Shown here: piece by piece, positions 1 to 64,000 of the stretch
Position numbering within the stretch: position 1 is the first letter of the stretch
Layout of the letters: each line of letters opens with the position of its first letter
Source of the DNA: Bradyrhizobium betae
GTDB taxonomy: Bacteria > Pseudomonadota > Alphaproteobacteria > Rhizobiales > Xanthobacteraceae
DNA length: 64,000 nucleotides
Direction: 5' to 3'
NCBI RefSeq assembly: GCF_008932115.1
Contig: NZ_CP044543.1
Span: 1,860,001 to 1,924,000 of the forward strand
Position numbers and translations under genes: made by a program
The notes under the pieces: generated by a model
Told to the model about the DNA's origin: nothing
Seen by the model: only the letters and a program-made list of their open reading frames with translations
Databases searched by the model: none

Positions 1-83
1 TGCTCGAACTTCACCAGCTGATTGTCGACGGTGTCCAGGCTCTCGCTGGTCTCCGTCAAGAACTCCCGCAACAGATCATCCAT
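1..83 (-). CDS. cheA: Chemotaxis histidine kinase CheA, N-terminal fragment
   Basis: Only the first 27 codons lie in the window; the gene continues past the left edge. The start ATG is at 83 and the peptide begins MDDLLREFLTETSESLDTVD, the typical opening of the CheA Hpt (P1) domain in Bradyrhizobium and Rhodopseudomonas. The phosphorylated histidine itself lies outside the window. CheA is the receptor-coupled kinase that phosphorylates CheY and CheB. The upstream neighbour on the same strand is the chpT-like gene, 197 bases away. The identity rests on this short peptide and the context. Confidence 0.8.
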   Translation of the reverse strand, partial: MDDLLREFLTETSESLDTVDNQLVKFE

Positions 84-280
84 GAAAACAGGCCTTCATA
101 CAGGGAGGGCGCGCACGATTTGTGATGCGCCATTTCGGAATGAGGCCAGCTTCACCGCAAAGCGTTTAATAATGGTTGAGCATGTGGAAAAGAACGGAAC
201 CAACAAAGAGATAAGGCGCTACGGACAAGCCGCAGCGCCTTGTAAAGGATAGGTTAACGATTGCGCGCGACGGGCTTCGT

Positions 281-934
281 TTACGAAGCGGTAATGGTGA
301 TGGCTTCGCCCTCATGCGCGAGCTTCACGGTGACCCCGCAAGCCTGTGCCAACAGCCGCGTATAATAAGGCTGGATCGCGTGCGCATCCGCAGCCGGCCC
401 ACGCTCGCCGCTCAGGAGCTCGGAGATGTTCTGCGGCAAGCGCGCATTATGTCCGGTCGCGGTGATGCGAAAGCTCATGGTCTCGCCGTCGCCGATCGGA
501 TCGACCTTGAGTATGCCGCCGCGCGGGATCGTGTGCTGGGAGACGACCAGCATGTTGAGCAGCAGCTTGACGCGATTCTTCGGCAGCAGCAGCCGCGGCA
601 GATTCCACGTGATCGTGCACTTGCCGTCCTCGATGTGGCCGCGCGCCATGGTCTGGGCATCGCCGAGGTCGATCTGGGCGCCGGACGAGCCGGCCGCGCC
701 GAAGGCGAGGCGGCAGAACTGGAGGCGGGCGGACGCCGTCTTGGCGCTCTTGCGAATCAGGTCGAGCGCGAACTCGCGATCCTCGGGCTTGGGATCGTCG
801 TCGAGCACTTCGAGCCCATTGACGATGGCGCCAACCGGGCTGATGAGATCGTGGCAGACCCGCGAGCACAGCAGCGCCGCGAGTTCGAGCGCATCTGGGG
901 CGGTAGCGGTGGCGGGTGACGAAACGTCAGACAT
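281..934 (-). CDS. chpT: ChpT-type histidine phosphotransferase
   Basis: This 217-residue protein matches the HPTransfase/DUF2328 family, dimeric phosphotransferases that resemble a histidine kinase without ATP binding and relay phosphate from hybrid kinases such as CckA to response regulators such as CtrA. The probable phosphoacceptor is His28 in CHDLISPVGAIVNG, followed by a degenerate ATPase-like C-terminal half. The ATG at 934 was chosen because an AGGAAC sequence precedes it at good spacing; an in-frame start at 976 would add 14 unlikely residues. It lies upstream of cheA on the same strand. In rhizobia this gene is often placed beside chemotaxis genes, so a partner other than CtrA is possible. 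Confidence 0.85.
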   Translation of the reverse strand: MSDVSSPATATAPDALELAALLCSRVCHDLISPVGAIVNGLEVLDDDPKPEDREFALDLIRKSAKTASARLQFCRLAFGAAGSSGAQIDLGDAQTMARGHIEDGKCTITWNLPRLLLPKNRVKLLLNMLVVSQHTIPRGGILKVDPIGDGETMSFRITATGHNARLPQNISELLSGERGPAADAHAIQPYYTRLLAQACGVTVKLAHEGEAITITAS

Positions 935-1106
935 AAAGGGTTCCTGGAATTGCACGGCGCGGACGCGGCGAATCACGCATGCTTGACGAATGCCGCAGGT
1001 TCTAACATTCGCAAGCCCGTGGCAGCTAGCTTGCGATCGGTTCGAAGCGGCCCTAAAGCCGCGGGCGAATCAGTCGCGTGAGGATGGAATTGCCGATGAA
1101 TGAGGC

Positions 1107-1937
1107 ATGCAGGTGAAGCGGATCATCGACGGCCCAGCCGCAGCCGGCCTGATGGAGCCGCTCACCGCGCTGGTGGTGAAGGCTGGCGAAGCGATCCTCG
1201 CGGTCAACCGCTCCGCAATGCGGGTCGACGGCAAGCAGGATGGCTCGCCCGTGACCGAGGCCGACCTTGCCGCCGACCGCATCATCGCGGATGGCCTGGC
1301 GCAGCTTGCGGGCGACGTGCCGACGCTGTCGGAAGAGCGAACCCACCTCGCCTCGCCGCCATTTCTGGACAGCTTCTTCCTGATCGATCCGCTCGACGGC
1401 ACCAAGGAATTCGTCGCCGGCCGCGACGAGTTCACGGTCAACCTCGCTCTCGTCACCCAGGGCGTGCCGCTGCTCGGTATCGTCAGCGCGCCCGCGCTCG
1501 GGCTGCTCTGGCGCGGCATCGTCGGCTATGGCGCCGAGCGCGTCAGGTTCGACGGCGCGACCATCGGCGGCGCCGAGCCGATCCATGCCCGCCGGCTGCC
1601 GATTCCGGGCCAGCCCTGGATCGCGGCGGTGAGCCGCTCACATGGCGACCCCAAGACCGAGGCGTTCATCGACGGCCGGCCCAATGCGGTCAGAAAGACC
1701 GTCGGCTCGGCCGTGAAGTTCGGCCGGATCGCGGAGGGCAGCGCCGACATCTATCCCCGCTTTGGACCCACCTGTGAATGGGACGTCGGGGCCGGCTGCG
1801 CGGTGGTGACCGCCGCCGGCGGCCGGGTCACCGACGGCAAGGGCGGCGAGCTCCGGTTCGGCCAGCGCGGCGATACCGGCTTCATCATCCCGGATTTCAT
1901 CGCCTGGGGCGACCCGCAGGCGGCAGGCAGCTACTGA
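1107..1937 (+). CDS. cysQ: 3'(2'),5'-bisphosphate nucleotidase, inositol monophosphatase family
   Basis: The 276-residue protein has the metal and substrate motifs of the inositol monophosphatase superfamily: SPVTEADLAADR near residues 47-58, the EE pair at 76-77, IDPLDGTKEF at 93-102 and a C-terminal WDVGAGCAVV. The version with TKEF after DPLDG is typical of CysQ, which hydrolyses 3'-phosphoadenosine 5'-phosphate left over from sulfate assimilation. The start is uncertain: ATG 1107 has a GAGG only two bases away, and Met16 (ATG 1152) matches the usual CysQ N-terminus better. It is a single gene, convergent with the YHS gene. Confidence 0.85.
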   Translation: MQVKRIIDGPAAAGLMEPLTALVVKAGEAILAVNRSAMRVDGKQDGSPVTEADLAADRIIADGLAQLAGDVPTLSEERTHLASPPFLDSFFLIDPLDGTKEFVAGRDEFTVNLALVTQGVPLLGIVSAPALGLLWRGIVGYGAERVRFDGATIGGAEPIHARRLPIPGQPWIAAVSRSHGDPKTEAFIDGRPNAVRKTVGSAVKFGRIAEGSADIYPRFGPTCEWDVGAGCAVVTAAGGRVTDGKGGELRFGQRGDTGFIIPDFIAWGDPQAAGSY

Positions 1938-1944
1938 CGGGCTG

Positions 1945-2478
1945 TTACTGACTGAGCTGTTTCTGGAGCGCCGGCCAGCGCTTGCGCACTTCATAGAGGA
2001 AGCGCTCCGGATCGGCGGCGAAGGCGTCGCGATTGGCCTCCCGGCTGAACAGATAGAGCCGCTGCGCCGAGATCACGTAGAAGCGGGGATTGGCGGCGAT
2101 GGCGATGCCGCGGGCGATGTCGGTCGGATCGTAGCCGCCGAACTGCGGCCCATAGATCTCGGGATGGGCGAGGAAGGAGGCGCGATTGCCCTCGTTCCGG
2201 AAGCGCCAGACCGCCCCCCAGAGATTCGCCTCGAACTCCGCCGTCCCCTGCACGGCCGCGCCGTCGACGAAGTAGGCGACGGGGTCGAAGCCCTCGATGG
2301 CCACGCCGCTGAAGCGGTTGACGACGATCCGTTCGGTGGTGGCAGCCTGGGCCGGCAACACCGCGCCGGCGAGCCCAATGCCCGCCAGCAGGCAGGCCAG
2401 GAAGCCGATCAAGGCAATTCCGGGGCGCAAAGGGCTATCTTCCTGCCGTTGTGCCGTCATAGTTGCTGCGGATAACAT
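1945..2478 (-). CDS. YHS domain-containing secreted or membrane-anchored protein
   Basis: A 177-residue protein with one hydrophobic N-terminal segment (about residues 18-45, ending in AQAATT) that looks like a signal peptide or anchor. It is followed by a YHS-type domain: GFDPVAYF, an aromatic-rich middle with WGAVWRFRNEGNRASFLAHP, and FGGYDP. YHS domains occur in metal-related proteins, but the classical Cys of the motif is absent here, so metal binding is not assured. The ATG at 2460 is an alternative start; neither has a clear ribosome-binding site. It is convergent with cysQ, seven bases apart. The function is unknown. Confidence 0.7.
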   Translation of the reverse strand: MLSAATMTAQRQEDSPLRPGIALIGFLACLLAGIGLAGAVLPAQAATTERIVVNRFSGVAIEGFDPVAYFVDGAAVQGTAEFEANLWGAVWRFRNEGNRASFLAHPEIYGPQFGGYDPTDIARGIAIAANPRFYVISAQRLYLFSREANRDAFAADPERFLYEVRKRWPALQKQLSQ

Positions 2479-2569
2479 CCGAGTCGAGGGGACATCCGGC
2501 GCAACCTAGGGCCGTGCCTGTTGGCGCGAGGTTAAGGAAGCGACGGGATTCGATACCAGGGGTTCTTTT

Positions 2570-3175
2570 ATGACTTTCGCATCACGCCTTGCTGCGGTCG
2601 CGCTCGCCGCGCTGGTCGGCTGGATCGTGCCGGCCTCCGCCCAGCAGGCGCCGCCGCCCAACCTGCCGCCGCCGCAGCGGACCTCGACGCCCGGCACCTA
2701 CGGGCCGGACGAGCTGGTCAATGCCGGCCACCGCTTCTTCGGCAACGTCTCGCGCGGGCTCGCCTCGATCATCGAGAAGGCGGTCAGCCAATGGGGCCTG
2801 CCGAACGGCTACATCCTGGGTGAGGAGGGCTCCGGCGCCTTCGTCGCCGGCCTGCGCTACGGCGAGGGCACGCTCTACACCAAGAACGCCGGCGACCTGC
2901 GCGTCTACTGGCAGGGCCCCTCGCTCGGCTTCGACTGGGGCGGCGACGGCGCGCGCACCATGACGCTGGTCTATAACCTGCCCGCCACCAATGCGATCTA
3001 CCAGCGCTTCGCCGGCCTCGACGGCTCCGCCTATATCATCGGCGGCTTCGGCATGACGGCGCTGACCGCCAACAACATCGTGCTGGTGCCGATCCGCTCG
3101 GGCCTCGGCCTGCGCCTGGGAGCCAATATCGGCTATTTGAAATTCACCCCGCGCGCGACCTGGAACCCGTTCTAG
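2570..3175 (+). CDS. DUF1134 / EipA-family envelope protein
   Basis: The 201-residue protein has a cleavable signal peptide (residues 1-24, cut near ASA-QQ), a proline-rich linker, and a glycine-rich DUF1134 domain from about residue 45 to the end. The Brucella member of this family, EipA, is a periplasmic beta-structured protein needed for cell-envelope integrity. The start ATG at 2570 is preceded by AGGGG nine bases upstream. It appears to be a single transcription unit. The assignment to the family is firm, while a role in envelope maintenance is carried over from Brucella. Confidence 0.85.
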   Translation: MTFASRLAAVALAALVGWIVPASAQQAPPPNLPPPQRTSTPGTYGPDELVNAGHRFFGNVSRGLASIIEKAVSQWGLPNGYILGEEGSGAFVAGLRYGEGTLYTKNAGDLRVYWQGPSLGFDWGGDGARTMTLVYNLPATNAIYQRFAGLDGSAYIIGGFGMTALTANNIVLVPIRSGLGLRLGANIGYLKFTPRATWNPF

Positions 3176-3293
3176 GCTCCTGCCTCCGCTCAAGTTCCGG
3201 ATTCACGTTAACAACAGGGCGGGGCTGGCTTTTTGCCGGCCCGCCATGCATTGTCCTTGGTGAATTTTTCCTAAAGTCTGGGAGTTGTGGCCC

Positions 3294-4592
3294 ATGGTCG
3301 AACCGATCATGTACCTTGCGATCGGTTTCCTGCTCTCGATGCTGTGTGGGCTCGCCATCGTGCCGCTGGTGCATAATCGCGCGGTCCGCCTGACCACGCG
3401 GCGGCTCGAGGCCGCCACGCCGCTGTCGATGGCCGAGATCCAGGCCGACAAGGACCAGCTCCGCGCCGAATTCGCGATGTCGGCGCGACGGCTCGAGATG
3501 AGCGTCGACCAGCTCAAGAACAAGACAACGAGCCAGCTCGCCGAGCTCGGCAAGAAGAGCGATGCCATCAACCGCATGAAGATCGAGCTCGGCGAGAAGA
3601 ACGCCACGATCTTCGCGCTCGAGGCACGCGAGAAGGCGGTGAAGGAGCAGCTCCGCGCCACCGAGGAAGAATTCAACACCAAGACCGAGGCGCTCCGCGC
3701 CGCCGAGATCGCGCTGACCGACAAGCAAAGCGAGCTCGCCAAGATCAACTCCGAACTGTCCGACCGCTCGATGATGGCGGAGACCCGCCAGGTCGAGCTG
3801 GTCGCCGTGCGCGCCCAGATCGAGGAGCTCAAGAACCGCGTCGGCGATGCCGAGAAGGAATTCACCGCGACGCAGGCGCGCCTCGCACAGGAGCGCACCG
3901 AATCCGAGACCGCCTCGCGCGAGCTCGGCGACGCGCGCGGCCGCGCCGAGAATCTGAGCCAGCGCGTCACCGAACTCGACCGCCAGCTGATGCTGCAGGT
4001 CAAGGAAGCCGAGATGCTGTCGAGCCGCGTCGCCGACCTCGAGGGACGCCTCGCCACCCAGGGCAAGCTGCTGGCCGAGCGCGACTACGAGAACAACCAG
4101 CTCCGCCAGGCCGGCGAGAGCTCCGATCGCACCATCAAGCAGCTGCGCGTCGAGATAGCGGCCCTGAGCGGCGGCAAGTCCTCGGCTGCGGTCGAAGCGC
4201 TCCGTGCGGAAAAGGCCGCGCTGGAGGAGCAGCTCGGCACCGCCCGCGACGAGCGCGCCAAGCTGCAGCGCGACATCAATGCGATCCAGCAGCAGGCGGA
4301 AAGCTCCTGGGCGACCGAGCGCATGGAGAACGCGCTGCTGCGCGAGCGCATCAACGACATCGCCGCGGAAGTAGCCAAGCTCGCCATGCAGCTCGAAGGC
4401 CCGAACTCGCCGATCGAGGCGCTGCTCGCCGCCGAAGCCGGCCAGCCGCCGAAGCAGGCCGCCCGTCCGGCCAACGGCACCGCGACCAACGGCGCGGTCA
4501 CCCCCACCCTGCCCGAAGGCGGCGGAACGCTGGCCGAGCGCATCCGGGCGCTGCAGGCCCACGCCTCCCGCGCCCGCCAGCAGGGCGCGTGA
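3294..4592 (+). CDS. Membrane-anchored long coiled-coil protein
   Basis: The 432-residue protein begins with a transmembrane helix (about residues 4-24) and then runs as a near-continuous heptad-rich coiled coil, full of Glu, Lys, Ala and Leu, to about residue 375. A low-complexity tail of Ala, Pro, Gly and Thr follows. The ATG at 3294 was preferred because GGAG lies nine bases upstream; a TTG at 3285 would overlap that site. Such proteins are common in Bradyrhizobium and Rhodopseudomonas but I know no assigned function. The shape suggests a scaffold or tether at the inner membrane, which is inference. A long reading frame on the opposite strand is a composition artefact. Confidence 0.75.
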   Translation: MVEPIMYLAIGFLLSMLCGLAIVPLVHNRAVRLTTRRLEAATPLSMAEIQADKDQLRAEFAMSARRLEMSVDQLKNKTTSQLAELGKKSDAINRMKIELGEKNATIFALEAREKAVKEQLRATEEEFNTKTEALRAAEIALTDKQSELAKINSELSDRSMMAETRQVELVAVRAQIEELKNRVGDAEKEFTATQARLAQERTESETASRELGDARGRAENLSQRVTELDRQLMLQVKEAEMLSSRVADLEGRLATQGKLLAERDYENNQLRQAGESSDRTIKQLRVEIAALSGGKSSAAVEALRAEKAALEEQLGTARDERAKLQRDINAIQQQAESSWATERMENALLRERINDIAAEVAKLAMQLEGPNSPIEALLAAEAGQPPKQAARPANGTATNGAVTPTLPEGGGTLAERIRALQAHASRARQQGA

Positions 4593-4749
4593 GCCGGCCG
4601 AAACCCGGTTTCCCCGCGGATTGCGCAACTAACGGAAGCTTTTCAGGGCCTCGGGCGGCCTGGAAACTTGACACCTTCGGCGCGCACTTCTAAATCGCGG
4701 GCTCGATGCGCCGGCCGGGCCAAAGTCCGGCCGCCTGCATGATGGTCCC

Positions 4750-4824
4750 GGGCGCATAGCTCAGCGGGAGAGCGTTCCCTTCACACGGGAGAGGTCCAAG
4801 GTTCGATCCCTTGTGCGCCCACCA
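4750..4824 (+). tRNA. tRNA-Val, anticodon CAC
   Basis: The 75-base sequence folds as a full cloverleaf: acceptor stem GGGCGCA paired with TGCGCCC, D-stem GCTC/GAGC, anticodon stem TTCCC/GGGAG around the loop TTCACAC, and T-stem CAAGG/CCTTG with loop TTCGATC. Discriminator base A and an encoded CCA end at 4824. Loop positions 34-36 read CAC, which decodes GUG valine. A weak hairpin (CACGC-ttc-GCC, aaaa, GGC-ttc-GCGTG) follows directly and may help end transcription. Confidence 0.95.
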
Positions 4825-5091
4825 CGCTTCGCCAAAAGGCTTCGCGTGGCGCAGCCACGCCCAATGATGGCGAAACGTGTCCGGCATAGCTCGAAGAGCG
4901 TCGACGGACCAGGGCATCCTGCTCCCGCTCCGTCAAAAGTCGAAAACAACCCCATGCACAGTAGCCGACCTCAGTCGGATCAACGGGTTGCGGCTTTTCC
5001 GAAATTTACTTGCGCCGTCGGGCAAAACAGGGGCATGATTACATCATCCCACCGCTGAGCCGCGCGACCTTGCCGGCGTGATCTCCAATCG

Positions 5092-5769
5092 TCATTGCGA
5101 GCGCAGCGGCCTCAAGGCCGCATAGAGACCGACCAGCGTTCCGATCGCGACCAGCGCTGCGGCCAGCAGCACCTGCAATTCGCCGTCATCGGTGGTGCCC
5201 ACCGACGACACCAGCCTGGTCACGACGACGAACAGGATGCCTACGGCGGCCGCGGCCCCGACGCTGAGATAGGCGAGCTCTCGCGTCAGGCTGCGGCCGA
5301 GAAGTCCGAGGGCCGTGAAATACATCGCGCAAGCGTTGGGATGAACGAACAGGGCGACGCGCGCGTAACGGCCGTAGGCATCTAGGAGAGACTCACACCG
5401 GTGCAGGGCCGCTTTCGAGGCCACCCGCTGCAGGAGCGGTCTGAAGAAACGCGCCTGCCCGTAACTGAGAATGGCACCCGCGATGATGGCGAGCCACGCC
5501 ACGATAAACACGGAGGTATCCGCGGGCTTCGGATTGAGCGCCACGGACATCAGGATCAGGGCGGTGCCGGGAAAATAGCCGAAATACGGGAAGACCGACT
5601 CCAGCAGCACGCAGACGAACATGAAGACCAGAAACCATGACGAGCCGGTCGCGCCCTGGACGATGGCGTTCAGGTCGAACAGGTTCGTCCTGTACAGGAC
5701 GAGGTACATGCAGGTGGCCAATCCGGCCAGCGCGTAGAACGGCAGCGCCCCCGACAGAAACCGTCTCAT
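5092..5769 (-). CDS. DedA-like polytopic membrane protein
   Basis: The 225-residue protein is strongly hydrophobic with five or six predicted membrane spans. The stretch ESVFPYFGYFPGTALILMSV followed by a long hydrophobic helix and GQARFF resembles the re-entrant loop region of DedA/VTT (SNARE-associated) proteins, which include lipid scramblases. The match is partial and I place it only loosely in that superfamily. Its ATG overlaps the stop of the upstream GreA-like gene by four bases (ATGA), so the two are probably translationally coupled. The last codons (RPLRSQ and stop) lie in a motif that also occurs at 58131-58151, so the C-terminus may have been made by a repeat. Confidence 0.55.
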   Translation of the reverse strand: MRRFLSGALPFYALAGLATCMYLVLYRTNLFDLNAIVQGATGSSWFLVFMFVCVLLESVFPYFGYFPGTALILMSVALNPKPADTSVFIVAWLAIIAGAILSYGQARFFRPLLQRVASKAALHRCESLLDAYGRYARVALFVHPNACAMYFTALGLLGRSLTRELAYLSVGAAAAVGILFVVVTRLVSSVGTTDDGELQVLLAAALVAIGTLVGLYAALRPLRSQ

Positions 5770-6278
5770 TCAACCATCGGGCTTTGTTGCGCGGGCAGCC
5801 CGATCGACAAGATCTCGATCTCCTGCGCGCCCGAACCCACGACATCGCCAACCGCCTTCCCCATCAGCGACTTCGCGACCGGGGCCACGAACGAGATCGA
5901 TCCTTCTTTCGGATCGGCTTCATCTTCGCCGACGATGCGATAGGTCTGCACGCGGCCATCAGTGCGGCTGAAGGTCACGGTGCTGCCGAAGGCGACGATA
6001 TCGGTCGAGGACGGATCGGCGATCACCTGCGCGGTGCGCAGCCGTTCGGTGAGATAGCGGGCGTCGCGCAGGGGGACCGCGGACTGCCGGCGCTTCTCGT
6101 TGACGTCCTCGATGGCTTGCGCGGCTTCATAAGCCTCGCGCGCCGCCTGGAGCTGCGCCTGCAAGGCCTGCAGGCCCGTTTCCGTCACGAGGTTTGGATG
6201 CGGCGAGATCGGCCGATCCGGCAACAGCGTCTCGGACGCAGTCTCGGCGCTTTCTTCCTTGGTAAAGGCGACGCTCAA
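5766..6278 (-). CDS. GreA/GreB-family transcript cleavage factor-like protein
   Basis: From a TTG start at 6278 the 170-residue product begins MSVAFTKEES and contains the segment LPDRPISPHPNLVT followed by a helical stretch and the GreA/GreB C-terminal FKBP-like domain (about residues 90-165, with TYRIVGEDEADP and PVAKSLMGKAVGD). Gre proteins bind in the RNA polymerase secondary channel and help rescue backtracked complexes; this subfamily has a shorter N-terminal coiled coil. A TTG at 6326 is also in frame but overlaps the next gene upstream, and the family N-terminus fits 6278. It is followed with a four-base overlap by the DedA-like gene. Confidence 0.75.
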   Translation of the reverse strand: MSVAFTKEESAETASETLLPDRPISPHPNLVTETGLQALQAQLQAAREAYEAAQAIEDVNEKRRQSAVPLRDARYLTERLRTAQVIADPSSTDIVAFGSTVTFSRTDGRVQTYRIVGEDEADPKEGSISFVAPVAKSLMGKAVGDVVGSGAQEIEILSIGLPAQQSPMVE

Positions 6279-6315
6279 CTCGAAAATCCCGTCGAACAGT
6301 TTCGTAAGGTGCGGA

Positions 6316-6825
6316 CTATACCTCAAGTTCGACGAAGCGGCGCAGCTTGAAGACGAGGTCCGGCATGGCCTGGCGGAACCGGGTCGCGTTGTGGAAACTG
6401 GTCGAGAACGGCGCGAAAGTGATCATCGCGTTCCAGTGCCTGTAACCGTAGACCGTGACGGACACGCCCGTTGCCGGAAAATCCTCCAGCTTGCGCAGCT
6501 CGCCGAGCACGAGATCGGCAATCGCCTCGGCAGGCAGCAATTGCTTGCCGTCCGGCGTGGTGGCGATTTTCGGTGGCGGCTCGACCGGCTTCTCGACCGG
6601 CCTCGTGGCGGCCGGCGCGGCACTGGAAGCGTTCTCAGCGGGGGCATTGCCGGATTTGGCCGCGGCCTCGGGGATGGCGGCCGCGACCTGCTCGAAGCCG
6701 TTGGTCGGCGCTGTCGGTGGAACCTCGGTCAGCGGCGGCGGTGCAATGGTATCTGCGCGCTTGTTGCCACCCAGGATGCTGCTGATCATGGCCACAAGGC
6801 CAGCATCCTTCACGTCCTCACTCAT
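6316..6825 (-). CDS. Hypothetical protein with Pro/Ala-rich linker and conserved C-terminal domain
   Basis: The 169-residue protein starts at an ATG with GGGGGAG just upstream. Residues 1-20 may form a short helix, residues 25-85 are a low-complexity Ala/Pro linker, and residues 90-169 form a compact predicted domain with GKQLLPAEAIADLVLGEL and VTVYGYRHWNAMITF. No signal peptide or membrane helix is seen. It lies 37 bases upstream of the GreA-like gene on the same strand, so a three-gene unit with the Gre-like and DedA-like genes is likely. I do not recognise a function. Confidence 0.65.
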   Translation of the reverse strand: MSEDVKDAGLVAMISSILGGNKRADTIAPPPLTEVPPTAPTNGFEQVAAAIPEAAAKSGNAPAENASSAAPAATRPVEKPVEPPPKIATTPDGKQLLPAEAIADLVLGELRKLEDFPATGVSVTVYGYRHWNAMITFAPFSTSFHNATRFRQAMPDLVFKLRRFVELEV

Positions 6826-6938
6826 TACTCCCCCGGCTCGGGCCTATTCTACACTCCTACGGTGGGCCGCCACAACGGATGTGTGGTCAGCCCCCCGCCT
6901 GGCCAAGGCCGTCGCTAGGCTCCTTCGATGGCATCGAC

Positions 6939-6964
6939 GGCGCGGCGTCTGGTCACGCCGCGCC
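6939..6964 (-). terminator. Hairpin downstream of the 6978-7328 gene
   Basis: A perfect 10-bp inverted repeat (GGCGCGGCGT and ACGCCGCGCC) with a six-base loop starts 13 bases beyond the stop of the secreted Ala-rich protein gene. There is no strong U tract, so it could be an attenuating or RNA-stabilising hairpin rather than an intrinsic terminator. Confidence 0.5.
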
Positions 6965-6977
6965 GCCGTGCGATCCG

Positions 6978-7328
6978 TCACTGCTTATCGAACGGAATAT
7001 ATTGCTGGTACTGCTTGGGCACCGAGCTGCGGTAGCGCGCCGGAACGGTGCCGCTGTCGACCGAATGATCGATCTCCTGCTGCCGGGTCATCTTCTTCTT
7101 CGGCTGCTTCTTCGACGCGCTCTTCCTGGAGTCGGAAGGCTGGCCGGAGCTGTCGGTGGTTGCAGCCGGCGCCGCATTTGTCGGCGTGGAGGTCGCGGCC
7201 GGCGCAGCATTTGTCGCCGCGGGCGCTGCCGTTGCTCCGGCGGCCGGCGCGGTCTGCGCCAGCGCGAACGGTGTTTGCATGAGAAGCGCCAGCGCTGCTG
7301 TCGCAGCCAGCACGTATGATTTTTGCAT
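6978..7328 (-). CDS. Small secreted Ala/Pro-rich protein
   Basis: The product is 116 residues from ATG 7328, which has a strong GGAGG eight bases upstream. It opens with a clear signal peptide (MQKSYVLAATAALALLMQTP, cut near ALA-QT), then an Ala/Thr/Pro/Asn-rich low-complexity stretch, a Lys-rich patch (KSASKKQPKKK) and a conserved-looking end, VPARYRSSVPKQYQQYIPFD. This layout is common among uncharacterised periplasmic proteins of Bradyrhizobium. No enzyme motif is present and the function is unknown. Confidence 0.65.
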   Translation of the reverse strand: MQKSYVLAATAALALLMQTPFALAQTAPAAGATAAPAATNAAPAATSTPTNAAPAATTDSSGQPSDSRKSASKKQPKKKMTRQQEIDHSVDSGTVPARYRSSVPKQYQQYIPFDKQ

Positions 7329-7644
7329 CAAAACCTCCAAAATGACCTGATCCCGAATGAGGCGAGGCAAGGCGTTCGCCCCGGGATCGAATTGTTCAAG
7401 TCCGGTCACGATAGGCCGGCAGCCCGTCGCGAACTGTGGCCGAGATCACATAGCTCACCGCGGCTTGCCCCATCATAGACGCATGTCGAACGCGGCGCCC
7501 ACTGCGGACACCAAGACAAGCACGACAAAGTGTCGGGCATGCCCCGGAACACGCAGACTACGCCGATGCTCCACATTCAAACGTTCTTGTCCTCAAGCGT
7601 TCTTGTCCTCAAGCGTCTTGCACCCGCTCCCAAAGGAGATCGAC
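7329..7644. other. Intergenic region between divergent small secreted-protein genes
   Basis: 316 bases without a convincing gene. It must hold promoters for both divergent genes. The only structure seen is a perfect tandem duplication of a 16-base unit, GTTCTTGTCCTCAAGC, at 7583-7598 and 7599-7614, just upstream of the ribosome-binding site of the gene at 7645. A partial third copy (GTCTTG) follows. Confidence 0.5.
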
Positions 7645-7878
7645 ATGCGTCGCACCATCCTCACCCTCGCATCGTTCGCGGCCTTGATCGCCGCGACCGT
7701 CCCGGCAACCCAGGCCCACGCAGCCAACGACAGATACTGCCTGCAAGGCCGCATGTGGGGTTATCCCGGCAACTGCCAGTTCGCGAGCTACCAGCAGTGT
7801 CAGGCCACGGCCTCCGGCACGTCGGCCTATTGCGGCGTCAATCCGCGCTACGCGTTCTCGCAGCAGCGCACTTACTGA
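7645..7878 (+). CDS. DUF3551-family small secreted Cys-containing protein
   Basis: The 77-residue product starts at ATG 7645 with AAAGGAG eight bases upstream. Residues 1-26 form a signal peptide ending in AHA. The mature part has four cysteines in the pattern YCLQGRMWGYPGNCQFASYQ and CQATASGTSAYCG, which is the signature of the DUF3551 family, abundant and multi-copy in Bradyrhizobium. The cysteines probably form two disulfides in the periplasm. The family has no known function. A longer in-frame reading to 7357 lacks a start signal and would bury the signal peptide. Confidence 0.8.
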   Translation: MRRTILTLASFAALIAATVPATQAHAANDRYCLQGRMWGYPGNCQFASYQQCQATASGTSAYCGVNPRYAFSQQRTY

Positions 7879-8189
7879 CGAGACGACGGCTGAAAACATG
7901 CGGCGTGCGGGATAGCGCACCCCGCGCTCGTCAGGCCGACCAAGGCTCGGGCCTTGCGCCGTACACTTCATCTCCACACCGCCCGACCGCCTCCGCGAGC
8001 TGCTGCCCAGCGGTGAAGCCACATCGTCCTGGGCACGCCGCGTGCGGTGCCAACTTGTCACAACCGGGCGCGAAAAGGCTGCGCGCTCGAGGCTGCGGGT
8101 TGTCGCGTTTCGGCAAGTCATGACAATTGGCATCAGGATGCTCATTCCGATTCGCAGGGCATCATGACAGGCAGGCTGAGGACGTCGTC
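7879..8189. other. Intergenic region upstream of the outer-membrane protein gene
   Basis: 311 bases between the DUF3551 gene and the beta-barrel gene. Overlapping reading frames here have no start signal or recognisable product. I see no repeat or strong hairpin; the segment GCTGAGGA just before 8190 serves as the likely ribosome-binding site of the next gene. Confidence 0.4.
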
Positions 8190-9134
8190 GTGCACAAGGC
8201 AGCATTCATCGCATCCGGACTCTTCCTGCTCATCGCTCCGGCAGTCGCCGCCGATCTGCCGCTCAAGGCCGTCACGCCCAAGCCGCCCAATCTTTGGCAG
8301 ATCGAGGTCGGCGCACGGTACTGGTACAGCATCGGCCGCACAGCTTACGATTTGCACACCAGCGGCGCGAGATCGTCCCCGGTCATCTCGAGGCTCGACT
8401 ATCACAACATGAGCACGCATTCGGGAGAAGTATTCTTCCGGATCGACAGCCCCACGAAGTTCTTCGTGAAGGGCTACGGAGGCTATGGAGGCATCACCGG
8501 CGGCACCATGAACGACGAGGATTTTCCGCCGTTCTTCAACGGGCCGTACACGAAGACGGAGAGCCAGACGCGCGGATTCCTGGGCTACGCCAATCTCGAT
8601 CTCGGCTATTCATTCTACGAGTCCCACCCCGTCAATGCGGAGCCGCGCCTTCGTCTGGGTGCCTTCGTCGGCTACCATTACCTCGGCGAAATGGCCCATG
8701 CATGGGGCTGTCGACAGACCGAGCCTGGCGGCCAGATCTGCGAAGGTGCCGGCGCCCTCGCCGGCAACGTCAAGGTCATCACCGAGCGCGACATCCTGCA
8801 CTCCGTCCGCGCGGGCGCCGTGGCCGATCTCTGGTTTACGCCGGCACTCAAGCTGACGGTCGACGCCGCCTATACCTATTCCGACGTGAGAGCTTTCGAC
8901 ACGCACTACTTCACCTTCGGCACCGAGCCCTCTCGCGGCTACGGCCATGGCTTTCAGCTCGAGACGGTGATGTCCTACGCGGTGACGCCCAACGCCAATG
9001 TCGGAATTGGCGCCCGGTACTGGCACACCGGAATCAACGACTTCACCGAGCCTGCGGGCGGCGGAGCGGGGCAGGCGCAGACCTATCAGGTCGACCGATA
9101 CGGCACCTTCATCCAAAGCAGCTTCAAGTTCTGA
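8190..9134 (+). CDS. Outer-membrane beta-barrel protein
   Basis: From a GTG at 8190 (GAGG eight bases upstream) the product has 314 residues with a signal peptide (VHKAAFIASGLFLLIAPAVA then ADLP). The mature part alternates aromatic and polar residues in amphipathic strands (QIEVGARYWYSIGRTAYDL, GFLGYANLDLGYSF, VGIGARYWHTGINDF) and ends with FIQSSFKF, a terminal Phe as in barrels inserted by BamA. The repeated GARYW motif recalls omptin-like or Omp85-independent porin-like barrels, but I cannot name the family. A longer TTG start at 8127 would hide the signal peptide. It is probably monocistronic. Confidence 0.75.
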   Translation: MHKAAFIASGLFLLIAPAVAADLPLKAVTPKPPNLWQIEVGARYWYSIGRTAYDLHTSGARSSPVISRLDYHNMSTHSGEVFFRIDSPTKFFVKGYGGYGGITGGTMNDEDFPPFFNGPYTKTESQTRGFLGYANLDLGYSFYESHPVNAEPRLRLGAFVGYHYLGEMAHAWGCRQTEPGGQICEGAGALAGNVKVITERDILHSVRAGAVADLWFTPALKLTVDAAYTYSDVRAFDTHYFTFGTEPSRGYGHGFQLETVMSYAVTPNANVGIGARYWHTGINDFTEPAGGGAGQAQTYQVDRYGTFIQSSFKF

Positions 9135-9548
9135 CCGGGGAAGCGCGGACTCTCGCCTACACCCGCAAGCACGCGCTGTTCGCCGGCGCCCTCACGAGGT
9201 CGCAACAAGGCCTGTGTCGTCCAGCCGCTTGGCTTGCGGATCTCCACGGTGCACATCGCCAGCATTCCTGCGGAACGACGATCCACCACGAGCACAGCCT
9301 GGTGAATATTCCGCATCGAGCAGCCTCCGCCGGTCGATGACGAGAATGTTATCCCTCATCGCCGCGTAGCAAATTTGCGATGCGCGGCCGTGGCTTGTTC
9401 GCAGAACGCCGCCTCCGAAAAATCATCGATCCCCGGCAATTGTGATCCATCTCGCTCGTAGCGGGCGTGATCGCTCCTAGGCTGCAATCTCCAGCGCGAG
9501 AAACTCAAGCCCGATCTGTTTCATCTCGACTTTTCAGGGAGCTTCTTC
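9135..9548. other. Gap without a convincing gene
   Basis: About 414 bases between the beta-barrel gene and the haem peroxidase gene. A 76-codon frame on the minus strand (9086-9316) overlaps the barrel gene and has no recognisable domain. I see no interspersed repeat. The AGGGAGC at about 9536-9542 is the ribosome-binding site of the peroxidase gene. Confidence 0.4.
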
Positions 9549-11084
9549 ATGAGCAGCCGCCACGCCATTGTTCCGCGCGGTCTGAACGCCACGCGTTCGT
9601 CGTTGTCCCAAGGCCGCTTCGGCCGCATGTTCCGCAAGCTCGCACCGGCGAAATTCGGCTCGAACGATGCCAACAACATCGCCAACCTTTCGGCGCTGGC
9701 CGACAAGATGATCGCCGGCTTCGATGGGCCGAAGGACGGACCGGACGCGGAAGAGAGCGGCATTCCTTCGCTCTACACTTATTTCGGCCAGTTCATCGAC
9801 CACGACATCACGTTCGATCCGGTCAGCTCGCTGACCAAGCAACAGGATCCCGACGGGCTGGTCGACTTCCGCACCCCGTCGCTCGACCTCGACAATCTCT
9901 ACGGCCGCGGTCCGAACGACCAGCCCTACATGTATGACGGCATCAAGTTCCGGCTCGGCGAGAAACTGACCGGCGCGGGCGTCCCCGATGCCAGCGACCT
10001 GCCGCGCTTCAAGGGCCGCGCGCTGATCGGCGATCCCCGCAACGACGAGAACAGCATCGTCTCGCAGTTCCAGGCCCTGATGCTGCGCTTTCACAACCGC
10101 ATGGTCGACGACAATGACAGCCTGTCGTTCGAGGAGGTGCAGCAGCGCGTGCGCTTCCACTATCAGTACGTGGTGCTGAACGACTTCCTGCCGCGCATCG
10201 TCCACGCCAGCGTGCTGGACGATCTGAAGACCGCAGGTCATTACGACCGCAGCAAGCTCGCCCATTACCATTGGAAGACCTATCCGTTCATGCCGGTCGA
10301 GTTCTCGGTGGCGGCCTACCGGCTCGGACACTCCATGATCCGCCCCGGCTACCGGCTGAACGATGCGGCCAACATGCTGCTGCAGATCTTCCCCGACCCC
10401 AACAACCCCGATCACAACGCGCTGACCGGCTTCCGCGCCATGGGCCCGGGACGCGCGATGGACTGGGGCCGCTTCATCGATCTCCACACGCGCGCCTACG
10501 GCGTCCAGGGCGACGATACCAATCCCGACAACAAGCGGCGACTGCAGTTCGCCTATCGCATCGATGCCTCGCTGGTCGATCCGCTGCGCAAGCTGCCGCC
10601 GGAGGTCGCGGCCAATCCGGCGTCGCTGGCGCTGCGCAACCTCGAACGCAGCTGGCGGCTCGGCCTGCCGTCCGGCCAGGCCGTCGCGAAAGCGATGAAC
10701 CTGACGCCGCTGACGGACGATCAGATCATCATCGGCAAGGCGGTCGACGAGCCCGGCGCGGGCGATCCGCAGACCAAGATCGCAGACATCGCCAACGGTG
10801 TGTTCGCCGGCAATTGTCCGCTGTGGGCCTACATCCTGGCCGAAGCGCGGCAGTTCGCGGCCGACGTCCCGATCCCTGCTACCGGTGGACCCGCCACCGT
10901 CAAGACACCGCAGCTCGGCCCCGTCGGCGGCCGCATCGTCGCCGAAGTCTTCCTCGGCATGATGTTCGGCGACAATTCGTCCGTGCTGTCGCTCGACCCG
11001 CAATGGGCGCCGGTGACCGGCTCCGGCTTCGCGCTGAAGGATCTCGTCGCCTACGCGCTGGGCCAGGGCGATCCGCTGCATTGA
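9549..11084 (+). CDS. Animal-type haem peroxidase (peroxidase-cyclooxygenase superfamily)
   Basis: The 511-residue protein has the hallmark motifs of the family: distal histidine His85 in FGQFIDHDITFD, the calcium/arginine region with FRFHNRM-like LMLRFHNRMVDDN at 178-190, and the proximal histidine His261 in AAYRLGHSMIRPGYRL. These enzymes use hydrogen peroxide to oxidise halides or phenols. No signal peptide is apparent at the N-terminus, so any export would need a non-Sec route. The gene is single, with a good hairpin terminator candidate 12 bases after its stop. Its neighbours are outer-membrane proteins, so a surface or oxidative-defence role is possible but is inference. Confidence 0.85.
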   Translation: MSSRHAIVPRGLNATRSSLSQGRFGRMFRKLAPAKFGSNDANNIANLSALADKMIAGFDGPKDGPDAEESGIPSLYTYFGQFIDHDITFDPVSSLTKQQDPDGLVDFRTPSLDLDNLYGRGPNDQPYMYDGIKFRLGEKLTGAGVPDASDLPRFKGRALIGDPRNDENSIVSQFQALMLRFHNRMVDDNDSLSFEEVQQRVRFHYQYVVLNDFLPRIVHASVLDDLKTAGHYDRSKLAHYHWKTYPFMPVEFSVAAYRLGHSMIRPGYRLNDAANMLLQIFPDPNNPDHNALTGFRAMGPGRAMDWGRFIDLHTRAYGVQGDDTNPDNKRRLQFAYRIDASLVDPLRKLPPEVAANPASLALRNLERSWRLGLPSGQAVAKAMNLTPLTDDQIIIGKAVDEPGAGDPQTKIADIANGVFAGNCPLWAYILAEARQFAADVPIPATGGPATVKTPQLGPVGGRIVAEVFLGMMFGDNSSVLSLDPQWAPVTGSGFALKDLVAYALGQGDPLH

Positions 11085-11095
11085 TGGACGATAAT

Positions 11096-11129
11096 GCAAG
11101 GCCGCTCGTGGTCGTGCGAGCGGCCTTGC
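11096..11129 (+). terminator. Hairpin downstream of the haem peroxidase gene
   Basis: A perfect 13-bp inverted repeat (GCAAGGCCGCTCG and CGAGCGGCCTTGC) with an eight-base loop begins 12 bases after the peroxidase stop codon. There is no T run after the right arm, but the position and stability fit a transcription end shared with the convergent Omp gene. Confidence 0.65.
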
Positions 11130-11190
11130 GGCCTTCCGCTCCGCGACAGGGGAGAGGCGACGCCCCGACTTGCTTAGTCGGTGGTGCCTA

Positions 11191-11940
11191 TCAGTACTTG
11201 CCGATGATCGGGCCGCCGAAACGATAGTTCACGCGGACCGTGCCCATATCCACGTCCTGGCGGATGCGGTCGGTGCCGAAAAGCCCGCCGCCGGGAACGG
11301 TAGCGAAGCTCACCAAGCGATCCTGCATGAACAGGTGATTGTATTCGGCGGCCACCGACCAGTTCGGTGCAAAACCGAATTCAATGCCGGCGCCTGCGGT
11401 GGCACCCCAGCGCGTGTCGTTGCTCGCGGTCGCAGCGAGCACGTTGCCCGCGGTGGTCTCGACGTGGAAACGATCGGCCACGACGGCGGCGCCGCCCTTC
11501 GCGTAGAGCAGGACGCTGTTCCAGGCCCAGCCGACCTGTCCGGTGAACAGGCCGATGGCGTCGACGCGTGAGACGTTGGTGAAAGGCGCTGCGATCAGGC
11601 TCGCATTGGAGCCGCGGAGGTTGGCCCAGTCGCCCTGAGCCTCGAGGCCGAAGACGAAGTTCGAGCTCTGCCAGCGATAGCCAACCTGGCCGCCTGCGAC
11701 CGCGCCGGTGGCGTCATGGCAGCCCTCGGCTGCGACGAACGCGCCGGCCGGCGTGGTGAAATCCCAGCACTTGCGGCTCGAAGCACCGCCACCATTGAGG
11801 CCGATGTAGAAGCCGCTCCAATCGTACATCACGGGCATCATCGCCGGCGCCTTCGTGTAGCGGGCGGGCATATCGGCCGCGGCGGCGGGAAGGACCAAGC
11901 CCAGGCTCAGAAGGGCGACAGCGCTCAGGACTTCTTTCAC
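11191..11940 (-). CDS. Omp25/Omp31-like outer-membrane protein
   Basis: The 249-residue product from GTG 11940 (GGAG eight bases upstream) begins with a signal peptide ending in AAA-ADMP. The mature protein has MYDWSGFYIGLNGGG, the standard opening of the Omp25/Omp31 family of rhizobia and Brucella, then eight amphipathic strands (GGQVGYRWQSSNFVFGLEAQG, VGWAWNSVLLYAKGG, WGATAGAGIEFGFAPNWSVA) and the family ending VRVNYRFGG. Such proteins are abundant small barrels linking outer membrane and cell wall. An ATG at 11979 would add 13 residues before the signal peptide and is less likely. Confidence 0.85.
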   Translation of the reverse strand: MKEVLSAVALLSLGLVLPAAAADMPARYTKAPAMMPVMYDWSGFYIGLNGGGASSRKCWDFTTPAGAFVAAEGCHDATGAVAGGQVGYRWQSSNFVFGLEAQGDWANLRGSNASLIAAPFTNVSRVDAIGLFTGQVGWAWNSVLLYAKGGAAVVADRFHVETTAGNVLAATASNDTRWGATAGAGIEFGFAPNWSVAAEYNHLFMQDRLVSFATVPGGGLFGTDRIRQDVDMGTVRVNYRFGGPIIGKY

Positions 11941-12043
11941 TTCACGTTCTCCAGATTCATTTGTGACCGTTAACGGCATTTGACGACCTTGACTGTCTCC
12001 CGAAGAGCACAGCCGCCATCCAAATGGATTCTCGCGCTCGGCA

Positions 12044-15000
12044 TTACAGATGAAAATCGGGTGTGACGATCGGCGGAAACGGCGTCGATGACGGCAGTCC
12101 GAGATATAGACCCTTCATGCCGTAGGTGGATGCGAACTCGATCGCAGGCTGGTCCAGAATGATGTGGCCGGTGCCATCCAGCGTGATCGTCGGCCGGGTG
12201 ATGTCGCCGAAGGTTTGCGCCTGGACCTGCTGGAAGACGCTGAGGTTCAAGACGTCGATATCGCTGAGCGCGCCATCGTTGCTGGTCATCGTGAGGTGAT
12301 CGGTGCCGCGGAAATCGAACGTGCTGTGATAGAGCACGTTATTGGCGGTGCCGAGCACGGCGTCGATCTGCGCCGCGCTGCCTGTCAGCGTCACCGTTGA
12401 CGAGCCGCTGCCTGCGACCGCGGCGCCGCCGACGGCCCCGACCATCAGCGCCCCGTGCTCGACGTGAAGCGTGGTGGTCAGCGTGGTCGAATCGACGTCG
12501 CTGACGGCCAGCCCGGTGACGGCAACATCGGTATTGGGCACGATGGATTGCGACGCCGGCATGTGGTTGACAGGCGCGTCGTTGACCGGCGTGATGTCAA
12601 GCATGCCCGTGTCGGCAACTGAAATCGTGCCGTCGGTCACCTGCCAGGAGAACGAGACCGCCGTGTCGTCGTTCAATCCCGGCGTAAAGCTCCAGGTTCC
12701 GTCGTTGTTGTTGACGAGTGCGCCCAAACCGGCAGCGATGGCGAAACCGACCGCTGTCAGTGACGGCCCATCGGCATCGGTGACGTTGCCGAGGAGCTCG
12801 GCTTGGGTGATCAGCCGCGCGCCGGAATCCTCGGCGATCGCTGTAAAAATGACCGCGCCCGTGACGACGGGCGCATCGTTGACGGGCGTGATGTCGAGCG
12901 TGGCACTGTCGGACACCGAGAGCGTGCCGTCGGTGACCTCGTAGGAAAACGCGACTGAACCGTCGTCATTGTGCGCGGGCGTATAGCTCCAGGTCCCGTC
13001 GTGATTGTCGACCAGCGTTCCCCCACCGGCCGCGATCGCCAGATGGGCTGCTGCCAGCGACGGCCCGTCGACATCCGTCGCGTTGGCGAGGAGCTCCGCC
13101 TGCGTGATCAGCCGCGCGCCGGAATCCTCCGGGATCGTCGCGAGCGTCACCGCTCCGCTGACAACTGGACCATCGTTCACGGGCGTGATGTCGAGCGTCG
13201 CGCTATCAGCGACGGAAATGGTGCCGTCGGTGACCTGGTAAGAGAACGAGACCGAAGTGTCATCGTTCAGCGCCGGCGTGTAGCTCCAGGTTCCGTCGTG
13301 ATTGTCGACGAGTGTGCCCGAGCCGCCCACCTTTGTCAGACCTGTTGCGGTGAGCTGCGGCCCGTCGGGATCCGTGACGTTGCCCAGAAGCTCTGCCTGC
13401 GTGATCAGGCGTGCGCCGGAATCCTCGGCAATCGGGGCAAGCACTACGGCGCCCGCGACAACCGGGGCATCGTTCACCGGCGTAATATCGAGCGTGGCAC
13501 CGTCGGCGACCGAGCTGAAGCCGTCTGTGACGTGATAGGAGAATGAAGCCTGCGTGTCATCGTTGTGCGCCGGCGTATAGGTCCAGGTGCCGTCATTGTT
13601 GTTGACCAGCGTGCCCGAGCCGGCAGCGATCGCGAGACCTGTCGCGGTGAGGGACGGACCGTCGGCATCGGTGACGTTGCCCAGCAGTTGCGCCTGCGTG
13701 ATCAGCCGCGCACCAGAGTCCTCGGCGATCGCATTCAAAGTTACCGTGCCGGTCACCACCGGCGGCAGATTTGGCGTAAGCACCGTAAGGACAACATCAT
13801 TGCCGTCACCGCCGACGTAGCTGATCGAATATCTGACGCCGTCGGAGGTGAACGTGCTGCCCTCGTTGTGCCCCGAGAAGGTGCCGGTCACCGCCATCGG
13901 ATGATTGTTGGAGCCCGAGTTGTTGTCGATGATGCGGAAAGTGTTGCCGGGCGTAGGGTTGAAGCCGGCGATCCGCGTCACGTCGAGCGTCGCCCCGTTG
14001 AGCGAGATGCCGCCTCCGCACCATAACTGGTCGAAATGGCCCGCGGCGGTGCCGCCAAGTTCAACTGCGAATTTCGCACCTGGCGAAAGCGATAGCCCCG
14101 CGTCGAACTTCAGCAGACCCGTACCCTGGTCGCCGGGCGCCAGCGTGCCACCGCTCTCGATGATATCGTCCGAGTTAAAGCCTGCGAGTTCTCCGGTGCC
14201 CCCAAGCGTGCCGCCGCTGTGAATGGTCACCGGCGAAAAGATGAAGCCATCGACGAGCAGCGTCCCCAGGTTGACGGTCGTCGCGCCTGAATATTGCTGG
14301 AAACCGGACAGCACGAGCGTGCCCGTGCCATTTACCACCAGCGCTGTTGAACCCAAGGTATAACCCGTGGGGGCGGCGTACTGGGCAAAAACGGTGGACG
14401 CAACGTCGTCGCCGATGATTCCGGAAACCGTCTGCGTCCCCGTCGGACTGAACACCAGGGTGTTGTTGCCCTGAAAGTAGATCCCGTTGCCGAAAGCCTG
14501 GCCGGTTTGCCCCTGGCTGGCCCCCCCGGAGACTATGCCAGCGGCGATAGAAGCCGATCCGGCAATGGTAAGTGTGGCGCCCTCCTGCACGAACGCATTG
14601 GCGCCAGCGCCCAGACCGCCGCCTCCGCCGCCCAAATCCTCGCTGAAACCATTGCCGCCTCCGAAGCCGCCCGCGCCACCATTCAGACCACCGCCGCCAC
14701 CACCGCCAAAGCCGCCTTTACCACCCGTGTATCCAGTACTATCCACCACAACATATAAAGAACCGCCGCCGCCCCCGCCGAAGCCGCCGTTACCACCGGC
14801 TGCCCGGAGGCCTCCGCCTCCGCCGCCCCCTCCATAACCGCCAATGCCGCCCTCCCCCTGGAAGGAGGTTGCGGTTTGACCGTCAACGCCGCCGCCGCCG
14901 CCGGGCCAACTGCGAGTGGGTGAGTCGACGTAGCCACCGCCTGCCCCGCCGCCACCGCCAGCGCCGCCAAGGGCTCCAACGGGAAAACCGTTTGCAAACC

Positions 15001-15637
15001 CTGTGGCACCGCCCCCCGCATCAGCGCCGAAAACGATACCGGCTGCTCCCGCATTGGGAGCATCTGAACTGCCATCGCCGCCGTTGCCGCCGATCCCGCC
15101 TCCGCCACCGCCGCCACCTCCACCCAGACCCATAAACAAGAGAGGTGCGCCGTTGCCGCCATCGCCGCCCAGCCCACCTCCTCCAGCGCCAGTTTGCGCA
15201 AGAATCGGCACAGTTGAGCCACCCGTCCCGCCGACAGCTTTGTTATTCGCAAACGTCACGTCAGTGAGCGTTACGTTGCCCGGATTGCCGACGACGTTGG
15301 CGCCGATGAACAGCCCACCACCAAGACCCGCCCCGCCACCACCACCCGTCGCGCCGCCGTCGCCCCCTTGCGCCAGCATGTCATGGATACCGAGTCCGCT
15401 GATGTCGACGGTGCCAGCATAGACGAACAACCCTCGCTGGACGCCGCTGCCGCTCAAGATGAACCCGCCGCCCTCGATGTCGAGTGTCACGCCCGGATGC
15501 AGATTGATCGCCTGCAGCGCAGTGGTCCGAAACGTGATGTCGTTGCCGAAAGTGATCGTCAGGGTGCCGGGTGTGGTGACGCTATTGGCCGCCAAAATGG
15601 CTGCGTTCAACTGCGCAATGTTGGTAACAGTGGACAT
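12044..15637 (-). CDS. Large glycine-rich beta-helical surface protein with four VCBS-like repeats
   Basis: The 1197-residue protein has no Sec signal peptide. Residues 1-110 look like a right-handed beta-helix (LNAAILAAN, TLDIEGGGFILSGSG). About residues 115-380 are extremely glycine-rich. Residues 395-560 contain an autotransporter-associated beta-strand repeat (GTGTLVLSGFQQYSGATTV). Four 99-residue VCBS/cadherin-like repeats follow (EDSGARLITQAELLG ... NDGTW-YTPA-NDD ... LDITPVNDAPVV), then a divergent last repeat and the end TPDFHL. No autotransporter barrel is present. The absence of a signal peptide and the VCBS repeats suggest type I secretion, though no secretion genes are nearby. It is probably an adhesin or biofilm protein. 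It is divergent from a LuxR-type gene. Confidence 0.75.
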   Translation of the reverse strand: MSTVTNIAQLNAAILAANSVTTPGTLTITFGNDITFRTTALQAINLHPGVTLDIEGGGFILSGSGVQRGLFVYAGTVDISGLGIHDMLAQGGDGGATGGGGGAGLGGGLFIGANVVGNPGNVTLTDVTFANNKAVGGTGGSTVPILAQTGAGGGGLGGDGGNGAPLLFMGLGGGGGGGGGGIGGNGGDGSSDAPNAGAAGIVFGADAGGGATGFANGFPVGALGGAGGGGGAGGGYVDSPTRSWPGGGGGVDGQTATSFQGEGGIGGYGGGGGGGGLRAAGGNGGFGGGGGGSLYVVVDSTGYTGGKGGFGGGGGGGLNGGAGGFGGGNGFSEDLGGGGGGLGAGANAFVQEGATLTIAGSASIAAGIVSGGASQGQTGQAFGNGIYFQGNNTLVFSPTGTQTVSGIIGDDVASTVFAQYAAPTGYTLGSTALVVNGTGTLVLSGFQQYSGATTVNLGTLLVDGFIFSPVTIHSGGTLGGTGELAGFNSDDIIESGGTLAPGDQGTGLLKFDAGLSLSPGAKFAVELGGTAAGHFDQLWCGGGISLNGATLDVTRIAGFNPTPGNTFRIIDNNSGSNNHPMAVTGTFSGHNEGSTFTSDGVRYSISYVGGDGNDVVLTVLTPNLPPVVTGTVTLNAIAEDSGARLITQAQLLGNVTDADGPSLTATGLAIAAGSGTLVNNNDGTWTYTPAHNDDTQASFSYHVTDGFSSVADGATLDITPVNDAPVVAGAVVLAPIAEDSGARLITQAELLGNVTDPDGPQLTATGLTKVGGSGTLVDNHDGTWSYTPALNDDTSVSFSYQVTDGTISVADSATLDITPVNDGPVVSGAVTLATIPEDSGARLITQAELLANATDVDGPSLAAAHLAIAAGGGTLVDNHDGTWSYTPAHNDDGSVAFSYEVTDGTLSVSDSATLDITPVNDAPVVTGAVIFTAIAEDSGARLITQAELLGNVTDADGPSLTAVGFAIAAGLGALVNNNDGTWSFTPGLNDDTAVSFSWQVTDGTISVADTGMLDITPVNDAPVNHMPASQSIVPNTDVAVTGLAVSDVDSTTLTTTLHVEHGALMVGAVGGAAVAGSGSSTVTLTGSAAQIDAVLGTANNVLYHSTFDFRGTDHLTMTSNDGALSDIDVLNLSVFQQVQAQTFGDITRPTITLDGTGHIILDQPAIEFASTYGMKGLYLGLPSSTPFPPIVTPDFHL
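12578..13765 (-). repeat. Four tandem 297-bp repeats inside the surface-protein gene
   Basis: The segment coding for EDSGARLITQ recurs at exactly 297-base spacing (landmarks near 12824, 13121, 13418 and 13715), giving four in-frame 99-codon units. The units differ at many sites, so they are old enough to have diverged, yet the length is strictly kept. Confidence 0.85.
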
Positions 15638-15811
15638 TCCGGGTCTTTCAATCGAGGGCGACGTCTCCGCCCAGCAGGCCAGCCTGCCGACCAATGCGCC
15701 ACTTCAGAAAGGCTGAGAACTACCTTAAAAGGTGGGTCGCTGTGTTTTTGTATAGGCTGGCGCCGATCGACGTCCTCTGAGGTCGGAGACCTTCGTATTG
15801 CTGGGAGTGAC

Positions 15812-16609
15812 ATGCAACTCGCTAGAGATTCCGTCGATCCGCACAACCAGGAAGTCTATGCACTCTGGGATCAACTGGCCGAGTTCTCAGTCAGCGACGG
15901 CGATGCGGCACTGACGCACCTGTTGTCTGCACTGCGCACCATGTTCGGGGCGCGCAATGTGCTATGGGGTGCGCTCGTGCGCTTGCCCTCACCCGAGCGG
16001 GCCGATCCCTTGCTCGGCTGGCGACCGCGCCTTGTCAGGGTGCTGGATCCGATACCGACAGTGGCAGCATCCGTGCAGAAGCAGTTCGATACGCTCTGGT
16101 CCGGCAATGTCGACCTTTCTCAAATCCTGTCCATGTCGGGAGATGAGCCGTTCCGCGTCCGCCTGCTGTTCGAAGCACTCCCGCCCGAATGGTTCGAAGG
16201 CGAGCACTATCGGCGGCACTATCTGGACGTCGGCTTTGCCGACAGCATTTCCGTGCGCATTGCACTCAATGACGATTTGAGAATTCGACTGTTCGTCTTT
16301 CGCGATGCGCAGGCACCCCGCTTCTCGGCGGAGGACGGCCAGCGTCTGGGTTTCCTGATGCGCGGATTGAGATGGTTTCACCGGCAGCAATTGCTCAGCC
16401 ACGGCCTGCTCATCGCCAACGCACCTCTGACCCCCGCTGAACGCCGGGTGTTGCTTGCACTGCTCGACGGGGACACGGAACGGCAGATCGCGCAGAAACT
16501 CGAGCAGAGTCCGAATACGACGCATTTTCACGTCAAGTCGATCTACACCAAGTTCGGCGTGCGCAATCGTCCGTCGCTCTCTGCGCTATGGCTCGGCAAG
16601 CTGCGATAA
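15812..16609 (+). CDS. LuxR-type transcriptional regulator
   Basis: The 265-residue protein starts at ATG 15812 with GGGAG six bases upstream. Residues 1-200 form a sensor domain I cannot assign. Residues about 205-262 are a LuxR-type HTH: LTPAERRVLLALLDGDTERQ, a recognition helix region with SPNTTHFHVKSIYTKFGVRN and an ending RPSLSALWLG. There is no receiver Asp pattern, so it is not a typical phosphorylated response regulator. It is divergent from the large surface-protein gene with 174 bases between the starts, which makes that gene its likely target; this is inference. Confidence 0.8.
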   Translation: MQLARDSVDPHNQEVYALWDQLAEFSVSDGDAALTHLLSALRTMFGARNVLWGALVRLPSPERADPLLGWRPRLVRVLDPIPTVAASVQKQFDTLWSGNVDLSQILSMSGDEPFRVRLLFEALPPEWFEGEHYRRHYLDVGFADSISVRIALNDDLRIRLFVFRDAQAPRFSAEDGQRLGFLMRGLRWFHRQQLLSHGLLIANAPLTPAERRVLLALLDGDTERQIAQKLEQSPNTTHFHVKSIYTKFGVRNRPSLSALWLGKLR

Positions 16610-16640
16610 CGAAAATCATGCAGCAGTTAACCAGGATACA

Positions 16641-16705
16641 GCTGCCGAGAACCGCTTCGACGGCGATGCCGGGGCCGGCAATCAAAAAGCGGCGTCGGCC
16701 GGCGC
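16641..16705. repeat. Partial copy of the 3' end of the nearby L,D-transpeptidase gene
   Basis: These 65 bases align without gaps to 17131-17195, the C-terminal coding part of the L,D-transpeptidase gene, with about 57 identities. The two copies are in direct orientation, 490 bases apart, and flank the AraC remnant. See the matching finding. Confidence 0.7.
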
Positions 16706-16766
16706 GCCCGCTCGAGGTCAATCGGAAACTATGACTGCCGAACCGTCCGGTTGCAGGTGGCTTGCA

Positions 16767-17040
16767 TCAATGTATCGCGCGGCCCGGTAGCGGCCGGGCG
16801 ACAATCCGTGCGATCGGCTCATCGCTGGTTTCGAGCAGGAACGCTGCTTCCGCCATCCGGCGTTCGATCACATAACGATGCATGGACTGGCCGACGAGGT
16901 TGGTAAAACGGGCGGAAAATACCGAGCGGCCAAGCCCCACGCGGTGGCCAAAATCGCTCAGAGTCCAGGGCCGTTCCGGGTTTTCGTGGATCAACTTGAG
17001 CGCCGGTCCAAACGAAGGGCCAGGCGCGAGGCCTCACCCG
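16767..17040 (-). pseudogene. Remnant of an AraC-family regulator
   Basis: The minus-strand frame reads GPALKLIHENPERPWTLSDF, then GHRVGLGRSVFSARFTNLVG, SMHRYVIERRMAEAAFLLE and ETSDEPIARIV. This is the linker and first HTH of AraC-type regulators of the cupin class. The frame is closed by a stop at about 17040 where the N-terminal cupin domain should be, and after ARIVARPLPGRAIH it stops where the second HTH should continue. Both the sensor domain and half of the DNA-binding domain are missing, so this is a decayed fragment. It lies between two copies of the transpeptidase 3' sequence. Confidence 0.75.
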
Positions 17041-17081
17041 TTCGGCGCCGACGCCTCGCTGCACACCGACGAAGGACCGAG

Positions 17082-17945
17082 CTACCTCGCCTCGGCGACC
17101 TTCGCTCCCGCTGACGGCATCTGCGCGTTGGCGGCCGAGAGCCGTTTCGGCAGCGATGCCGGGTCCGGCAATCGGAAAGCGGCGTCGGCCGGCGCTGGCT
17201 GGAATGGCCGGCGGGCGGTGGTTGCCGGAAGCACGATCACTTTCGCGCCGACCTTCACCCGCTCGTAGAGGTCCGTGACGTCGTCATTGGTCAGCCGGAT
17301 GCAGCCGGACGACACCTTTTTCCCGATCGTATCGGGGTTGTTGGTGCCGTGAATGCGATATTCCGTTTCGCCCAGATACATCGCCCGGGCGCCGAGCGGA
17401 TTGCCGGGACCGCCGGCCATGAAGCGCGGCAGATAGGGCTGACGCCCGATCATCTCCACGGGCGGATGCCAATCCGGCCATTCCGCCTTGCGGGCCACGG
17501 TCTGCTCACCCGACCACGTGAAGCCCTCGCGGCCGACACCGATGCCGTAGCGTAGCGCCTGCGTGTCGTTCAGGACGAAATAGAGGAACGTGTTCTTGGT
17601 ATCGATGATCACGGTGCCCGGCGTCTGGCGGCTGGCATAGTCGACCACCTGCCGGACCAATGCGCCGGGACCTTCAGCGGCTTTCGGCGGTTCGACCAGA
17701 GGGGCCGGAGCTGGAGTTGGAGTTGGCGCCGGCGCTGCGACACGAACAGGCGGCGCCACGTAAACCGGCGTTGACGATGCCTGGGCTTCGCGCGCGGACG
17801 GCTTTCGTGCCGTTTGCACGCTCATCGGCCCCGACAGCAAGCCGTATCCCAAGGCGGCGAGGGCCACGACACCGATCGCAACACGCGCGGCCATGGGGAG
17901 CGCGAACGTCTCTGCCGCCTTGCCGCGCTTGGCCCGCTTCTTCAT
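17082..17945 (-). CDS. L,D-transpeptidase, YkuD family
   Basis: The 287-residue protein has a basic N-terminus, one transmembrane helix (about residues 19-42), a Pro/Ala linker (60-95), and a YkuD domain (about 105-240). The catalytic motif is HGTNNPDTIGKKVSSGCIRL with the nucleophilic Cys in SSGC. It would form 3-3 peptidoglycan cross-links or attach proteins to the cell wall in the periplasm. The Ala/Pro tail after residue 245 is unusual and part of it is duplicated at 16641-16705. A second, shorter YkuD protein is encoded at 20475-21053. Confidence 0.88.
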   Translation of the reverse strand: MKKRAKRGKAAETFALPMAARVAIGVVALAALGYGLLSGPMSVQTARKPSAREAQASSTPVYVAPPVRVAAPAPTPTPAPAPLVEPPKAAEGPGALVRQVVDYASRQTPGTVIIDTKNTFLYFVLNDTQALRYGIGVGREGFTWSGEQTVARKAEWPDWHPPVEMIGRQPYLPRFMAGGPGNPLGARAMYLGETEYRIHGTNNPDTIGKKVSSGCIRLTNDDVTDLYERVKVGAKVIVLPATTARRPFQPAPADAAFRLPDPASLPKRLSAANAQMPSAGAKVAEAR

Positions 17946-18085
17946 GTCTTGTCCCAGGTCACCATGCCTGAAGAGGTAACCAGCAACATTTAAGAAACTT
18001 CGAAGCGAATGGGTTCGGACTGGAACCGTTGGCGATGGTTAACGCCGGATTCCCGTTGGCGAGTGGCGGCCACTTCCGCTTCGCC

Positions 18086-18604
18086 CTAACGCGTGGCCGC
18101 CAGACCGCTCTCTTCGAGCCGCGCTGCGAACCAGAGCGACAGCGGCTGATCGAGGCTGCCGCTGACATAGACTTCCGACATCGTGACATGCTGCCTGTCC
18201 AGCACCAGCAGCACGCCGATCCAATAGGCGAACCAGACATCCGGATCGGTCAGCGCGCGCAGCTTGTGCTGGTCGTGATCGAGCGAGGTGTGATTGCTCG
18301 CCTTGCGGATCTCGACGCTGAGCAGATTGTTCGGGATCTCGCGCTGATGCACGACGACATCGGGGTAGATCGACTTGCCGAGATGATCGTCGGTCGAGAT
18401 GATGGTGCCGTGCGGCAGATGCAGCGTGCGCTCGCCGAGCCGGTCGTAGTTGCAATCGACCGACCAGCCCGAAAACTGCCGCTCGAGATGGACGGCGAAG
18501 CGGTGCGTGATCGCCCGCTCGCCGATGTCCTTCTCGAACAGGAATCCTTCGTGGGCGTAGAACTCCCGGAGCGCCGCGATCACCTTGTTCAGCTCGGTCT
18601 GCAT
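18086..18604 (-). CDS. Uncharacterised protein with a PD-(D/E)XK nuclease-like signature
   Basis: The 172-residue protein starts at ATG 18604 with GGAGG four bases upstream. It has no signal peptide or membrane helix. The segment SIYPDVVVHQREIPNNLLSV followed by EIRKAS resembles the core of PD-(D/E)XK nuclease folds (PD, then a hydrophobic strand with E-x-R/K), preceded by HRFAVHLERQFSGWSVDCNY. The rest (DPDVWFAYWIGVLLVL, SLWFAARLE) is predicted alpha/beta. I do not recognise a named family. It lies between the transpeptidase and the TPP enzyme on the same strand, 41 bases after the latter. Confidence 0.6.
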   Translation of the reverse strand: MQTELNKVIAALREFYAHEGFLFEKDIGERAITHRFAVHLERQFSGWSVDCNYDRLGERTLHLPHGTIISTDDHLGKSIYPDVVVHQREIPNNLLSVEIRKASNHTSLDHDQHKLRALTDPDVWFAYWIGVLLVLDRQHVTMSEVYVSGSLDQPLSLWFAARLEESGLAATR

Positions 18605-18645
18605 GTCGCCTCCGGGCCTTCGGCGCTCCGCCTCGAAAGAGCGCC

Positions 18646-20193
18646 CTACATCTGGACTTCGATCAGCCGCGGACCCGGCTCGGCGACGGCTTCGGCCAGC
18701 GCCTTGTTGAACTCGTCGGCGTTGGTGACGGCGCGGCCGGGCACGCCCATGCCCTTGGCCAGCGCGACGAAATCGAGCGTCGGACGGTCGAGCCGCAGCA
18801 TGTCGTTGGCGCGCTGGCCGGGCTCGCCGGCACCGACATTGTCGAACTCGCCGCGCAGGATCTGGTAGATGCGGTTGGCGAACACGATGGTGACGATGTT
18901 GAGGTTTTCGCGGGCCTGCGTCCACAGCGACTGGATCGTGTACATCGCGCTGCCGTCGCCGACCATGCAGATCACCTTGCGATCCGGACAGGCGATCGCG
19001 GCGCCGATCGACAGCGGCGTGGAGAAGCCGATCGAGCCGCCCATGTTCTGCAGCCAGTCGTGCGGGGCGGCGGCCGCGGTCGGCGGGAAGAAGGCGCGGC
19101 CGGTGGTCAGAGACTCGTCGACCATGATTGCGTTCTCGGGGATCGCATAGGCAATCGCCTGCGCGATCGAGGCATGGGTCAGCGCACCGGTCGGCTTCAC
19201 GAGTTCCTGCAACGCCTGCGGCTTGACGTCCTTGGCGCTGGCCTTGACGGCGCCGGCGAGCGCTTCGAGCGCCGCGACCGAATTCTCGCCCCAGGCGGTC
19301 ATGCGATGCACGTCGCAGCCTTCGGGCCGCAGCACGCTCGGCTTGTTCGGATAGGCGAAGAACGCCACGGGATCGTCGGACTCGACCAGCACGATGTGAC
19401 GGAACTTCGCCAGCATCGGCAGCGCCTGATCGATCACATAGTGGATGCGGTCGATCGAGTAGCGGCCGCGGCCGCGCGCCATCCTGGGGCGGAAGGTCGG
19501 GCCCATCACGGTGCAGCCGGTCTTGGCGGCGATGCGCTCGGCCAGCGCCAGGCCCTGCTCGGAAAGCGCGCTGCCGGTCATCAGCAGCAGCGTGCCTTCG
19601 CCGTCACCGTGCAGGATCTTGGCGGCCTGCTCGACCGCCTGCGGTGAATAGCTCGCGCGCTGCTGCTCGGCGGGCACCTCGGCGATGCCTTCGGCCTCGT
19701 TCCAGGCGGTGTCGGCGGGCAGGATCAGAGTGGCGATCTGCCCCGGCGCGCTCTTGGCGGCGGCGATCGCCGCGGCACCGTCGGCGGCAACCGATTTCGA
19801 ATCCGGCGAGGTGCGGACCCAGGACGACATCGGCCGGGCGAGGCCCTCGATGTCGGAGGTCAGCGGGGCGTTGTAGCCGATGTGGTAGACGGCGTGCTGG
19901 CCGACGATGTTGACGATGCCGGAATTCGCCTTCTTGGCGTTGTGCAGATTGGCAAGGCCATTGGCGAGGCCGGGGCCGAGATGCAGCAGGGTCGAGGCCG
20001 GCGTACCTTTCATGCGGTAATAGCCGTCGGCTGCTCCCGTCACCACGCCTTCGAACAGGCCGAGCACGCAGCGCATGCCCGGAACGCGGTCGAGCGCTGC
20101 GACAAAATGCATCTCGGAGGTGCCCGGGTTGGAGAAGCAGATATCCACCCCGCCTTTGACCATCGTCCGCACCAGGCTTTCCGCACCGTTCAT
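18646..20193 (-). CDS. Thiamine-diphosphate enzyme, acetolactate synthase large subunit-like
   Basis: The 515-residue protein starts at ATG 20193 with AGGAG six bases upstream. It has the three-domain layout of TPP-dependent decarboxylases: N-terminal domain with FSNPGTSEMHF and the catalytic-Glu region GLFEGVVTGAADGYYR, a central domain, and a C-terminal TPP-binding domain with VGDGSAMYTIQSLWTQARE. It is usually annotated as acetolactate synthase, but there is no small regulatory subunit nearby and it is shorter than IlvB, so it is more likely a 2-oxo-acid decarboxylase or carboligase of unknown substrate. Confidence 0.75.
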   Translation of the reverse strand: MNGAESLVRTMVKGGVDICFSNPGTSEMHFVAALDRVPGMRCVLGLFEGVVTGAADGYYRMKGTPASTLLHLGPGLANGLANLHNAKKANSGIVNIVGQHAVYHIGYNAPLTSDIEGLARPMSSWVRTSPDSKSVAADGAAAIAAAKSAPGQIATLILPADTAWNEAEGIAEVPAEQQRASYSPQAVEQAAKILHGDGEGTLLLMTGSALSEQGLALAERIAAKTGCTVMGPTFRPRMARGRGRYSIDRIHYVIDQALPMLAKFRHIVLVESDDPVAFFAYPNKPSVLRPEGCDVHRMTAWGENSVAALEALAGAVKASAKDVKPQALQELVKPTGALTHASIAQAIAYAIPENAIMVDESLTTGRAFFPPTAAAAPHDWLQNMGGSIGFSTPLSIGAAIACPDRKVICMVGDGSAMYTIQSLWTQARENLNIVTIVFANRIYQILRGEFDNVGAGEPGQRANDMLRLDRPTLDFVALAKGMGVPGRAVTNADEFNKALAEAVAEPGPRLIEVQM

Positions 20194-20474
20194 CCCAAAG
20201 CTCCTGCAACCGGCAATTTTCAATGATCCGTCCGATCAATCATTGTTCGCGGTTCCCGTCAAAGCAATAGGGGCCATCGCGGCCCTGCTCCGCGCGACGA
20301 CGCGCCGGTTTGGCTAATTCTTTTTGGCGGATTGGCGCGGTTGCCTATTTGGTAACGGCATTCATTAACGATGGCTCATTCGGAAAGGGCCTGCCTCACG
20401 GGGCCGTGGCTTGCGAAAAGCCCGCGAATATGGCCTCTGGCTGTCGTTGAATCGATTTTTTGCTGGGGGAAACA

Positions 20475-21053
20475 ATGATCCGGTTTTTTGCCGCGCCGAT
20501 TGCCGCCATCGCATTGCTGTCGGCCGTTGCGGGCGGCGCGCTCGCCGAAGAGTTCGACTCGCGCGACATCATGGGCGGCGGCCCGAACTTCTTCCGTTCC
20601 GGCGCCAACCCGGTTCCCCGCACCACCGTCAACTACAGCGGCGCCTATGCGCCCGGAACGATCGTGGTCAACACGTCCGAACGGCGGCTCTATCTGGTGC
20701 TGCAGAACGGCCAGGCGCTGCGCTATGGCATCGGCGTCGGCCGCGACGGCTTCCGCTGGGGCGGGGTGCACAAGATCACCGCCAAGAAGGAGTGGCCGGA
20801 CTGGACGCCGCCGTCGCAGATGCTGGCCCGCCGGCCGGACCTGCCGCGCCACATGAAGGGCGGCGTCGAAAACCCGCTCGGCGCGCGCGCCATGTATCTG
20901 GGGTCGACGCTCTACCGCATCCACGGTTCCAACGAGCCGGAGACGATCGGCCAGGCGGTCTCCTCGGGATGCTTCCGCATGACCAATGACGACGTCAGCG
21001 ACCTCTACGGCCGCGTCGGGGTCGGCACCACCGTGGTCGTGCTGAACAACTAG
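20475..21053 (+). CDS. L,D-transpeptidase, YkuD family, short secreted form
   Basis: The 192-residue protein starts at ATG 20475 behind GGGGGA. It has a cleavable signal peptide (residues 1-24, ending ALA-EE) and a YkuD domain covering most of the rest, with HGSNEPETIGQAVSSGCFRM holding the catalytic Cys. It shares long near-identical blocks with the protein at 17082-17945, for example ALRYGIGVGR and NPLGARAMYLG, so the two are paralogues; this one is periplasmic rather than membrane-anchored. It is preceded by a 281-base intergenic region and followed by a palindromic repeat. Confidence 0.88.
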   Translation: MIRFFAAPIAAIALLSAVAGGALAEEFDSRDIMGGGPNFFRSGANPVPRTTVNYSGAYAPGTIVVNTSERRLYLVLQNGQALRYGIGVGRDGFRWGGVHKITAKKEWPDWTPPSQMLARRPDLPRHMKGGVENPLGARAMYLGSTLYRIHGSNEPETIGQAVSSGCFRMTNDDVSDLYGRVGVGTTVVVLNN

Positions 21054-21069
21054 ATCCGCGCAGGCTTCC

Positions 21070-21155
21070 GTAGGGGGCAAAGGCGCACTTGCGCCGTGCC
21101 CACCATCTGTCTGCTTGCCTTAAATGGTGGGCACGCTTCGCTTTGCCCACCCTAC
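21070..21155. repeat. Palindromic interspersed repeat, family F
   Basis: The left part GTAGGGGGCAAAGGCGC and the right part ending GCTTTGCCCACCCTAC are imperfect inverted copies, with an inner stem GTGCCCACCAT / ATGGTGGGCAC. This is a typical REP-like element of the Bradyrhizobium group. It lies between the short L,D-transpeptidase gene and the DUF2927 gene. Confidence 0.75.
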
Positions 21156-21247
21156 GCAGCGGCGCGCGACGCATGGTCGGACCCCCGCGGGGCGCGTGAA
21201 TTTGCGGACTTGTGCGCAGGGCGCGAATGCGGCAGCGTCGCAACACG

Positions 21248-22063
21248 ATGAGCGCATTGAACTCGCCCTCGCCCTCCCTGCGCACCGCCCTGCTGGCGCT
21301 CGCAACGCTCACATGTGTACCTGATACCGCACCCACGGCCGTCGCGGGCGAAGTGGCCGCGATCGCCGCACGCCAGCGCCTCGAGAAGAAGAGCTTCACC
21401 GACGGCGAGATCGTCGAGGGTTTTCTGAAGACCGCGTTCGGCGCCGAATATCACCTCGCCGGCCGCGTCGACCGCATCCGCAAGTTCGACGCGCCGGTGC
21501 GGGTGTTCGCCGAGAGCAACCGCGCCGACCGCAAGGCGCAGCTGGCCAAGGTCGTGGCCGACATCGGCAAGCGCGTGCAGCACCTCGACATCGCCATGAT
21601 CGAGACCAACGAGGCCGCGAACGTGCGGGTGAAGCTGGTGCGCGACCGCGACCTGTTCCGCACCATCGCGAGCTTCTACGGCGCCGAGAAGGCGCGCGAG
21701 ATCCGCACCTCGCTCGATCCGCAATGCCTGTCCGGCTTCCGCAAGAACGACAATTTCGAGATCGAGCATTCCGACGTCATCCTCACCGTCGACAACGGCG
21801 ACTTCACCTTCCTCGACTGCGCCTATGAGGAGCTGCTGCAATCGCTCGGGCCGATCAACGACACCGCGAGCGTGCCGTGGACGATGTTCAACGACAACGT
21901 CTCGATGGGCTATTTCGACGTCTACGACCAGTACATCCTCAACCTGCTCTACGACCCCCGCATCAAGCCCGGCATGACGGTCGCCGAGGTCAAGACGGTG
22001 CTGCCTGAAGTGCTCGCGGATGTACGGATCTGGGTGAAACGGGTGAATGATTTGAAGGAGTGA
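21248..22063 (+). CDS. DUF2927-family secreted protein
   Basis: The 271-residue product from ATG 21248 has a signal-peptide-like start (LRTALLALATLTCVPD, ending near VAG-EV) and then the DUF2927 domain (about residues 50-250), with FTDGEIVEGFLKTAFGAEYH, VRKFDAPV-like IRKFDAPVRVF and the acidic C-terminal part DPRIKPGMTVAEVKTVLPEV. The family is periplasmic or lipoprotein-like and has no established function. The start codon lacks a good ribosome-binding site; an ATG at 21212 is in frame but adds a basic leader. The gene is convergent with the methyltransferase gene. Confidence 0.7.
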   Translation: MSALNSPSPSLRTALLALATLTCVPDTAPTAVAGEVAAIAARQRLEKKSFTDGEIVEGFLKTAFGAEYHLAGRVDRIRKFDAPVRVFAESNRADRKAQLAKVVADIGKRVQHLDIAMIETNEAANVRVKLVRDRDLFRTIASFYGAEKAREIRTSLDPQCLSGFRKNDNFEIEHSDVILTVDNGDFTFLDCAYEELLQSLGPINDTASVPWTMFNDNVSMGYFDVYDQYILNLLYDPRIKPGMTVAEVKTVLPEVLADVRIWVKRVNDLKE

Positions 22064-22084
22064 GGCGCCGCCTCCCGCCGCGCC

Positions 22085-22891
22085 TCACATCTTCTTCGCC
22101 TTCGTCATCAGGAACTGCTGGCGCATCACGTTGCTGCTGCCGTCGAAATATTCGGAGATCAGCGCCTCGAACTCGGCACGCAGGCTCTTGAGCTTCTCCG
22201 GCTCGTCCTTGTGCTGGGCGACGAGCTTGATCATGGGGCCGATGGTGGCTTCCATGGTGCGGCGGAAATGCTGCGGGCTGAGCGCGGATGGCGTCATCAT
22301 GTCCATCTCGAACGAAAGGTCCTTCACCTTGCCCGCCAGGCGCTCGGTGACGATCTTGGGATCGCCCCACGACACCGGCGATGCGACGCCCTCGGGCGGC
22401 GGCAAATGACGACCGATCAGCGCGAACATCCGGCCGACATAGAGATGCGGCGGCCACGTTGAAAAGGCGATGGCGCCGCCGGGCTTCAGCACGCGCAGCA
22501 TCTCGGCAATGGTGACGTCTGGGCGCGGCGCGAACATGTGGCCGAACTGGCTCAGCACCACATCGAACTCGCTATCACCATAGGGCAGGCTCTCGGCGTC
22601 ACCTTCCCTGAAGTCGATATCGAGGTTCGCCAGCTCCGCGTGCTCGCGGGCGCGCGCGACGAGGACCGGCGACAAATCGAGTCCCCTCACTTTCGCGCCA
22701 CGACGCGCAGCCGTAACGGCCACGACACCGGTGCCGCAGCCGACGTCGAGGACCCGCAGACCGGCGCCAACACCGGCGAAATTCACCAGCTTTGCCGCCG
22801 TAGGCGTCGTGGACACTTCCATCGGCGTGAACAGCGACCAGGCTTCCTTCTGGACGGCCTTGAAGGCTGCAAACGGATCCTGCGCGGTCAT
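22085..22891 (-). CDS. Class I SAM-dependent methyltransferase
   Basis: The 268-residue protein starts at ATG 22891 behind GGGAG. The Rossmann-type SAM site is clear: motif I VLDVGCGTGVVAV at about 47-59, the acidic end of strand 2 in RGLDLSPVL, motif II DAESLPYGDSEFDVV, and motif III LRVLKPGGAIAF. The rest is a small helical cap. The pattern is of the UbiE/Methyltransf_11 type that modifies small molecules. The substrate cannot be read from the sequence and the neighbours give no hint. Confidence 0.8.
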   Translation of the reverse strand: MTAQDPFAAFKAVQKEAWSLFTPMEVSTTPTAAKLVNFAGVGAGLRVLDVGCGTGVVAVTAARRGAKVRGLDLSPVLVARAREHAELANLDIDFREGDAESLPYGDSEFDVVLSQFGHMFAPRPDVTIAEMLRVLKPGGAIAFSTWPPHLYVGRMFALIGRHLPPPEGVASPVSWGDPKIVTERLAGKVKDLSFEMDMMTPSALSPQHFRRTMEATIGPMIKLVAQHKDEPEKLKSLRAEFEALISEYFDGSSNVMRQQFLMTKAKKM

Positions 22892-23036
22892 GGAACTCTC
22901 CCTTCACTCGAGGTCGATCATCATGAGGCTGGCGACGGACGCCGGAGGTTCAACACAGATGCAAAGATGATCGCGAAAGCCCGTGGCGATCGCGGCTGGT
23001 CGGGTGGGTCAGCCTAATCGTACTGAGTCAGGCGGA

Positions 23037-24164
23037 CTACTGCACCAGGTCGGCGACGGTGGTTGCGGCCTTCAGGCCCGTGCCGGTGAGGACGGCGACC
23101 GTGGTCTCGCTCTCCTTGATGGCACCGGTGGCGGAGAGCTTTTCCAGCGCGGCGGCCGCGCTGGCGCAGGTCGGCTCGACGAACAGGCCCTGGCGCGCGA
23201 GGCGACGCAAGGCGGCAACGATCTCGTCTTCGGTGAGCGCGACGGTGCCGCCGCCGCTCTCGCGCAAGGCGGCGATGATCTCGCGCAGGCGCAGCGGGGT
23301 CTTGATGGCGGTGCCTTCGGCGATGGTCTTCAGCACCTCGCGCGCGACAGGCGTGTCGACGCCAACCTGAAAGCTCGCATCGATCGGTGAGCAATTCAGC
23401 GGCTGCGCCGCGAACAGGCGCGGCAGCCTTGCGATCTGGCCTGCCTTCAACAGCTCGCGGAAGCCGAAGGCGCAGCCTAAAAGGCTGCTGCCCGCGCCGA
23501 CCGGCATGATGACGTTGTCGGGCGCGCGAAAGCCGAGATCTTCCCAGATTTCATAGGCGAGCGACTTGGTGCCTTCCAGAAAGAACGGCTGCCAATTGTG
23601 GCTGGCATAGAAGGTCTGGCTCGACTGCCGGATCGCCTCGGCCTCCGATTCCTCGCGCGGGCCCTCGACGAGCTGCACCGTCGCGCCATAGGCGCGCACC
23701 TGCGCGATCTTGGCCGGCGACGTCGAGGCCGGCGCCAGGATCTTCACGCGCATTCCGCCGGCGGCACCAAGCCCCGCCATCGACGAGCCGCCATTGCCGG
23801 AGGAGTCCTCCAGAATGGCGTCGACGCCGATCTGGCGCAGGAAGGACAGCATCACCGCCGAGCCGCGATCCTTGAAGCTGCCGGTCGGGTTGAACCATTC
23901 GAGCTTGAACAACGGCCGCAGGTCACCCCAGTCCTGCTGCACGAGCGGCGTGCAGCCTTCACCGAGCGTGATCGGCTTTGCGATCTCGACCGGCAGCGCC
24001 GCGCGGTAGCGCCAGAGCGAGCGCGTGCGGGGCTCAATGTCGTCCCGCGATATGCCCGGTCCCGGCGTCACCAGAAGCGGCGTGCGCTGGTCCGAGCACC
24101 AGCGCGGCGGATCCAGCGGATAGAGCTGTCCGTTGCGGGGATCGATGTAGCTGGCGGCGGGCAT
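23037..24164 (-). CDS. Threonine synthase-like PLP-dependent enzyme
   Basis: The 375-residue protein starts at ATG 24164 with GGAG five bases upstream. It is a fold type II PLP enzyme: FKLEWFNPTGSFKDRGSAV places the Schiff-base lysine at Lys98, EDSSGNGGSSMAGL holds the phosphate and PLP ring contacts, and PVGAGSSLLG is the C-terminal phosphate loop. The opening residues, with WRYRAALPVE and LGEGCTPL, match threonine synthases of the short type. It could equally be a threonine-dehydratase-like or other beta-replacing enzyme. It is divergent from the VOC gene, with about 110 bases between starts. Confidence 0.75.
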   Translation of the reverse strand: MPAASYIDPRNGQLYPLDPPRWCSDQRTPLLVTPGPGISRDDIEPRTRSLWRYRAALPVEIAKPITLGEGCTPLVQQDWGDLRPLFKLEWFNPTGSFKDRGSAVMLSFLRQIGVDAILEDSSGNGGSSMAGLGAAGGMRVKILAPASTSPAKIAQVRAYGATVQLVEGPREESEAEAIRQSSQTFYASHNWQPFFLEGTKSLAYEIWEDLGFRAPDNVIMPVGAGSSLLGCAFGFRELLKAGQIARLPRLFAAQPLNCSPIDASFQVGVDTPVAREVLKTIAEGTAIKTPLRLREIIAALRESGGGTVALTEDEIVAALRRLARQGLFVEPTCASAAAALEKLSATGAIKESETTVAVLTGTGLKAATTVADLVQ

Positions 24165-24275
24165 GGGGGTCTCCGGGGGCAGAGCCGATCCAGTCGATAT
24201 GTCCGAATATGCTGATCTTATCCAGTCAATCGTTTGGAGGGTGTGGACGCGGCCAATTCGTGCAAGATGGCGGCC

Positions 24276-24911
24276 ATGCTTCATCTCGACCACATCACCG
24301 TCGCCGCGAACGACCTCGCCGAAGGCGTCGCCTATGTCGAAAAGGCGCTCGGCCTCGCCCCGCCCGCCGGCGGCTCGCATCCGCTGATGGGAACGCATAA
24401 TCATCTGCTGCGGCTGAGCGAGACGAGCTTCCTCGAAGTCATCGCGCCGGACCCACAGGCCTCCGCGCCAAGCCGGCCACGCTGGTTCGCATTGGACGAT
24501 CCGCAGACGCATGCGGCGCTCGCATCCTCGCCGAAGCTCATGACCTGGGTCGTGAGCACGTCCGACATCACATCGGCGCTTGCAAAAATCCCGCAGGCCG
24601 CGGGGCCGGCGATCACGGTGACGCGCGGCGATCTCGAATGGCTGATCTCCGTTCCGCCCGACGGCTCGATGCCGTTCGGTGGTGCGTTTCCGACCGTGAT
24701 CGAATGGCCGGAAGGCCCGCATCCGGCCTCGCGCATGCCTGACCTCGGTTGCGCGCTGGTGGCGTTCGAGATCCGACACCCCGAGGCGGATACGATCCGG
24801 GCGGCTCTGGCTGGCTTCCTGGACGATCCGCGCGTCCGCTTCAGCCATGCCCCTGAGCCGTCGTTTCGCGCGGTGATCCGGACACCCCGGGGCGAGCGGG
24901 AATTGGTCTAG
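24276..24911 (+). CDS. VOC superfamily (glyoxalase-like) protein
   Basis: The 211-residue product begins MLHLDHITVAANDLAEGVAY, the standard opening of glyoxalase-like (Glyoxalase_3/VOC) proteins with a potential metal-binding His in LDHI. A further conserved block is HNHLLRLSETSFLEVIAPDP, with the Glu expected to bind metal. The C-terminal half is a second, more diverged VOC module. The reaction is unknown. ATG 24267 is an equally possible start, adding three residues; neither start has a strong ribosome-binding site. Confidence 0.75.
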   Translation: MLHLDHITVAANDLAEGVAYVEKALGLAPPAGGSHPLMGTHNHLLRLSETSFLEVIAPDPQASAPSRPRWFALDDPQTHAALASSPKLMTWVVSTSDITSALAKIPQAAGPAITVTRGDLEWLISVPPDGSMPFGGAFPTVIEWPEGPHPASRMPDLGCALVAFEIRHPEADTIRAALAGFLDDPRVRFSHAPEPSFRAVIRTPRGERELV

Positions 24912-25190
24912 CCGCGCCCGGCCCGCCCCTTAAAAAATGCAAACAATTTCATATATATAATCAGCCACCCCGAGAGGCCGCGGCCGGTGCCGGCGCGCTA
25001 TTCGGGGACGGCACGCCGATGCCGATATGAACGGCAGCGGCCCTGAGACGGCGCTGTCACGCGACACCATTAACTTGTCTGTCGCGGCTCGCCGCTACAA
25101 TATGTTGGATTGATCTTGCGTCGCCGGTGGCGGCGCGACCGAGCCAGGCCCGTCCGAGCGGCGGGCCGTTGGCTTTTTGGGAGTTTGGTC

Positions 25191-26447
25191 ATGAGCCGCG
25201 CGAACCGTACCGACCACATCCGCCTCACCTCCCATCCGGAGCCGGGCCGGAAGGCCGCCTTCCCGATCCACTGGGGTGCCGCGGATGCGCGCGCCCGCGG
25301 ACCGATCATCGGCACGGTGTCGCGCGCCGGGGATCGCAACGTGATCGGCAGCCATGGCGGCTCCTATGCGATGTACCGCGCGCTCGCGGTGTCCGCCGGC
25401 GCGCTCGATCCGATCCGTCGCCCGGATCTCACCAACACGTTTCCGGCCGCGACCATCGGGCCGTTCGAGCAATGGCGCGATCCCGCCAAGATCGTCGCGC
25501 TCGATCCCTGGGGGCATCTGGTCGCCGAGAACTTCAGCAAGGAGATCGCCGAGGGTTCCGACATCCGTCCGAGCATCGCGGTGACCCGCGCGCGGCTGGA
25601 TCTGCCGGAGATCCGCGAGGCGCTGGCGGCAAAACGGCTGCGCGCCGACGGCGAGGTCGTGCATGCCAATGGCAGCGTCTCGGTCGTGAAGATCGCGATC
25701 GATCCGGTCTGGTATCTGCCCGGCCTTGCCGAGCGGTTCGGCACCAACGAGACCGAGCTCCGCCGCACCCTGTTCGAGCAGACCGCCGGCATGTTCCCCG
25801 AACTGGTGACGCGGCCGGACATGAAGGTGTTCCTGCCGCCGATCGGCGGCACCACGGTCTACATGTTCGGCGATGTGACCAAACTGCCGGACCATCGCAC
25901 CAAGATCACCTGCCGCGTGCACGACGAGTGCAATGGCTCCGACGTGTTCGGCTCCGACATCTGCACCTGCCGGCCCTATCTGATCCACGGAATCGAGGAA
26001 TCCGCGCGCGGCGCGCAGGAAGGCGGGCTCGGGCTCGTCATCTACAACCGCAAGGAAGGCCGCGCACTCGGCGAGGTCACCAAATTCCTGGTCTACAACG
26101 CGCGCAAACGGCAGGAGGACGGCGATGCGGCCGCCGCCTATTTCGAGCGCACCGAATGCGTCGCCGGCGTCCAGGACGCGCGCTTCCAGCAATTGATGCC
26201 GGATACCATCCACTGGCTCGGCCTGAAGCGCATCGACCGATTCCTGTCGATGAGCGACATGAAGCACGACGCGTTGACCTCGCAGGGCATCGACATCGTC
26301 GAGCGCGTGCCGATCCCGCTCGAACTCATTCCGGCCGACGCCCATGTCGAGATCGCCGCGAAGAAGGCGGCCGGCTATTACTCGACCGACATCGCGCCGG
26401 AGAAGGATGTGAACGGCGTGGTCGGGCGGTCGCTGGAAAAATACTGA
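25191..26447 (+). CDS. URC1-type GTP cyclohydrolase II-like protein (uracil catabolism)
   Basis: The 418-residue protein starts at ATG 25191 with GGGAG eight bases upstream. Its C-terminal half (about 210-400) is a GTP cyclohydrolase II domain: CRVHDECNGSDVFGSDICTC keeps the three zinc cysteines (Cys247, Cys258, Cys260) with the same spacing as RibA, and NRKEGRALG matches the catalytic Arg region. A 200-residue N-terminal extension replaces the DHBP synthase domain of RibBA. This layout is that of URC1, needed for uracil use in the yeast URC pathway. The next two genes are the DUF1688 and phosphoribosyltransferase partners, seven bases and one repeat away. An AT-rich stretch near 24945-24965 may carry the promoter. 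Confidence 0.82.
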   Translation: MSRANRTDHIRLTSHPEPGRKAAFPIHWGAADARARGPIIGTVSRAGDRNVIGSHGGSYAMYRALAVSAGALDPIRRPDLTNTFPAATIGPFEQWRDPAKIVALDPWGHLVAENFSKEIAEGSDIRPSIAVTRARLDLPEIREALAAKRLRADGEVVHANGSVSVVKIAIDPVWYLPGLAERFGTNETELRRTLFEQTAGMFPELVTRPDMKVFLPPIGGTTVYMFGDVTKLPDHRTKITCRVHDECNGSDVFGSDICTCRPYLIHGIEESARGAQEGGLGLVIYNRKEGRALGEVTKFLVYNARKRQEDGDAAAAYFERTECVAGVQDARFQQLMPDTIHWLGLKRIDRFLSMSDMKHDALTSQGIDIVERVPIPLELIPADAHVEIAAKKAAGYYSTDIAPEKDVNGVVGRSLEKY

Positions 26448-26454
26448 ATACGAA

Positions 26455-27693
26455 ATGGCGGACGCTTTGGAACAACAGGCCCGCTCGCTGCTCAGTGCAG
26501 AAGCGGTTCGCGCGCGGGCCGGCGACATGCTCGAGATCGGCCTGAACGGCGGGCTCACGCATTTCACCATCGATCTCGATCGCATGGACGGCGTCGCGGA
26601 GGCCGTGCTCGCGGTGACGCGAAAGGCCTATCCGACGCTGGAGATTCCGTTCCATGCGCGCTGGCGGCATTTCGTGCTCGACGGTATCGACCGCTGGGCG
26701 CGGCTGGCGGACGCGGCGTCCTGGCCGGACCGCGCCGCGCGTGCGCGCGCGGAGTTCGACCTTGCCATCGTCAGCGTGCTGCTCGATGCCGGCGCGGGTG
26801 CGGCATGGCGCTATCGCGACGCAATCACGGGACAAGGCATCGGCCGGTCCGAAGGGCTGGCGATCGCGAGCCTCGACATGTTCGCGAGCGGCCTGTTTTC
26901 CGGCGATCCGCGCGCGCCCTTCAGGGTCGATGCGAATGTGCTCGCAACGCTGCCGCTCGCCGCACTGACATCCGCGTTTCAGGTGAGCGATGCCAATCCC
27001 CTGCTCGGCCTCGAAGGCCGTACGGATCTGCTGCAGCGTCTTGGCAAGCTGGTTGCCGGGCGTCCGGAGGTTTTCGGCCTGCATGACAGCCCACGGCCGG
27101 GCGGCCTGTTCGATCACATCGCCGCGCAGGCCAAGGGCGGCGCCATCGCCGCGCCCGCGATACTCTCCGCGGTGCTGAACCAGCTCGGACCGATCTGGCC
27201 GTCGCGGCTCGAACTCGCCGGGATTCCGCTTGGCGATTGCTGGCGCCATCCCGCGCTTCAGACGGATGATGCGACCGCCGGCCTCGTGCCGCTGCACAAG
27301 CTGTCGCAATGGCTGAGCTATTCGCTGATCGAGCCGCTCCAGCGCGCCGGCTTCGACGTCACCGACATCGACGGCCTGACCGGCCTTGCCGAATATCGCA
27401 ACGGCGGCCTGTTCGTCGATCACGGGGTCTTGCTGCTGCGCGATCCCGATGACGCAGACCGTGCGCATGCGGTGGACTCGCTGCTCGTCGTCGAGTGGCG
27501 CGCACTGACGGTTGCGTTGCTGGACCGGCTTGCTGATCTCGTTCGCGCAAAACTCGGCCGCACGCCGGAGTCCTTGCCGCTCGCCAGCATTTTGGAAGGC
27601 GGCACCTGGGCCGCCGGCCGCACCATTGCCTTTGCGCGCCGTCCCGATGGTTCGCCACCGCTCAAGGTGATCAGCGACGGCACGGTTTTCTGA
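26455..27693 (+). CDS. URC4/DUF1688-family protein (uracil catabolism)
   Basis: The 412-residue protein belongs to the DUF1688 (URC4/Urg3) family, known mostly from fungi and proteobacteria and needed for uracil degradation by the URC route, with no defined reaction. Recognisable blocks are [20 protein letters not shown] near the start, [13 protein letters not shown] at about 66-78, a central [23 protein letters not shown] segment and the conserved [18 protein letters not shown] at about 282-299. There is no signal peptide or membrane span. It begins seven bases after the URC1-like stop, so the two are co-transcribed. Confidence 0.82.
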
Positions 27694-27836
27694 CCCTCTC
27701 CCCTTGTGGGAGAGGGTGCCTCGCGAAGCGAGGCGGGTGAGGGGTCTGTCTCCGCAGACATATCTCTCATTGGAGTTCGTAGAAGCAGACCCCTCATCCG
27801 GCGCTTCGCGCCACCTTCTCCCGCAAGGGGAGAAGG
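27694..27836. repeat. Palindromic interspersed repeat, family A, copy 1
   Basis: The element begins right after the DUF1688 stop codon with CCCTCTCCCCTTGTGGGAG and ends with CTTCTCCCGCAAGGGGAG, so the whole 143 bases can fold as a long imperfect hairpin with inner stems around GGGGTCTG and CAGACCCC. A close relative with the same outer arms and internal order lies at 45691-45838. It sits inside the URC operon, between gene 2 and gene 3. Confidence 0.85.
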
Positions 27837-27853
27837 AAGAAAGGCATCCGATC

Positions 27854-28483
27854 ATGGAAGGCGTCACGATCGTCGATCATCCGCTGGTGCAGCACAAGCT
27901 GACGCTGGTGCGGGACAAATCGATCTCGACAAAGTCGTTCCGCGAGCTGATCAAGGAGATCGGCATGCTCTTGTGCTACGAGGTGACGCGCGACCTGCCG
28001 CTCACTGACACCATGATCGAGACGCCGCTAGCGACGATGCACTCGGCCAAGATCGCCGGCAAGAAGCTGGTGTTCGTGCCGATGCTGCGCGCCGGCACGA
28101 CCTTCGTCGACGGCATGATGGATCTGGTGCCGACCGCGCGCGTCGCCCATATCGGGCTTTACCGCGAGCCGGAGAGTTTCGCAGCGGTCGAGTATTTCTT
28201 CAAATCGCCATCCGATCTCAGCGAGCGCCTCGCCATCGTGGTGACGCCGGTGGTCGCCACCGCCAACACCGCCGTGGCCGCAATCGACCGGCTGAAGGAG
28301 CGCGGCGCCAAGGATATTCGCCTGGCCTGTTTGATCGCGGCGCCGGAGGGACTCGAGCGCCTGCGGGGCTTGCATCCGGACGTGCCGATCTGGACCGCCG
28401 CGGTGGATGAAGGCCTCGACGAAAACGGTTTTATTATCCCGGGTCTCGGCGACGCCGGCGACCGCGCTTACGGGACGCGATAA
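27854..28483 (+). CDS. upp: Uracil phosphoribosyltransferase-like protein with altered PRPP loop
   Basis: The 209-residue protein is aligned over its full length with uracil phosphoribosyltransferase (uracil + PRPP to UMP): [19 protein letters not shown] at 9-27, [11 protein letters not shown] at 78-88, AAPEGLERL, and the uracil-binding end [17 protein letters not shown]. The PRPP loop, normally DPMLATGGS, reads [10 protein letters not shown] at residues 131-140, losing the acidic residue and the glycines. It follows the URC1- and URC4-like genes with a repeat between. It may be the URC-specific paralogue (URC6-type) rather than the salvage enzyme. It is convergent with the M48 protease gene, three bases apart. 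Confidence 0.82.
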
Positions 28484-28486
28484 CTT

Positions 28487-29596
28487 TCAGATCTTCCCGC
28501 TGCCGCAAATTCCCTTCAGCGACTGCCACTCCTTGTCCGTCAGCAGCGGCGGGCCGCTGGCGGGGCGGTCTTCTTTCGTCATGCGGGCGAGCCGGTCCTC
28601 GGTGAGCGGATGGCTCGCCAGAATCGACGTGAGGCCGCCGCCTTCCTTGCCGGTGATGCGGAACATCAGCTCCGCCGCAGGCTTCGGCGAGCGGCCGAGC
28701 TTGTGCATGATCTCGATCGAGAACGTATCGGCGGCGGTCTCCGCCTCGCGCGAATAGGAGGCTTCGACCACGCTGCGCGAGGCGAAGATCACGGCGGAGG
28801 AGCCGGTGACGTCGCCGAACAGCAGGCCGATCAGAAACGAGGTGCCGCCGTTGTAGATCAGGCCGCGCATATTGTCGTAATGCTTGAGATGGCCGAGCTC
28901 GTGGGCAAGGATGCCGGCGAGCTCGTCGGGGCTCTCGGCCTTGTCGAGCAGGCCCTTCAGCACGTAGACCTTGCCGCCGGGCAGCGCGAACGCATTCGGC
29001 ACCGAGGTCGGCAGCACGCCCGCCGTCATGGCATCGTCGTCGAGACCGGCGGCATCACGCAGGCGGTTGACGAGCTTGACGAAGGCAGCTTTCCCGGCCG
29101 TATCCTCGCAGACCTTGCCGCCGAAGACGGTCTTGACCTGGACCTCCGACGCATCGCCGATGCGCCGCTCGATCGGTTTCGGCACCAGCGGCGCGAGACG
29201 ATCGGCGGCGAGCGGCACGCCGAACAGCACGACACAGACGATGGAGACGGCGGCCGCCACCGACCAGCCGACGATTTTTGCGACGCCGCGACGCGAGGTC
29301 TGATGCTCGTCGAGACGCATGCAGCGGGCAGTGACGTCGGCGGCCAGCGCGGCGTCGCGGATTTCGAGTCGCGCCAGGGACGGCGCGGAGGTGCAGGCAA
29401 GACGCAACACTCCGGCCGGGCTGTCGGCGCGGCGGATGTCGGCATAGGCCCAGCGAACGGGCGCCCCGCCCTCCTCGGCGATCTCGAGCGCGTCGCCGAG
29501 CGCCAGCGTCACCTGCCGCCTGCGGCTCGACACGCCATCGAAGAAGATCGTCGGCCTGGCGGACTGCGCCGGAGACTCAGGTGACAACTCACTCAC
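28487..29596 (-). CDS. M48-family zinc metallopeptidase, membrane-bound
   Basis: The 369-residue protein starts at a GTG at 29596, three bases after the stop of the DUF898 gene. Residues 1-100 form a cytosolic domain with possible beta structure, one membrane span lies at about 107-128 (IVGWSVAAAVSIVCVVLFGV), and the peptidase domain follows with the zinc motif AHELGHLKHYD near residue 230 and a third-ligand region VVEASYSREAETAADTFS. It resembles BepA/LoiP-like M48 proteases that act on envelope proteins. The co-transcribed membrane partner suggests a shared envelope role. Confidence 0.85.
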   Translation of the reverse strand: MSELSPESPAQSARPTIFFDGVSSRRRQVTLALGDALEIAEEGGAPVRWAYADIRRADSPAGVLRLACTSAPSLARLEIRDAALAADVTARCMRLDEHQTSRRGVAKIVGWSVAAAVSIVCVVLFGVPLAADRLAPLVPKPIERRIGDASEVQVKTVFGGKVCEDTAGKAAFVKLVNRLRDAAGLDDDAMTAGVLPTSVPNAFALPGGKVYVLKGLLDKAESPDELAGILAHELGHLKHYDNMRGLIYNGGTSFLIGLLFGDVTGSSAVIFASRSVVEASYSREAETAADTFSIEIMHKLGRSPKPAAELMFRITGKEGGGLTSILASHPLTEDRLARMTKEDRPASGPPLLTDKEWQSLKGICGSGKI

Positions 29597-29599
29597 AGA

Positions 29600-30754
29600 T
29601 CAAAATCCCGCGACATCGAGCCCGTCGGCAAAACCTTCGCCGAGCGCGCTGGCAAGCTCGCCGCTGCCGCGCACGTCCGCCGCGGCTCCGATGTTGTGCA
29701 CCTCGACGGTCTCCAGCACCTTGGCCCAGATATCACGCTGCAGGTAGACCCGCATGACGATGTTGATCGCGAGCGCAAGGGCAAAATAGCCGATGACCAT
29801 CATCGCCACCATCGGGATGCTCCTGGCCGTATTGCCGGCTTCGAACACCTGATCGGCCGGAACCCCGCTCAGCTGGACGACCAGCAAGGCGGCACCGCCC
29901 ATATAGGCGGCGAACACGGTCGTGAGCAGCATCCACCAGCCGATCACTTTCCAGTACAGGCCGTAGAAGGCGTCATGCGGCAATTGCGAGGACAGGCTGA
30001 CGCCGCCGATGCGGATGCCGTCGAGCCACCAGCGCCATTCGCGCGCCTTGAACTCGGCATAGAAGAACGGCGCGAGCGGGAAGATGAGCAGCGCGAGCGG
30101 GCTCAGCAGCCACAGCCACCACGCACGCTTGAAAAAGGTCCAGCCGTCGCCCTCGAAGTCGCCGTGCAACTCGCCGTAATGGGTGTGCCGCATCTTGTAG
30201 CGTTCGAGCGAGGCCTCGCGCCAGGGCAGCGCCAGGCCGAGGGTGAAGAACACCAGCAAGCCCCACGCCATGGCGCGGAACGAATAGGCCCAGCCCGAGC
30301 CGTCCATCCAGAACCTCACGCCGCGCCAGACCGTGCGCGTCAGCCGATAGCGCCGCGCGCGAAAGATCGCGAACTGGCCGAAGGCGTAGAAGCTGATGAA
30401 CAGAGGCGTCGAGGCAAAGCCCTGCCAGCGCTCGAACTCGATGCCGACGAGGAAATAGGCGAGGTAAATCGGCACCAAAATCGCGAGCGCGAACAGGAAG
30501 CCGATCAAGAGCTCCTTGGCCCGGCCGGTGTATTCGGCGGCGTCACCGCCGATCGCGGTATGCGACCACAAATGACGGCGAATGTCGGTGACGAGCCAGA
30601 ACCGGTAGAAGCCGAAGGTGACGAGCTCCAGCATGGCACCCTTGGTGACCATTTTGCGAAACTCGGAGCGGTCGCCGGTGAAATCGAACAGCGTCGGCGG
30701 CAACGGCGGGGGCAAGGGTTCGGAGCCGATCGGGGCCCATTGCATGTCGTTCAC
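29600..30754 (-). CDS. DUF898 (YjgN-like) polytopic membrane protein
   Basis: The 384-residue product contains a cytosolic proline-rich start (GSEPLPPPLPPTLFDFTGDR) and about eight membrane spans. The family signature is seen in FGFYRFWLVTDIRRHLW and in the later GWTFFKRAWWLWLL. A GTG at 30754 was chosen because GAGG lies eight bases upstream; ATG 30745 (MQWAP) and TTG 30790 are alternatives. It is the first gene of a two-gene unit with the M48 protease. The function of the family is unknown. Confidence 0.75.
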   Translation of the reverse strand: MNDMQWAPIGSEPLPPPLPPTLFDFTGDRSEFRKMVTKGAMLELVTFGFYRFWLVTDIRRHLWSHTAIGGDAAEYTGRAKELLIGFLFALAILVPIYLAYFLVGIEFERWQGFASTPLFISFYAFGQFAIFRARRYRLTRTVWRGVRFWMDGSGWAYSFRAMAWGLLVFFTLGLALPWREASLERYKMRHTHYGELHGDFEGDGWTFFKRAWWLWLLSPLALLIFPLAPFFYAEFKAREWRWWLDGIRIGGVSLSSQLPHDAFYGLYWKVIGWWMLLTTVFAAYMGGAALLVVQLSGVPADQVFEAGNTARSIPMVAMMVIGYFALALAINIVMRVYLQRDIWAKVLETVEVHNIGAAADVRGSGELASALGEGFADGLDVAGF

Positions 30755-30900
30755 GGCGGCAACCTCGGGGTGCGGACCTATTCCGGTCAAACTATAGATC
30801 AGAGATTAGTCGGGTCCCAAGACGGGCGGGTTCGATTTGGCTCGATTTCCGTCGGTTTCTCGCACGATTTCGGAATGAGAGGCGTGCGGCGGGTCACGCT

Positions 30901-31025
30901 TCGTAGATGGGGTAACGGGCCCCGGAGGCCTTCCAGTCAAGCCGCGCTAGCTACGGCGCTATTTTGATTGCGCGCGTCGCGCGGCTTGACTGGAAGGTTT
31001 GCGGGGCCCGTTACCCCATCTACGA
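30901..31025. repeat. Long near-perfect palindrome, family E
   Basis: Arms of 47 bases at 30901-30947 and 30979-31025 are inverted copies with only three mismatches, around a 31-base loop. The arms begin TCGTAGATGGGGTAACGGGC. It lies between the divergent DUF898 and P450 genes and takes up about a third of the 393-base gap; nothing else recognisable is in that gap. The mirror-like flanks suggest a MITE or REP-type element. Transcribed, it would form a very stable hairpin. Confidence 0.85.
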
Positions 31026-31147
31026 CACTACCCTTGTGGCAAAACTCTCCCTTGCTCCGGCGCCGACAACGGGTTGTAATTGCAAATCAAATACCGCAGC
31101 GCAGAATTCATAAAAAGGCGCGCGGGGAAATGTCAGGGAGAACGGTC

Positions 31148-32413
31148 ATGCATGGGACCATCGAGAGCGCGGCCAAGCTCGACGCGTTGCGCGAGCGTGC
31201 GTCGTCACTGCCGCTGGAGCAATTCGATCCCGGCGATCCTGAATTGTTCAGGACCGATACGTTCTGGCCGTATTTCGACCGGCTGCGCCGGGAAGATCCC
31301 GTGCACTACTGCAAGGACTCGATGTTCGGGCCGTACTGGTCGGTGACGCGCTACAACGACATCATGGAGATCGAGACCAACCATTCGGTGTTCTCCTCGG
31401 CCTCCTCGCTCGGCGGCATCACCATCCGCGACATCGACCCGGATCTGCGCCGCGAGAGCTTCATCTCGATGGACCCGCCGCGCCATGCCGCGCAGCGCAA
31501 GACCGTGGCGCCGATGTTCACGCCGACGCATCTGGACAATCTCGCGCTCAACATCCGCAAGCGCTCGGCGGAGTGCCTCGACAATCTGCCGCGCGGCGAG
31601 GTGTTCGACTGGGTCGATCGCGTCTCGATCGAGCTCACCACCCAGATGCTTGCGGTGCTGTTCGATTTCCCCTGGGAGGACCGCCGCAAGCTGACGCGCT
31701 GGTCCGATATCGCCACCACCATTCCCGGGCCCGACGGCCTCGTCGCCACCGAGGACGAGCGGCAGGCCGAGCTTGCGGAATGCGCCGGCTATTTCGCCCG
31801 GCTGTGGAAGGAGCGCATCGCGCAGCCGCCGAAAAGCGACCTGCTATCGATGATGGCGCATGGCGCCGCCACGCGCGACATGGATGCGAAGAACTTTCTC
31901 GGCAATCTCATTCTTTTGATCGTCGGCGGCAATGACACCACCCGCAATACCATGTCAGGCTCGCTCCACGCGCTGAGCCAGCATCCGGAGCAGTATCGCA
32001 AGCTGCGCGACAATCCGGCGCTGCTCGACAGTTTCGTGCCGGAGGTGATCCGCTGGCAGACGCCGCTGGCGCATATGCGCCGCACCGCGCTCGCCGATTT
32101 CGAGTTCCGCGGCAAGCAGATCAGGAAAGGTGACAAGGTCGTGATGTGGTACGTCTCGGGCAACCGCGACGAGGAAGCGATCGAGAAGCCCTACGACTTC
32201 ATCATCGATCGCGCCCGCCCGCGCACGCATCTGTCGTTCGGCTTCGGCATCCACCGCTGCGTCGGCTTGCGGCTTGCCGAACTCCAGCTCAAGATTATCT
32301 GGGAAGAGATCCTGAGGCGTTTCGACCATATCGACGTGATCGGTGAACCCAAGCGGGTCTATTCGAGTTTCGTAAAGGGTCTTGAAACCCTGCCGGTGAA
32401 GATTGCGGCGTGA
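31148..32413 (+). CDS. Cytochrome P450, CYP153-like (first of tandem pair)
   Basis: The 421-residue soluble P450 starts at ATG 31148 with GGGAG nine bases upstream. It has the oxygen-binding I-helix GGNDTTRNTM at 260-269, the K-helix EVIRW (Glu299, Arg302) and the haem loop FGFGIHRCVG with Cys371. Blocks such as EDPVHYCKDSMFGPYWSV, LFDFPWEDRRKLTRWSD and VVMWYVSGNRDEEAIEKP are close to those of CYP153 terminal alkane and fatty-acid hydroxylases. No ferredoxin or reductase gene is adjacent, so electrons must come from elsewhere. It is followed 25 bases later by a close paralogue. Confidence 0.85.
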   Translation: MHGTIESAAKLDALRERASSLPLEQFDPGDPELFRTDTFWPYFDRLRREDPVHYCKDSMFGPYWSVTRYNDIMEIETNHSVFSSASSLGGITIRDIDPDLRRESFISMDPPRHAAQRKTVAPMFTPTHLDNLALNIRKRSAECLDNLPRGEVFDWVDRVSIELTTQMLAVLFDFPWEDRRKLTRWSDIATTIPGPDGLVATEDERQAELAECAGYFARLWKERIAQPPKSDLLSMMAHGAATRDMDAKNFLGNLILLIVGGNDTTRNTMSGSLHALSQHPEQYRKLRDNPALLDSFVPEVIRWQTPLAHMRRTALADFEFRGKQIRKGDKVVMWYVSGNRDEEAIEKPYDFIIDRARPRTHLSFGFGIHRCVGLRLAELQLKIIWEEILRRFDHIDVIGEPKRVYSSFVKGLETLPVKIAA

Positions 32414-32438
32414 GACACGATCATCTGGAGCCACCACC

Positions 32439-33713
32439 ATGAACATCCAAGCGCCGCTTAAAGTGGACAAGGCCGAACGCATGCGCAGGGCCCGCGAGGA
32501 GGCTTATGCGACGCCGCTGGCGCAGTTTCACCCCGGCGCGCCCAGGCTGTTCCAGGACGACACGCTGTGGCCGTGGTTCGAACGGCTGCGCAAGGAAGAG
32601 CCGGTGCATTACTGCACCAACGCACCGATCGAGCCGTACTGGTCGGTGGTGAAGTACGACGACATCATGCATGTCGACACCAATCACGGCATCTTCTCGT
32701 CCGACTCGACGCTCGGCGGCATCGGGATCCGCGACGTGCCGCAGGGCTATGACTGGCCAAGCTTCATCGCCATGGACCAGCCACGTCATTCGTCGCAGCG
32801 CAAGACGGTGTCGCCGATGTTCACGCCGGCGCATCTGGACGAGCTGGCAAAACTGATCCGCCAGCGCTCGCAGACCGTGCTCGACAATCTGCCGCGCAAC
32901 GAGACCTTCAACTTCGTCGAGCGGGTCTCGATCGAGCTGACGACGCAGATGCTGGCGACCCTGTTCGACTTCCCCTGGGACGAGCGGCGCAAGCTGACGC
33001 GCTGGTCGGATGTCGCGACCGCGCTGCCCAAGAGCGGCATCGTCGCCTCGGCCGAAGAGCGCCGCCGCGAGATGGACGAGTGCTACGCCTACATGTCGAA
33101 GCTCTGGAACGAGCGCGTCAACTCCGCGCCGCGCAACGACCTGTTGTCGCTGATGGCGCACAACGACGCCACGCGCTTCATGGACCCCGACAACCTCATG
33201 GGCAACATCATCCTGCTCATCGTCGGCGGCAACGACACCACGCGCAACACCATGACCGGCTCGGTGCTGGCGCTGAACGAGAACCCGGAGCAGTACGACA
33301 GACTGCGCGCCAATCCGGAACTGATCGATTCCATGGTGCCGGAGGTGATCCGCTGGCAAACGCCGCTGGCTCATATGCGCCGCACCGCGCTCCAGGATAC
33401 CGAGATCGGCGACAAGCACATCAGGAAGGGCGACCGAGTCGTGATGTGGTACGTTTCCGGCAACCGCGACGAGGAGATGTTCGAAAAGCCGAACGACTTC
33501 ATCATCGACCGCCCGCGCCCGCGCACCCATCTGTCCTTCGGATTCGGCATCCACCGCTGCGTCGGCATGCGCCTCGCCGAGCTGCAGCTGCGGATCGTCT
33601 GGGAGGAGATGCTGAAGCGGTTCGACCGGATCGAGGTGGTCGGCGAGCCGAAGCGGATCTATTCCAGCTTCATCAAGGGGTATGAGTCGCTGCCGGTGAG
33701 GATTCCGGGGTGA
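32439..33713 (+). CDS. Cytochrome P450, CYP153-like (second of tandem pair)
   Basis: The 424-residue protein starts at ATG 32439 behind CTGGAG. It shares the same motifs as its neighbour: GGNDTTRNTMTG, EVIRWQTPLAHMRRTAL and FGFGIHRCVGMRLAELQL, and the CYP153-type LFDFPWDERRKLTRWSD. Differences concentrate in the N-terminal 40 residues and the substrate-access region (TNAPIEPYWSVVKYDDIMHV versus the first gene's KDSMFGPYWSV), which suggests a different substrate range. The pair is probably co-transcribed and arose by tandem duplication. A family C repeat follows. Confidence 0.85.
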   Translation: MNIQAPLKVDKAERMRRAREEAYATPLAQFHPGAPRLFQDDTLWPWFERLRKEEPVHYCTNAPIEPYWSVVKYDDIMHVDTNHGIFSSDSTLGGIGIRDVPQGYDWPSFIAMDQPRHSSQRKTVSPMFTPAHLDELAKLIRQRSQTVLDNLPRNETFNFVERVSIELTTQMLATLFDFPWDERRKLTRWSDVATALPKSGIVASAEERRREMDECYAYMSKLWNERVNSAPRNDLLSLMAHNDATRFMDPDNLMGNIILLIVGGNDTTRNTMTGSVLALNENPEQYDRLRANPELIDSMVPEVIRWQTPLAHMRRTALQDTEIGDKHIRKGDRVVMWYVSGNRDEEMFEKPNDFIIDRPRPRTHLSFGFGIHRCVGMRLAELQLRIVWEEMLKRFDRIEVVGEPKRIYSSFIKGYESLPVRIPG

Positions 33714-33752
33714 GCGGGTACGCTATCCGGTAGGTGCTTCCTCGATCACCGC

Positions 33753-33855
33753 TGTCATGCCCCGCGAAGGCGGGGCATCCAGTATGCCGCGGCTTCTCGG
33801 CTCAAGCACTGCGGCCTCTGGAATACTGGATTGCCCGCTTTCGCGGGCAATGACA
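33753..33855. repeat. Palindromic interspersed repeat, family C, copy 1
   Basis: The element starts TGTCATGCCCCGCGAAGGCG and ends with GCGGGCAATGACA. Inner parts GGGGCATCCAGTAT and ATACTGGATTGCCCG are also inverted. Relatives lie at 41344-41446 and 63576-63714. It sits between the P450 pair and the LysR gene, where transcription from both sides ends. Confidence 0.85.
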
Positions 33856-33984
33856 CCGAGAGTGAAGCCACTGGCGCACGCCCCCACACATCTCATCCAG
33901 CCCAGCTATAAAATTCCGGCATGACAGCTCGCGCAAGATGCGAAGGCACGATGGCGCGCGGCTGTTCTACGACACTGCAAGCAT

Positions 33985-34905
33985 CTAGCTCAGCTTGATG
34001 TCCCACAGGCCTTCCTTGCGGCAGGCGGCGACCTCGTCGCGCAGGAGGGCGGTGATGGCGAGCGAGGCCGTCGAGGCCGGGCGGTCGATCGGAGAGGCGA
34101 AAATGAGCTCGCGCGTCATCGGCTTGGACACAGGCGCTGTTTCCAGCCGGCCGGCCGCGACCTCGCCGTGGACCGACGACGGCGGCAGCAGCGCAAAGCC
34201 GAGGCCCTCCTCGACCAGGCTGGTCAGCACGCGAAACGAATCCGCTTCCAGCTGGACGTTGAGCTTGATCTTGCGCTGGGCCGCCGCGTGCTCGATCAGC
34301 GCGCGGAGGCCGTGGGAATGACTGGGCAGCACCAGCCGCTGCCGCAACAGCCAGCCGATCTCGACGCTCTTCTTGCGCGCAAGGCCGCAGCCGCGCGGGC
34401 CGACCGCGACGATGTGGTCGCGGCCAAGGCTCTCGACGTTGAGATGCAGATCGGCGGAGCGGCCGTAGAGGATGGCAAGGTCCATCTCGCCGCGATGCAG
34501 CCATTCGACCAGGTGGCCGCTGTAGCTCTCGACGATGCGCAGCGAAATGCCGGGAAATTTTTCGACGCAGCGCCGCGCAAAGCGCGCCGACAGCACGCAG
34601 CTCACGGTCGGGACGAGACCGAGCACGACCTGGCCGGACGGCGGCCCCTTGGCCGACTGGATGTCGTCGCGGATCTGGTCGATCTGGCGCACGATGCCGG
34701 AGGTGCGCGCCAGCAGCAGCCGGCCGGCTTCGGTCAGCACCATGCCGCGGCCGTTGCGCGTGAACAGATCGACGCGCAGCTCGTGTTCCAGCAGCTTGAT
34801 CTGCCGGCTGAGCGCGGGCTGCGCCACGCGCAGCGTATCGGAGGCCTTGGAGAGGCTGCCGAGCTCCGCCACGCAACTGAAGGTCCTGAGCTGACGGAAA
34901 TCCAT
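33985..34905 (-). CDS. LysR-family transcriptional regulator
   Basis: The 306-residue protein begins MDFRQLRTFSCVAELGSLSK with the LysR winged HTH in residues 1-60 (ALSRQIKLLEHELRVDLFTR) and a type 2 periplasmic-binding-like effector domain from about residue 90 (GQVVLGLVPTVSCVLS). ATG 34905 is preferred over ATG 34953, which adds 16 unlikely residues. It is divergent from the acyl-CoA dehydrogenase gene with 125 bases between the starts, so it likely controls that operon in response to a pathway intermediate. A candidate binding site lies in the gap. Confidence 0.85.
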   Translation of the reverse strand: MDFRQLRTFSCVAELGSLSKASDTLRVAQPALSRQIKLLEHELRVDLFTRNGRGMVLTEAGRLLLARTSGIVRQIDQIRDDIQSAKGPPSGQVVLGLVPTVSCVLSARFARRCVEKFPGISLRIVESYSGHLVEWLHRGEMDLAILYGRSADLHLNVESLGRDHIVAVGPRGCGLARKKSVEIGWLLRQRLVLPSHSHGLRALIEHAAAQRKIKLNVQLEADSFRVLTSLVEEGLGFALLPPSSVHGEVAAGRLETAPVSKPMTRELIFASPIDRPASTASLAITALLRDEVAACRKEGLWDIKLS

Positions 34906-34936
34906 GCTTGCCAATCCTGGAAGGCTACTCCATACG

Positions 34937-34955
34937 CTATAGCAAATGAGCATAG
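34937..34955. promoter_or_regulatory. Candidate LysR-type binding site
   Basis: The sequence CTAT-N11-ATAG is a T-N11-A box with palindromic arms, lying 32 bases upstream of the lysR start and 76 bases upstream of the acyl-CoA dehydrogenase start. Position and form fit a LysR activation site; no second half-site was identified with confidence. Confidence 0.5.
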
Positions 34956-35030
34956 GGGGCTGGCATTGTTTTCACAACGCCAGAGGGTTGGCCGGCGTTA
35001 TCTTGACTGCCGCACCCATTAGGAAACGCC

Positions 35031-36200
35031 ATGAGTGAAGACCACCACACCGAAGATCACGCCGACATCCGCGACGCCGTCGCAAAGCTCTGCGCGCAGT
35101 TTCCCGGCGAATATTGGCGCAAGCTCGATCGCGAGATGGCCTACCCGAAGGCCTTCGTCGACGCGCTGACGGAGGCCGGCTATCTCTCGGTGCTGATCCC
35201 CGAGGAATATGGCGGCGCGGGGCTGAAGCTGTCCGCGGCGGCGGCGATCCTCGAAGAGATCCAGCGCGCCGGGTGCAACGGCGGCGGCTGCCATGCCCAG
35301 ATGTACACGATGGGCACGGTGCTGAGGCACGGCAGCGACGAGCAGAAGGCGAAATATCTGCCGAAGGTCGCGAGCGGCGAATTGCGGCTGCAGGCGTTCG
35401 GCGTCACCGAACCGACCAGCGGCACCGACACGACCTCGCTGAAGACCTTCGCGCGCAAGGACGGCAATGCCGGCTACATCGTCAACGGCCAGAAGATCTG
35501 GACCAGCCGCGCCGAGCATTCCGACCTGATGCTGCTGCTGGCACGGACCACGCCGAAGGACGAGGTCAAGAAGCGCACCGACGGCCTCTCGGTGTTCATC
35601 GTCGACATGCGCGAGGCCAAGAACAAGGGCCTCGAGATCCGCCCGATCCGCACCATGATGAACCACGCCACCACCGAGGTGTTCTTTACCGACATGAAGG
35701 TGCCGGCGGAGAATCTGATCGGCGAGGAAGGCAATGGTTTCCGCTACATCCTCTCCGGCATGAATGCCGAGCGCATCCTGATCGCGGCCGAATGCGTCGG
35801 CGACGCCAAGTGGTTCATCGCCAAGGCCACCAACTACGCCAAGGAGCGCAGCGTGTTCGGCCGGCCGATCGGCCAGAACCAGGGCATCCAGTTCCCGATC
35901 GCCAAGGCCTACGCCGCGATGCGCGCGGCCGAGCTGATGGTGAAGGAAGCCACGCGCAAATACGAGGCCGGACTCGATTGCGGCGCGGAAGCCAACATGG
36001 CCAAGATGCTGGCGGCCGATGCATCGTGGGAAGCGGCGAACGCCTGCGTCCAGACCCATGGCGGCTTCGGCTTCGCCGAGGAATACGACGTCGAGCGCAA
36101 ATTCCGCGAGACGCGGCTCTATCAGGTCGCGCCGATCTCGACCAATCTCGTGCTGTCCTTCATCGCTGAGCACGTGCTCGGCATGCCCCGCTCGTACTGA
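35031..36200 (+). CDS. Acyl-CoA dehydrogenase
   Basis: The 389-residue FAD enzyme starts at ATG 35031 with AGGA seven bases upstream. It has the family signatures in order: an N-terminal helical domain with YLSVLIPEEYGGAGLKLSAA, the FAD/substrate motif QAFGVTEPTSGTDTTSLKT, a middle beta domain with GYIVNGQKIWTSRAEHSDLM, and a C-terminal helical domain with NACVQTHGGFGFAEEYDVER, the usual second FAD signature. It is the first gene of an apparent operon with a CoA-transferase and a hot-dog hydratase. The acyl-CoA substrate is unknown. Confidence 0.9.
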   Translation: MSEDHHTEDHADIRDAVAKLCAQFPGEYWRKLDREMAYPKAFVDALTEAGYLSVLIPEEYGGAGLKLSAAAAILEEIQRAGCNGGGCHAQMYTMGTVLRHGSDEQKAKYLPKVASGELRLQAFGVTEPTSGTDTTSLKTFARKDGNAGYIVNGQKIWTSRAEHSDLMLLLARTTPKDEVKKRTDGLSVFIVDMREAKNKGLEIRPIRTMMNHATTEVFFTDMKVPAENLIGEEGNGFRYILSGMNAERILIAAECVGDAKWFIAKATNYAKERSVFGRPIGQNQGIQFPIAKAYAAMRAAELMVKEATRKYEAGLDCGAEANMAKMLAADASWEAANACVQTHGGFGFAEEYDVERKFRETRLYQVAPISTNLVLSFIAEHVLGMPRSY

Positions 36201-36209
36201 GGTCGCGCC

Positions 36210-37313
36210 ATGGGAGCATTGGACGGGATCAGGGTGATTGCGGTCGAGCAGGCCGTGGCGGCGCCGTTCTGCTCGTCGCGCCTCGCGGATGCCGGCGCGG
36301 AAGTGATCAAGATCGAACGGCCCGAGGGCGATTTCGCCCGCGGCTATGACGCGGCGGCGAAGGGCCAGAGCAGCTATTTCGTCTGGCTCAACCGTGGCAA
36401 GCAATCGGCGGTGGTCGATCTCGCGACGAAAGAGGGCTGCGCCGAGCTGGAGAAGCTGATCGCCAGCGCCGACGTGCTGATCCAGAACCTCAAGCCCGGC
36501 TCGATGGACAAGCTCGGCTTTTCGCGCGAGCGGCTGCTGAAGGATTACCCGAGGCTGATCTCCTGCACCATCACGGGCTATGGCGACGAAGGCCCCTACG
36601 CGCAGCGCAAGGCCTATGACCTGTTGATCCAGGCCGAGAGCGGGCTTGCCTCGATTACCGGCAACCCCGATGGCGCCTCGCGCGTCGGCATGTCGATCGT
36701 CGACGTCGCGACCGGCGCAACCGCGCATGCGGCGATCCTGGAAGCGCTGATCGGGCGCGGGCGCACCGGCAAGGGCGCCGACATCCGCATCTCCATGTTC
36801 GACGTGATGGCCGACTGGTGCACCGTGCCGCTGCTCAACTCGGAAGCCGGCAATCCGCCCAAGCGCATGGGCCTGCGTCATCCCTCGATCGCGCCCTATG
36901 GCGTGTTCACCTCGAAGGACGGCAAGGACATCCTGATCTCGATCCAGAGCGAGCGCGAGTGGAAGACGCTGTGCGCGAAGGTGCTTGATAACCCCGACCT
37001 GCCGAACGATCCGCGTGTCGCGAGCGGCGTCGAGCGCGTGCGCAACCGCGACTTCACCGACAAGACGGTGGCCGATGCCTTCGGCAGCCTGACCCGCGAC
37101 GAACTGCTGAAGCGGCTGTCGGATGCCGACATCGCCTTTGCCGAGGTCAACACCATGGCCGACCTCACCAACCATCCGCATCTGCGCCGCATCGAGGTCG
37201 ACACGCCGAACGGGCGCGTCAGCTACCCCGCGCCGGCTCCGATCGTCGTCGGCGAGACGCGCAGCTACGGCGCTGTGCCCGCGATCGGCGAGAAACCAGC
37301 CAAAAAGTCATAA
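36210..37313 (+). CDS. Family III CoA-transferase (CaiB/BaiF)
   Basis: The 367-residue protein starts nine bases after the acyl-CoA dehydrogenase stop, with GAGG upstream. It has the class III features: ALDGIRVIAVEQAVAAPFCS, ADAGAEVIKIERPEGDFAR, the NRGKQS region, and the catalytic aspartate Asp165 in GMSIVDVATG. It would move CoA between a dicarboxylate or aromatic acid and an acyl-CoA donor. Together with the dehydrogenase and hydratase it makes an activation-oxidation-hydration set. The specific acid cannot be told from sequence. Confidence 0.88.
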   Translation: MGALDGIRVIAVEQAVAAPFCSSRLADAGAEVIKIERPEGDFARGYDAAAKGQSSYFVWLNRGKQSAVVDLATKEGCAELEKLIASADVLIQNLKPGSMDKLGFSRERLLKDYPRLISCTITGYGDEGPYAQRKAYDLLIQAESGLASITGNPDGASRVGMSIVDVATGATAHAAILEALIGRGRTGKGADIRISMFDVMADWCTVPLLNSEAGNPPKRMGLRHPSIAPYGVFTSKDGKDILISIQSEREWKTLCAKVLDNPDLPNDPRVASGVERVRNRDFTDKTVADAFGSLTRDELLKRLSDADIAFAEVNTMADLTNHPHLRRIEVDTPNGRVSYPAPAPIVVGETRSYGAVPAIGEKPAKKS

Positions 37314-37328
37314 CAAGAGCGAGGCGTC

Positions 37329-38180
37329 ATGACCGAGAAGCTCGACATCGACCATTTGCGGCAATGGATCGGCCGCAGCCAGGAGGCGACCGACACCGTC
37401 ACCGCGCACCTCGTCATGGGTTTGCGCGCGACGCTGTTCCAGGAGGTGGGCGAGCCCAAAAAGGGCGACGCCGCGCCGTTTACGGTGCATTGGTGCCTGG
37501 CGCAGCCGGTGTTTCCGATGTCGATGCTCGGCCCGGATGGCCACCCGACCCGCGGCGGTTTCCTGCCGCCGGTGCCGCTGCCGCGCCGGATGTGGGCCGG
37601 CGGCGAGATCGAGTTCCTGCAGCCGCTGCAGGTTGGCGATGAATCGACGCGAACCTCGCGCATTGCCGACGTGCAGGTGAAATCGGGATCGACCGGCACG
37701 CTCTGCTTCGTCTCGGTCGAGCACAGCATTTCCAGCCCACGCGGCGTCGCCATCCGTGAGCGGCAGGACATCGTCTATCGCGAGATGACGAGCAGCGCGC
37801 CAGCATCGGCCAAGGCCCCGCCTCCGCCGCCAAAGGCGCAGCACCGCGAGACCCACGTCTCCGATCCGGTGCTGCTGTTTCGGTATTCTGCGCTGACCTT
37901 CAACGGCCACCGTATCCATTACGACCGCGACTACGTCACCAAGGTCGAGGGCTACCCGGGCCTGATCTTCCACGGCCCGCTGCAGGCGGCGTTCATCGTC
38001 GAACTGGCGGCGAAGCTGCGCGGCGGCAAGGCACCCAGGAAATTCACCTATCGCGGGCTGCAGCCGCTGTTCGAGGGGACGGAGTTCTCCATCAACGCCA
38101 ATGACAACGGCGAAAGCATGGAGCTGTGGACCGCGAACGCCGAAGGGCAGCCGACGATGAAGGGCACGGCGGTGTGGTGA
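37329..38180 (+). CDS. Double hot-dog acyl-CoA hydratase, mesaconyl-/itaconyl-CoA hydratase-like
   Basis: The 283-residue protein has two hot-dog modules. The N-terminal FAS1-like module includes LPPVPLPRRMWAGGEIEFLQ, and the C-terminal MaoC-like module has FRYSALTFNGHRIHYDRDYV and VEGYPGLIFHGPLQAAFIV, with the catalytic Asp/His pair in HRIHYD. This match is to the mesaconyl-C4-CoA / itaconyl-CoA hydratase group that adds water to unsaturated short dicarboxyl-CoAs. It begins 15 bases after the CoA-transferase and ends the operon before a family D repeat. Confidence 0.78.
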   Translation: MTEKLDIDHLRQWIGRSQEATDTVTAHLVMGLRATLFQEVGEPKKGDAAPFTVHWCLAQPVFPMSMLGPDGHPTRGGFLPPVPLPRRMWAGGEIEFLQPLQVGDESTRTSRIADVQVKSGSTGTLCFVSVEHSISSPRGVAIRERQDIVYREMTSSAPASAKAPPPPPKAQHRETHVSDPVLLFRYSALTFNGHRIHYDRDYVTKVEGYPGLIFHGPLQAAFIVELAAKLRGGKAPRKFTYRGLQPLFEGTEFSINANDNGESMELWTANAEGQPTMKGTAVW

Positions 38181-38199
38181 CGCGCCGCTGCTAGACTCT

Positions 38200-38297
38200 C
38201 ACCCTGAGGAGCGCGCCTTCGCGCGTCTCGAAGGGCGAGGCCACCAGCCGGGCCTTCATCCTTCGAGACGCGCGAAGACGCGCTCCTCAGGATGAGG
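38200..38297. repeat. Palindromic interspersed repeat, family D, copy 1
   Basis: The element reads ACCCTGAGGAGCGCGCCTTC at the left and GCGCTCCTCAGGATGAGG at the right, with an inner stem CTCGAAGGG/CCTTCGAG. Relatives lie at 55360-55457 (cut by the IS110 element) and 61963-62115 (opposite orientation). It separates the acyl-CoA operon from the benzoylformate decarboxylase gene and ends 21 bases before that start codon. Confidence 0.85.
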
Positions 38298-38318
38298 AAC
38301 AAGAAGGGGACGGAAACC

Positions 38319-39941
<1,623 letters not shown>

Positions 39942-40017
39942 AGATGTCGTCCCTGCCTAGTCCGCAATTGTGCACTAGGCGGGGACGACACTGAGTTTGT
40001 TGCGCGCGCGCCGCCAA

Positions 40018-40794
40018 CTAAGACGCCAAAAATCCCCCGTCCGCCGCGAGCACGTGTCCGACCACGTATGACGATGCATCGGACGACAGCCACACCACGG
40101 CCTCCGCAACCTCCTCCGGGCTCCCCATCCGCCGCAGCGGCAGGCCGGCGCTGACGGTTGCGATATCGCCGACGCCAGCGCACAGCATCATGTCGGTGAC
40201 GACGCGGCCGGGTGCGATGGCGTTGATGCGGATGCCGCGCGGCGCGTTCTCCATCGCCGCCGAGCGCGTTAGCGAGATCGCAGCGGCTTTCGACGCGGAA
40301 TAGAGCGAGAAGCCGGGATTGGGATTTCGCACGCCGCTGACGGAAGCATTGACGACGATGCTGCCGCGCCCTTGCGCGAGCATCGCCGGCCGCTGATGGC
40401 GCAGGCACAGGAACAGCGCGCGGACATTGGTGTCGAACACGCTGTCGTAGACGTCCATGCCCTGCTCTTCCAGTGGCGCACGGCGCTCCTGGAAGCCGGC
40501 ATTGTTGAAGGCGACGTCGAGCCGGCCGCAACGTTCGATGGCGGTGCGGACGAGGCGCGCGACGTCATCCTCGCGCGTGATGTCGGTCTTGAGCGGGATG
40601 GCCTCCACACCGAGCTCGCGGCACGCAGCGGCGGCGGTCTCGATCTCGGTCTCCCGGCGGCCTGCAACGATGATCGCCTACGCGCCTTCGGCCGCCATCC
40701 GCAAGGCCGTGGCGCGGCCGATGCCGCTACCACCGCCCGTGACGAGGCAGACCTTGCCTCTCATCCGCACTCCGGCCGGCAAAGCTCCGCTCAT
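40018..40794 (-). pseudogene. SDR oxidoreductase gene interrupted by an in-frame stop
   Basis: Read from ATG 40794 the frame codes for a 258-residue short-chain dehydrogenase: KVCLVTGGGSGIGRATALRM, then after the break AIIVAGRRE, the FNNAG motif, the active-site YSASK and the end VVGHVLAADGGFLAS. Codon 39 is TAG (40678-40680), where a Lys or similar residue is expected after AAEGA. The rest of the frame is intact and not decayed, so the stop is recent or a sequencing error. Restart at the internal ATG 40608 would lack the NAD(P)-binding motif. It is divergent from the marR gene. Confidence 0.8.
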
Positions 40795-40835
40795 GGCTCA
40801 CTCCAAAACGCTTGCGCGCGTCGTTGCGTGCAGAT

Positions 40836-40852
40836 AGTTGTATGATACAACT
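40836..40852. promoter_or_regulatory. Palindromic MarR-type operator
   Basis: AGTTGTAT-G-ATACAACT is a perfect 17-base palindrome with 8-base arms in the 75-base gap between the divergent SDR pseudogene and the marR gene. Size and symmetry fit a MarR dimer site that would repress both directions. Confidence 0.7.
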
Positions 40853-40869
40853 GTATGCATGGAGTCAAG

Positions 40870-41331
40870 ATGGCCGGGCTTTCGCTGATCGACGACATCC
40901 GCGCCGCCTCGCGCCTGATGGTGCGCGAGCTCGGTTTCATGGATGCCACGGTCGCGGCTTCGGACTATCCGCCCTCGGCCGTGCATACGATTCTGGAGAT
41001 CGGCATCCGCGGCCCGCTCACGTCAGGCGAGCTCGGCGATTTCCTGCGGCTGGAAAAATCCAGCGTCAGCCGCCTCGTGCGCAAGCTGATCGATTGCGGC
41101 GAGCTCAGGGAGACGCCGGATGAGCTCGATGCACGCAGCAAGCGGCTGTCGCTGACGGCGAAAGGCCGGCGCACCAAGGAGGCGCTGCATGCATTCGGCC
41201 GGCAGCAGGTGCGCGGCGCGCTGGCGGTGCTGACGGAGGCGGAACAGCGCAAGGTGCGCGAGGGGATGATGCTTTATGCGCGGGCGCTGCGGGAGAGTCG
41301 CGCGGATAACGGGGTGGAGCCGGCGGCGTAG
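40870..41331 (+). CDS. MarR-family transcriptional regulator
   Basis: The 153-residue protein has the MarR winged HTH: VHTILEIGIRGPLTSGELGD, the recognition helix LEKSSVSRLVRKLIDCGE, and the wing DELDARSKRLSLTAKG. ATG 40870 is preferred over ATG 40855 because GGAG lies five bases upstream. A perfect palindrome lies 17 bases before the start, so it probably represses itself and the divergent SDR gene. That SDR gene is now broken, which leaves the regulator with only itself or distant targets. A family C repeat follows. Confidence 0.85.
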   Translation: MAGLSLIDDIRAASRLMVRELGFMDATVAASDYPPSAVHTILEIGIRGPLTSGELGDFLRLEKSSVSRLVRKLIDCGELRETPDELDARSKRLSLTAKGRRTKEALHAFGRQQVRGALAVLTEAEQRKVREGMMLYARALRESRADNGVEPAA

Positions 41332-41343
41332 CGGCACTCTCGG

Positions 41344-41446
41344 TGTCATCGCCCGGCTTGACCGGGCGATCCAGTAGTCCGAGACGGTTGTGGTAGAACC
41401 GACGGGCCGCGGCGTACTGGATTCCCCGCCTTCGCGGGGAATGACA
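41344..41446. repeat. Palindromic interspersed repeat, family C, copy 2
   Basis: It starts TGTCATCGCCCGGCTTGACC and ends CGCGGGGAATGACA, the same outer design as copies 1 and 3 with an altered middle part. It lies between the convergent marR gene and the second SDR gene. Confidence 0.8.
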
Positions 41447-41471
41447 GCAGCGTGGGCGGCACCAGCCTTCC

Positions 41472-42266
41472 CTACTTCCCGAACTCTTCCCGCATCTTCG
41501 CCTGGATCTTGGCCATGCCGCCGATCCAGCGGTCGTAATTCTCGGTCTTCTTGCGCATGTAGCCGAGCACCTGGGGATGCGGCAGGATCAGGAACGTCTC
41601 CTGATCGAGGCCGGCGATCACGTCCTTTGCGACCTGCTCGGGCGTCAGATCGCCGTCGCCGGATTGCGGGCCCTTCGGGATCGAGCGCAGCATGTTGGTG
41701 TCGACGCCCTGCGGGCAGAGGATCGAGACCTTGATGTTGTCAGCCCTGTGCGAGATCGCGAGGTTTTCGGCAAAGCCGACAGCGGCGTGCTTGGTGGTGG
41801 AATAGGCAGGGCTGCCGACCTGCGAGAGCAGGCCCGCGGCGGAGATCGTGTTGAGGAAATAGCCGCCGCCTCGCGTCTTCATGCGGGGGATGAGATGCCG
41901 CGCAGCATAGACATGGGCCATGACGTGGATCGCCCAGCTCCGCTGCCACGGCTCGTCCGAAGCGCCGCCGGCATTTTGCGACATCGGATCGAAGCCGCCG
42001 CCGATGCCGGCGTTGGAGCAGAACAGCTCGATCGGGCCGAACTGCCGCTCGGTCTCCTCGATGACGTGCGAAATATCCTTTTCCTGCGAGACGTCGCATT
42101 TGAACGCCGCGCCATCCACCGTGGCCGCGACCGCCCGTGCGTTGGCGGCGTCCATGTCGGCGACGACGACCTTGGCCGCTCCAGCCGCGTGAAAGGCCTC
42201 GCACAGCGCCTTGCCGATCCCGTTTGCGCCGCCCGTGACGACCACGACCTTGCCGGTCACCTGCAT
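41472..42266 (-). CDS. Short-chain dehydrogenase/reductase
   Basis: The 264-residue protein starts at ATG 42266 behind AGGAGA. It has the classical SDR motifs: TGGANGIG at 10-17, the acidic ADMD after strand 2 that favours NAD, FKCDVSQEKD, CSNAGIGGG, the Ser in NTISAAG and the catalytic YSTTK. The C-terminal tail with GYMRKKTENYDRWIGGM is longer than usual and is typical of a rhizobial subgroup of unknown substrate. A longer upstream reading on this strand runs into the neighbouring gene and has no start signal. Confidence 0.85.
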   Translation of the reverse strand: MQVTGKVVVVTGGANGIGKALCEAFHAAGAAKVVVADMDAANARAVAATVDGAAFKCDVSQEKDISHVIEETERQFGPIELFCSNAGIGGGFDPMSQNAGGASDEPWQRSWAIHVMAHVYAARHLIPRMKTRGGGYFLNTISAAGLLSQVGSPAYSTTKHAAVGFAENLAISHRADNIKVSILCPQGVDTNMLRSIPKGPQSGDGDLTPEQVAKDVIAGLDQETFLILPHPQVLGYMRKKTENYDRWIGGMAKIQAKMREEFGK

Positions 42267-42313
42267 GCGACGTCTCCTCTTCTTATTTGTCTTGTACTGC
42301 TTCGCGGATTGGC

Positions 42314-43009
42314 TCAGCTCAACACGAGGTCGAGCACCGCGGTATAATGGCATGCCGCGCCGGCCAAGACAAAGCCGTGCCAGATCGCATTCTGGAAGCG
42401 CAGCCGCCGCCAGGCATGGAAAATCACGCCAAAGCTGTAGAGCAGGCCGCCCGCAAGGATGAAACCCAGCACCAGCGTGGGCAGCGCCTTGACCACGGAA
42501 TCGTACAGCATGATGCCGCTCCATCCCATCGCGAGATAGATCCCGACCGCGACGCGGTCGAACCGGCCGGGAAAGCGAAGCTTCAACACGATGCCTGATA
42601 TCGCGACACACCAGACGCAGACCAGCAGCACCAGCGCAAACACGCTGTCTTTCAGCTCCAGAATGAACGGCGTGTAGGTGGAGGCGATCAGAAGATAGAT
42701 CGCGGAATGATCGAACCGCCGGAGCAGCCATTTGACCGGCGAGACCGGCCAGAGATTATAGGTCGCCGACAGCACCAGCATCGAGAGCAGGCCGGCGACA
42801 TAGATCGAGACGCCGACGATGTTGGTGGCGTCGGCATAGACCACCGCAAGCACCACCAGGACTGTCGCGGCAATGATCCCGGACAGGACACCGATGGCGT
42901 GGATGATGCCGTCCGCAATCAGCTCGGCACGATCGTAGTGCCAGCCGATCGCGTCGGCCGCGGCGTGGACGGAGGTGGAGGCGAACTGTTTCAGTTGGAA
43001 GACGGTCAT
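42314..43009 (-). CDS. PAQR / haemolysin III-family membrane protein
   Basis: The 231-residue protein has seven predicted membrane helices and the family's His/Asp pattern: the helix start with IADGIIHAIGV, SATYNLWPVSPVKWLLRRFD followed by HSAIYLLIASTYTP, and the C-terminal FHAWRRLRFQNAIWHGFVLA. Bacterial PAQR proteins are often named haemolysin III but have been linked to membrane lipid homeostasis. It is transcribed toward the SDR gene, 47 bases away, and may be the first gene of a two-gene unit. Confidence 0.85.
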   Translation of the reverse strand: MTVFQLKQFASTSVHAAADAIGWHYDRAELIADGIIHAIGVLSGIIAATVLVVLAVVYADATNIVGVSIYVAGLLSMLVLSATYNLWPVSPVKWLLRRFDHSAIYLLIASTYTPFILELKDSVFALVLLVCVWCVAISGIVLKLRFPGRFDRVAVGIYLAMGWSGIMLYDSVVKALPTLVLGFILAGGLLYSFGVIFHAWRRLRFQNAIWHGFVLAGAACHYTAVLDLVLS

Positions 43010-43187
43010 GGCAATCCGTAAAGGCTAAAGAGAATGCCCTCTCCTATGGGTCTTTTGGCACCCGCGCGTCGTTCAATCGGCTGATTGCAGACAATGGCGG
43101 TGGAAGTATGAAGCTTGATTTTCCCAATGCAATTGCCACTTTTGTGAACAGTCTCACAGTTCCCCGCCCGGGATTTCCAGCGTTCAC

Positions 43188-44657
43188 ATGGCATTCACCT
43201 TTCAGGATATGGTCGAAGAAGCACGCCTGTCTGCCCGGGCGCTGATCGACTATGGCGAGCATTTCTTCAATCCCACGGTGCGGCTCGGCGTCACCGGCCT
43301 GTCGCGGGCCGGTAAAACCGTGTTCATCACCGCGCTGATCCACGGCCTGACCCGCGGCGGCCGGTTTCCGGTGTTCGAGGCCTATTCGTCGGGCCGGATC
43401 GCGCGGGCCGATCTGGCGCCGCAGCCCGACGATGCCGTGCCGCGCTTTGCCTATGAAAGCCATCTGCGCGCGCTGATCGAGGAACGGCACTGGCCGAGCT
43501 CGACCGTGGACATCAGCGAGCTGCGCCTCGTCATCGACTACCAGCGCCCGAACGGCGCCGACCGTACGCTGACGCTCGACATCGTCGACTATCCCGGCGA
43601 ATGGCTGCTCGACCTGCCGCTGCTGCAGAAGAGCTTTGAGCAATGGTCCGCGGAGAGCCTCGCCCTGTCGCGCGAGGAGCCCCGCGCGCACGTCGCCGCC
43701 GAGTGGCACGCGCATCTTGCGACACTCAAGCCCGAGGCCCGCGAGGACGAGCAGGCGACGCTGACAGCGGCAAAGCTGTTCACCGACTATCTGCGCGCCT
43801 GCCGTGACGAACGCTTCGCGATGAGCCTGCTGCCGCCCGGCCGCTTCCTGATGCCCGGCAATCTCGCAGGCTCGCCGGCGCTGACCTTCGCGCCGCTCGA
43901 CGTGCCGATCGACGGACAGGCGCCCGAGGGCTCGCTGTGGGCGATGATGGTGCGCCGCTACGAGGCCTACAAGGACGTCGTGGTGCGGCCGTTCTTCCGC
44001 GATCACTTCGCCCGGCTCGATCGCCAGATCGTGCTGGCGGATGCGCTCGCCGCGTTCAACGCGGGCCCCGAGGCGCTGCACGATCTCGAAGCCGCGCTCG
44101 CCGGTATTCTCGACTGCTTCAACATCGGCCGCAGCACGATCCTCTCCAGCCTGTTCCGCCCGCGCATCGACCGCATCCTGTTCGCGGCGACCAAGGCGGA
44201 TCATCTGCATCATTCCAGCCACGACCGGCTCGAGGCCGTGCTGCGCCGTGCGGTCAGCCGCGCCGTGGCGCGCGCGGAAGATACCGGCGCGGCGATCGAC
44301 GTCGTCGCGCTCGCCGCCGTGCGCGCCACGCGCGAAGCGCAGGTCGCGCATGGCCGCGACAAATTGCCGTCCATCCTGGGAACGCCGGCCGCGGGCGAAA
44401 GCGCGGGCGGCGAGTTTTTCGACGGCACCACGGAGGTCGCGACCTTTCCGGGTGATCTGCCGCTGGATCCCGAGGCGCTGTTCAACGGCACGGATGCGTT
44501 CCGCGGTCTGTCGACGGAAACCGCGGGGACAAGCGACTTCCGCTTCCTGCGCTTCCGTCCGCCAAGGCTCGAACGCGAGGGCAGCGAAGCGCCCGCACTG
44601 CCACACATCCGCCTCGACCGGGCCTTGCAGTTCCTGATCGGAGACAAGCTGTCATGA
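43188..44657 (+). CDS. ycjX: YcjX-family P-loop NTPase
   Basis: The 489-residue protein has a Walker A motif in GVTGLSRAGKTVFITALIHG at about residues 34-53 and a G-domain-like DIVDYPGEWLLDLPL that resembles switch II. Later blocks are MLPGRFLMPGNL-like LLPPGRFLMPGNLAGSPALT and the Lys-Asp guanine-type ATKADHLHHSS. This is the YcjX/DUF463 family, stress-related (phage-shock-associated in enterobacteria) nucleotide hydrolases. Its stop overlaps the start of the ycjF-type gene by four bases (ATGA), as in other proteobacteria. The start lacks a strong ribosome-binding site. Confidence 0.85.
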   Translation: MAFTFQDMVEEARLSARALIDYGEHFFNPTVRLGVTGLSRAGKTVFITALIHGLTRGGRFPVFEAYSSGRIARADLAPQPDDAVPRFAYESHLRALIEERHWPSSTVDISELRLVIDYQRPNGADRTLTLDIVDYPGEWLLDLPLLQKSFEQWSAESLALSREEPRAHVAAEWHAHLATLKPEAREDEQATLTAAKLFTDYLRACRDERFAMSLLPPGRFLMPGNLAGSPALTFAPLDVPIDGQAPEGSLWAMMVRRYEAYKDVVVRPFFRDHFARLDRQIVLADALAAFNAGPEALHDLEAALAGILDCFNIGRSTILSSLFRPRIDRILFAATKADHLHHSSHDRLEAVLRRAVSRAVARAEDTGAAIDVVALAAVRATREAQVAHGRDKLPSILGTPAAGESAGGEFFDGTTEVATFPGDLPLDPEALFNGTDAFRGLSTETAGTSDFRFLRFRPPRLEREGSEAPALPHIRLDRALQFLIGDKLS

Positions 44658-45682
44658 ACGACCGATCCACGCCGCGGCGGCCGGCGACGTTCCGGCTCGA
44701 CGATCCCGGCGTCGTCGTCACCGAGGCCGACGAAGCGGTGCGACTCGGCCGCACCACGGTCCAGATCACGCCGGAGCACGATCCTCAGGCGCTGCCGGTG
44801 CCGATCGAAGCCACGCTGCCGGCGCGGCGCGGCTTTCCCTGGGGCACGCTGTTCTGGTCCGGGCTTGCCGGGCTGACGCTGCTCGGCACCGGGCTCGGCG
44901 TGGTCCGTCTGATCGAGGATCTGTTCGCACGCAGCGAAACGCTCGGCTTCGTCGGCGTTGCCTTTGCGTTCGTCACGGCGCTTGCGCTCGCGGTCGTGAT
45001 CGGGCGCGAGGCGTTCGGGCTCGCGCGCCTCGCGACCATCGAGAAGCTGCATGCGCGCGCGGCCGCGGTCCTTGCCAGCGACGACCGCAAGGAGAGTCGC
45101 GTCATCGTGCAGGACCTGCTCAAGCTCGCGCACCAGAACCCGCAGCTCGCGCGCGCCCGCGCCGCGCTGGAGAGCCACACCGGCGAGATCATCGACGGCG
45201 CCGACATGATCCGTCTCGCCGAACGCGAATTGATGTCACCGCTGGATGCGGAGGCGCGTAGGCTGGTGTCCTCAGCCGCGCAGAAAGTCTCGATCGTCAC
45301 GGCGGTTTCGCCCCGCGCGGCGATCGACGTGATGTTCGTGTTCTTCGCCGCGTTGCGGCTGATCCGCCAGCTCGCTTATCTCTACGGCGGCCGCCCCGGC
45401 GCGCTCGGCATGATCCGCCTGCTCCGCCACGTCATCGCCCATCTCGCCATCACCGGCGGCATGGCCGCCAGCGACAGCCTGGTGCAGCAGATGCTCGGGC
45501 ACGGCATCGCGGCGAAGCTGTCGCAGCGGCTTGGAGAAGGGATCCTCAACGGGCTGCTGACGGCGCGGCTGGGACTGGCCGCGATCGACGTCACAAGGCC
45601 GCTGCCATTCGCGGCACTGCCGCCGCCGAAGCTGTCGGACCTCGCGACGGATCTGTTGCGGAAGAAAGATGACGAGGCGTAG
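44654..45682 (+). CDS. ycjF: YcjF/TIGR01620-family inner-membrane protein (DUF697)
   Basis: The 342-residue protein has a cytosolic N-terminal part (DRSTPRRPATFRLDDPGVVV), two membrane helices at about 57-77 and 95-115, a helical domain with SRVIVQDLLKLAHQNPQLAR, and a C-terminal DUF697 domain with VSPRAAIDVMFVFFAALRLI. It is the constant partner of YcjX, and the four-base overlap implies coupled translation. The pair is expected to act at the inner membrane, but the exact role is not known. A family A repeat follows. Confidence 0.85.
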   Translation: MNDRSTPRRPATFRLDDPGVVVTEADEAVRLGRTTVQITPEHDPQALPVPIEATLPARRGFPWGTLFWSGLAGLTLLGTGLGVVRLIEDLFARSETLGFVGVAFAFVTALALAVVIGREAFGLARLATIEKLHARAAAVLASDDRKESRVIVQDLLKLAHQNPQLARARAALESHTGEIIDGADMIRLAERELMSPLDAEARRLVSSAAQKVSIVTAVSPRAAIDVMFVFFAALRLIRQLAYLYGGRPGALGMIRLLRHVIAHLAITGGMAASDSLVQQMLGHGIAAKLSQRLGEGILNGLLTARLGLAAIDVTRPLPFAALPPPKLSDLATDLLRKKDDEA

Positions 45683-45690
45683 CTATTGCC

Positions 45691-45838
45691 CCCTCTCCCC
45701 TTGTGGGAGAGGGTGGCTCGCCGCGAAGCGGCGAGACGGGTGAGGGGTTGTTTCCACGAGCGTATCTCTCGCATTGAATGCGCGGAGGCAACCCCTGATC
45801 CGGCGCTTCGCGCCACCTTCTCCCACAAGGGAAGAAGG
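45691..45838. repeat. Palindromic interspersed repeat, family A, copy 2
   Basis: It opens with CCCTCTCCCCTTGTGGGAG and ends with CTTCTCCCACAAGGGAAG, the same plan as copy 1 at 27694-27836, including the centre GCGCTTCGCGCCA and a ATCTCTC half-way. The 148-base unit lies between the convergent ycjF and glycosyltransferase genes. Confidence 0.85.
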
Positions 45839-45860
45839 AAGAAGATCGGCACCTGCCTCG

Positions 45861-47504
45861 CTAGCTGCGCAAACGCTTCTCGAACTCCCCCGCCAGCACC
45901 TTCCACCAAAATAGCGGCGAATCCTTTGGCGGTGACAGCTCCGGGGTCCAACCGCTCAGTTTTTCGATCGCATACGTGTCGATCACGAGGCCGCGCCAGC
46001 GGCGCTCGACCTGGCCAAGCTGCTCGCGCTTGGCAGGGATCGCGTCCCACACCGGGGCGCGATCGTCAGGCTCGCGGCCGACATAGATGCCGGCGCGGCC
46101 CCTGATCCGGTCCATGCCGGGATCGCGAAAATCCTGGAAGCGGCCGCGCTCGTTGATCTCGATCACGGGGACGCGCCCCCTGAACAGCCAGCGCATCATC
46201 GCGTAGGTGCGGTAGTCCGTGGTCGCGATCCAGGTCGCGCCGGTCTCATCGAGTGCGGCCTGCGCGCGCGCCGCGACCTGCTCGTAGCCCGCCTCGGCGC
46301 CGATCGGATCGATCTTGCCGAGGAAATTCCAGGGCGCGGCGACGTAATAGAGGAACACGATGACGACGAAAGCGATGCCCGAGACGACCGCCGTGTCGAG
46401 CCAGAACAGGCTCGACCGGATCAATCGCGCCGACCGCTCTTCACGCGACAGCATGACGAGGTTCACCGCGGCCGCGGCGAAGCCGACCGGCCACATGAAC
46501 ATCGGCCAGGTGTCGCCGACCCTCAGCGTCGTCGATTTCGCGAGGAAATAGAGAAACGGCACCAGCACCGCGGTGGACAACAGGATTGCGACCGGCTCGC
46601 GCGTGCGATAGCCGCGCCACGCCGTCATCACGAGACCCAACAGCACCACCGGCAGCATCACGAAGCCGACCAGGCCGAATTGCAGGCCAATGTAGTCTCC
46701 AATGGTTCGGAAGGAGACTCCGTAATTGGCCGTGGCGCGCACGCCCTGGAAACGGAACGAGGCCCAATCGTGCTGCGCGTTCCAGATCAGCACCGGCGAG
46801 AACACCGCGATCGCAATCAGCACCGCGAGGTAAGGATAGGCGCTACGCAGCCAGCGCCAGCGCCACTCGGGCACCAGCAGGAAGGCGGCCACCGCCGGCG
46901 CGAACATGATCGCGGTGAATTTCGACAGCATCGACAGGCCCGCGAACAATCCGGCCGCCAGCCACCAGCGGCCGTCGCCGCTCTGCGCCAGCCGCACCAG
47001 CGACCACATCATCGCCATCGCGAACGGGATCATGGCGACGTCGGGCGCAACCTTGGCCATCAGCAGGCCATAATAGAGCGCGGCCTCCGGCATCAGCACC
47101 GCGAACACGACCGCGCGCGCGTCATGGGTGAGGCGGCGGACGATGTCGGCAAGCAGGATCTGCGTCACCAGCATCGCGACGATGCCTCCGAAGCGCACAC
47201 CGAGCGTGGTGTCGCCGAAGATCGCGGTGCCCAGGCGGATGAACCAGGCGACCATGGGAGGATGATCGAGGAAGCCGAGCGCGGTCTCTTTCGACCAGGT
47301 CCAGTAATAGGCCTCGTCGGTGCGCAGCTCGATCGCGGAGGCATAGACGATGCGGAGCACGGTCATCGCCACGATCACGAGCACGGCCACGACGAAGAGA
47401 CGGCGCGCGGCGCCGCCGGGGGGCGTGGTGATGTCGGAAGCTGTCGTCACGGCCGCGCTTTTCGCCAACCTGGGAGGGGGAGTCAATGCGGGCCGTCCCA
47501 GCAT
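45861..47504 (-). CDS. ArnT-like glycosyltransferase (GT-C, family 39 type)
   Basis: The 547-residue protein has about eleven membrane helices and the GT-C hallmarks: the acidic first loop SAIELRTDEAYYWTWSKETA with the catalytic-type Asp-Glu, the DHPPMVAW motif, LTKFTAI-like LSKFTAIMFAP, and a C-terminal periplasmic domain (YEQVAARAQAALDETGATWI). Such enzymes use undecaprenyl-linked sugars to modify lipid A or other envelope glycans. The start is uncertain: ATG 47504 lies just after the family B repeat, and GTG 47450 is an alternative; any earlier start would run through the repeat. Confidence 0.8.
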   Translation of the reverse strand: MLGRPALTPPPRLAKSAAVTTASDITTPPGGAARRLFVVAVLVIVAMTVLRIVYASAIELRTDEAYYWTWSKETALGFLDHPPMVAWFIRLGTAIFGDTTLGVRFGGIVAMLVTQILLADIVRRLTHDARAVVFAVLMPEAALYYGLLMAKVAPDVAMIPFAMAMMWSLVRLAQSGDGRWWLAAGLFAGLSMLSKFTAIMFAPAVAAFLLVPEWRWRWLRSAYPYLAVLIAIAVFSPVLIWNAQHDWASFRFQGVRATANYGVSFRTIGDYIGLQFGLVGFVMLPVVLLGLVMTAWRGYRTREPVAILLSTAVLVPFLYFLAKSTTLRVGDTWPMFMWPVGFAAAAVNLVMLSREERSARLIRSSLFWLDTAVVSGIAFVVIVFLYYVAAPWNFLGKIDPIGAEAGYEQVAARAQAALDETGATWIATTDYRTYAMMRWLFRGRVPVIEINERGRFQDFRDPGMDRIRGRAGIYVGREPDDRAPVWDAIPAKREQLGQVERRWRGLVIDTYAIEKLSGWTPELSPPKDSPLFWWKVLAGEFEKRLRS

Positions 47505-47508
47505 AAGT

Positions 47509-47664
47509 GTCGTCCCGGGGCGCGACGCAGTCGCGAGCCCGGGATCCATAGCCCCAGGGAGGAGTTTGGCGCGAGCCGGTAACTCCGAGTCCTCGTCAAA
47601 CTCCTCCCTGGGGCTATGGGTCCCGGATCGGCGCGCGCCTGAGGGCGCGCTTGTCCGGGACGAC
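47509..47664. repeat. Palindromic interspersed repeat, family B, copy 1
   Basis: The 156-base unit starts GTCGTCCCGGGGCGCGACGC and ends GCGCTTGTCCGGGACGAC. Its core is a long stem with GGGATCCATAGCCCCAGGGA on one side and TCCCTGGGGCTATGGGTCCC on the other. A relative is at 57961-58105. It directly precedes the start of the ArnT-like gene. Confidence 0.85.
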
Positions 47665-47771
47665 AGCGGAGTATTTGGCGGCTTGTCGCGCATGTGATCG
47701 GGCCCGCGGTCACCCCCGGGAATGAAACGCCGGGCTGGCTGTTCTCCTTCTTGAACTGATACAACCGAATC

Positions 47772-49508
47772 ATGGCCGCCACCGCTCCTTCACGATTGTC
47801 CGAACTCGTCCGGGCCACCAGCGCGCGCCAGGTGCGGCTGGTCTGCGGCATCATCCTGTTCTCCTACGTGGTCAGCCATTTCCTCAACCATGCGCTCGGC
47901 AATATCTCGGTCGATGCCATGGAGATCGGCGTCACCTATCACACTCTGTTCTGGCAGTTCCTTCCCGTCGCGATCGTGTTCTACACCGCGGCGCTGACCC
48001 ATATGGGTCTCGGCGTCTACGCGCTGTATCAGCGCCGGCAGTTCCGCTGGCGGACGATCGAGCCGCTCCAGCTCGTGCTGGGGCTGAGCATCCCGGCGCT
48101 CGTCATGGCGCATGTGATCGGCGTGCGGCTCGGCCAGACGCTGTACGGGCACCAGAAGCTCTATCCGCAGGAACTCTATCTGTTCTTCGTTGCCGCGCCG
48201 GGCCGGCTCTGGCTGATGACGATCCTGCTCATCATCGCCTGGGTGCACGGCTGCATCGGCATCTATTTCTGGCTTCGCCTCAAGCCGTTGTTCACGCGCG
48301 CCGCGCCTTATCTGCTCGCGGCCGCCGTGCTGATCCCGACATTGGTGCTGCTCGGCATCTACCAGGGCGGCCGCAGCGTCGCGGTCGAGGCCGACGACGG
48401 CGAATGGCGCACGCACAATCTCACCCGCCGCCAGCTCGGCACGACGGCGGAAGCCGAGACGCTCGACCGCATCACCGGCGGCCTCACCATCGGTTATCTC
48501 GGCCTGCTCGCTTTGGCGCTCGCGGCGCGCGGCGTGCGCGCCCTGCGCGAACGCCGCGGCGGCATGATCGCTTTGTCCTACGGCAACGGCAGGACGGTGC
48601 GCGTGCCCAAGGGCCTCTCCGTGCTGGAAGCAAGCCTGCGCCACAACCTGCCGCATGCCAGCGTCTGCGGCGGCCGCGCCCGCTGCTCGACCTGCCGTAT
48701 CCGCATCATCGGCGATCATGCCGCCCTGCCCGAGCCATCGCAGCGCGAAGCCTTCGTGCTCGCCCGGGTCGGCACCGCCGATCCCTCGATCCGGCTCGCC
48801 TGCCAGCTGCGGCCGGAGACCGACCTCTCCTTCTTCCAGCTGTTCATGCCGCACGCATTGTCGGCCAACGCGCATGCCTCGGCGCCCACCCGAATCGGTC
48901 AGGAGCGCTATCTCGTCAGCCTGTTCGTGGACATGCGCGGCTCGACCCAGCTCGCCGAGAAGCGGCTGCCGTTCGACACGGTCTTCATCGTCAACCGCTT
49001 CCTCGGCGCGGTGTCGCAAGCCGTGATCGAAAATGGCGGCCAGCCGAACCAGTTCGTCGGCGACGGCATGCTGGCGCTGTTCGGGCTGTCGGCCGATCCG
49101 CAACAAGCCTGCCGGCAAGCGCTGAAGGCGGCCAGCAGCATCGCCGCCAACATCGACGAGTTGAACCAGCTCCTGAGCCATGATCTGCGCCAGCCGATCC
49201 GCTTCGGCATCGGCATTCACGGCGGCGAGGTCATCATCGGCGACATCGGCTATCGCGATCATATCGTCTTCACTGCGCTCGGCGATGCCGTCAACGTCGC
49301 CGCCCGCCTGCAGGACATGACCAAGACGCTGGCCTGCGAAGCCATCGTCTCGGACGAGGTCCGCCGCACCGCCGGCCTTGCGGACGATTCGCTGCCGCAG
49401 CAGGACGTCGCGATCCGCGGCCGCGACGAGCCGATGGCGGTGCGCGTGGTTGCGGACGCAAGGGGGCTGTCGGCGCTGGTCGACCGCGGCGCGCGCGTTG
49501 CCGCGTAA
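47772..49508 (+). CDS. Membrane adenylate cyclase with His-rich anchor and 2Fe-2S ferredoxin domain
   Basis: The 578-residue protein has three parts. Residues 20-255 hold six or so membrane helices with histidines at 36, 40, 77, 114 and 159, as in di-haem cytochrome b anchors of succinate dehydrogenase. Residues 265-355 are a ferredoxin domain with cysteines 299, 305, 308 and 344 (CGGRARCSTC). Residues 378-560 are a class III cyclase with metal aspartates Asp387 (FVDMRGST) and Asp431 (FVGDGMLALFG), and the Asn508/Arg512 pair. The usual adenine-selecting Lys is Gln427. It resembles the quinone-responsive CyaC of Sinorhizobium meliloti, and would couple respiratory redox state to cAMP. Confidence 0.85.
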   Translation: MAATAPSRLSELVRATSARQVRLVCGIILFSYVVSHFLNHALGNISVDAMEIGVTYHTLFWQFLPVAIVFYTAALTHMGLGVYALYQRRQFRWRTIEPLQLVLGLSIPALVMAHVIGVRLGQTLYGHQKLYPQELYLFFVAAPGRLWLMTILLIIAWVHGCIGIYFWLRLKPLFTRAAPYLLAAAVLIPTLVLLGIYQGGRSVAVEADDGEWRTHNLTRRQLGTTAEAETLDRITGGLTIGYLGLLALALAARGVRALRERRGGMIALSYGNGRTVRVPKGLSVLEASLRHNLPHASVCGGRARCSTCRIRIIGDHAALPEPSQREAFVLARVGTADPSIRLACQLRPETDLSFFQLFMPHALSANAHASAPTRIGQERYLVSLFVDMRGSTQLAEKRLPFDTVFIVNRFLGAVSQAVIENGGQPNQFVGDGMLALFGLSADPQQACRQALKAASSIAANIDELNQLLSHDLRQPIRFGIGIHGGEVIIGDIGYRDHIVFTALGDAVNVAARLQDMTKTLACEAIVSDEVRRTAGLADDSLPQQDVAIRGRDEPMAVRVVADARGLSALVDRGARVAA

Positions 49509-49644
49509 CACCGGCTTGTTGCGCCGCAGCGGCATGGGGCTGCTGCGAAAGCACGAATTGACTTCATCCTGATCATTGCGACAGATGAGCGCAGGATTGC
49601 GGTGATGACCGCGATCCAACGAAAAGCTCCGGGAGGAGACCAGA

Positions 49645-50844
49645 ATGTTCGATCGACGCGACCTGCTCAAAGGAGCGGGGCTTGCCGCGCTTGCGGCCAC
49701 ACTGAATTCCACCAAAGCGCTGGCACTCGACACCGTCACGCTCCCGTTCGCCAATGGCGAACGGTCGCTGGTGAAATATCCGCAGAAGCGGCCGATGATC
49801 GGCCTGACCAGCCGCCCGCCGCAGCTCGAGACGCCGTTCGCGGTGTTCAACGACGGCCCGATCACGCCGAACAACGCGTTCTTCGTGCGCTATCACCTCT
49901 CCGACCTGCCCTACAATCTCGACCCCGACACGTTCACGCTTCAAGTCAAGGGCAAGGTCGACAAGCCGCTGAAGCTGTCTCTGAAGGACATCCGGAAGAT
50001 GAAGGCGACGGAGATCGTCGCCGTCAACCAGTGCTCCGGCAACAGCCGCGGCTTCGTCGAGCCGCGCGTCGCCGGCGGTCAGCTCGCCAACGGCGCGATG
50101 GGCAATGCGCGCTGGCGCGGCGTGCCGTTGAAGACCGTGCTCGAGATGGCGGGCGTGCAGACCGGCGCCAAACAAGTCACCTTCAACGGCATGGATGGCC
50201 CGGTCAGCGACAAGACGCCGGATTTCGTCAAGGCGCTCGATCTCGATCACGCCACCGACGGCGAGGTGATGCTGGCCTATGGCATGAACGGCGAGGATCT
50301 GCCGTTCCTCAACGGTTTTCCGCTGCGCCTGATCGTGCCGGGCTATTACGGCACCTATTGGGTGAAGCACCTCAACGAGATCACCGTCGTCGACAACGTC
50401 TATGACGGCTTCTGGATGAAGTCGGCCTATCGCATTCCGGACACGCCGAACAACGCGATCGAGCCCGGCACGGCGCCGAAGGCGACCATCCCGATCAACC
50501 GCTTCACCATCCGCTCCTTCATCACCAGCCTCAGTGACGGCGCCAGGCTGAAGGCGGGACGGACGACGCTGCGCGGCATCGCCTTCGACGGCGGCAAGGG
50601 CATCAAGGACGTCGCGGTCTCCATCGATGGCGGCAAGACCTGGACCAGTGCCAATCTCGGCAAGGATCTCGGCAAATACTCGTTCCGCGAATGGAAGCTG
50701 CCGGTGAAGCTCGCGGCGGGCGAGGTCGAGCTCAAGGTCCGCGCGACCGGCAATGGCGGCGAGACGCAGCCGGATACGCCGCGCTGGAATCCCGCGGGTT
50801 ATTTACGCAACGTCGTCGAAACCGTCCGCGTCAGCGTGGCCTGA
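49645..50844 (+). CDS. sorA: SorA-type sulfite dehydrogenase, molybdenum subunit
   Basis: The 399-residue protein starts at ATG 49645 with GGGAGGAG upstream. It has a twin-Arg signal (RRDLLKGAGLAALAA), a molybdopterin domain with the Mo-ligand Cys130 in VNQCSGNSRGF and the conserved GVPLKTVLEMAGV, and a C-terminal dimerisation domain (TLRGIAFDGGKGIKDVAVSI). This matches sulfite oxidase-family SorA proteins of the periplasm, which oxidise sulfite to sulfate. The cytochrome c gene that would accept the electrons follows 12 bases later. The order and spacing fit SorAB. Confidence 0.87.
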   Translation: MFDRRDLLKGAGLAALAATLNSTKALALDTVTLPFANGERSLVKYPQKRPMIGLTSRPPQLETPFAVFNDGPITPNNAFFVRYHLSDLPYNLDPDTFTLQVKGKVDKPLKLSLKDIRKMKATEIVAVNQCSGNSRGFVEPRVAGGQLANGAMGNARWRGVPLKTVLEMAGVQTGAKQVTFNGMDGPVSDKTPDFVKALDLDHATDGEVMLAYGMNGEDLPFLNGFPLRLIVPGYYGTYWVKHLNEITVVDNVYDGFWMKSAYRIPDTPNNAIEPGTAPKATIPINRFTIRSFITSLSDGARLKAGRTTLRGIAFDGGKGIKDVAVSIDGGKTWTSANLGKDLGKYSFREWKLPVKLAAGEVELKVRATGNGGETQPDTPRWNPAGYLRNVVETVRVSVA

Positions 50845-50856
50845 GGGAGAATGATC

Positions 50857-51165
50857 ATGCAGCGCACCGTTCTCCTCGCGATCTCACTCGCCTTCGCCGC
50901 CGTCGTCGGTTCGGCACTTGCCGCGCCGGTCAATTACAAGACACCCGACGAGGTCGCCGCCTTCAAGCCCGGCCCCAATCTCGAGATCGTGCAGGGCAAT
51001 TGCACGGCGTGCCACTCGTCCGATTACATCGCCACGCAGCCGCCGATGAAGGACAGGAAAGGCTTCTGGCAAGCCGAGGTGACCAAGATGATCAAGGTCT
51101 ATGGCGCGCCGATCGACGATGCCGATGTCGGCAAGATCGTCGATTATCTGGCCGCGACATATTGA
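50857..51165 (+). CDS. sorB: SorB-type monohaem cytochrome c
   Basis: The 102-residue protein starts at ATG 50857 (GGGAGA six bases upstream; ATG 50851 would overlap that site). It has a signal peptide ending ALA-AP, one haem motif CTACH at 49-53 and a likely Met ligand at residue 64 (QPPMKDR). It is the expected electron acceptor and partner of the SorA subunit and would pass electrons to cytochrome oxidase in the periplasm. No other sulfur-oxidation genes are next to it, so the pair may serve sulfite detoxification. Confidence 0.85.
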   Translation: MQRTVLLAISLAFAAVVGSALAAPVNYKTPDEVAAFKPGPNLEIVQGNCTACHSSDYIATQPPMKDRKGFWQAEVTKMIKVYGAPIDDADVGKIVDYLAATY

Positions 51166-51373
51166 CGGATGGCTTTCGGCGTGCGGGCCGATTGACCGCG
51201 AAACGGGCAAAACCGGTAAAAACGCCGCGAAGTTGAGCGGAATTCGGCGAAATGCAGATGTGGTTTGATCTATGAAGGCCCCAACATTCCGCGTATCTTA
51301 TTAGGACCGAACCGGCCGGTTGGCGGGGACTGGCGGTTCGAGATCTCGGAGGAAGACCCGCGGAGAAGACGTG

Positions 51374-51574
51374 ATGGCTAAAGGTACGGTCAAGTGGTTC
51401 AACCCGACGAAGGGTTATGGATTTATCCAGCCTGCGTCGGGCGGCAAGGATGTGTTCGTGCATATCTCGGCAGTGCAGAAAGCCGGCCTGTCCTCGCTCA
51501 ACGAAGGACAGACGGTGGAATACGAAGAGATCGCAAACCGGGGCAAGACCTCCGCAGAGAACCTCAAAGTATAA
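51374..51574 (+). CDS. cspA: Cold-shock protein, CspA family
   Basis: The 66-residue protein is a single cold-shock domain: [20 protein letters not shown] with RNP1 (KGYGFI) and RNP2 (VFVHISAV). It binds single-stranded RNA or DNA. ATG 51374 has GGAG eight bases upstream. The 208-base gap before it could hold a regulatory 5' leader, as in many csp genes, but no structure was established. A short hairpin follows at 51594-51613. Confidence 0.92.
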
Positions 51575-51593
51575 GCCCGGCAGCCTTTGCTGC

Positions 51594-51613
51594 CTCCCGG
51601 ATTGATCCGGGAG
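51594..51613 (+). terminator. Hairpin after the cold-shock gene
   Basis: CTCCCGGAT-TG-ATCCGGGAG is a perfect 9-bp inverted repeat with a 2-base loop, 20 bases after the cspA stop. No U-rich tail follows, so its strength as an intrinsic terminator is uncertain. Confidence 0.5.
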
Positions 51614-51744
51614 CGGGCCAAGAAAATTTCAGAAGACGGCCAGTGCATTCGACGACAGGCGTTGCGACTGCACAAGGATAGCTATTTTGCCTTTGAAGAC
51701 CGCTCGTTCGACGCCGCAGCAATGACAATCGCGACAGCATTTCG

Positions 51745-52206
51745 TTACTCCACCGGCAACGGTGCGTCGCGCTTGATCTCCTCCATCACCGCATAGGTCC
51801 GCGTCTCGCGCACGCCCGGCATCGACAGAAGGGTCTCGCCGAGGAAGCGTCGGTAGGCGGTCATGTCCGCAAGCCGCGCCTTCACAAGATAGTCGAAGCC
51901 GCCTGCAACCATGTGACACTCCAGCACCTCGGGCGCGAGTTTCACCGCGCGCGCGAACCGGTCGAAATTGTCGGGCGTGGTCTTGTCGAGCAGCACCTCG
52001 ACGAACACGAGCAAGCCGAGGCCGAGCCGGTGCGGATTGAGCCGCGCTCCGTAGCCTTCGACAAAACCCTCACGCTGGAGGCGCTTCAGCCGCTCGCCGA
52101 TCGAGGTCGGCGACAGCCCGATGCGCTCGGCCAGCTCGACATTGGCGATTCGCCCGTCCTGCTGCAAAATAGCGAGGATCTTCCGGTCCGTTCGATCAAG
52201 TTCCAT
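51745..52206 (-). CDS. putR: Lrp/AsnC-family regulator, probable PutR
   Basis: The 153-residue protein has an N-terminal HTH (LDRTDRKILAILQQDGRIAN, GLSPTSIGERLKRLQREG) and an RAM ligand-binding domain (about 65-145, with HMVAGGFDYLVKARLADM). It is divergent from putA with 116 bases between the starts, the arrangement of the proline-responsive activator PutR in other alphaproteobacteria. The assignment as PutR rests on this position. The AT-rich gap would hold its binding sites. Confidence 0.85.
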   Translation of the reverse strand: MELDRTDRKILAILQQDGRIANVELAERIGLSPTSIGERLKRLQREGFVEGYGARLNPHRLGLGLLVFVEVLLDKTTPDNFDRFARAVKLAPEVLECHMVAGGFDYLVKARLADMTAYRRFLGETLLSMPGVRETRTYAVMEEIKRDAPLPVE

Positions 52207-52322
52207 ATTTCATACGGCCAATTGTCAGAATGCCTTAATCTCCTAAGGCAAAATTCCGAATTTGTCTATCGAACTACGGTCAAGCCGGCTTTATCCTGAA
52301 TTTAAACGACAGGACACACGCC

Positions 52323-55300
52323 ATGCCGAGCATCCCGCCTCCCTTCACCGCCCTCTACGCACCCGATGATTCCGAGATCGCCGCGCGCCTGTTGCCGGCG
52401 TCGCATCTCAGCCCGCCGCAGGAGGCGCGGATCGACCGCACCGCGACGCGGCTGATCGAGGCGATCCGCAAGCGCGACGACCGGCTTGCAGGTAACCTTG
52501 GCGGGGTCGAGGACATGCTGCGGGAATTCGCACTCTCGACCAAGGAGGGTCTCGCCCTGATGGTGCTGGCGGAGGCGCTGCTGCGCGTGCCCGACGCGCG
52601 CACCGCCGATCAGTTCATCGAGGACAAGCTCGGCGAGGGCGATTTCATCCACCACGAGACCAAATCCACCGCCTTCCTGGTCAACGCCTCGGCCTGGGCG
52701 CTCGGCCTGTCGGCGCGGGTGATCCAGCCCGGCGAGACGCCAGACGGCACCATCGGCCGGCTGGTGAAGCGGCTGGGCGCACCTGCGGTGCGCACCGCCA
52801 CGCGCCAGGCGATGCGGCTGATGGGCAATCATTTCGTGTTGGGCGAGACCATCGCGCAGGCACTGGAGCGGGGCCGGCCGCGCTACGGCCAGAAGCCGCG
52901 CTACTCCTTCGATATGCTCGGCGAAGGCGCACGCACGGCAGCCGACGGGACGCGCTATTTCGACGCCTATGCGAGCGCGATCGAGACCATCGGCAAGGCG
53001 GCGGGCAGCCAGCCCCTGCCCGACCGGCCCGGCATTTCCGTCAAGCTGTCGGCGTTGCATCCACGCTTCGAGGCGATCAGCCACGATCGCGTCATGCGCG
53101 AGCTGGTGCCGCTGCTTCTGGACCTGGCGCAGCGCGCCAAGGCGCATGACCTGAACTTCACCGTCGATGCAGAGGAAGCCGACCGGCTGGAGCTGTCGCT
53201 CGACGTGATCGCGGCCACGCTCGCCGATCCCTCGCTGAAGGGCTGGGACGGATTTGGCCTGGCGATCCAGGCCTATCAGAAGCGCGCCGGCGCGGTGATC
53301 GACCATGTCGACGCGCTCGCCCGCGCCCACGACCGCAAGCTGATGGTGCGGCTGGTCAAGGGCGCCTATTGGGACACCGAGATCAAGCGCGCGCAGGAGC
53401 GCGGGCTGGGCGGCTATCCCGTGTTCACGCGCAAGGCGATGACGGATCTGAACTACGTCGGCTGCGCCGCGAAGCTGCTCGCCCTGCGGCCGCGCATCTT
53501 CCCGCAATTCGCCACCCACAACGCGCTGACGGTCGCAACCGTGCTGGAGCTGGCCGGGGACATTGGCTGCTTCGAATTCCAGCGCCTGCACGGCATGGGC
53601 GAGGCGCTCTACGAGCAGCTTGCCAAGGATCATCCTGATATCGCCTACCGCACCTATGCGCCGGTCGGCAGCCATCGCGACCTGCTCGCCTATCTGGTGC
53701 GGCGGCTCTTGGAGAACGGCGCCAACTCCTCCTTCGTGGCACAGGCGGCCGATGATCGCGTGCCCGTGCCGGCGCTGTTGCAGCGTCCCGCGGATGCCAT
53801 CGTCCGGCCGCAAGCGGCGGCGCATCCGAAGATTCCGCTCCCTTGCGATCTGTTCGCGCCGGAGCGGCGCAATTCGCGCGGCGTCGAATTCGGTGCCCGC
53901 GCCGCGCTCGACCAGTTGCTGACGGACGTCAAGGCGGAGACGGTCGACCTCGAGCCGATCGCCGATGTAACGCCGGATCAGGCCAACGCAGCGGTGACTG
54001 CTGCGCGCGCGGGCTTTTCCGCCTGGAGCCGGACGCCGGCAGCCACCCGGGCGGCCGCGCTGGAGCAGGCCGCGCATCTGCTGGAGAGCCGCGGCGCGCA
54101 TTTCATCGCGCTGCTGCAAGCCGAGGGCGGCAAGACGCTCGACGATGCGCTGTCGGAGCTGCGCGAGGCCATCGATTTCTGCCGCTACTATGCCGCGGAG
54201 GGCCGAAAGCTGTTCGGCAGCGCGACGGCGATGCCGGGCCCGACCGGCGAGAGCAATGCGCTCGCCATGCGCGGCCGCGGCGTCTTCGTCGCGATCTCGC
54301 CGTGGAATTTCCCGCTGGCGATCTTCATCGGCCAGGTCACGGCGGCGCTGATGGCCGGCAACAGCGTCGTGGCAAAACCCGCCGAGCAGACCCCGCGCAT
54401 CGCCCGCGAGGCCGTGGCCCTGCTGCACGAGGCCGGCATCCCTACGAGCGCGCTGCATCTCGTCACCGGCGACGGCCGCATCGGCGCCATACTAACCGCG
54501 CATAAGGATATCGCCGGCGTCGTGTTCACCGGCTCGACCGAAGTGGCACGCCTGATCAACCGGACGCTCGCCGCCAAGGACGGGCCGATCGTGCCGCTGA
54601 TCGCGGAGACCGGCGGCATCAACGCCATGATCGCGGATGCGACCGCGCTGCCCGAGCAGGTCGCCGACGACGTCGTCACATCTGCGTTCCGCTCGGCCGG
54701 CCAGCGCTGCTCGGCGCTGCGGCTGCTGTTCGTGCAGGAGGATGTCGCCGACCGCATGATCGAGATGATCGCAGGCGCCGCGCGCGAGTTGAAGATCGGT
54801 GATCCCTCCGACCAGGCAACCCATGTCGGCCCGGTGATCGACATGGAGGCCAAGCAGCGGCTCGATGCACACATTGCGCGGATGACGGCCGAGGCGAAGC
54901 TGCACTTTGCCGGCCCCGCGCCAGAGGGCTGCTTCGTCGCTCCGCACATCTTCGAACTCAAGGACGCCGGCCAGCTCACCGAGGAAGTGTTTGGCCCGAT
55001 CCTGCATGTCGTGCGCTACCGCGCCGAGAACCTCGAACGCGTCCTGGCCGCGATCGAACGCACCGGCTACGGGCTCACCCTCGGCATCCACTCCCGTATC
55101 GACGACACCGTCGAGGCGATCATCGACCGGGTCCAGGTCGGCAACATCTACGTCAACCGCAACATGATCGGCGCCGTGGTCGGCGTGCAGCCGTTCGGCG
55201 GCAACGGCCTGTCGGGAACCGGCCCCAAGGCCGGCGGCCCGCACTATCTGTCGCGCTTTGCCACGGAACAGACGGTGACGATCAACACCGCGGCGGCCGG

Positions 55301-55334
55301 CGGCAACGCTGCCCTGCTTGCGGGGGAGGCTTGA
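52323..55334 (+). CDS. putA: Bifunctional proline dehydrogenase / P5C dehydrogenase PutA
   Basis: The 1003-residue protein oxidises proline to glutamate. Residues about 35-480 form the FAD-dependent proline dehydrogenase barrel (ISVKLSALHPRFEAISHDRV, RLVKGAYWDTEIKRAQERGL, YRTYAPVGSHRDLLAYLVRR). Residues about 500-990 form the NAD-dependent aldehyde dehydrogenase with SPWNFPLAIFIGQV, the catalytic Cys796 in SAGQRCSALR and FGGNGLSGTGPKAGGPHYL. There is no N-terminal ribbon-helix-helix domain, so this is the short type of about 1000 residues like the Bradyrhizobium PutA used for structural work. Regulation is left to the divergent PutR. Confidence 0.95.
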   Translation: MPSIPPPFTALYAPDDSEIAARLLPASHLSPPQEARIDRTATRLIEAIRKRDDRLAGNLGGVEDMLREFALSTKEGLALMVLAEALLRVPDARTADQFIEDKLGEGDFIHHETKSTAFLVNASAWALGLSARVIQPGETPDGTIGRLVKRLGAPAVRTATRQAMRLMGNHFVLGETIAQALERGRPRYGQKPRYSFDMLGEGARTAADGTRYFDAYASAIETIGKAAGSQPLPDRPGISVKLSALHPRFEAISHDRVMRELVPLLLDLAQRAKAHDLNFTVDAEEADRLELSLDVIAATLADPSLKGWDGFGLAIQAYQKRAGAVIDHVDALARAHDRKLMVRLVKGAYWDTEIKRAQERGLGGYPVFTRKAMTDLNYVGCAAKLLALRPRIFPQFATHNALTVATVLELAGDIGCFEFQRLHGMGEALYEQLAKDHPDIAYRTYAPVGSHRDLLAYLVRRLLENGANSSFVAQAADDRVPVPALLQRPADAIVRPQAAAHPKIPLPCDLFAPERRNSRGVEFGARAALDQLLTDVKAETVDLEPIADVTPDQANAAVTAARAGFSAWSRTPAATRAAALEQAAHLLESRGAHFIALLQAEGGKTLDDALSELREAIDFCRYYAAEGRKLFGSATAMPGPTGESNALAMRGRGVFVAISPWNFPLAIFIGQVTAALMAGNSVVAKPAEQTPRIAREAVALLHEAGIPTSALHLVTGDGRIGAILTAHKDIAGVVFTGSTEVARLINRTLAAKDGPIVPLIAETGGINAMIADATALPEQVADDVVTSAFRSAGQRCSALRLLFVQEDVADRMIEMIAGAARELKIGDPSDQATHVGPVIDMEAKQRLDAHIARMTAEAKLHFAGPAPEGCFVAPHIFELKDAGQLTEEVFGPILHVVRYRAENLERVLAAIERTGYGLTLGIHSRIDDTVEAIIDRVQVGNIYVNRNMIGAVVGVQPFGGNGLSGTGPKAGGPHYLSRFATEQTVTINTAAAGGNAALLAGEA

Positions 55335-55359
55335 ACGTCGACATCCCTCCCTCACCGTC

Positions 55360-55457
55360 ACCCTGAGGTGGCCGCGTAGCGGCCCTCGAAGGGCGACGGC
55401 CCGGCTGCATGCGGGCCGCTCATCCTTCGAGGCCTCCGCTGCGCTCCGGCACCTCAG
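55360..55457. repeat. Palindromic interspersed repeat, family D, copy 2, interrupted
   Basis: It starts ACCCTGAGGTGGCCGCGTAG and runs as in copy 1 up to CACCTCAG, where the expected GATGAGG or GATGACGG is missing and IS110 sequence begins. The missing end is found at 56588 (GATGACGGG). This makes it the likely insertion target. Confidence 0.7.
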
Positions 55458-55472
55458 CGACTGTGTTCGAAG

Positions 55473-56723
<1,251 letters not shown>

Positions 56724-56733
56724 CTACGCCGCG

Positions 56734-57939
56734 ATGGAAAAGGGCATTTTTGCAGGCCTGAAGGTTCTGGACTGCGCGAGCTTCATCGCAGCGCCCGCGG
56801 CCGCGACAGTGCTGTCGGATTTCGGCGCCGACGTCATCAAGATCGAGCCGCCCGGCGCCGGCGACCCCTACCGCAATCTGCCGAACATTCCAGGCTATCC
56901 CGGCAGCGAACATAATTACGCTTGGCTGCTGGAGGCCCGCAACAAAAAGAGCATCGCACTCGACCTCGCCAAGCCCGAGGCGCAGGCCGTGCTCTACAAG
57001 CTGGTGGAAGAGGCCGACGTCTTCATCACCAACATGCCGCCCCCGGTGCGCGCCAAGCTCGGCATCACCTATGACCATCTCGCCCATCTCAACGACCGGC
57101 TGATCTACGCCTCCTTCACCGGCTATGGCGAAAAGGGCGAGGAGGCCAACAAGCCCGGTTTCGACAGCAACGCCTATTGGGCGCGATCCGGACTGATGGA
57201 CCTCGTCCGCGCCGACACCAACACCACGCCGGCCCGCTCGGTCGCCGGCATGGGTGATCATCCCTGCGCCATGGCGTTCTACGGCGCCATCGTTACCGCG
57301 CTCTATCAGCGCGAGAAGACCGGCAAGGGCTCGCATGTCGCCTCCAATCTGATGGCGAACGGGGTGTGGGCCGCGAGCGTTCTGGCGCAGGCAAAGCTGT
57401 GCGGCGCCAAGTTCGCCGAGCGGCGGCCTCGCGAGCGTGCGCTCAATGCGGTCGCCAACCACTATCAGTGCAAGGACGGCCGCTGGCTGATTCTGTCGCT
57501 GCTGAGCGAGGAGAAGCAGTTTCCCACGTTGGCGAGGTGCCTTGGCCGCGAAGACCTCATCACCGATTCCCGTTTCGCCACCAAGGCCGACCGTCACGCC
57601 CGCTCGGTCGAGCTGATCAAGATCTTCGACGAGACCTTTGCGACGAAGGATCTCGCCGAATGGCGCAAGATCCTCGACGGCAACGGCCTCGTGTTCGGCA
57701 TCGTCGGCATTCTGGACGACATCCCGAACGACAAGCAGATGCTCGACAACGAAGTGCTGGTGCCGTTCGAGAACGACACCATGCTCACCATCTCCAGCCC
57801 GATCTGGATCGACGGCGCCAGGAAGGTGCAGCCGCGCAAGCCGCCTGCCGTCGGCGAGCACAGTGACGAGATTTTGCGCGGGGCGGGATACGACGAGGCC
57901 GCGATCAAGCAGCTGCGGGGTTCGGGGGCGGTGGGGTAA
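56734..57939 (+). CDS. Family III CoA-transferase (CaiB/BaiF)
   Basis: The 401-residue protein begins MEKGIFAGLKVLDCASFIAA and has the class III features: FGADVIKIEPPGAGDPYR, EARNKKSIALDLA and a catalytic-type Asp175 in VAGMGDHPCAM. The C-terminal part has GRWLILSLLSEEKQFPTLAR. It differs clearly from the CoA-transferase at 36210-37313, so it acts in another pathway. No other acyl-CoA genes are adjacent. The IS110 element lies upstream and may have cut it off from an earlier promoter. Confidence 0.85.
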   Translation: MEKGIFAGLKVLDCASFIAAPAAATVLSDFGADVIKIEPPGAGDPYRNLPNIPGYPGSEHNYAWLLEARNKKSIALDLAKPEAQAVLYKLVEEADVFITNMPPPVRAKLGITYDHLAHLNDRLIYASFTGYGEKGEEANKPGFDSNAYWARSGLMDLVRADTNTTPARSVAGMGDHPCAMAFYGAIVTALYQREKTGKGSHVASNLMANGVWAASVLAQAKLCGAKFAERRPRERALNAVANHYQCKDGRWLILSLLSEEKQFPTLARCLGREDLITDSRFATKADRHARSVELIKIFDETFATKDLAEWRKILDGNGLVFGIVGILDDIPNDKQMLDNEVLVPFENDTMLTISSPIWIDGARKVQPRKPPAVGEHSDEILRGAGYDEAAIKQLRGSGAVG

Positions 57940-57960
57940 GGCCGTTCCACATATTCCGCT

Positions 57961-58105
57961 GTCATCCCGGGGCGCGCATAGCGCGAACCCGGGATCCATA
58001 ACCACAGGGAGTGGTTGTAGGGCGCGACAGGTAACTCCGAGTCTCCGCCAAACGTCTTCCTGTGGCTATGGGTCCCGGATCTTCGCTTCGCTCGTCCGGG
58101 ACGAC
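57961..58105. repeat. Palindromic interspersed repeat, family B, copy 2
   Basis: The 145-base unit begins GTCATCCCGGGGCGCGCATA and ends CGTCCGGGACGAC, with the same GGATCCATA / TATGGGTCC core stem as copy 1 at 47509-47664. It is followed at 58108-58150 by another short repeat-like motif ending GCGCTCGCAATGACG, shared with 5092-5112. Confidence 0.85.
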
Positions 58106-58204
58106 GGCGGAGATGCATTGCTGGATTGCTTCGCTGCGCTCGCAATGACGATGCCGAACGATCCCGCTATAACCTCACATGTGCTTCCCGCCTCGTGAGG
58201 TCCC

Positions 58205-58852
58205 ATGCCCAGCTACCGCCTGCACTACTTCCCCGAATCCGGCAACAGCTACAAGCTGGCGCTGATGCTGACGCTTTGCGGCGAGACGTTCGAGCCGGTG
58301 TGGACCGATTTCGGCGGCGGCGTCACGCGCACGGCGGAGTGGCGCCGGAGCGTGAACGAGATGGGCGAAATTCCCGTGCTCGAGATCGACGGCGTGAAGA
58401 TGACGCAGACCGCGCCACTTCTGCTGCAGCTTGCCGAGCAATATGGCCGCTTCGGCAGCGAGACGGCGGAGGAAAAGTTCGAGCTGCTGCGCTGGCTGTT
58501 CTGGGACAACCATAAGCTCACCGGCTACATGGCGACCTACCGCTTCATGCGGGCCTTCACCGAGAAGAACGATCCGCAGGTGCTGAAGCATTTCCGCCGC
58601 CGGCTCGAGGACTTCCTCGGCATTCTCGACGGACACCTCCAGCACAACGCCTTCGCGATCGGCGCGCGGCCGACGGTCGCCGACATCTCGATGATGGCAT
58701 ATCTGCACTATCCGAGCGACGAGCACGGTTTCGATTTCGCGGCGAGCCATCCCGCCATCCACGCCTGGCTCGGCCGCATGGCCGCACTGCCCGGCTGGAA
58801 GCCGGCGTATGAGCTGCTGCCGGGCCGGCGGATGACGAACTACGCGACGTGA
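58205..58852 (+). CDS. Glutathione S-transferase family protein
   Basis: The 215-residue protein has an N-terminal thioredoxin-like domain (MPSYRLHYFPESGNSYKLAL, then VNEMGEIPVLEIDGVKMTQT with the cis-Pro and GSH-binding region) and an all-helical C-terminal domain (residues 90-215) with the N-capping-box region ARPTVADISMMAYLHYPSDE. The Ser in GNSYK may be the catalytic residue. The class and substrate are not clear. The start ATG 58205 has GAGG seven bases upstream. It is probably monocistronic. Confidence 0.85.
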   Translation: MPSYRLHYFPESGNSYKLALMLTLCGETFEPVWTDFGGGVTRTAEWRRSVNEMGEIPVLEIDGVKMTQTAPLLLQLAEQYGRFGSETAEEKFELLRWLFWDNHKLTGYMATYRFMRAFTEKNDPQVLKHFRRRLEDFLGILDGHLQHNAFAIGARPTVADISMMAYLHYPSDEHGFDFAASHPAIHAWLGRMAALPGWKPAYELLPGRRMTNYAT

Positions 58853-58880
58853 AGGGGCCCCATTGGAAGCTCAGAAACGT

Positions 58881-58964
58881 CATGGCCGAGCTTGTCCCGG
58901 CCATCCACGATCTTGAGCGCGGATACGAGAACGTGGATGGCCGGGACAAGCCCGGGCATGACGA
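58881..58964. repeat. Palindromic interspersed repeat, family G
   Basis: The arms CATGGCCGAGCTTGTCCCGG and CCGGGACAAGCCCGGGCATG are imperfect inverted copies, with inner GGCCATCCACG / CGTGGATGGCC. It lies between the convergent GST gene and the small membrane-protein gene. Confidence 0.8.
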
Positions 58965-58977
58965 GGAGAAAGCGCCG

Positions 58978-59142
58978 TTACCTCAGTGCCAGCCAGCCGA
59001 GCGTGAACAGGATCCCGCCGACGATGACGACCGCCACGATGGCCGAGACGCTGACGCGGATGCTGCCAGCGACCTGCTTGGCTTCCTCATTGCGCGCAAT
59101 CTCGAGATTGCGCTCCTTGTTGGCGCCGCTTGTATCCGTCAT
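58978..59142 (-). CDS. Small single-span membrane protein, 54 residues
   Basis: A 55-codon frame from ATG 59142 to TAA 58978. The peptide starts MTDTSGANKERNLEIARNEE, a charged helix, and then has one membrane helix (about residues 30-52: SVSAIVAVVIVGGILFTLGW) ending in LALR. A charged amphipathic head followed by a single hydrophobic helix is a typical small-protein layout. GGATGA lies just upstream of the start. It is located between a repeat and the 511-residue haem-motif gene and is too short for many gene callers. The function is unknown. Confidence 0.6.
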   Translation of the reverse strand: MTDTSGANKERNLEIARNEEAKQVAGSIRVSVSAIVAVVIVGGILFTLGWLALR

Positions 59143-59166
59143 GGGTCATCCAAATCGGTTTTCTTG

Positions 59167-60702
59167 CTAACGCGTCTTGATGAAGCACATGCCTATGCGG
59201 CGCGAGGCCGCGGCAGCCTGACAGGCGAGACCTTTAGCACAGCTCCATGACGTAAAACTCCTGTCGCCGGTTTCCGATCCCGCATCCGGCAAAGAACAAT
59301 GCGCGCCCCAGCCGTCCTGATATTCGCTGCCGGCGAGCTCCCGGCTGCCGCGGGTCTGCGGCCGGCTGGCAAATCCGCGTGAGAAATCAGGGCGTTTGCC
59401 GGCGGCGAACGCGGTCAGGATGTCGCGGCGGCGGAGCTGGTCGCCGACAAAATGCGGCGAGGCCGGCACGATGGTGGAATTGGACGGCGTGTCCGCCAGC
59501 CAGTCGACGCCCGGAAAATGGAAGCCGCCGATGCCGCGGGTCTGGTGGCAGCCGGCACAGGTGACGTCGTTGAGACGACGCTGGAAGCCCGCGACGGAAC
59601 GGATGTTCTGCATGTTCCCGCGCGCCGCGGCCTGCTTCAGCGCGCTGATCACGTCACTGTCGGTGAAGACCGGATCGCCTTTGCTTTCCCCCTGCATCAT
59701 GCCGAACTCCGGCTGCAGCGCGGAAGCATCGAGGCCGGCGGGCGTCGGCACGAGCGCGGCCCTGGCCAGGAATTTTTCCGGGATCAGCACCGTGCCGCGA
59801 TCGAACGCGCGCAGATGATCGGGCGCAAGCAGCCAATCCCTGAAATCGCGCCGGAGGTCATTGTCGGCCCGAATCCTGTTACGGTCGATCTGGTTCTCCA
59901 GCGTCGATTCCTCGAACGTCTTCGTGGCGGCGTTGTACTTGAAGACCTTCAAGAGATAGTCCGAACGGAAATCGTGCCGCGCCGATTTCGGCGCGATCGA
60001 GATCTGGATGTTGGTCTCGATACGATCGAGCATGGCATCGGAAGGCTGGACGCTGCTGCCGATCAGCCCCTGCCAGTCACCATCGTCGAGCCAGCGCCGC
60101 GCGAGCTCGGCGCAACTGACCGGCTTGCCATTCGTATCCGTCTGGCGGGCATCGCGCGCTTTTATCACCAGATTGAACGTCATCGGCAGGCGTGTTGCTG
60201 TCCTGGTCCCATTCGATCCAGCGTCAAAACGCGCGAGACGGTAGATCAGCCGGATCTCGCCGCAGGACTCTTCCGACACGTAAGCGCGGTCCATGCGATT
60301 GACGATGCCGGCGAGCACGAAACGCGCGTTGGCGGATTTCAGGTTGGCGCGATCGAACAGCTGGACGTCGAAGCCTTCGCCGACGCCGACGGTCTCGGTC
60401 GGCCAGGCCGCTTTCTGCTGCGCAACGTAGCGGTCGAACTCGGCGTCGATCGCTGGCGGAATGTCCTTGAGCTGTGGCAGCGACGCGAACAGCAGGTCGG
60501 TCGTCAGCGGGACATTCGCGTTCCGCTCCGGCCACAACAGCCGCGAGATGGTGAGTGTATCGTTCTGATCGAGCTTGCGGAGGAGATCGGGATCGGTGAT
60601 CGCCGTGCCGCGCGTGAGCGATACGTTCTCCGCGGCCGAAAGCGACATAGCGCCGCCCAACACTGCGACGACAGCAACGAGAATTCGCAACGCACGGCTC
60701 AT
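59167..60702 (-). CDS. Secreted protein with a CxxCH haem motif and Cys-rich tail
   Basis: The 511-residue protein has a signal peptide (residues 1-24, ending LSA-AE). Residues 40-370 form an uncharacterised domain, with segments IVNRMDRAYVSEESCGEIRL and TFNLVIKARDARQTDTNGK. At about residue 385 is one haem c motif, CAGCH in NDVTCAGCHQTRGIGGFHFP. The last 60 residues contain four further cysteines (HCSLPD, SWSCAKGLACQAA, GMCFIK) that could form disulfides. A single c-type haem in a large secreted protein suggests electron transfer or a dehydrogenase accessory role. I do not recognise the family. Confidence 0.65.
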   Translation of the reverse strand: MSRALRILVAVVAVLGGAMSLSAAENVSLTRGTAITDPDLLRKLDQNDTLTISRLLWPERNANVPLTTDLLFASLPQLKDIPPAIDAEFDRYVAQQKAAWPTETVGVGEGFDVQLFDRANLKSANARFVLAGIVNRMDRAYVSEESCGEIRLIYRLARFDAGSNGTRTATRLPMTFNLVIKARDARQTDTNGKPVSCAELARRWLDDGDWQGLIGSSVQPSDAMLDRIETNIQISIAPKSARHDFRSDYLLKVFKYNAATKTFEESTLENQIDRNRIRADNDLRRDFRDWLLAPDHLRAFDRGTVLIPEKFLARAALVPTPAGLDASALQPEFGMMQGESKGDPVFTDSDVISALKQAAARGNMQNIRSVAGFQRRLNDVTCAGCHQTRGIGGFHFPGVDWLADTPSNSTIVPASPHFVGDQLRRRDILTAFAAGKRPDFSRGFASRPQTRGSRELAGSEYQDGWGAHCSLPDAGSETGDRSFTSWSCAKGLACQAAAASRRIGMCFIKTR

Positions 60703-60794
60703 GCTTTCAATAACACCGCGCGTGCCAGCCTATTCAAGCAAAAAGGCGCTTCACATCGCAGTGAAGCGCCCTCTGGAAATCGGATATCGAACGC

Positions 60795-61748
60795 TCAGCG
60801 CGCGACGATCAGGCCCTTGCTGGTGACGACCACCCAGCGGCCGTCCTGGCGGCGGATCGCATCGACGCGGCCGACGCCGGGAATGGGATCACCGGCATAG
60901 ACCTCGTAGAGGCCTCCCCGGCCCTCGATCAGCGCACCGCCATTGGAGACGTCGCGCAGCACCCAGCCTTCGACCGTCGGCAGACGGCCGACCTCGGTTT
61001 TCGGCGCGGCGGGCGCGGGAGCCGGTGCTGCCGCAGCGGTCGCGACCTGGGTCGGCGCGATCGAGCCGGTGGTCTCCCTGGCGGTTGCTGCGGCGGCCTG
61101 CGCGGGAGCGGCCGCTGGCGTGGCACGGAGCTTGTCGACGGTCTCGGACAGCTTTGCGATCTTGGCGAGCGGCTCGGCCTGGGCCTTCTCGAGCTTGTCG
61201 AGGCGGTCGCTGGTCCGGTTGAACTGACCGAGGCCGGTCTTGGAGGTGTGCTCGACATTGGCCTTCAGCGCGACGAGATCGGCATCGATCCGCGCCACGG
61301 AGGCGTCCAGCGCGCTGGTATCTGCAACTTGCACCGGCGCGGGGCTCGCAAAATGCATCATGCCGGCGGTCGCAAGCGCGCCGCTGATCGCGCCGACGCC
61401 GGCGGCAATCGCCACCACCGCAGCGATCGCCGACAGCCGGCGCTTGCCGGTCTCACGCGGCGCGTCCGCCTTCACATGCGGGGCAAACTCCTCGCGGTCC
61501 CAGGAACGTTCGGACGGGGCCATGACGATGAGCTTGCCGAGCTTCGGCTCGGGCTTCGCTTCAGCCTTGGGTTCAACCTTGGCCTGGAGCTTTGGCGGCT
61601 CGATCTGCGGCGGCTCGATCTTGACCGGGTCGGGCTTCGGCGGCGCCTCGTGATCGGGGGCGATCGAAGGGGCCTCGATCGCGGCGGCTTCGATGCTAGC
61701 CTGTTCACCGGTGTTGTGGGCAGCCTGCTCAGCCATTGGTTCGCTCAC
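60795..61748 (-). CDS. Membrane protein with coiled-coil and C-terminal SH3-like domain
   Basis: The 317-residue product from GTG 61748 (GGAG ten bases upstream; ATG 61736 is an alternative) has an Ala/Pro/Glu-rich cytosolic region with KPDPVKIEPPQIEPPKL, one membrane helix at about 106-128 (LSAIAAVVAIAAGVGAISGA), a periplasmic coiled coil (about 150-200) and an Ala/Pro linker. The conserved end reads GWVLRDVSNGGALIEGRGGL, YEVYAGDPIPGVGRVDAIRR and DGRWVVVTSKGLIV, a small beta domain. Similar proteins are common in rhizobia. The function is unknown. Confidence 0.7.
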   Translation of the reverse strand: MSEPMAEQAAHNTGEQASIEAAAIEAPSIAPDHEAPPKPDPVKIEPPQIEPPKLQAKVEPKAEAKPEPKLGKLIVMAPSERSWDREEFAPHVKADAPRETGKRRLSAIAAVVAIAAGVGAISGALATAGMMHFASPAPVQVADTSALDASVARIDADLVALKANVEHTSKTGLGQFNRTSDRLDKLEKAQAEPLAKIAKLSETVDKLRATPAAAPAQAAAATARETTGSIAPTQVATAAAAPAPAPAAPKTEVGRLPTVEGWVLRDVSNGGALIEGRGGLYEVYAGDPIPGVGRVDAIRRQDGRWVVVTSKGLIVAR

Positions 61749-61962
61749 GGCTCAAATACTCCAGTCTGGATTGACCTTTTGGTAACTTTCATTGCTTGCG
61801 AATTCCTTACCTCGGGACCCGCTTACCGAAATTTTAGGAAGTCATCCGGGGCCGAATTGGGCCGGGAAAGTGGAACCGGTGTGGCGGGCGTGAAACAATT
61901 TGTAACCGCGGGAAGATGAACGGCCGCGCAACGGAGGACACATGGCGCAATTCCCAACCCGT

Positions 61963-62115
61963 CCGTCATCCTGACGCGCGAGTGGCGCGATGCAAAGGAT
62001 CACGCCGGGAGCCTCGAAGGATGAGCGGCCGCTGCCGGGCCGTAGCCCTTCGAGGCTCGCCGAAGAGGCGAGCACCTCCAGCGACAACGGCTACGCCGTT
62101 GCGCGGGGGTGACGG
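61963..62115. repeat. Palindromic interspersed repeat, family D, copy 3 (inverted)
   Basis: It starts CCGTCATCCTGACGCGCGAG and ends GCGCGGGGGTGACGG, with the centre GCCTCGAAGGATGAGCGGCC and CCCTTCGAGGCTCGC as in copies 1 and 2 read on the other strand. The 412-base gap 61749-62160 holds this element and, to its left, the probable promoter of the membrane-protein gene; nothing else is seen. Confidence 0.8.
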
Positions 62116-62160
62116 TGAGAGAACTGAGCGGGCGGCGCGACCCACTCGCATCACGGCTTG

Positions 62161-62658
62161 TCACATCACCAGCGGCGCATCCGGCAGCTCGTTCGCATGC
62201 GGGCCCTGCGGCGGGAAATGCCGCGACAGCTCGCGCGATACCGCCGCGATGCCGCCGATCACGCCGCGCTCGAACTTGCCGGAGGCGAACTCGGCTTCCA
62301 TCGCGCGGCAGATGCTCTCCCACCCCTCGCCGCCGACCTTTGCGTGAATGCCGCGATCGGCCACGATCTCGACGTCGCGGTCGGCGAGCAGGAGATAAAT
62401 CAGGACACCGTTGTTGTGCGCGGTGTCCCAGATGCGCAGCTGCGAGAACACGTCGAGCGCACGCTCGCGGGCCGGCTGGTTGCGGAACAGCGGCGCGCCA
62501 TCGAGCGCGCCTTCGACGACGAAGCGGACCTGGCCGGAATGGGTGGCCTCGCCCTGCCTGATCGCCTGCTCGATCCGGGCGAGCACGGCCGGCGGAAAGA
62601 TCTGCTTCGCCCGCCAATGATGCTGCACCAGATGTCTGGCAATGCGCTTGATGCTCAT
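62161..62658 (-). CDS. TPM-domain protein, cytosolic
   Basis: The 165-residue protein starts at ATG 62658, five bases after the stop of the secreted TPM protein. It is a second TPM-type domain: QIFPPAVLARIEQAIRQGEA, SGQVRFVVEGALDG, VFSQLRIWDTAHNNGVLIYL with LLADRDVEIVADRGIHAKVG. No signal peptide is present. The triplet LemA, TPM protein and this TPM protein is a common neighbourhood in proteobacteria, thought to act at the membrane, with unclear biochemistry. Confidence 0.85.
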   Translation of the reverse strand: MSIKRIARHLVQHHWRAKQIFPPAVLARIEQAIRQGEATHSGQVRFVVEGALDGAPLFRNQPARERALDVFSQLRIWDTAHNNGVLIYLLLADRDVEIVADRGIHAKVGGEGWESICRAMEAEFASGKFERGVIGGIAAVSRELSRHFPPQGPHANELPDAPLVM

Positions 62659-62663
62659 GACCG

Positions 62664-63581
62664 CTACCAGCTCCCCGAGGCGCCGCCGCCGCCAAAACTG
62701 CCCCCGCCGCCGCTGAAGCCGCCGCTGCTCCCCGACGAGCCGCTGCTCCAGCCGCCTCCCGACGATCCGCCCGACCAAGAGCCGCCGCGCGACCTCCCTG
62801 AGCTGGGCGCCATCGCCGAAAACAGATCGGCAATGAAGCCAATGACGAAGCCGAGGGCGCCAAGACCTAGGGCAAGCGCGGCGGAGCCGAGAATGAACCA
62901 GCTCAGCACGGCGATGATGCCACCGGTCGCCAACGATCCAAGCAACCGCCCCAGCATGGCTCGAAAGAACCCGCCGACCCCGAGCGAAGCGAACAGCGTC
63001 ACGATGAACAGCGGCGCAAGGTCGTCCAGATTGCCGAAATTCACGGTCGGCGAAGGCACCGGCAGCGGCTCGCCGTCGATCACGCGGATCATCCGATCGA
63101 CGCCATCGGAGATGCCGCCGCCAAAATCGCCCGTCCTGAATTTCGGCGTGATGATCTCGTCGATGATGCGCCGCGAGGTCACGTCGGTGAGCACGCCTTC
63201 GAGGCCGTAGCCAACCTCGATGCGCAAATGCCGGTCGTTCTTGGCAACGACGAGGATCGCTCCGTCGTCGATCTTCTTGCGGCCGATCTTCCAGGCCTCG
63301 GCAACGCGGATCGAGAACTGCTCGATCGTCTCCGGCTGCGTCGTCGGCACGATCAAGACGGCGACCTGGCTGCCCTTGCGGGTCTCGAAGTCACGCAGCT
63401 TCTGCGTGAGCGCGGCGACGTCGCTGCTGGAGAGCGTGCCGGTCTGATCGACGACGCGGCCGGTGAGTTGCGGGACGGCGACGTCGGCCGCGGCGGGGAA
63501 TGCGAAGGCGAGGAGGAGTGCAAGCAGCAGGAGGCCGCGGGATGCGAAGGCAGCACAGAGGCGCCACACACTCGCTGTCAT
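62664..63581 (-). CDS. TPM-domain secreted membrane protein (YgcG-like)
   Basis: The 305-residue product has a signal peptide (FASRGLLLLALLLAFAFPAA), a TPM phosphatase-like domain (about 35-170: VPQLTGRVVDQTGTLSSSDV, VAVLIVPTTQPETIEQFSIR, ILVVAKNDRHLRIEVGYGLE), two membrane helices at about 205-265 and a Ser/Gly-rich tail ending GGGGSFGGGGASGSW. The ATG at 63581 lies in the end of a family C repeat, so there is no normal ribosome-binding site; a GTG at 63572 is an alternative start. It is the middle gene of the LemA-TPM-TPM group. Confidence 0.82.
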   Translation of the reverse strand: MTASVWRLCAAFASRGLLLLALLLAFAFPAAADVAVPQLTGRVVDQTGTLSSSDVAALTQKLRDFETRKGSQVAVLIVPTTQPETIEQFSIRVAEAWKIGRKKIDDGAILVVAKNDRHLRIEVGYGLEGVLTDVTSRRIIDEIITPKFRTGDFGGGISDGVDRMIRVIDGEPLPVPSPTVNFGNLDDLAPLFIVTLFASLGVGGFFRAMLGRLLGSLATGGIIAVLSWFILGSAALALGLGALGFVIGFIADLFSAMAPSSGRSRGGSWSGGSSGGGWSSGSSGSSGGFSGGGGSFGGGGASGSW

Positions 63582-63714
63582 CGCCCGCGAAGGCGGGCGA
63601 TCCAGTATTCCAGAGTCCGCAGTGCTTGAACCGAGACGCCGCGGCGTACTGGATTCCCCGCCGGAGCCTGTCATCGGGCTCGCCGAAGGCGAGACCCGGT
63701 GGCGGGGAATGACA
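63576..63714. repeat. Palindromic interspersed repeat, family C, copy 3, with insertion
   Basis: It starts TGTCATCGCCCGCGAAGGCG and ends GCGGGGAATGACA like the other copies, but its right half has an extra hairpin of about 35 bases (GGGCTCGCCGAAGGCGAGACCC) inside CCCCGCC...GGCGGGG. Its left end provides the ATG start of the TPM gene. Confidence 0.8.
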
Positions 63715-63755
63715 GTGGTGGGCTGGGTAAAGCGCATTCGCAAAATCAAACGCAC

Positions 63756-64000
63756 CTACTTCGACGGCGAGGGTGCCGGGTTGAAATCAACCTTCGGCGC
63801 GGTCGATATTTCCTTCTCGTTCTCGACCGAGAAATTCGGCTTCTCCTTGTAGCCGAAGATCATCGCGGTGAAATTGGTCGGGACCGTGCGAATGGTGACG
63901 TTGTACTCCTGCACCGACTTGATGTAGCGGTTGCGCGCCACCGTGATGCGGTTCTCGGTGCCTTCGAGCTGCGACATCAAATCCTTGAACAGCGCATCGG
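63756..64000 (-). CDS. lemA: LemA-family protein, C-terminal fragment
   Basis: Only the last 80 or so codons are in the window; the 5' end lies beyond the right edge. The readable part has the LemA signature DLMSQLEGTENRITVARNRY, then NVTIRTVPTNFTAMIFGYKE and the end FNPAPSPSK. LemA proteins have an N-terminal membrane helix and a helical-bundle domain. It is the first gene of the LemA-TPM-TPM group, and the family C repeat lies between it and the TPM gene. Confidence 0.9.
   Translation of the reverse strand, partial: DALFKDLMSQLEGTENRITVARNRYIKSVQEYNVTIRTVPTNFTAMIFGYKEKPNFSVENEKEISTAPKVDFNPAPSPSK

Follow-up and report, generated by a model that had tools for sequence, protein, structure and literature searches.

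In the yeast Lachancea (Saccharomyces) kluyveri the URC genes, and in fission yeast the urg1-urg2-urg3 genes, encode the same three protein families that are encountered at the bacterial locus analysed here, i.e., a cyclohydrolase-II-like protein, a DUF1688 protein, and a uracil phosphoribosyltransferase (UPRT). A bacterial UTP cyclohydrolase, UrcA, was reportedly described in ACS Catal in 2021. The URC pathway is presented as one of four known routes of uracil breakdown (PMC7530994), and the three URC-type genes are also described as clustered in S. pombe (PMC2174524). According to a review, UrcA hydrolyses UTP in two steps (PMC9499338), and a paper from 2025 lists URC among the pyrimidine pathways and cites work on UTP cyclohydrolase (PMC12507026). 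The Rut and reductive Pyd pathways perform the same task, the release of nitrogen from uracil, by means of enzymes other than those of URC.

A first-pass annotation of a Bradyrhizobium locus had proposed a bacterial URC route of partly known chemistry. The route itself is supported by the present analysis, but it is not a novelty, as published papers already refer to URC in bacteria (PMC3869809, PMC12507026) and to the action of UrcA on UTP (PMC9499338). The bacterial URC system is thus known, and the additions made here are the co-occurrence of its genes across genomes, a link between URC4 and Qng1, and a leader element preceding the operon. The operon probably makes the nitrogen of uracil usable through reactions on nucleotides, with URC4 acting in a Qng1-like manner.

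Operon layout and conservation of the gene linkage

The window, a stretch of 64,000 nucleotides from the 7.4 Mb genome of Bradyrhizobium betae, carries three open reading frames on the forward strand between positions 25191 and 28483, encoding URC1 (25191..26447), URC4 (26455..27693), and a URC6-type UPRT (27854..28483), with intergenic gaps of 7 nt between URC1 and URC4 and 160 nt between URC4 and UPRT. The reading frames and their Pfam and NCBIfam scores confirmed that three same-strand genes belong to these families, and the claim that the cyclohydrolase-like protein lacks a DHBP synthase domain also held, none being detected in URC1 at E<=0.001. The bacterial order URC1-URC4-UPRT is unlike the yeast arrangement. 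UPRT (ATG at 27854, stop at 28483, 209 aa) scored 253.5 bits with the upp model TIGR01091 (cut-off 208.35) and is a paralogue of a second, separate upp at C1:4758774, bringing the full-length upp genes in the genome to two. The six flanking genes that were scanned displayed no evident link to the URC genes; those on the left encode a glyoxalase-like protein, a PALP enzyme, and a methyltransferase, and those on the right an M48 peptidase, a DUF898 protein, and a LysR regulator.

URC1 (ATG at 25191, stop at 26447, 418 aa) has a frame that is also open from TTG 25110, but the three codon positions vary to a similar extent in the frame from 25110 (12, 12, and 9 of 27 each), which argues against a translated N-terminal extension from that position. 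The protein contains GTP_CH_N (265.7 bits) and GTP_cyclohydro2 (45.9 bits) domains, scored 748 bits with NCBIfam PRK07198 (cut-off 403), and matched PDB entries 7ej3 and 7eev at 575 bits across residues 8-415, compared with a weak match of 46 bits to E. coli RibA. The PDB calls the molecule in 7eev/7ej3 only 'GTP cyclohydrolase II', and we take it to be, probably, the bacterial UTP cyclohydrolase UrcA. URC1 carries the identical residue at each position aligned with C54, C65, C67, Y105, D126, and R128 of E. coli RibA; the three cysteines are presumably the zinc ligands of GCHII, and the other three presumably the catalytic Tyr, Asp, and Arg. With these active-site residues of the GCHII fold retained, URC1 of the window is predicted to be an UrcA-type cyclohydrolase that opens the ring of UTP.

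An even sample of 398 genomes across the phylum was used to determine how far the linkage is conserved. DUF1688 scored above cut-off in 26 genomes from 15 genera and the URC1 model also in 26, and comparison of the lists revealed that these are the identical 26 genomes. URC1 adjoined URC4 in all 26, and UPRT was present within the short flank in 23; among the other three, the contig ends in L013, and UPRT was not seen beside URC4 in L007 and L016. The named-genome loci, which are the best 80 of at least 584 confirmed loci and are skewed to Bradyrhizobium and other Rhizobiales, had the order URC1-URC4-UPRT on one strand in 75 cases. The remaining five comprise L045, which stops at a contig edge, L077, L090, and L091, which carry URC4 and UPRT without a nearby URC1, and L103, in which neither URC1 nor UPRT is adjacent; URC1 was above cut-off elsewhere, unlinked, in all four of the latter genomes. 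The association of URC1 with URC4 exceeds chance, and the co-occurrence of the three families that the first-pass annotation had proposed to search for was found in both samples. Plasmid records carrying URC4 numbered 13 and originate from Azospirillum, Cupriavidus, Pseudoroseomonas, and Gordonia.

A phosphopentomutase-like gene neighbours the URC genes in 11 of 56 loci, with the family confirmed for two of these (L078 and L100), and an Azospirillum record carries a cytosine deaminase together with a BMP/ABC transporter. These neighbours fit a route that imports pyrimidines and passes on ribose phosphate. Moreover, a sugar-kinase-like gene is located 3' of UPRT in 10 of 56 loci (L077, L078, L081-L084, L086, and L090-L092); the encoded proteins begin near MRF.. 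VDWGTS or ADWGTT, and no NCBIfam match was found for the L078 copy. In Bradyrhizobium uaiense (L096:2500-4398), the URC genes have as neighbours a gene for a cyanuric acid amidohydrolase and one for a second UPRT, which is divergent.

Other uracil routes were searched in the same 398 genomes, and RutA was above cut-off in 26 and PydA (PRK08318) in 67. RutA coincided with URC in 3 of the 26 URC genomes (G289, G256, and G259; 1.7 expected from independent draws) and PydA in one (G338; 4.4 expected). These overlap counts show no avoidance, and URC is the sole one of the three routes found in most carriers, since neither RutA nor PydA was above cut-off in 22 of the 26. The B. betae genome is among these 22, its best matches to RutA (E 3.2e-18) and PydA (E 5e-8) being below cut-off, so the Rut or reductive pathway that had been named as a counter-case was not found there. 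Together with the coupling across genomes, this bears out the claim that the joint presence of the three families supports a bacterial URC route. Urease alpha was above cut-off in 23 of the 26 URC genomes, including B. betae, while two had no match and one a match below cut-off; in yeast, URC3/URC5 is given as urea amidolyase instead (PMC7530994). A ring-opening amidohydrolase occurs in 9 of the 26 URC genomes, and the B. betae copy (PF09663, C1:1938695) lies ~51 kb away from the operon. A barbiturase and an oxidative uracil route were considered for this protein and rejected, as it scored as a cyanuric acid amidohydrolase (530 bits, cut-off 360; in the PDB 431 bits versus 307 for barbiturase).

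Likeness of URC4 to Qng1 and the proposed pathway

URC4 (412 aa) is the single match in the genome to DUF1688 (PF07958, 483.7 bits), a family that Pfam still labels as of 'unknown function', and its nearest relatives are Bradyrhizobium proteins with 94% identity. Qng1 splits a nucleoside 5'-monophosphate into the base and ribose 5-phosphate. The AF2 model of URC4 (pLDDT 94.8) matches the overall fold of Qng1 at 16-22% identity, and hhalign, run with controls, paired six positions that are invariant in both families, including K199 and D231 of Qng1, which deposited entries of this enzyme carry in mutated form (K199C and D231N). K282 of URC4 pairs with K199, W385 with Qng1 W302, and E313, which is invariant in 96 URC4 sequences, takes the place of D231; hhalign sets a gap such that Qng1 D298 is not opposite URC4 E381, and the pairing of these two depends on a manual shift. 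Sequence-only searches did not reveal this relationship: three DUF1688 proteins compared with Pfam by HMMER at E<=10 gave no link to PF10343 (Q_salvage) or Qng1, and a search of PDB chains with URC4 yielded only three designed repeat proteins, with E values no better than 0.33. A Q_salvage search of 345 genomes gave zero matches, but as its controls gave none either, it carries no weight. Compared with Qng1 (DUF2419; Q_salvage, PF10343), a queuosine-5'-monophosphate N-glycosidase of about 320 residues, URC4 is ~90 residues longer, carries Glu for the catalytic Asp, and lacks an HMMER match to the family. URC4 is predicted to keep the fold of Qng1 and to be homologous to it.

In L. kluyveri the protein encoded by URC4 is described as converting ribosylurea to urea (PMC7530994), and this step taken together with the reaction of Qng1 suggests that URC4 is a ribosylurea-phosphate N-glycosidase. 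From its shape and the distant sequence match, it is predicted to cut urea off a sugar phosphate in the way that the human enzyme recovers queuine, the leaving group thus being urea for URC4 and queuine for Qng1. In the literature searched, which excluded subscription papers and protein databases, no paper was found that joins URC4 with queuosine, and the link may be known elsewhere. It assigns DUF1688 a fold and a type of reaction, singles out residues for mutagenesis, and renders the open step of the URC pathway directly testable in bacteria as well as fungi.

In the proposed pathway, UPRT would convert uracil and PRPP to UMP, which general kinases would raise to UTP. URC1, as a zinc-dependent enzyme of the UrcA type, would then perform two hydrolyses of the uracil ring, by which a C3 acid is set free while urea stays attached to the ribose phosphate. 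URC4 would cleave the C1'-N bond as Qng1 and the HhH glycosylases do, with E313 as the putative acid or nucleophile and K282 possibly assisting at the sugar or phosphate, to give urea and ribose 5-phosphate, and urease would free ammonia from the urea. The protein families, their coupling, the lack of RutA and PydA above cut-off, the predicted fold of URC4 with its homology to Qng1, and the conserved residues are the observations made here; the substrates, products, number of phosphates, and roles of the residues, as well as growth on uracil, are what we infer.

The first-pass annotation had argued against a flavin role of URC1 from the lack of riboflavin genes nearby, and a non-riboflavin role is favoured here as well, but the argument itself is weak, because the GCHII half of the genome's RibBA (L003:1480-2766, minus strand; C1 ~1.399 Mb) lacks any cysteine. 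A PF00925 search of the genome gave two matches only, URC1 and RibBA, of which URC1 alone is an intact GCHII-type protein, and an enzyme for the first riboflavin step is thereby not evident. URC1 could hence be read as the GTP cyclohydrolase of riboflavin synthesis, standing in for the degenerate RibBA domain next to incidental neighbours, and a similar gap is stated for Sinorhizobium, in which the enzyme that opens the GTP ring in the second riboflavin branch is described as still to be found (PMC9478397). The better argument against this comes from the cut-offs and the co-occurrence: URC1 scored below the RibA cut-offs (TIGR00505, 48 of 205.85; PRK00393, 57.7 of 148), none of the 398 genomes had URC1 without URC4, and the URC1 profile gave no match in at least 20 genomes from the same order, so that the riboflavin step is met there by something else. 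The profile also gives sub-cut-off matches in E. coli, B. subtilis, and others. On the cut-offs, the co-occurrence, and the same-order genomes without a match, a riboflavin role for URC1 was rejected, and we regard it as very improbable.

Two further alternatives accept the operon as real. The exchange of Asp for Glu at the catalytic place could alter the chemistry, and with the ~90 additional residues it leaves room for URC4 to be a lyase, isomerase, or ureido hydrolase with a Qng1 fold, or a non-catalytic partner of URC1; in view of the six paired invariant positions, which include the K199 and D231 sites, and of the net conversion of ribosylurea to urea given for L. kluyveri (PMC7530994), such a function seems unlikely. 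The purpose rather than the chemistry of the cluster would differ if it served pyrimidine nucleotide balance by removing excess UTP. UrcA is reported to act at the level of UTP (PMC9499338), and the second upp would make uracil salvage independent of the operon-encoded UPRT, but a dedicated UPRT points to feeding from outside, as do the cytosine deaminase, BMP/ABC transporter, or phosphopentomutase found nearby in other genomes, and in L. kluyveri the role of the URC genes is to let uracil be used as a nitrogen source for growth (PMC7530994). A role in UTP balance instead of nitrogen supply is therefore considered improbable, and nitrogen supply from uracil by way of a Qng1-like URC4 remains the preferred reading.

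A conserved leader element preceding URC1

Upstream of URC1, a promoter-like CTTGTC (25074-25079) is separated by 16 nt from TACAAT (25096-25101) on the forward strand (25074..25101), and transcription would start near 25108. This promoter-like stretch was recognised by eye, is kept in an alignment of 31 Bradyrhizobium upstream regions with the exception of L062, which is gapped there, and was not reported by a sigma-70 consensus scanner. It is followed by a conserved, terminator-like leader element (25142..25183, forward strand) consisting of a hairpin with arms GGCCCG and CGGGCC (25147-25167), an outer stem, TTTTT, and GGGAG; the hairpin with its T-run is situated 23 nt 5' of URC1. In the 31 Bradyrhizobium regions the hairpin and T-run are kept, while the bases between the promoter-like stretch and the hairpin vary. 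The same arms occur within 130 nt 5' of the start in 48 of 75 loci for which a start was found, and at 21-26 nt in 45 of these 48.

A covariance model (R1), built from 18 hairpins, was searched against 92 sources (1.19 Mb), which are mostly URC loci plus ~0.1 Mb of the B. betae genome, so that the search was not genome-wide. All 51 matches at E<=0.01 were found at the start of URC1 and on the URC strand. Relative to URC1 codon 33, which is conserved, their ends range from 71 nt upstream to 7 nt beyond it, and the tail of the L071 match runs into the estimated URC1 start. Outside the model set there were 33 matches, of which 29 are from Bradyrhizobium and the other four reached only 25-27 bits. 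Of the 77 records in which URC1 is linked, 26 had no R1 match, and some of these carry other hairpins at the same place; four loci around unlinked URC1 genes (L119-L122) had no R1 match either. Rfam gave no match at the window element and none at gathering level in 8 loci.

The hairpin stem of the main group is invariant across 18 aligned sequences, and RNAalifold did not provide a useful consensus across hairpins of different Rhizobiales groups. Taken by itself, the leader RNA folds with ordinary stability (z -1.31; 21 of 200 shuffles equally good). Outside the main group, hairpins precede URC1 in 13 of 26 cases and control gene starts in 31 of 114; when a T-rich tail is required as well, the counts are 8 of 26 and 4 of 114, respectively. 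A stricter terminator finder detected terminators in 9 of 72 leaders and missed the Bradyrhizobium element, and a looser finder was written once this had been noticed.

The leader element is a candidate RNA attenuator (terminator) or DNA operator. If it controls the operon, it would constitute a new cis-acting switch with which root-nodule bacteria and related organisms govern pyrimidine catabolism. A more specific combination, in which read-through of an attenuator rises with UTP and URC4 belongs to a ribosylurea-phosphate N-glycosidase family that shares ancestry with human Qng1, is as a whole rather doubtful; were the UTP-responsive attenuator real, high UTP would switch on a UTP-destroying enzyme, and the URC operon of Rhizobiales would measure its own substrate.

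Among main-group hairpins from genera other than Bradyrhizobium, GCCGTTTTGGG is a frequent tail. Hairpins with other arms occur at the same place 5' of URC1 in L078, L081-L084, L086, L092, L104, L105, L107, and L111, and each has CCGTT within the 12 nt that follow. Four Brevundimonas loci (L087, L095, L102, and L108) share a CTGATGA- or CTGACGA-type leader directly 5' of URC1 that is unlike the Rhizobiales hairpin; these leaders have a hammerhead-like appearance, which Rfam did not bear out at gathering level (L087, L102, and L108).

Finally, the gap between URC4 and UPRT contains a palindromic interspersed repeat (27692..27838) of ~147 bp, with limits set by eye, and a second copy is present in the window at 45691-45838. 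The repeat core gave four matches in the window, arranged as two pairs (27694-27836 and 45691-45838), with none expected, and a similar repeat was encountered in 18 of 78 URC4-UPRT gaps of the named loci.
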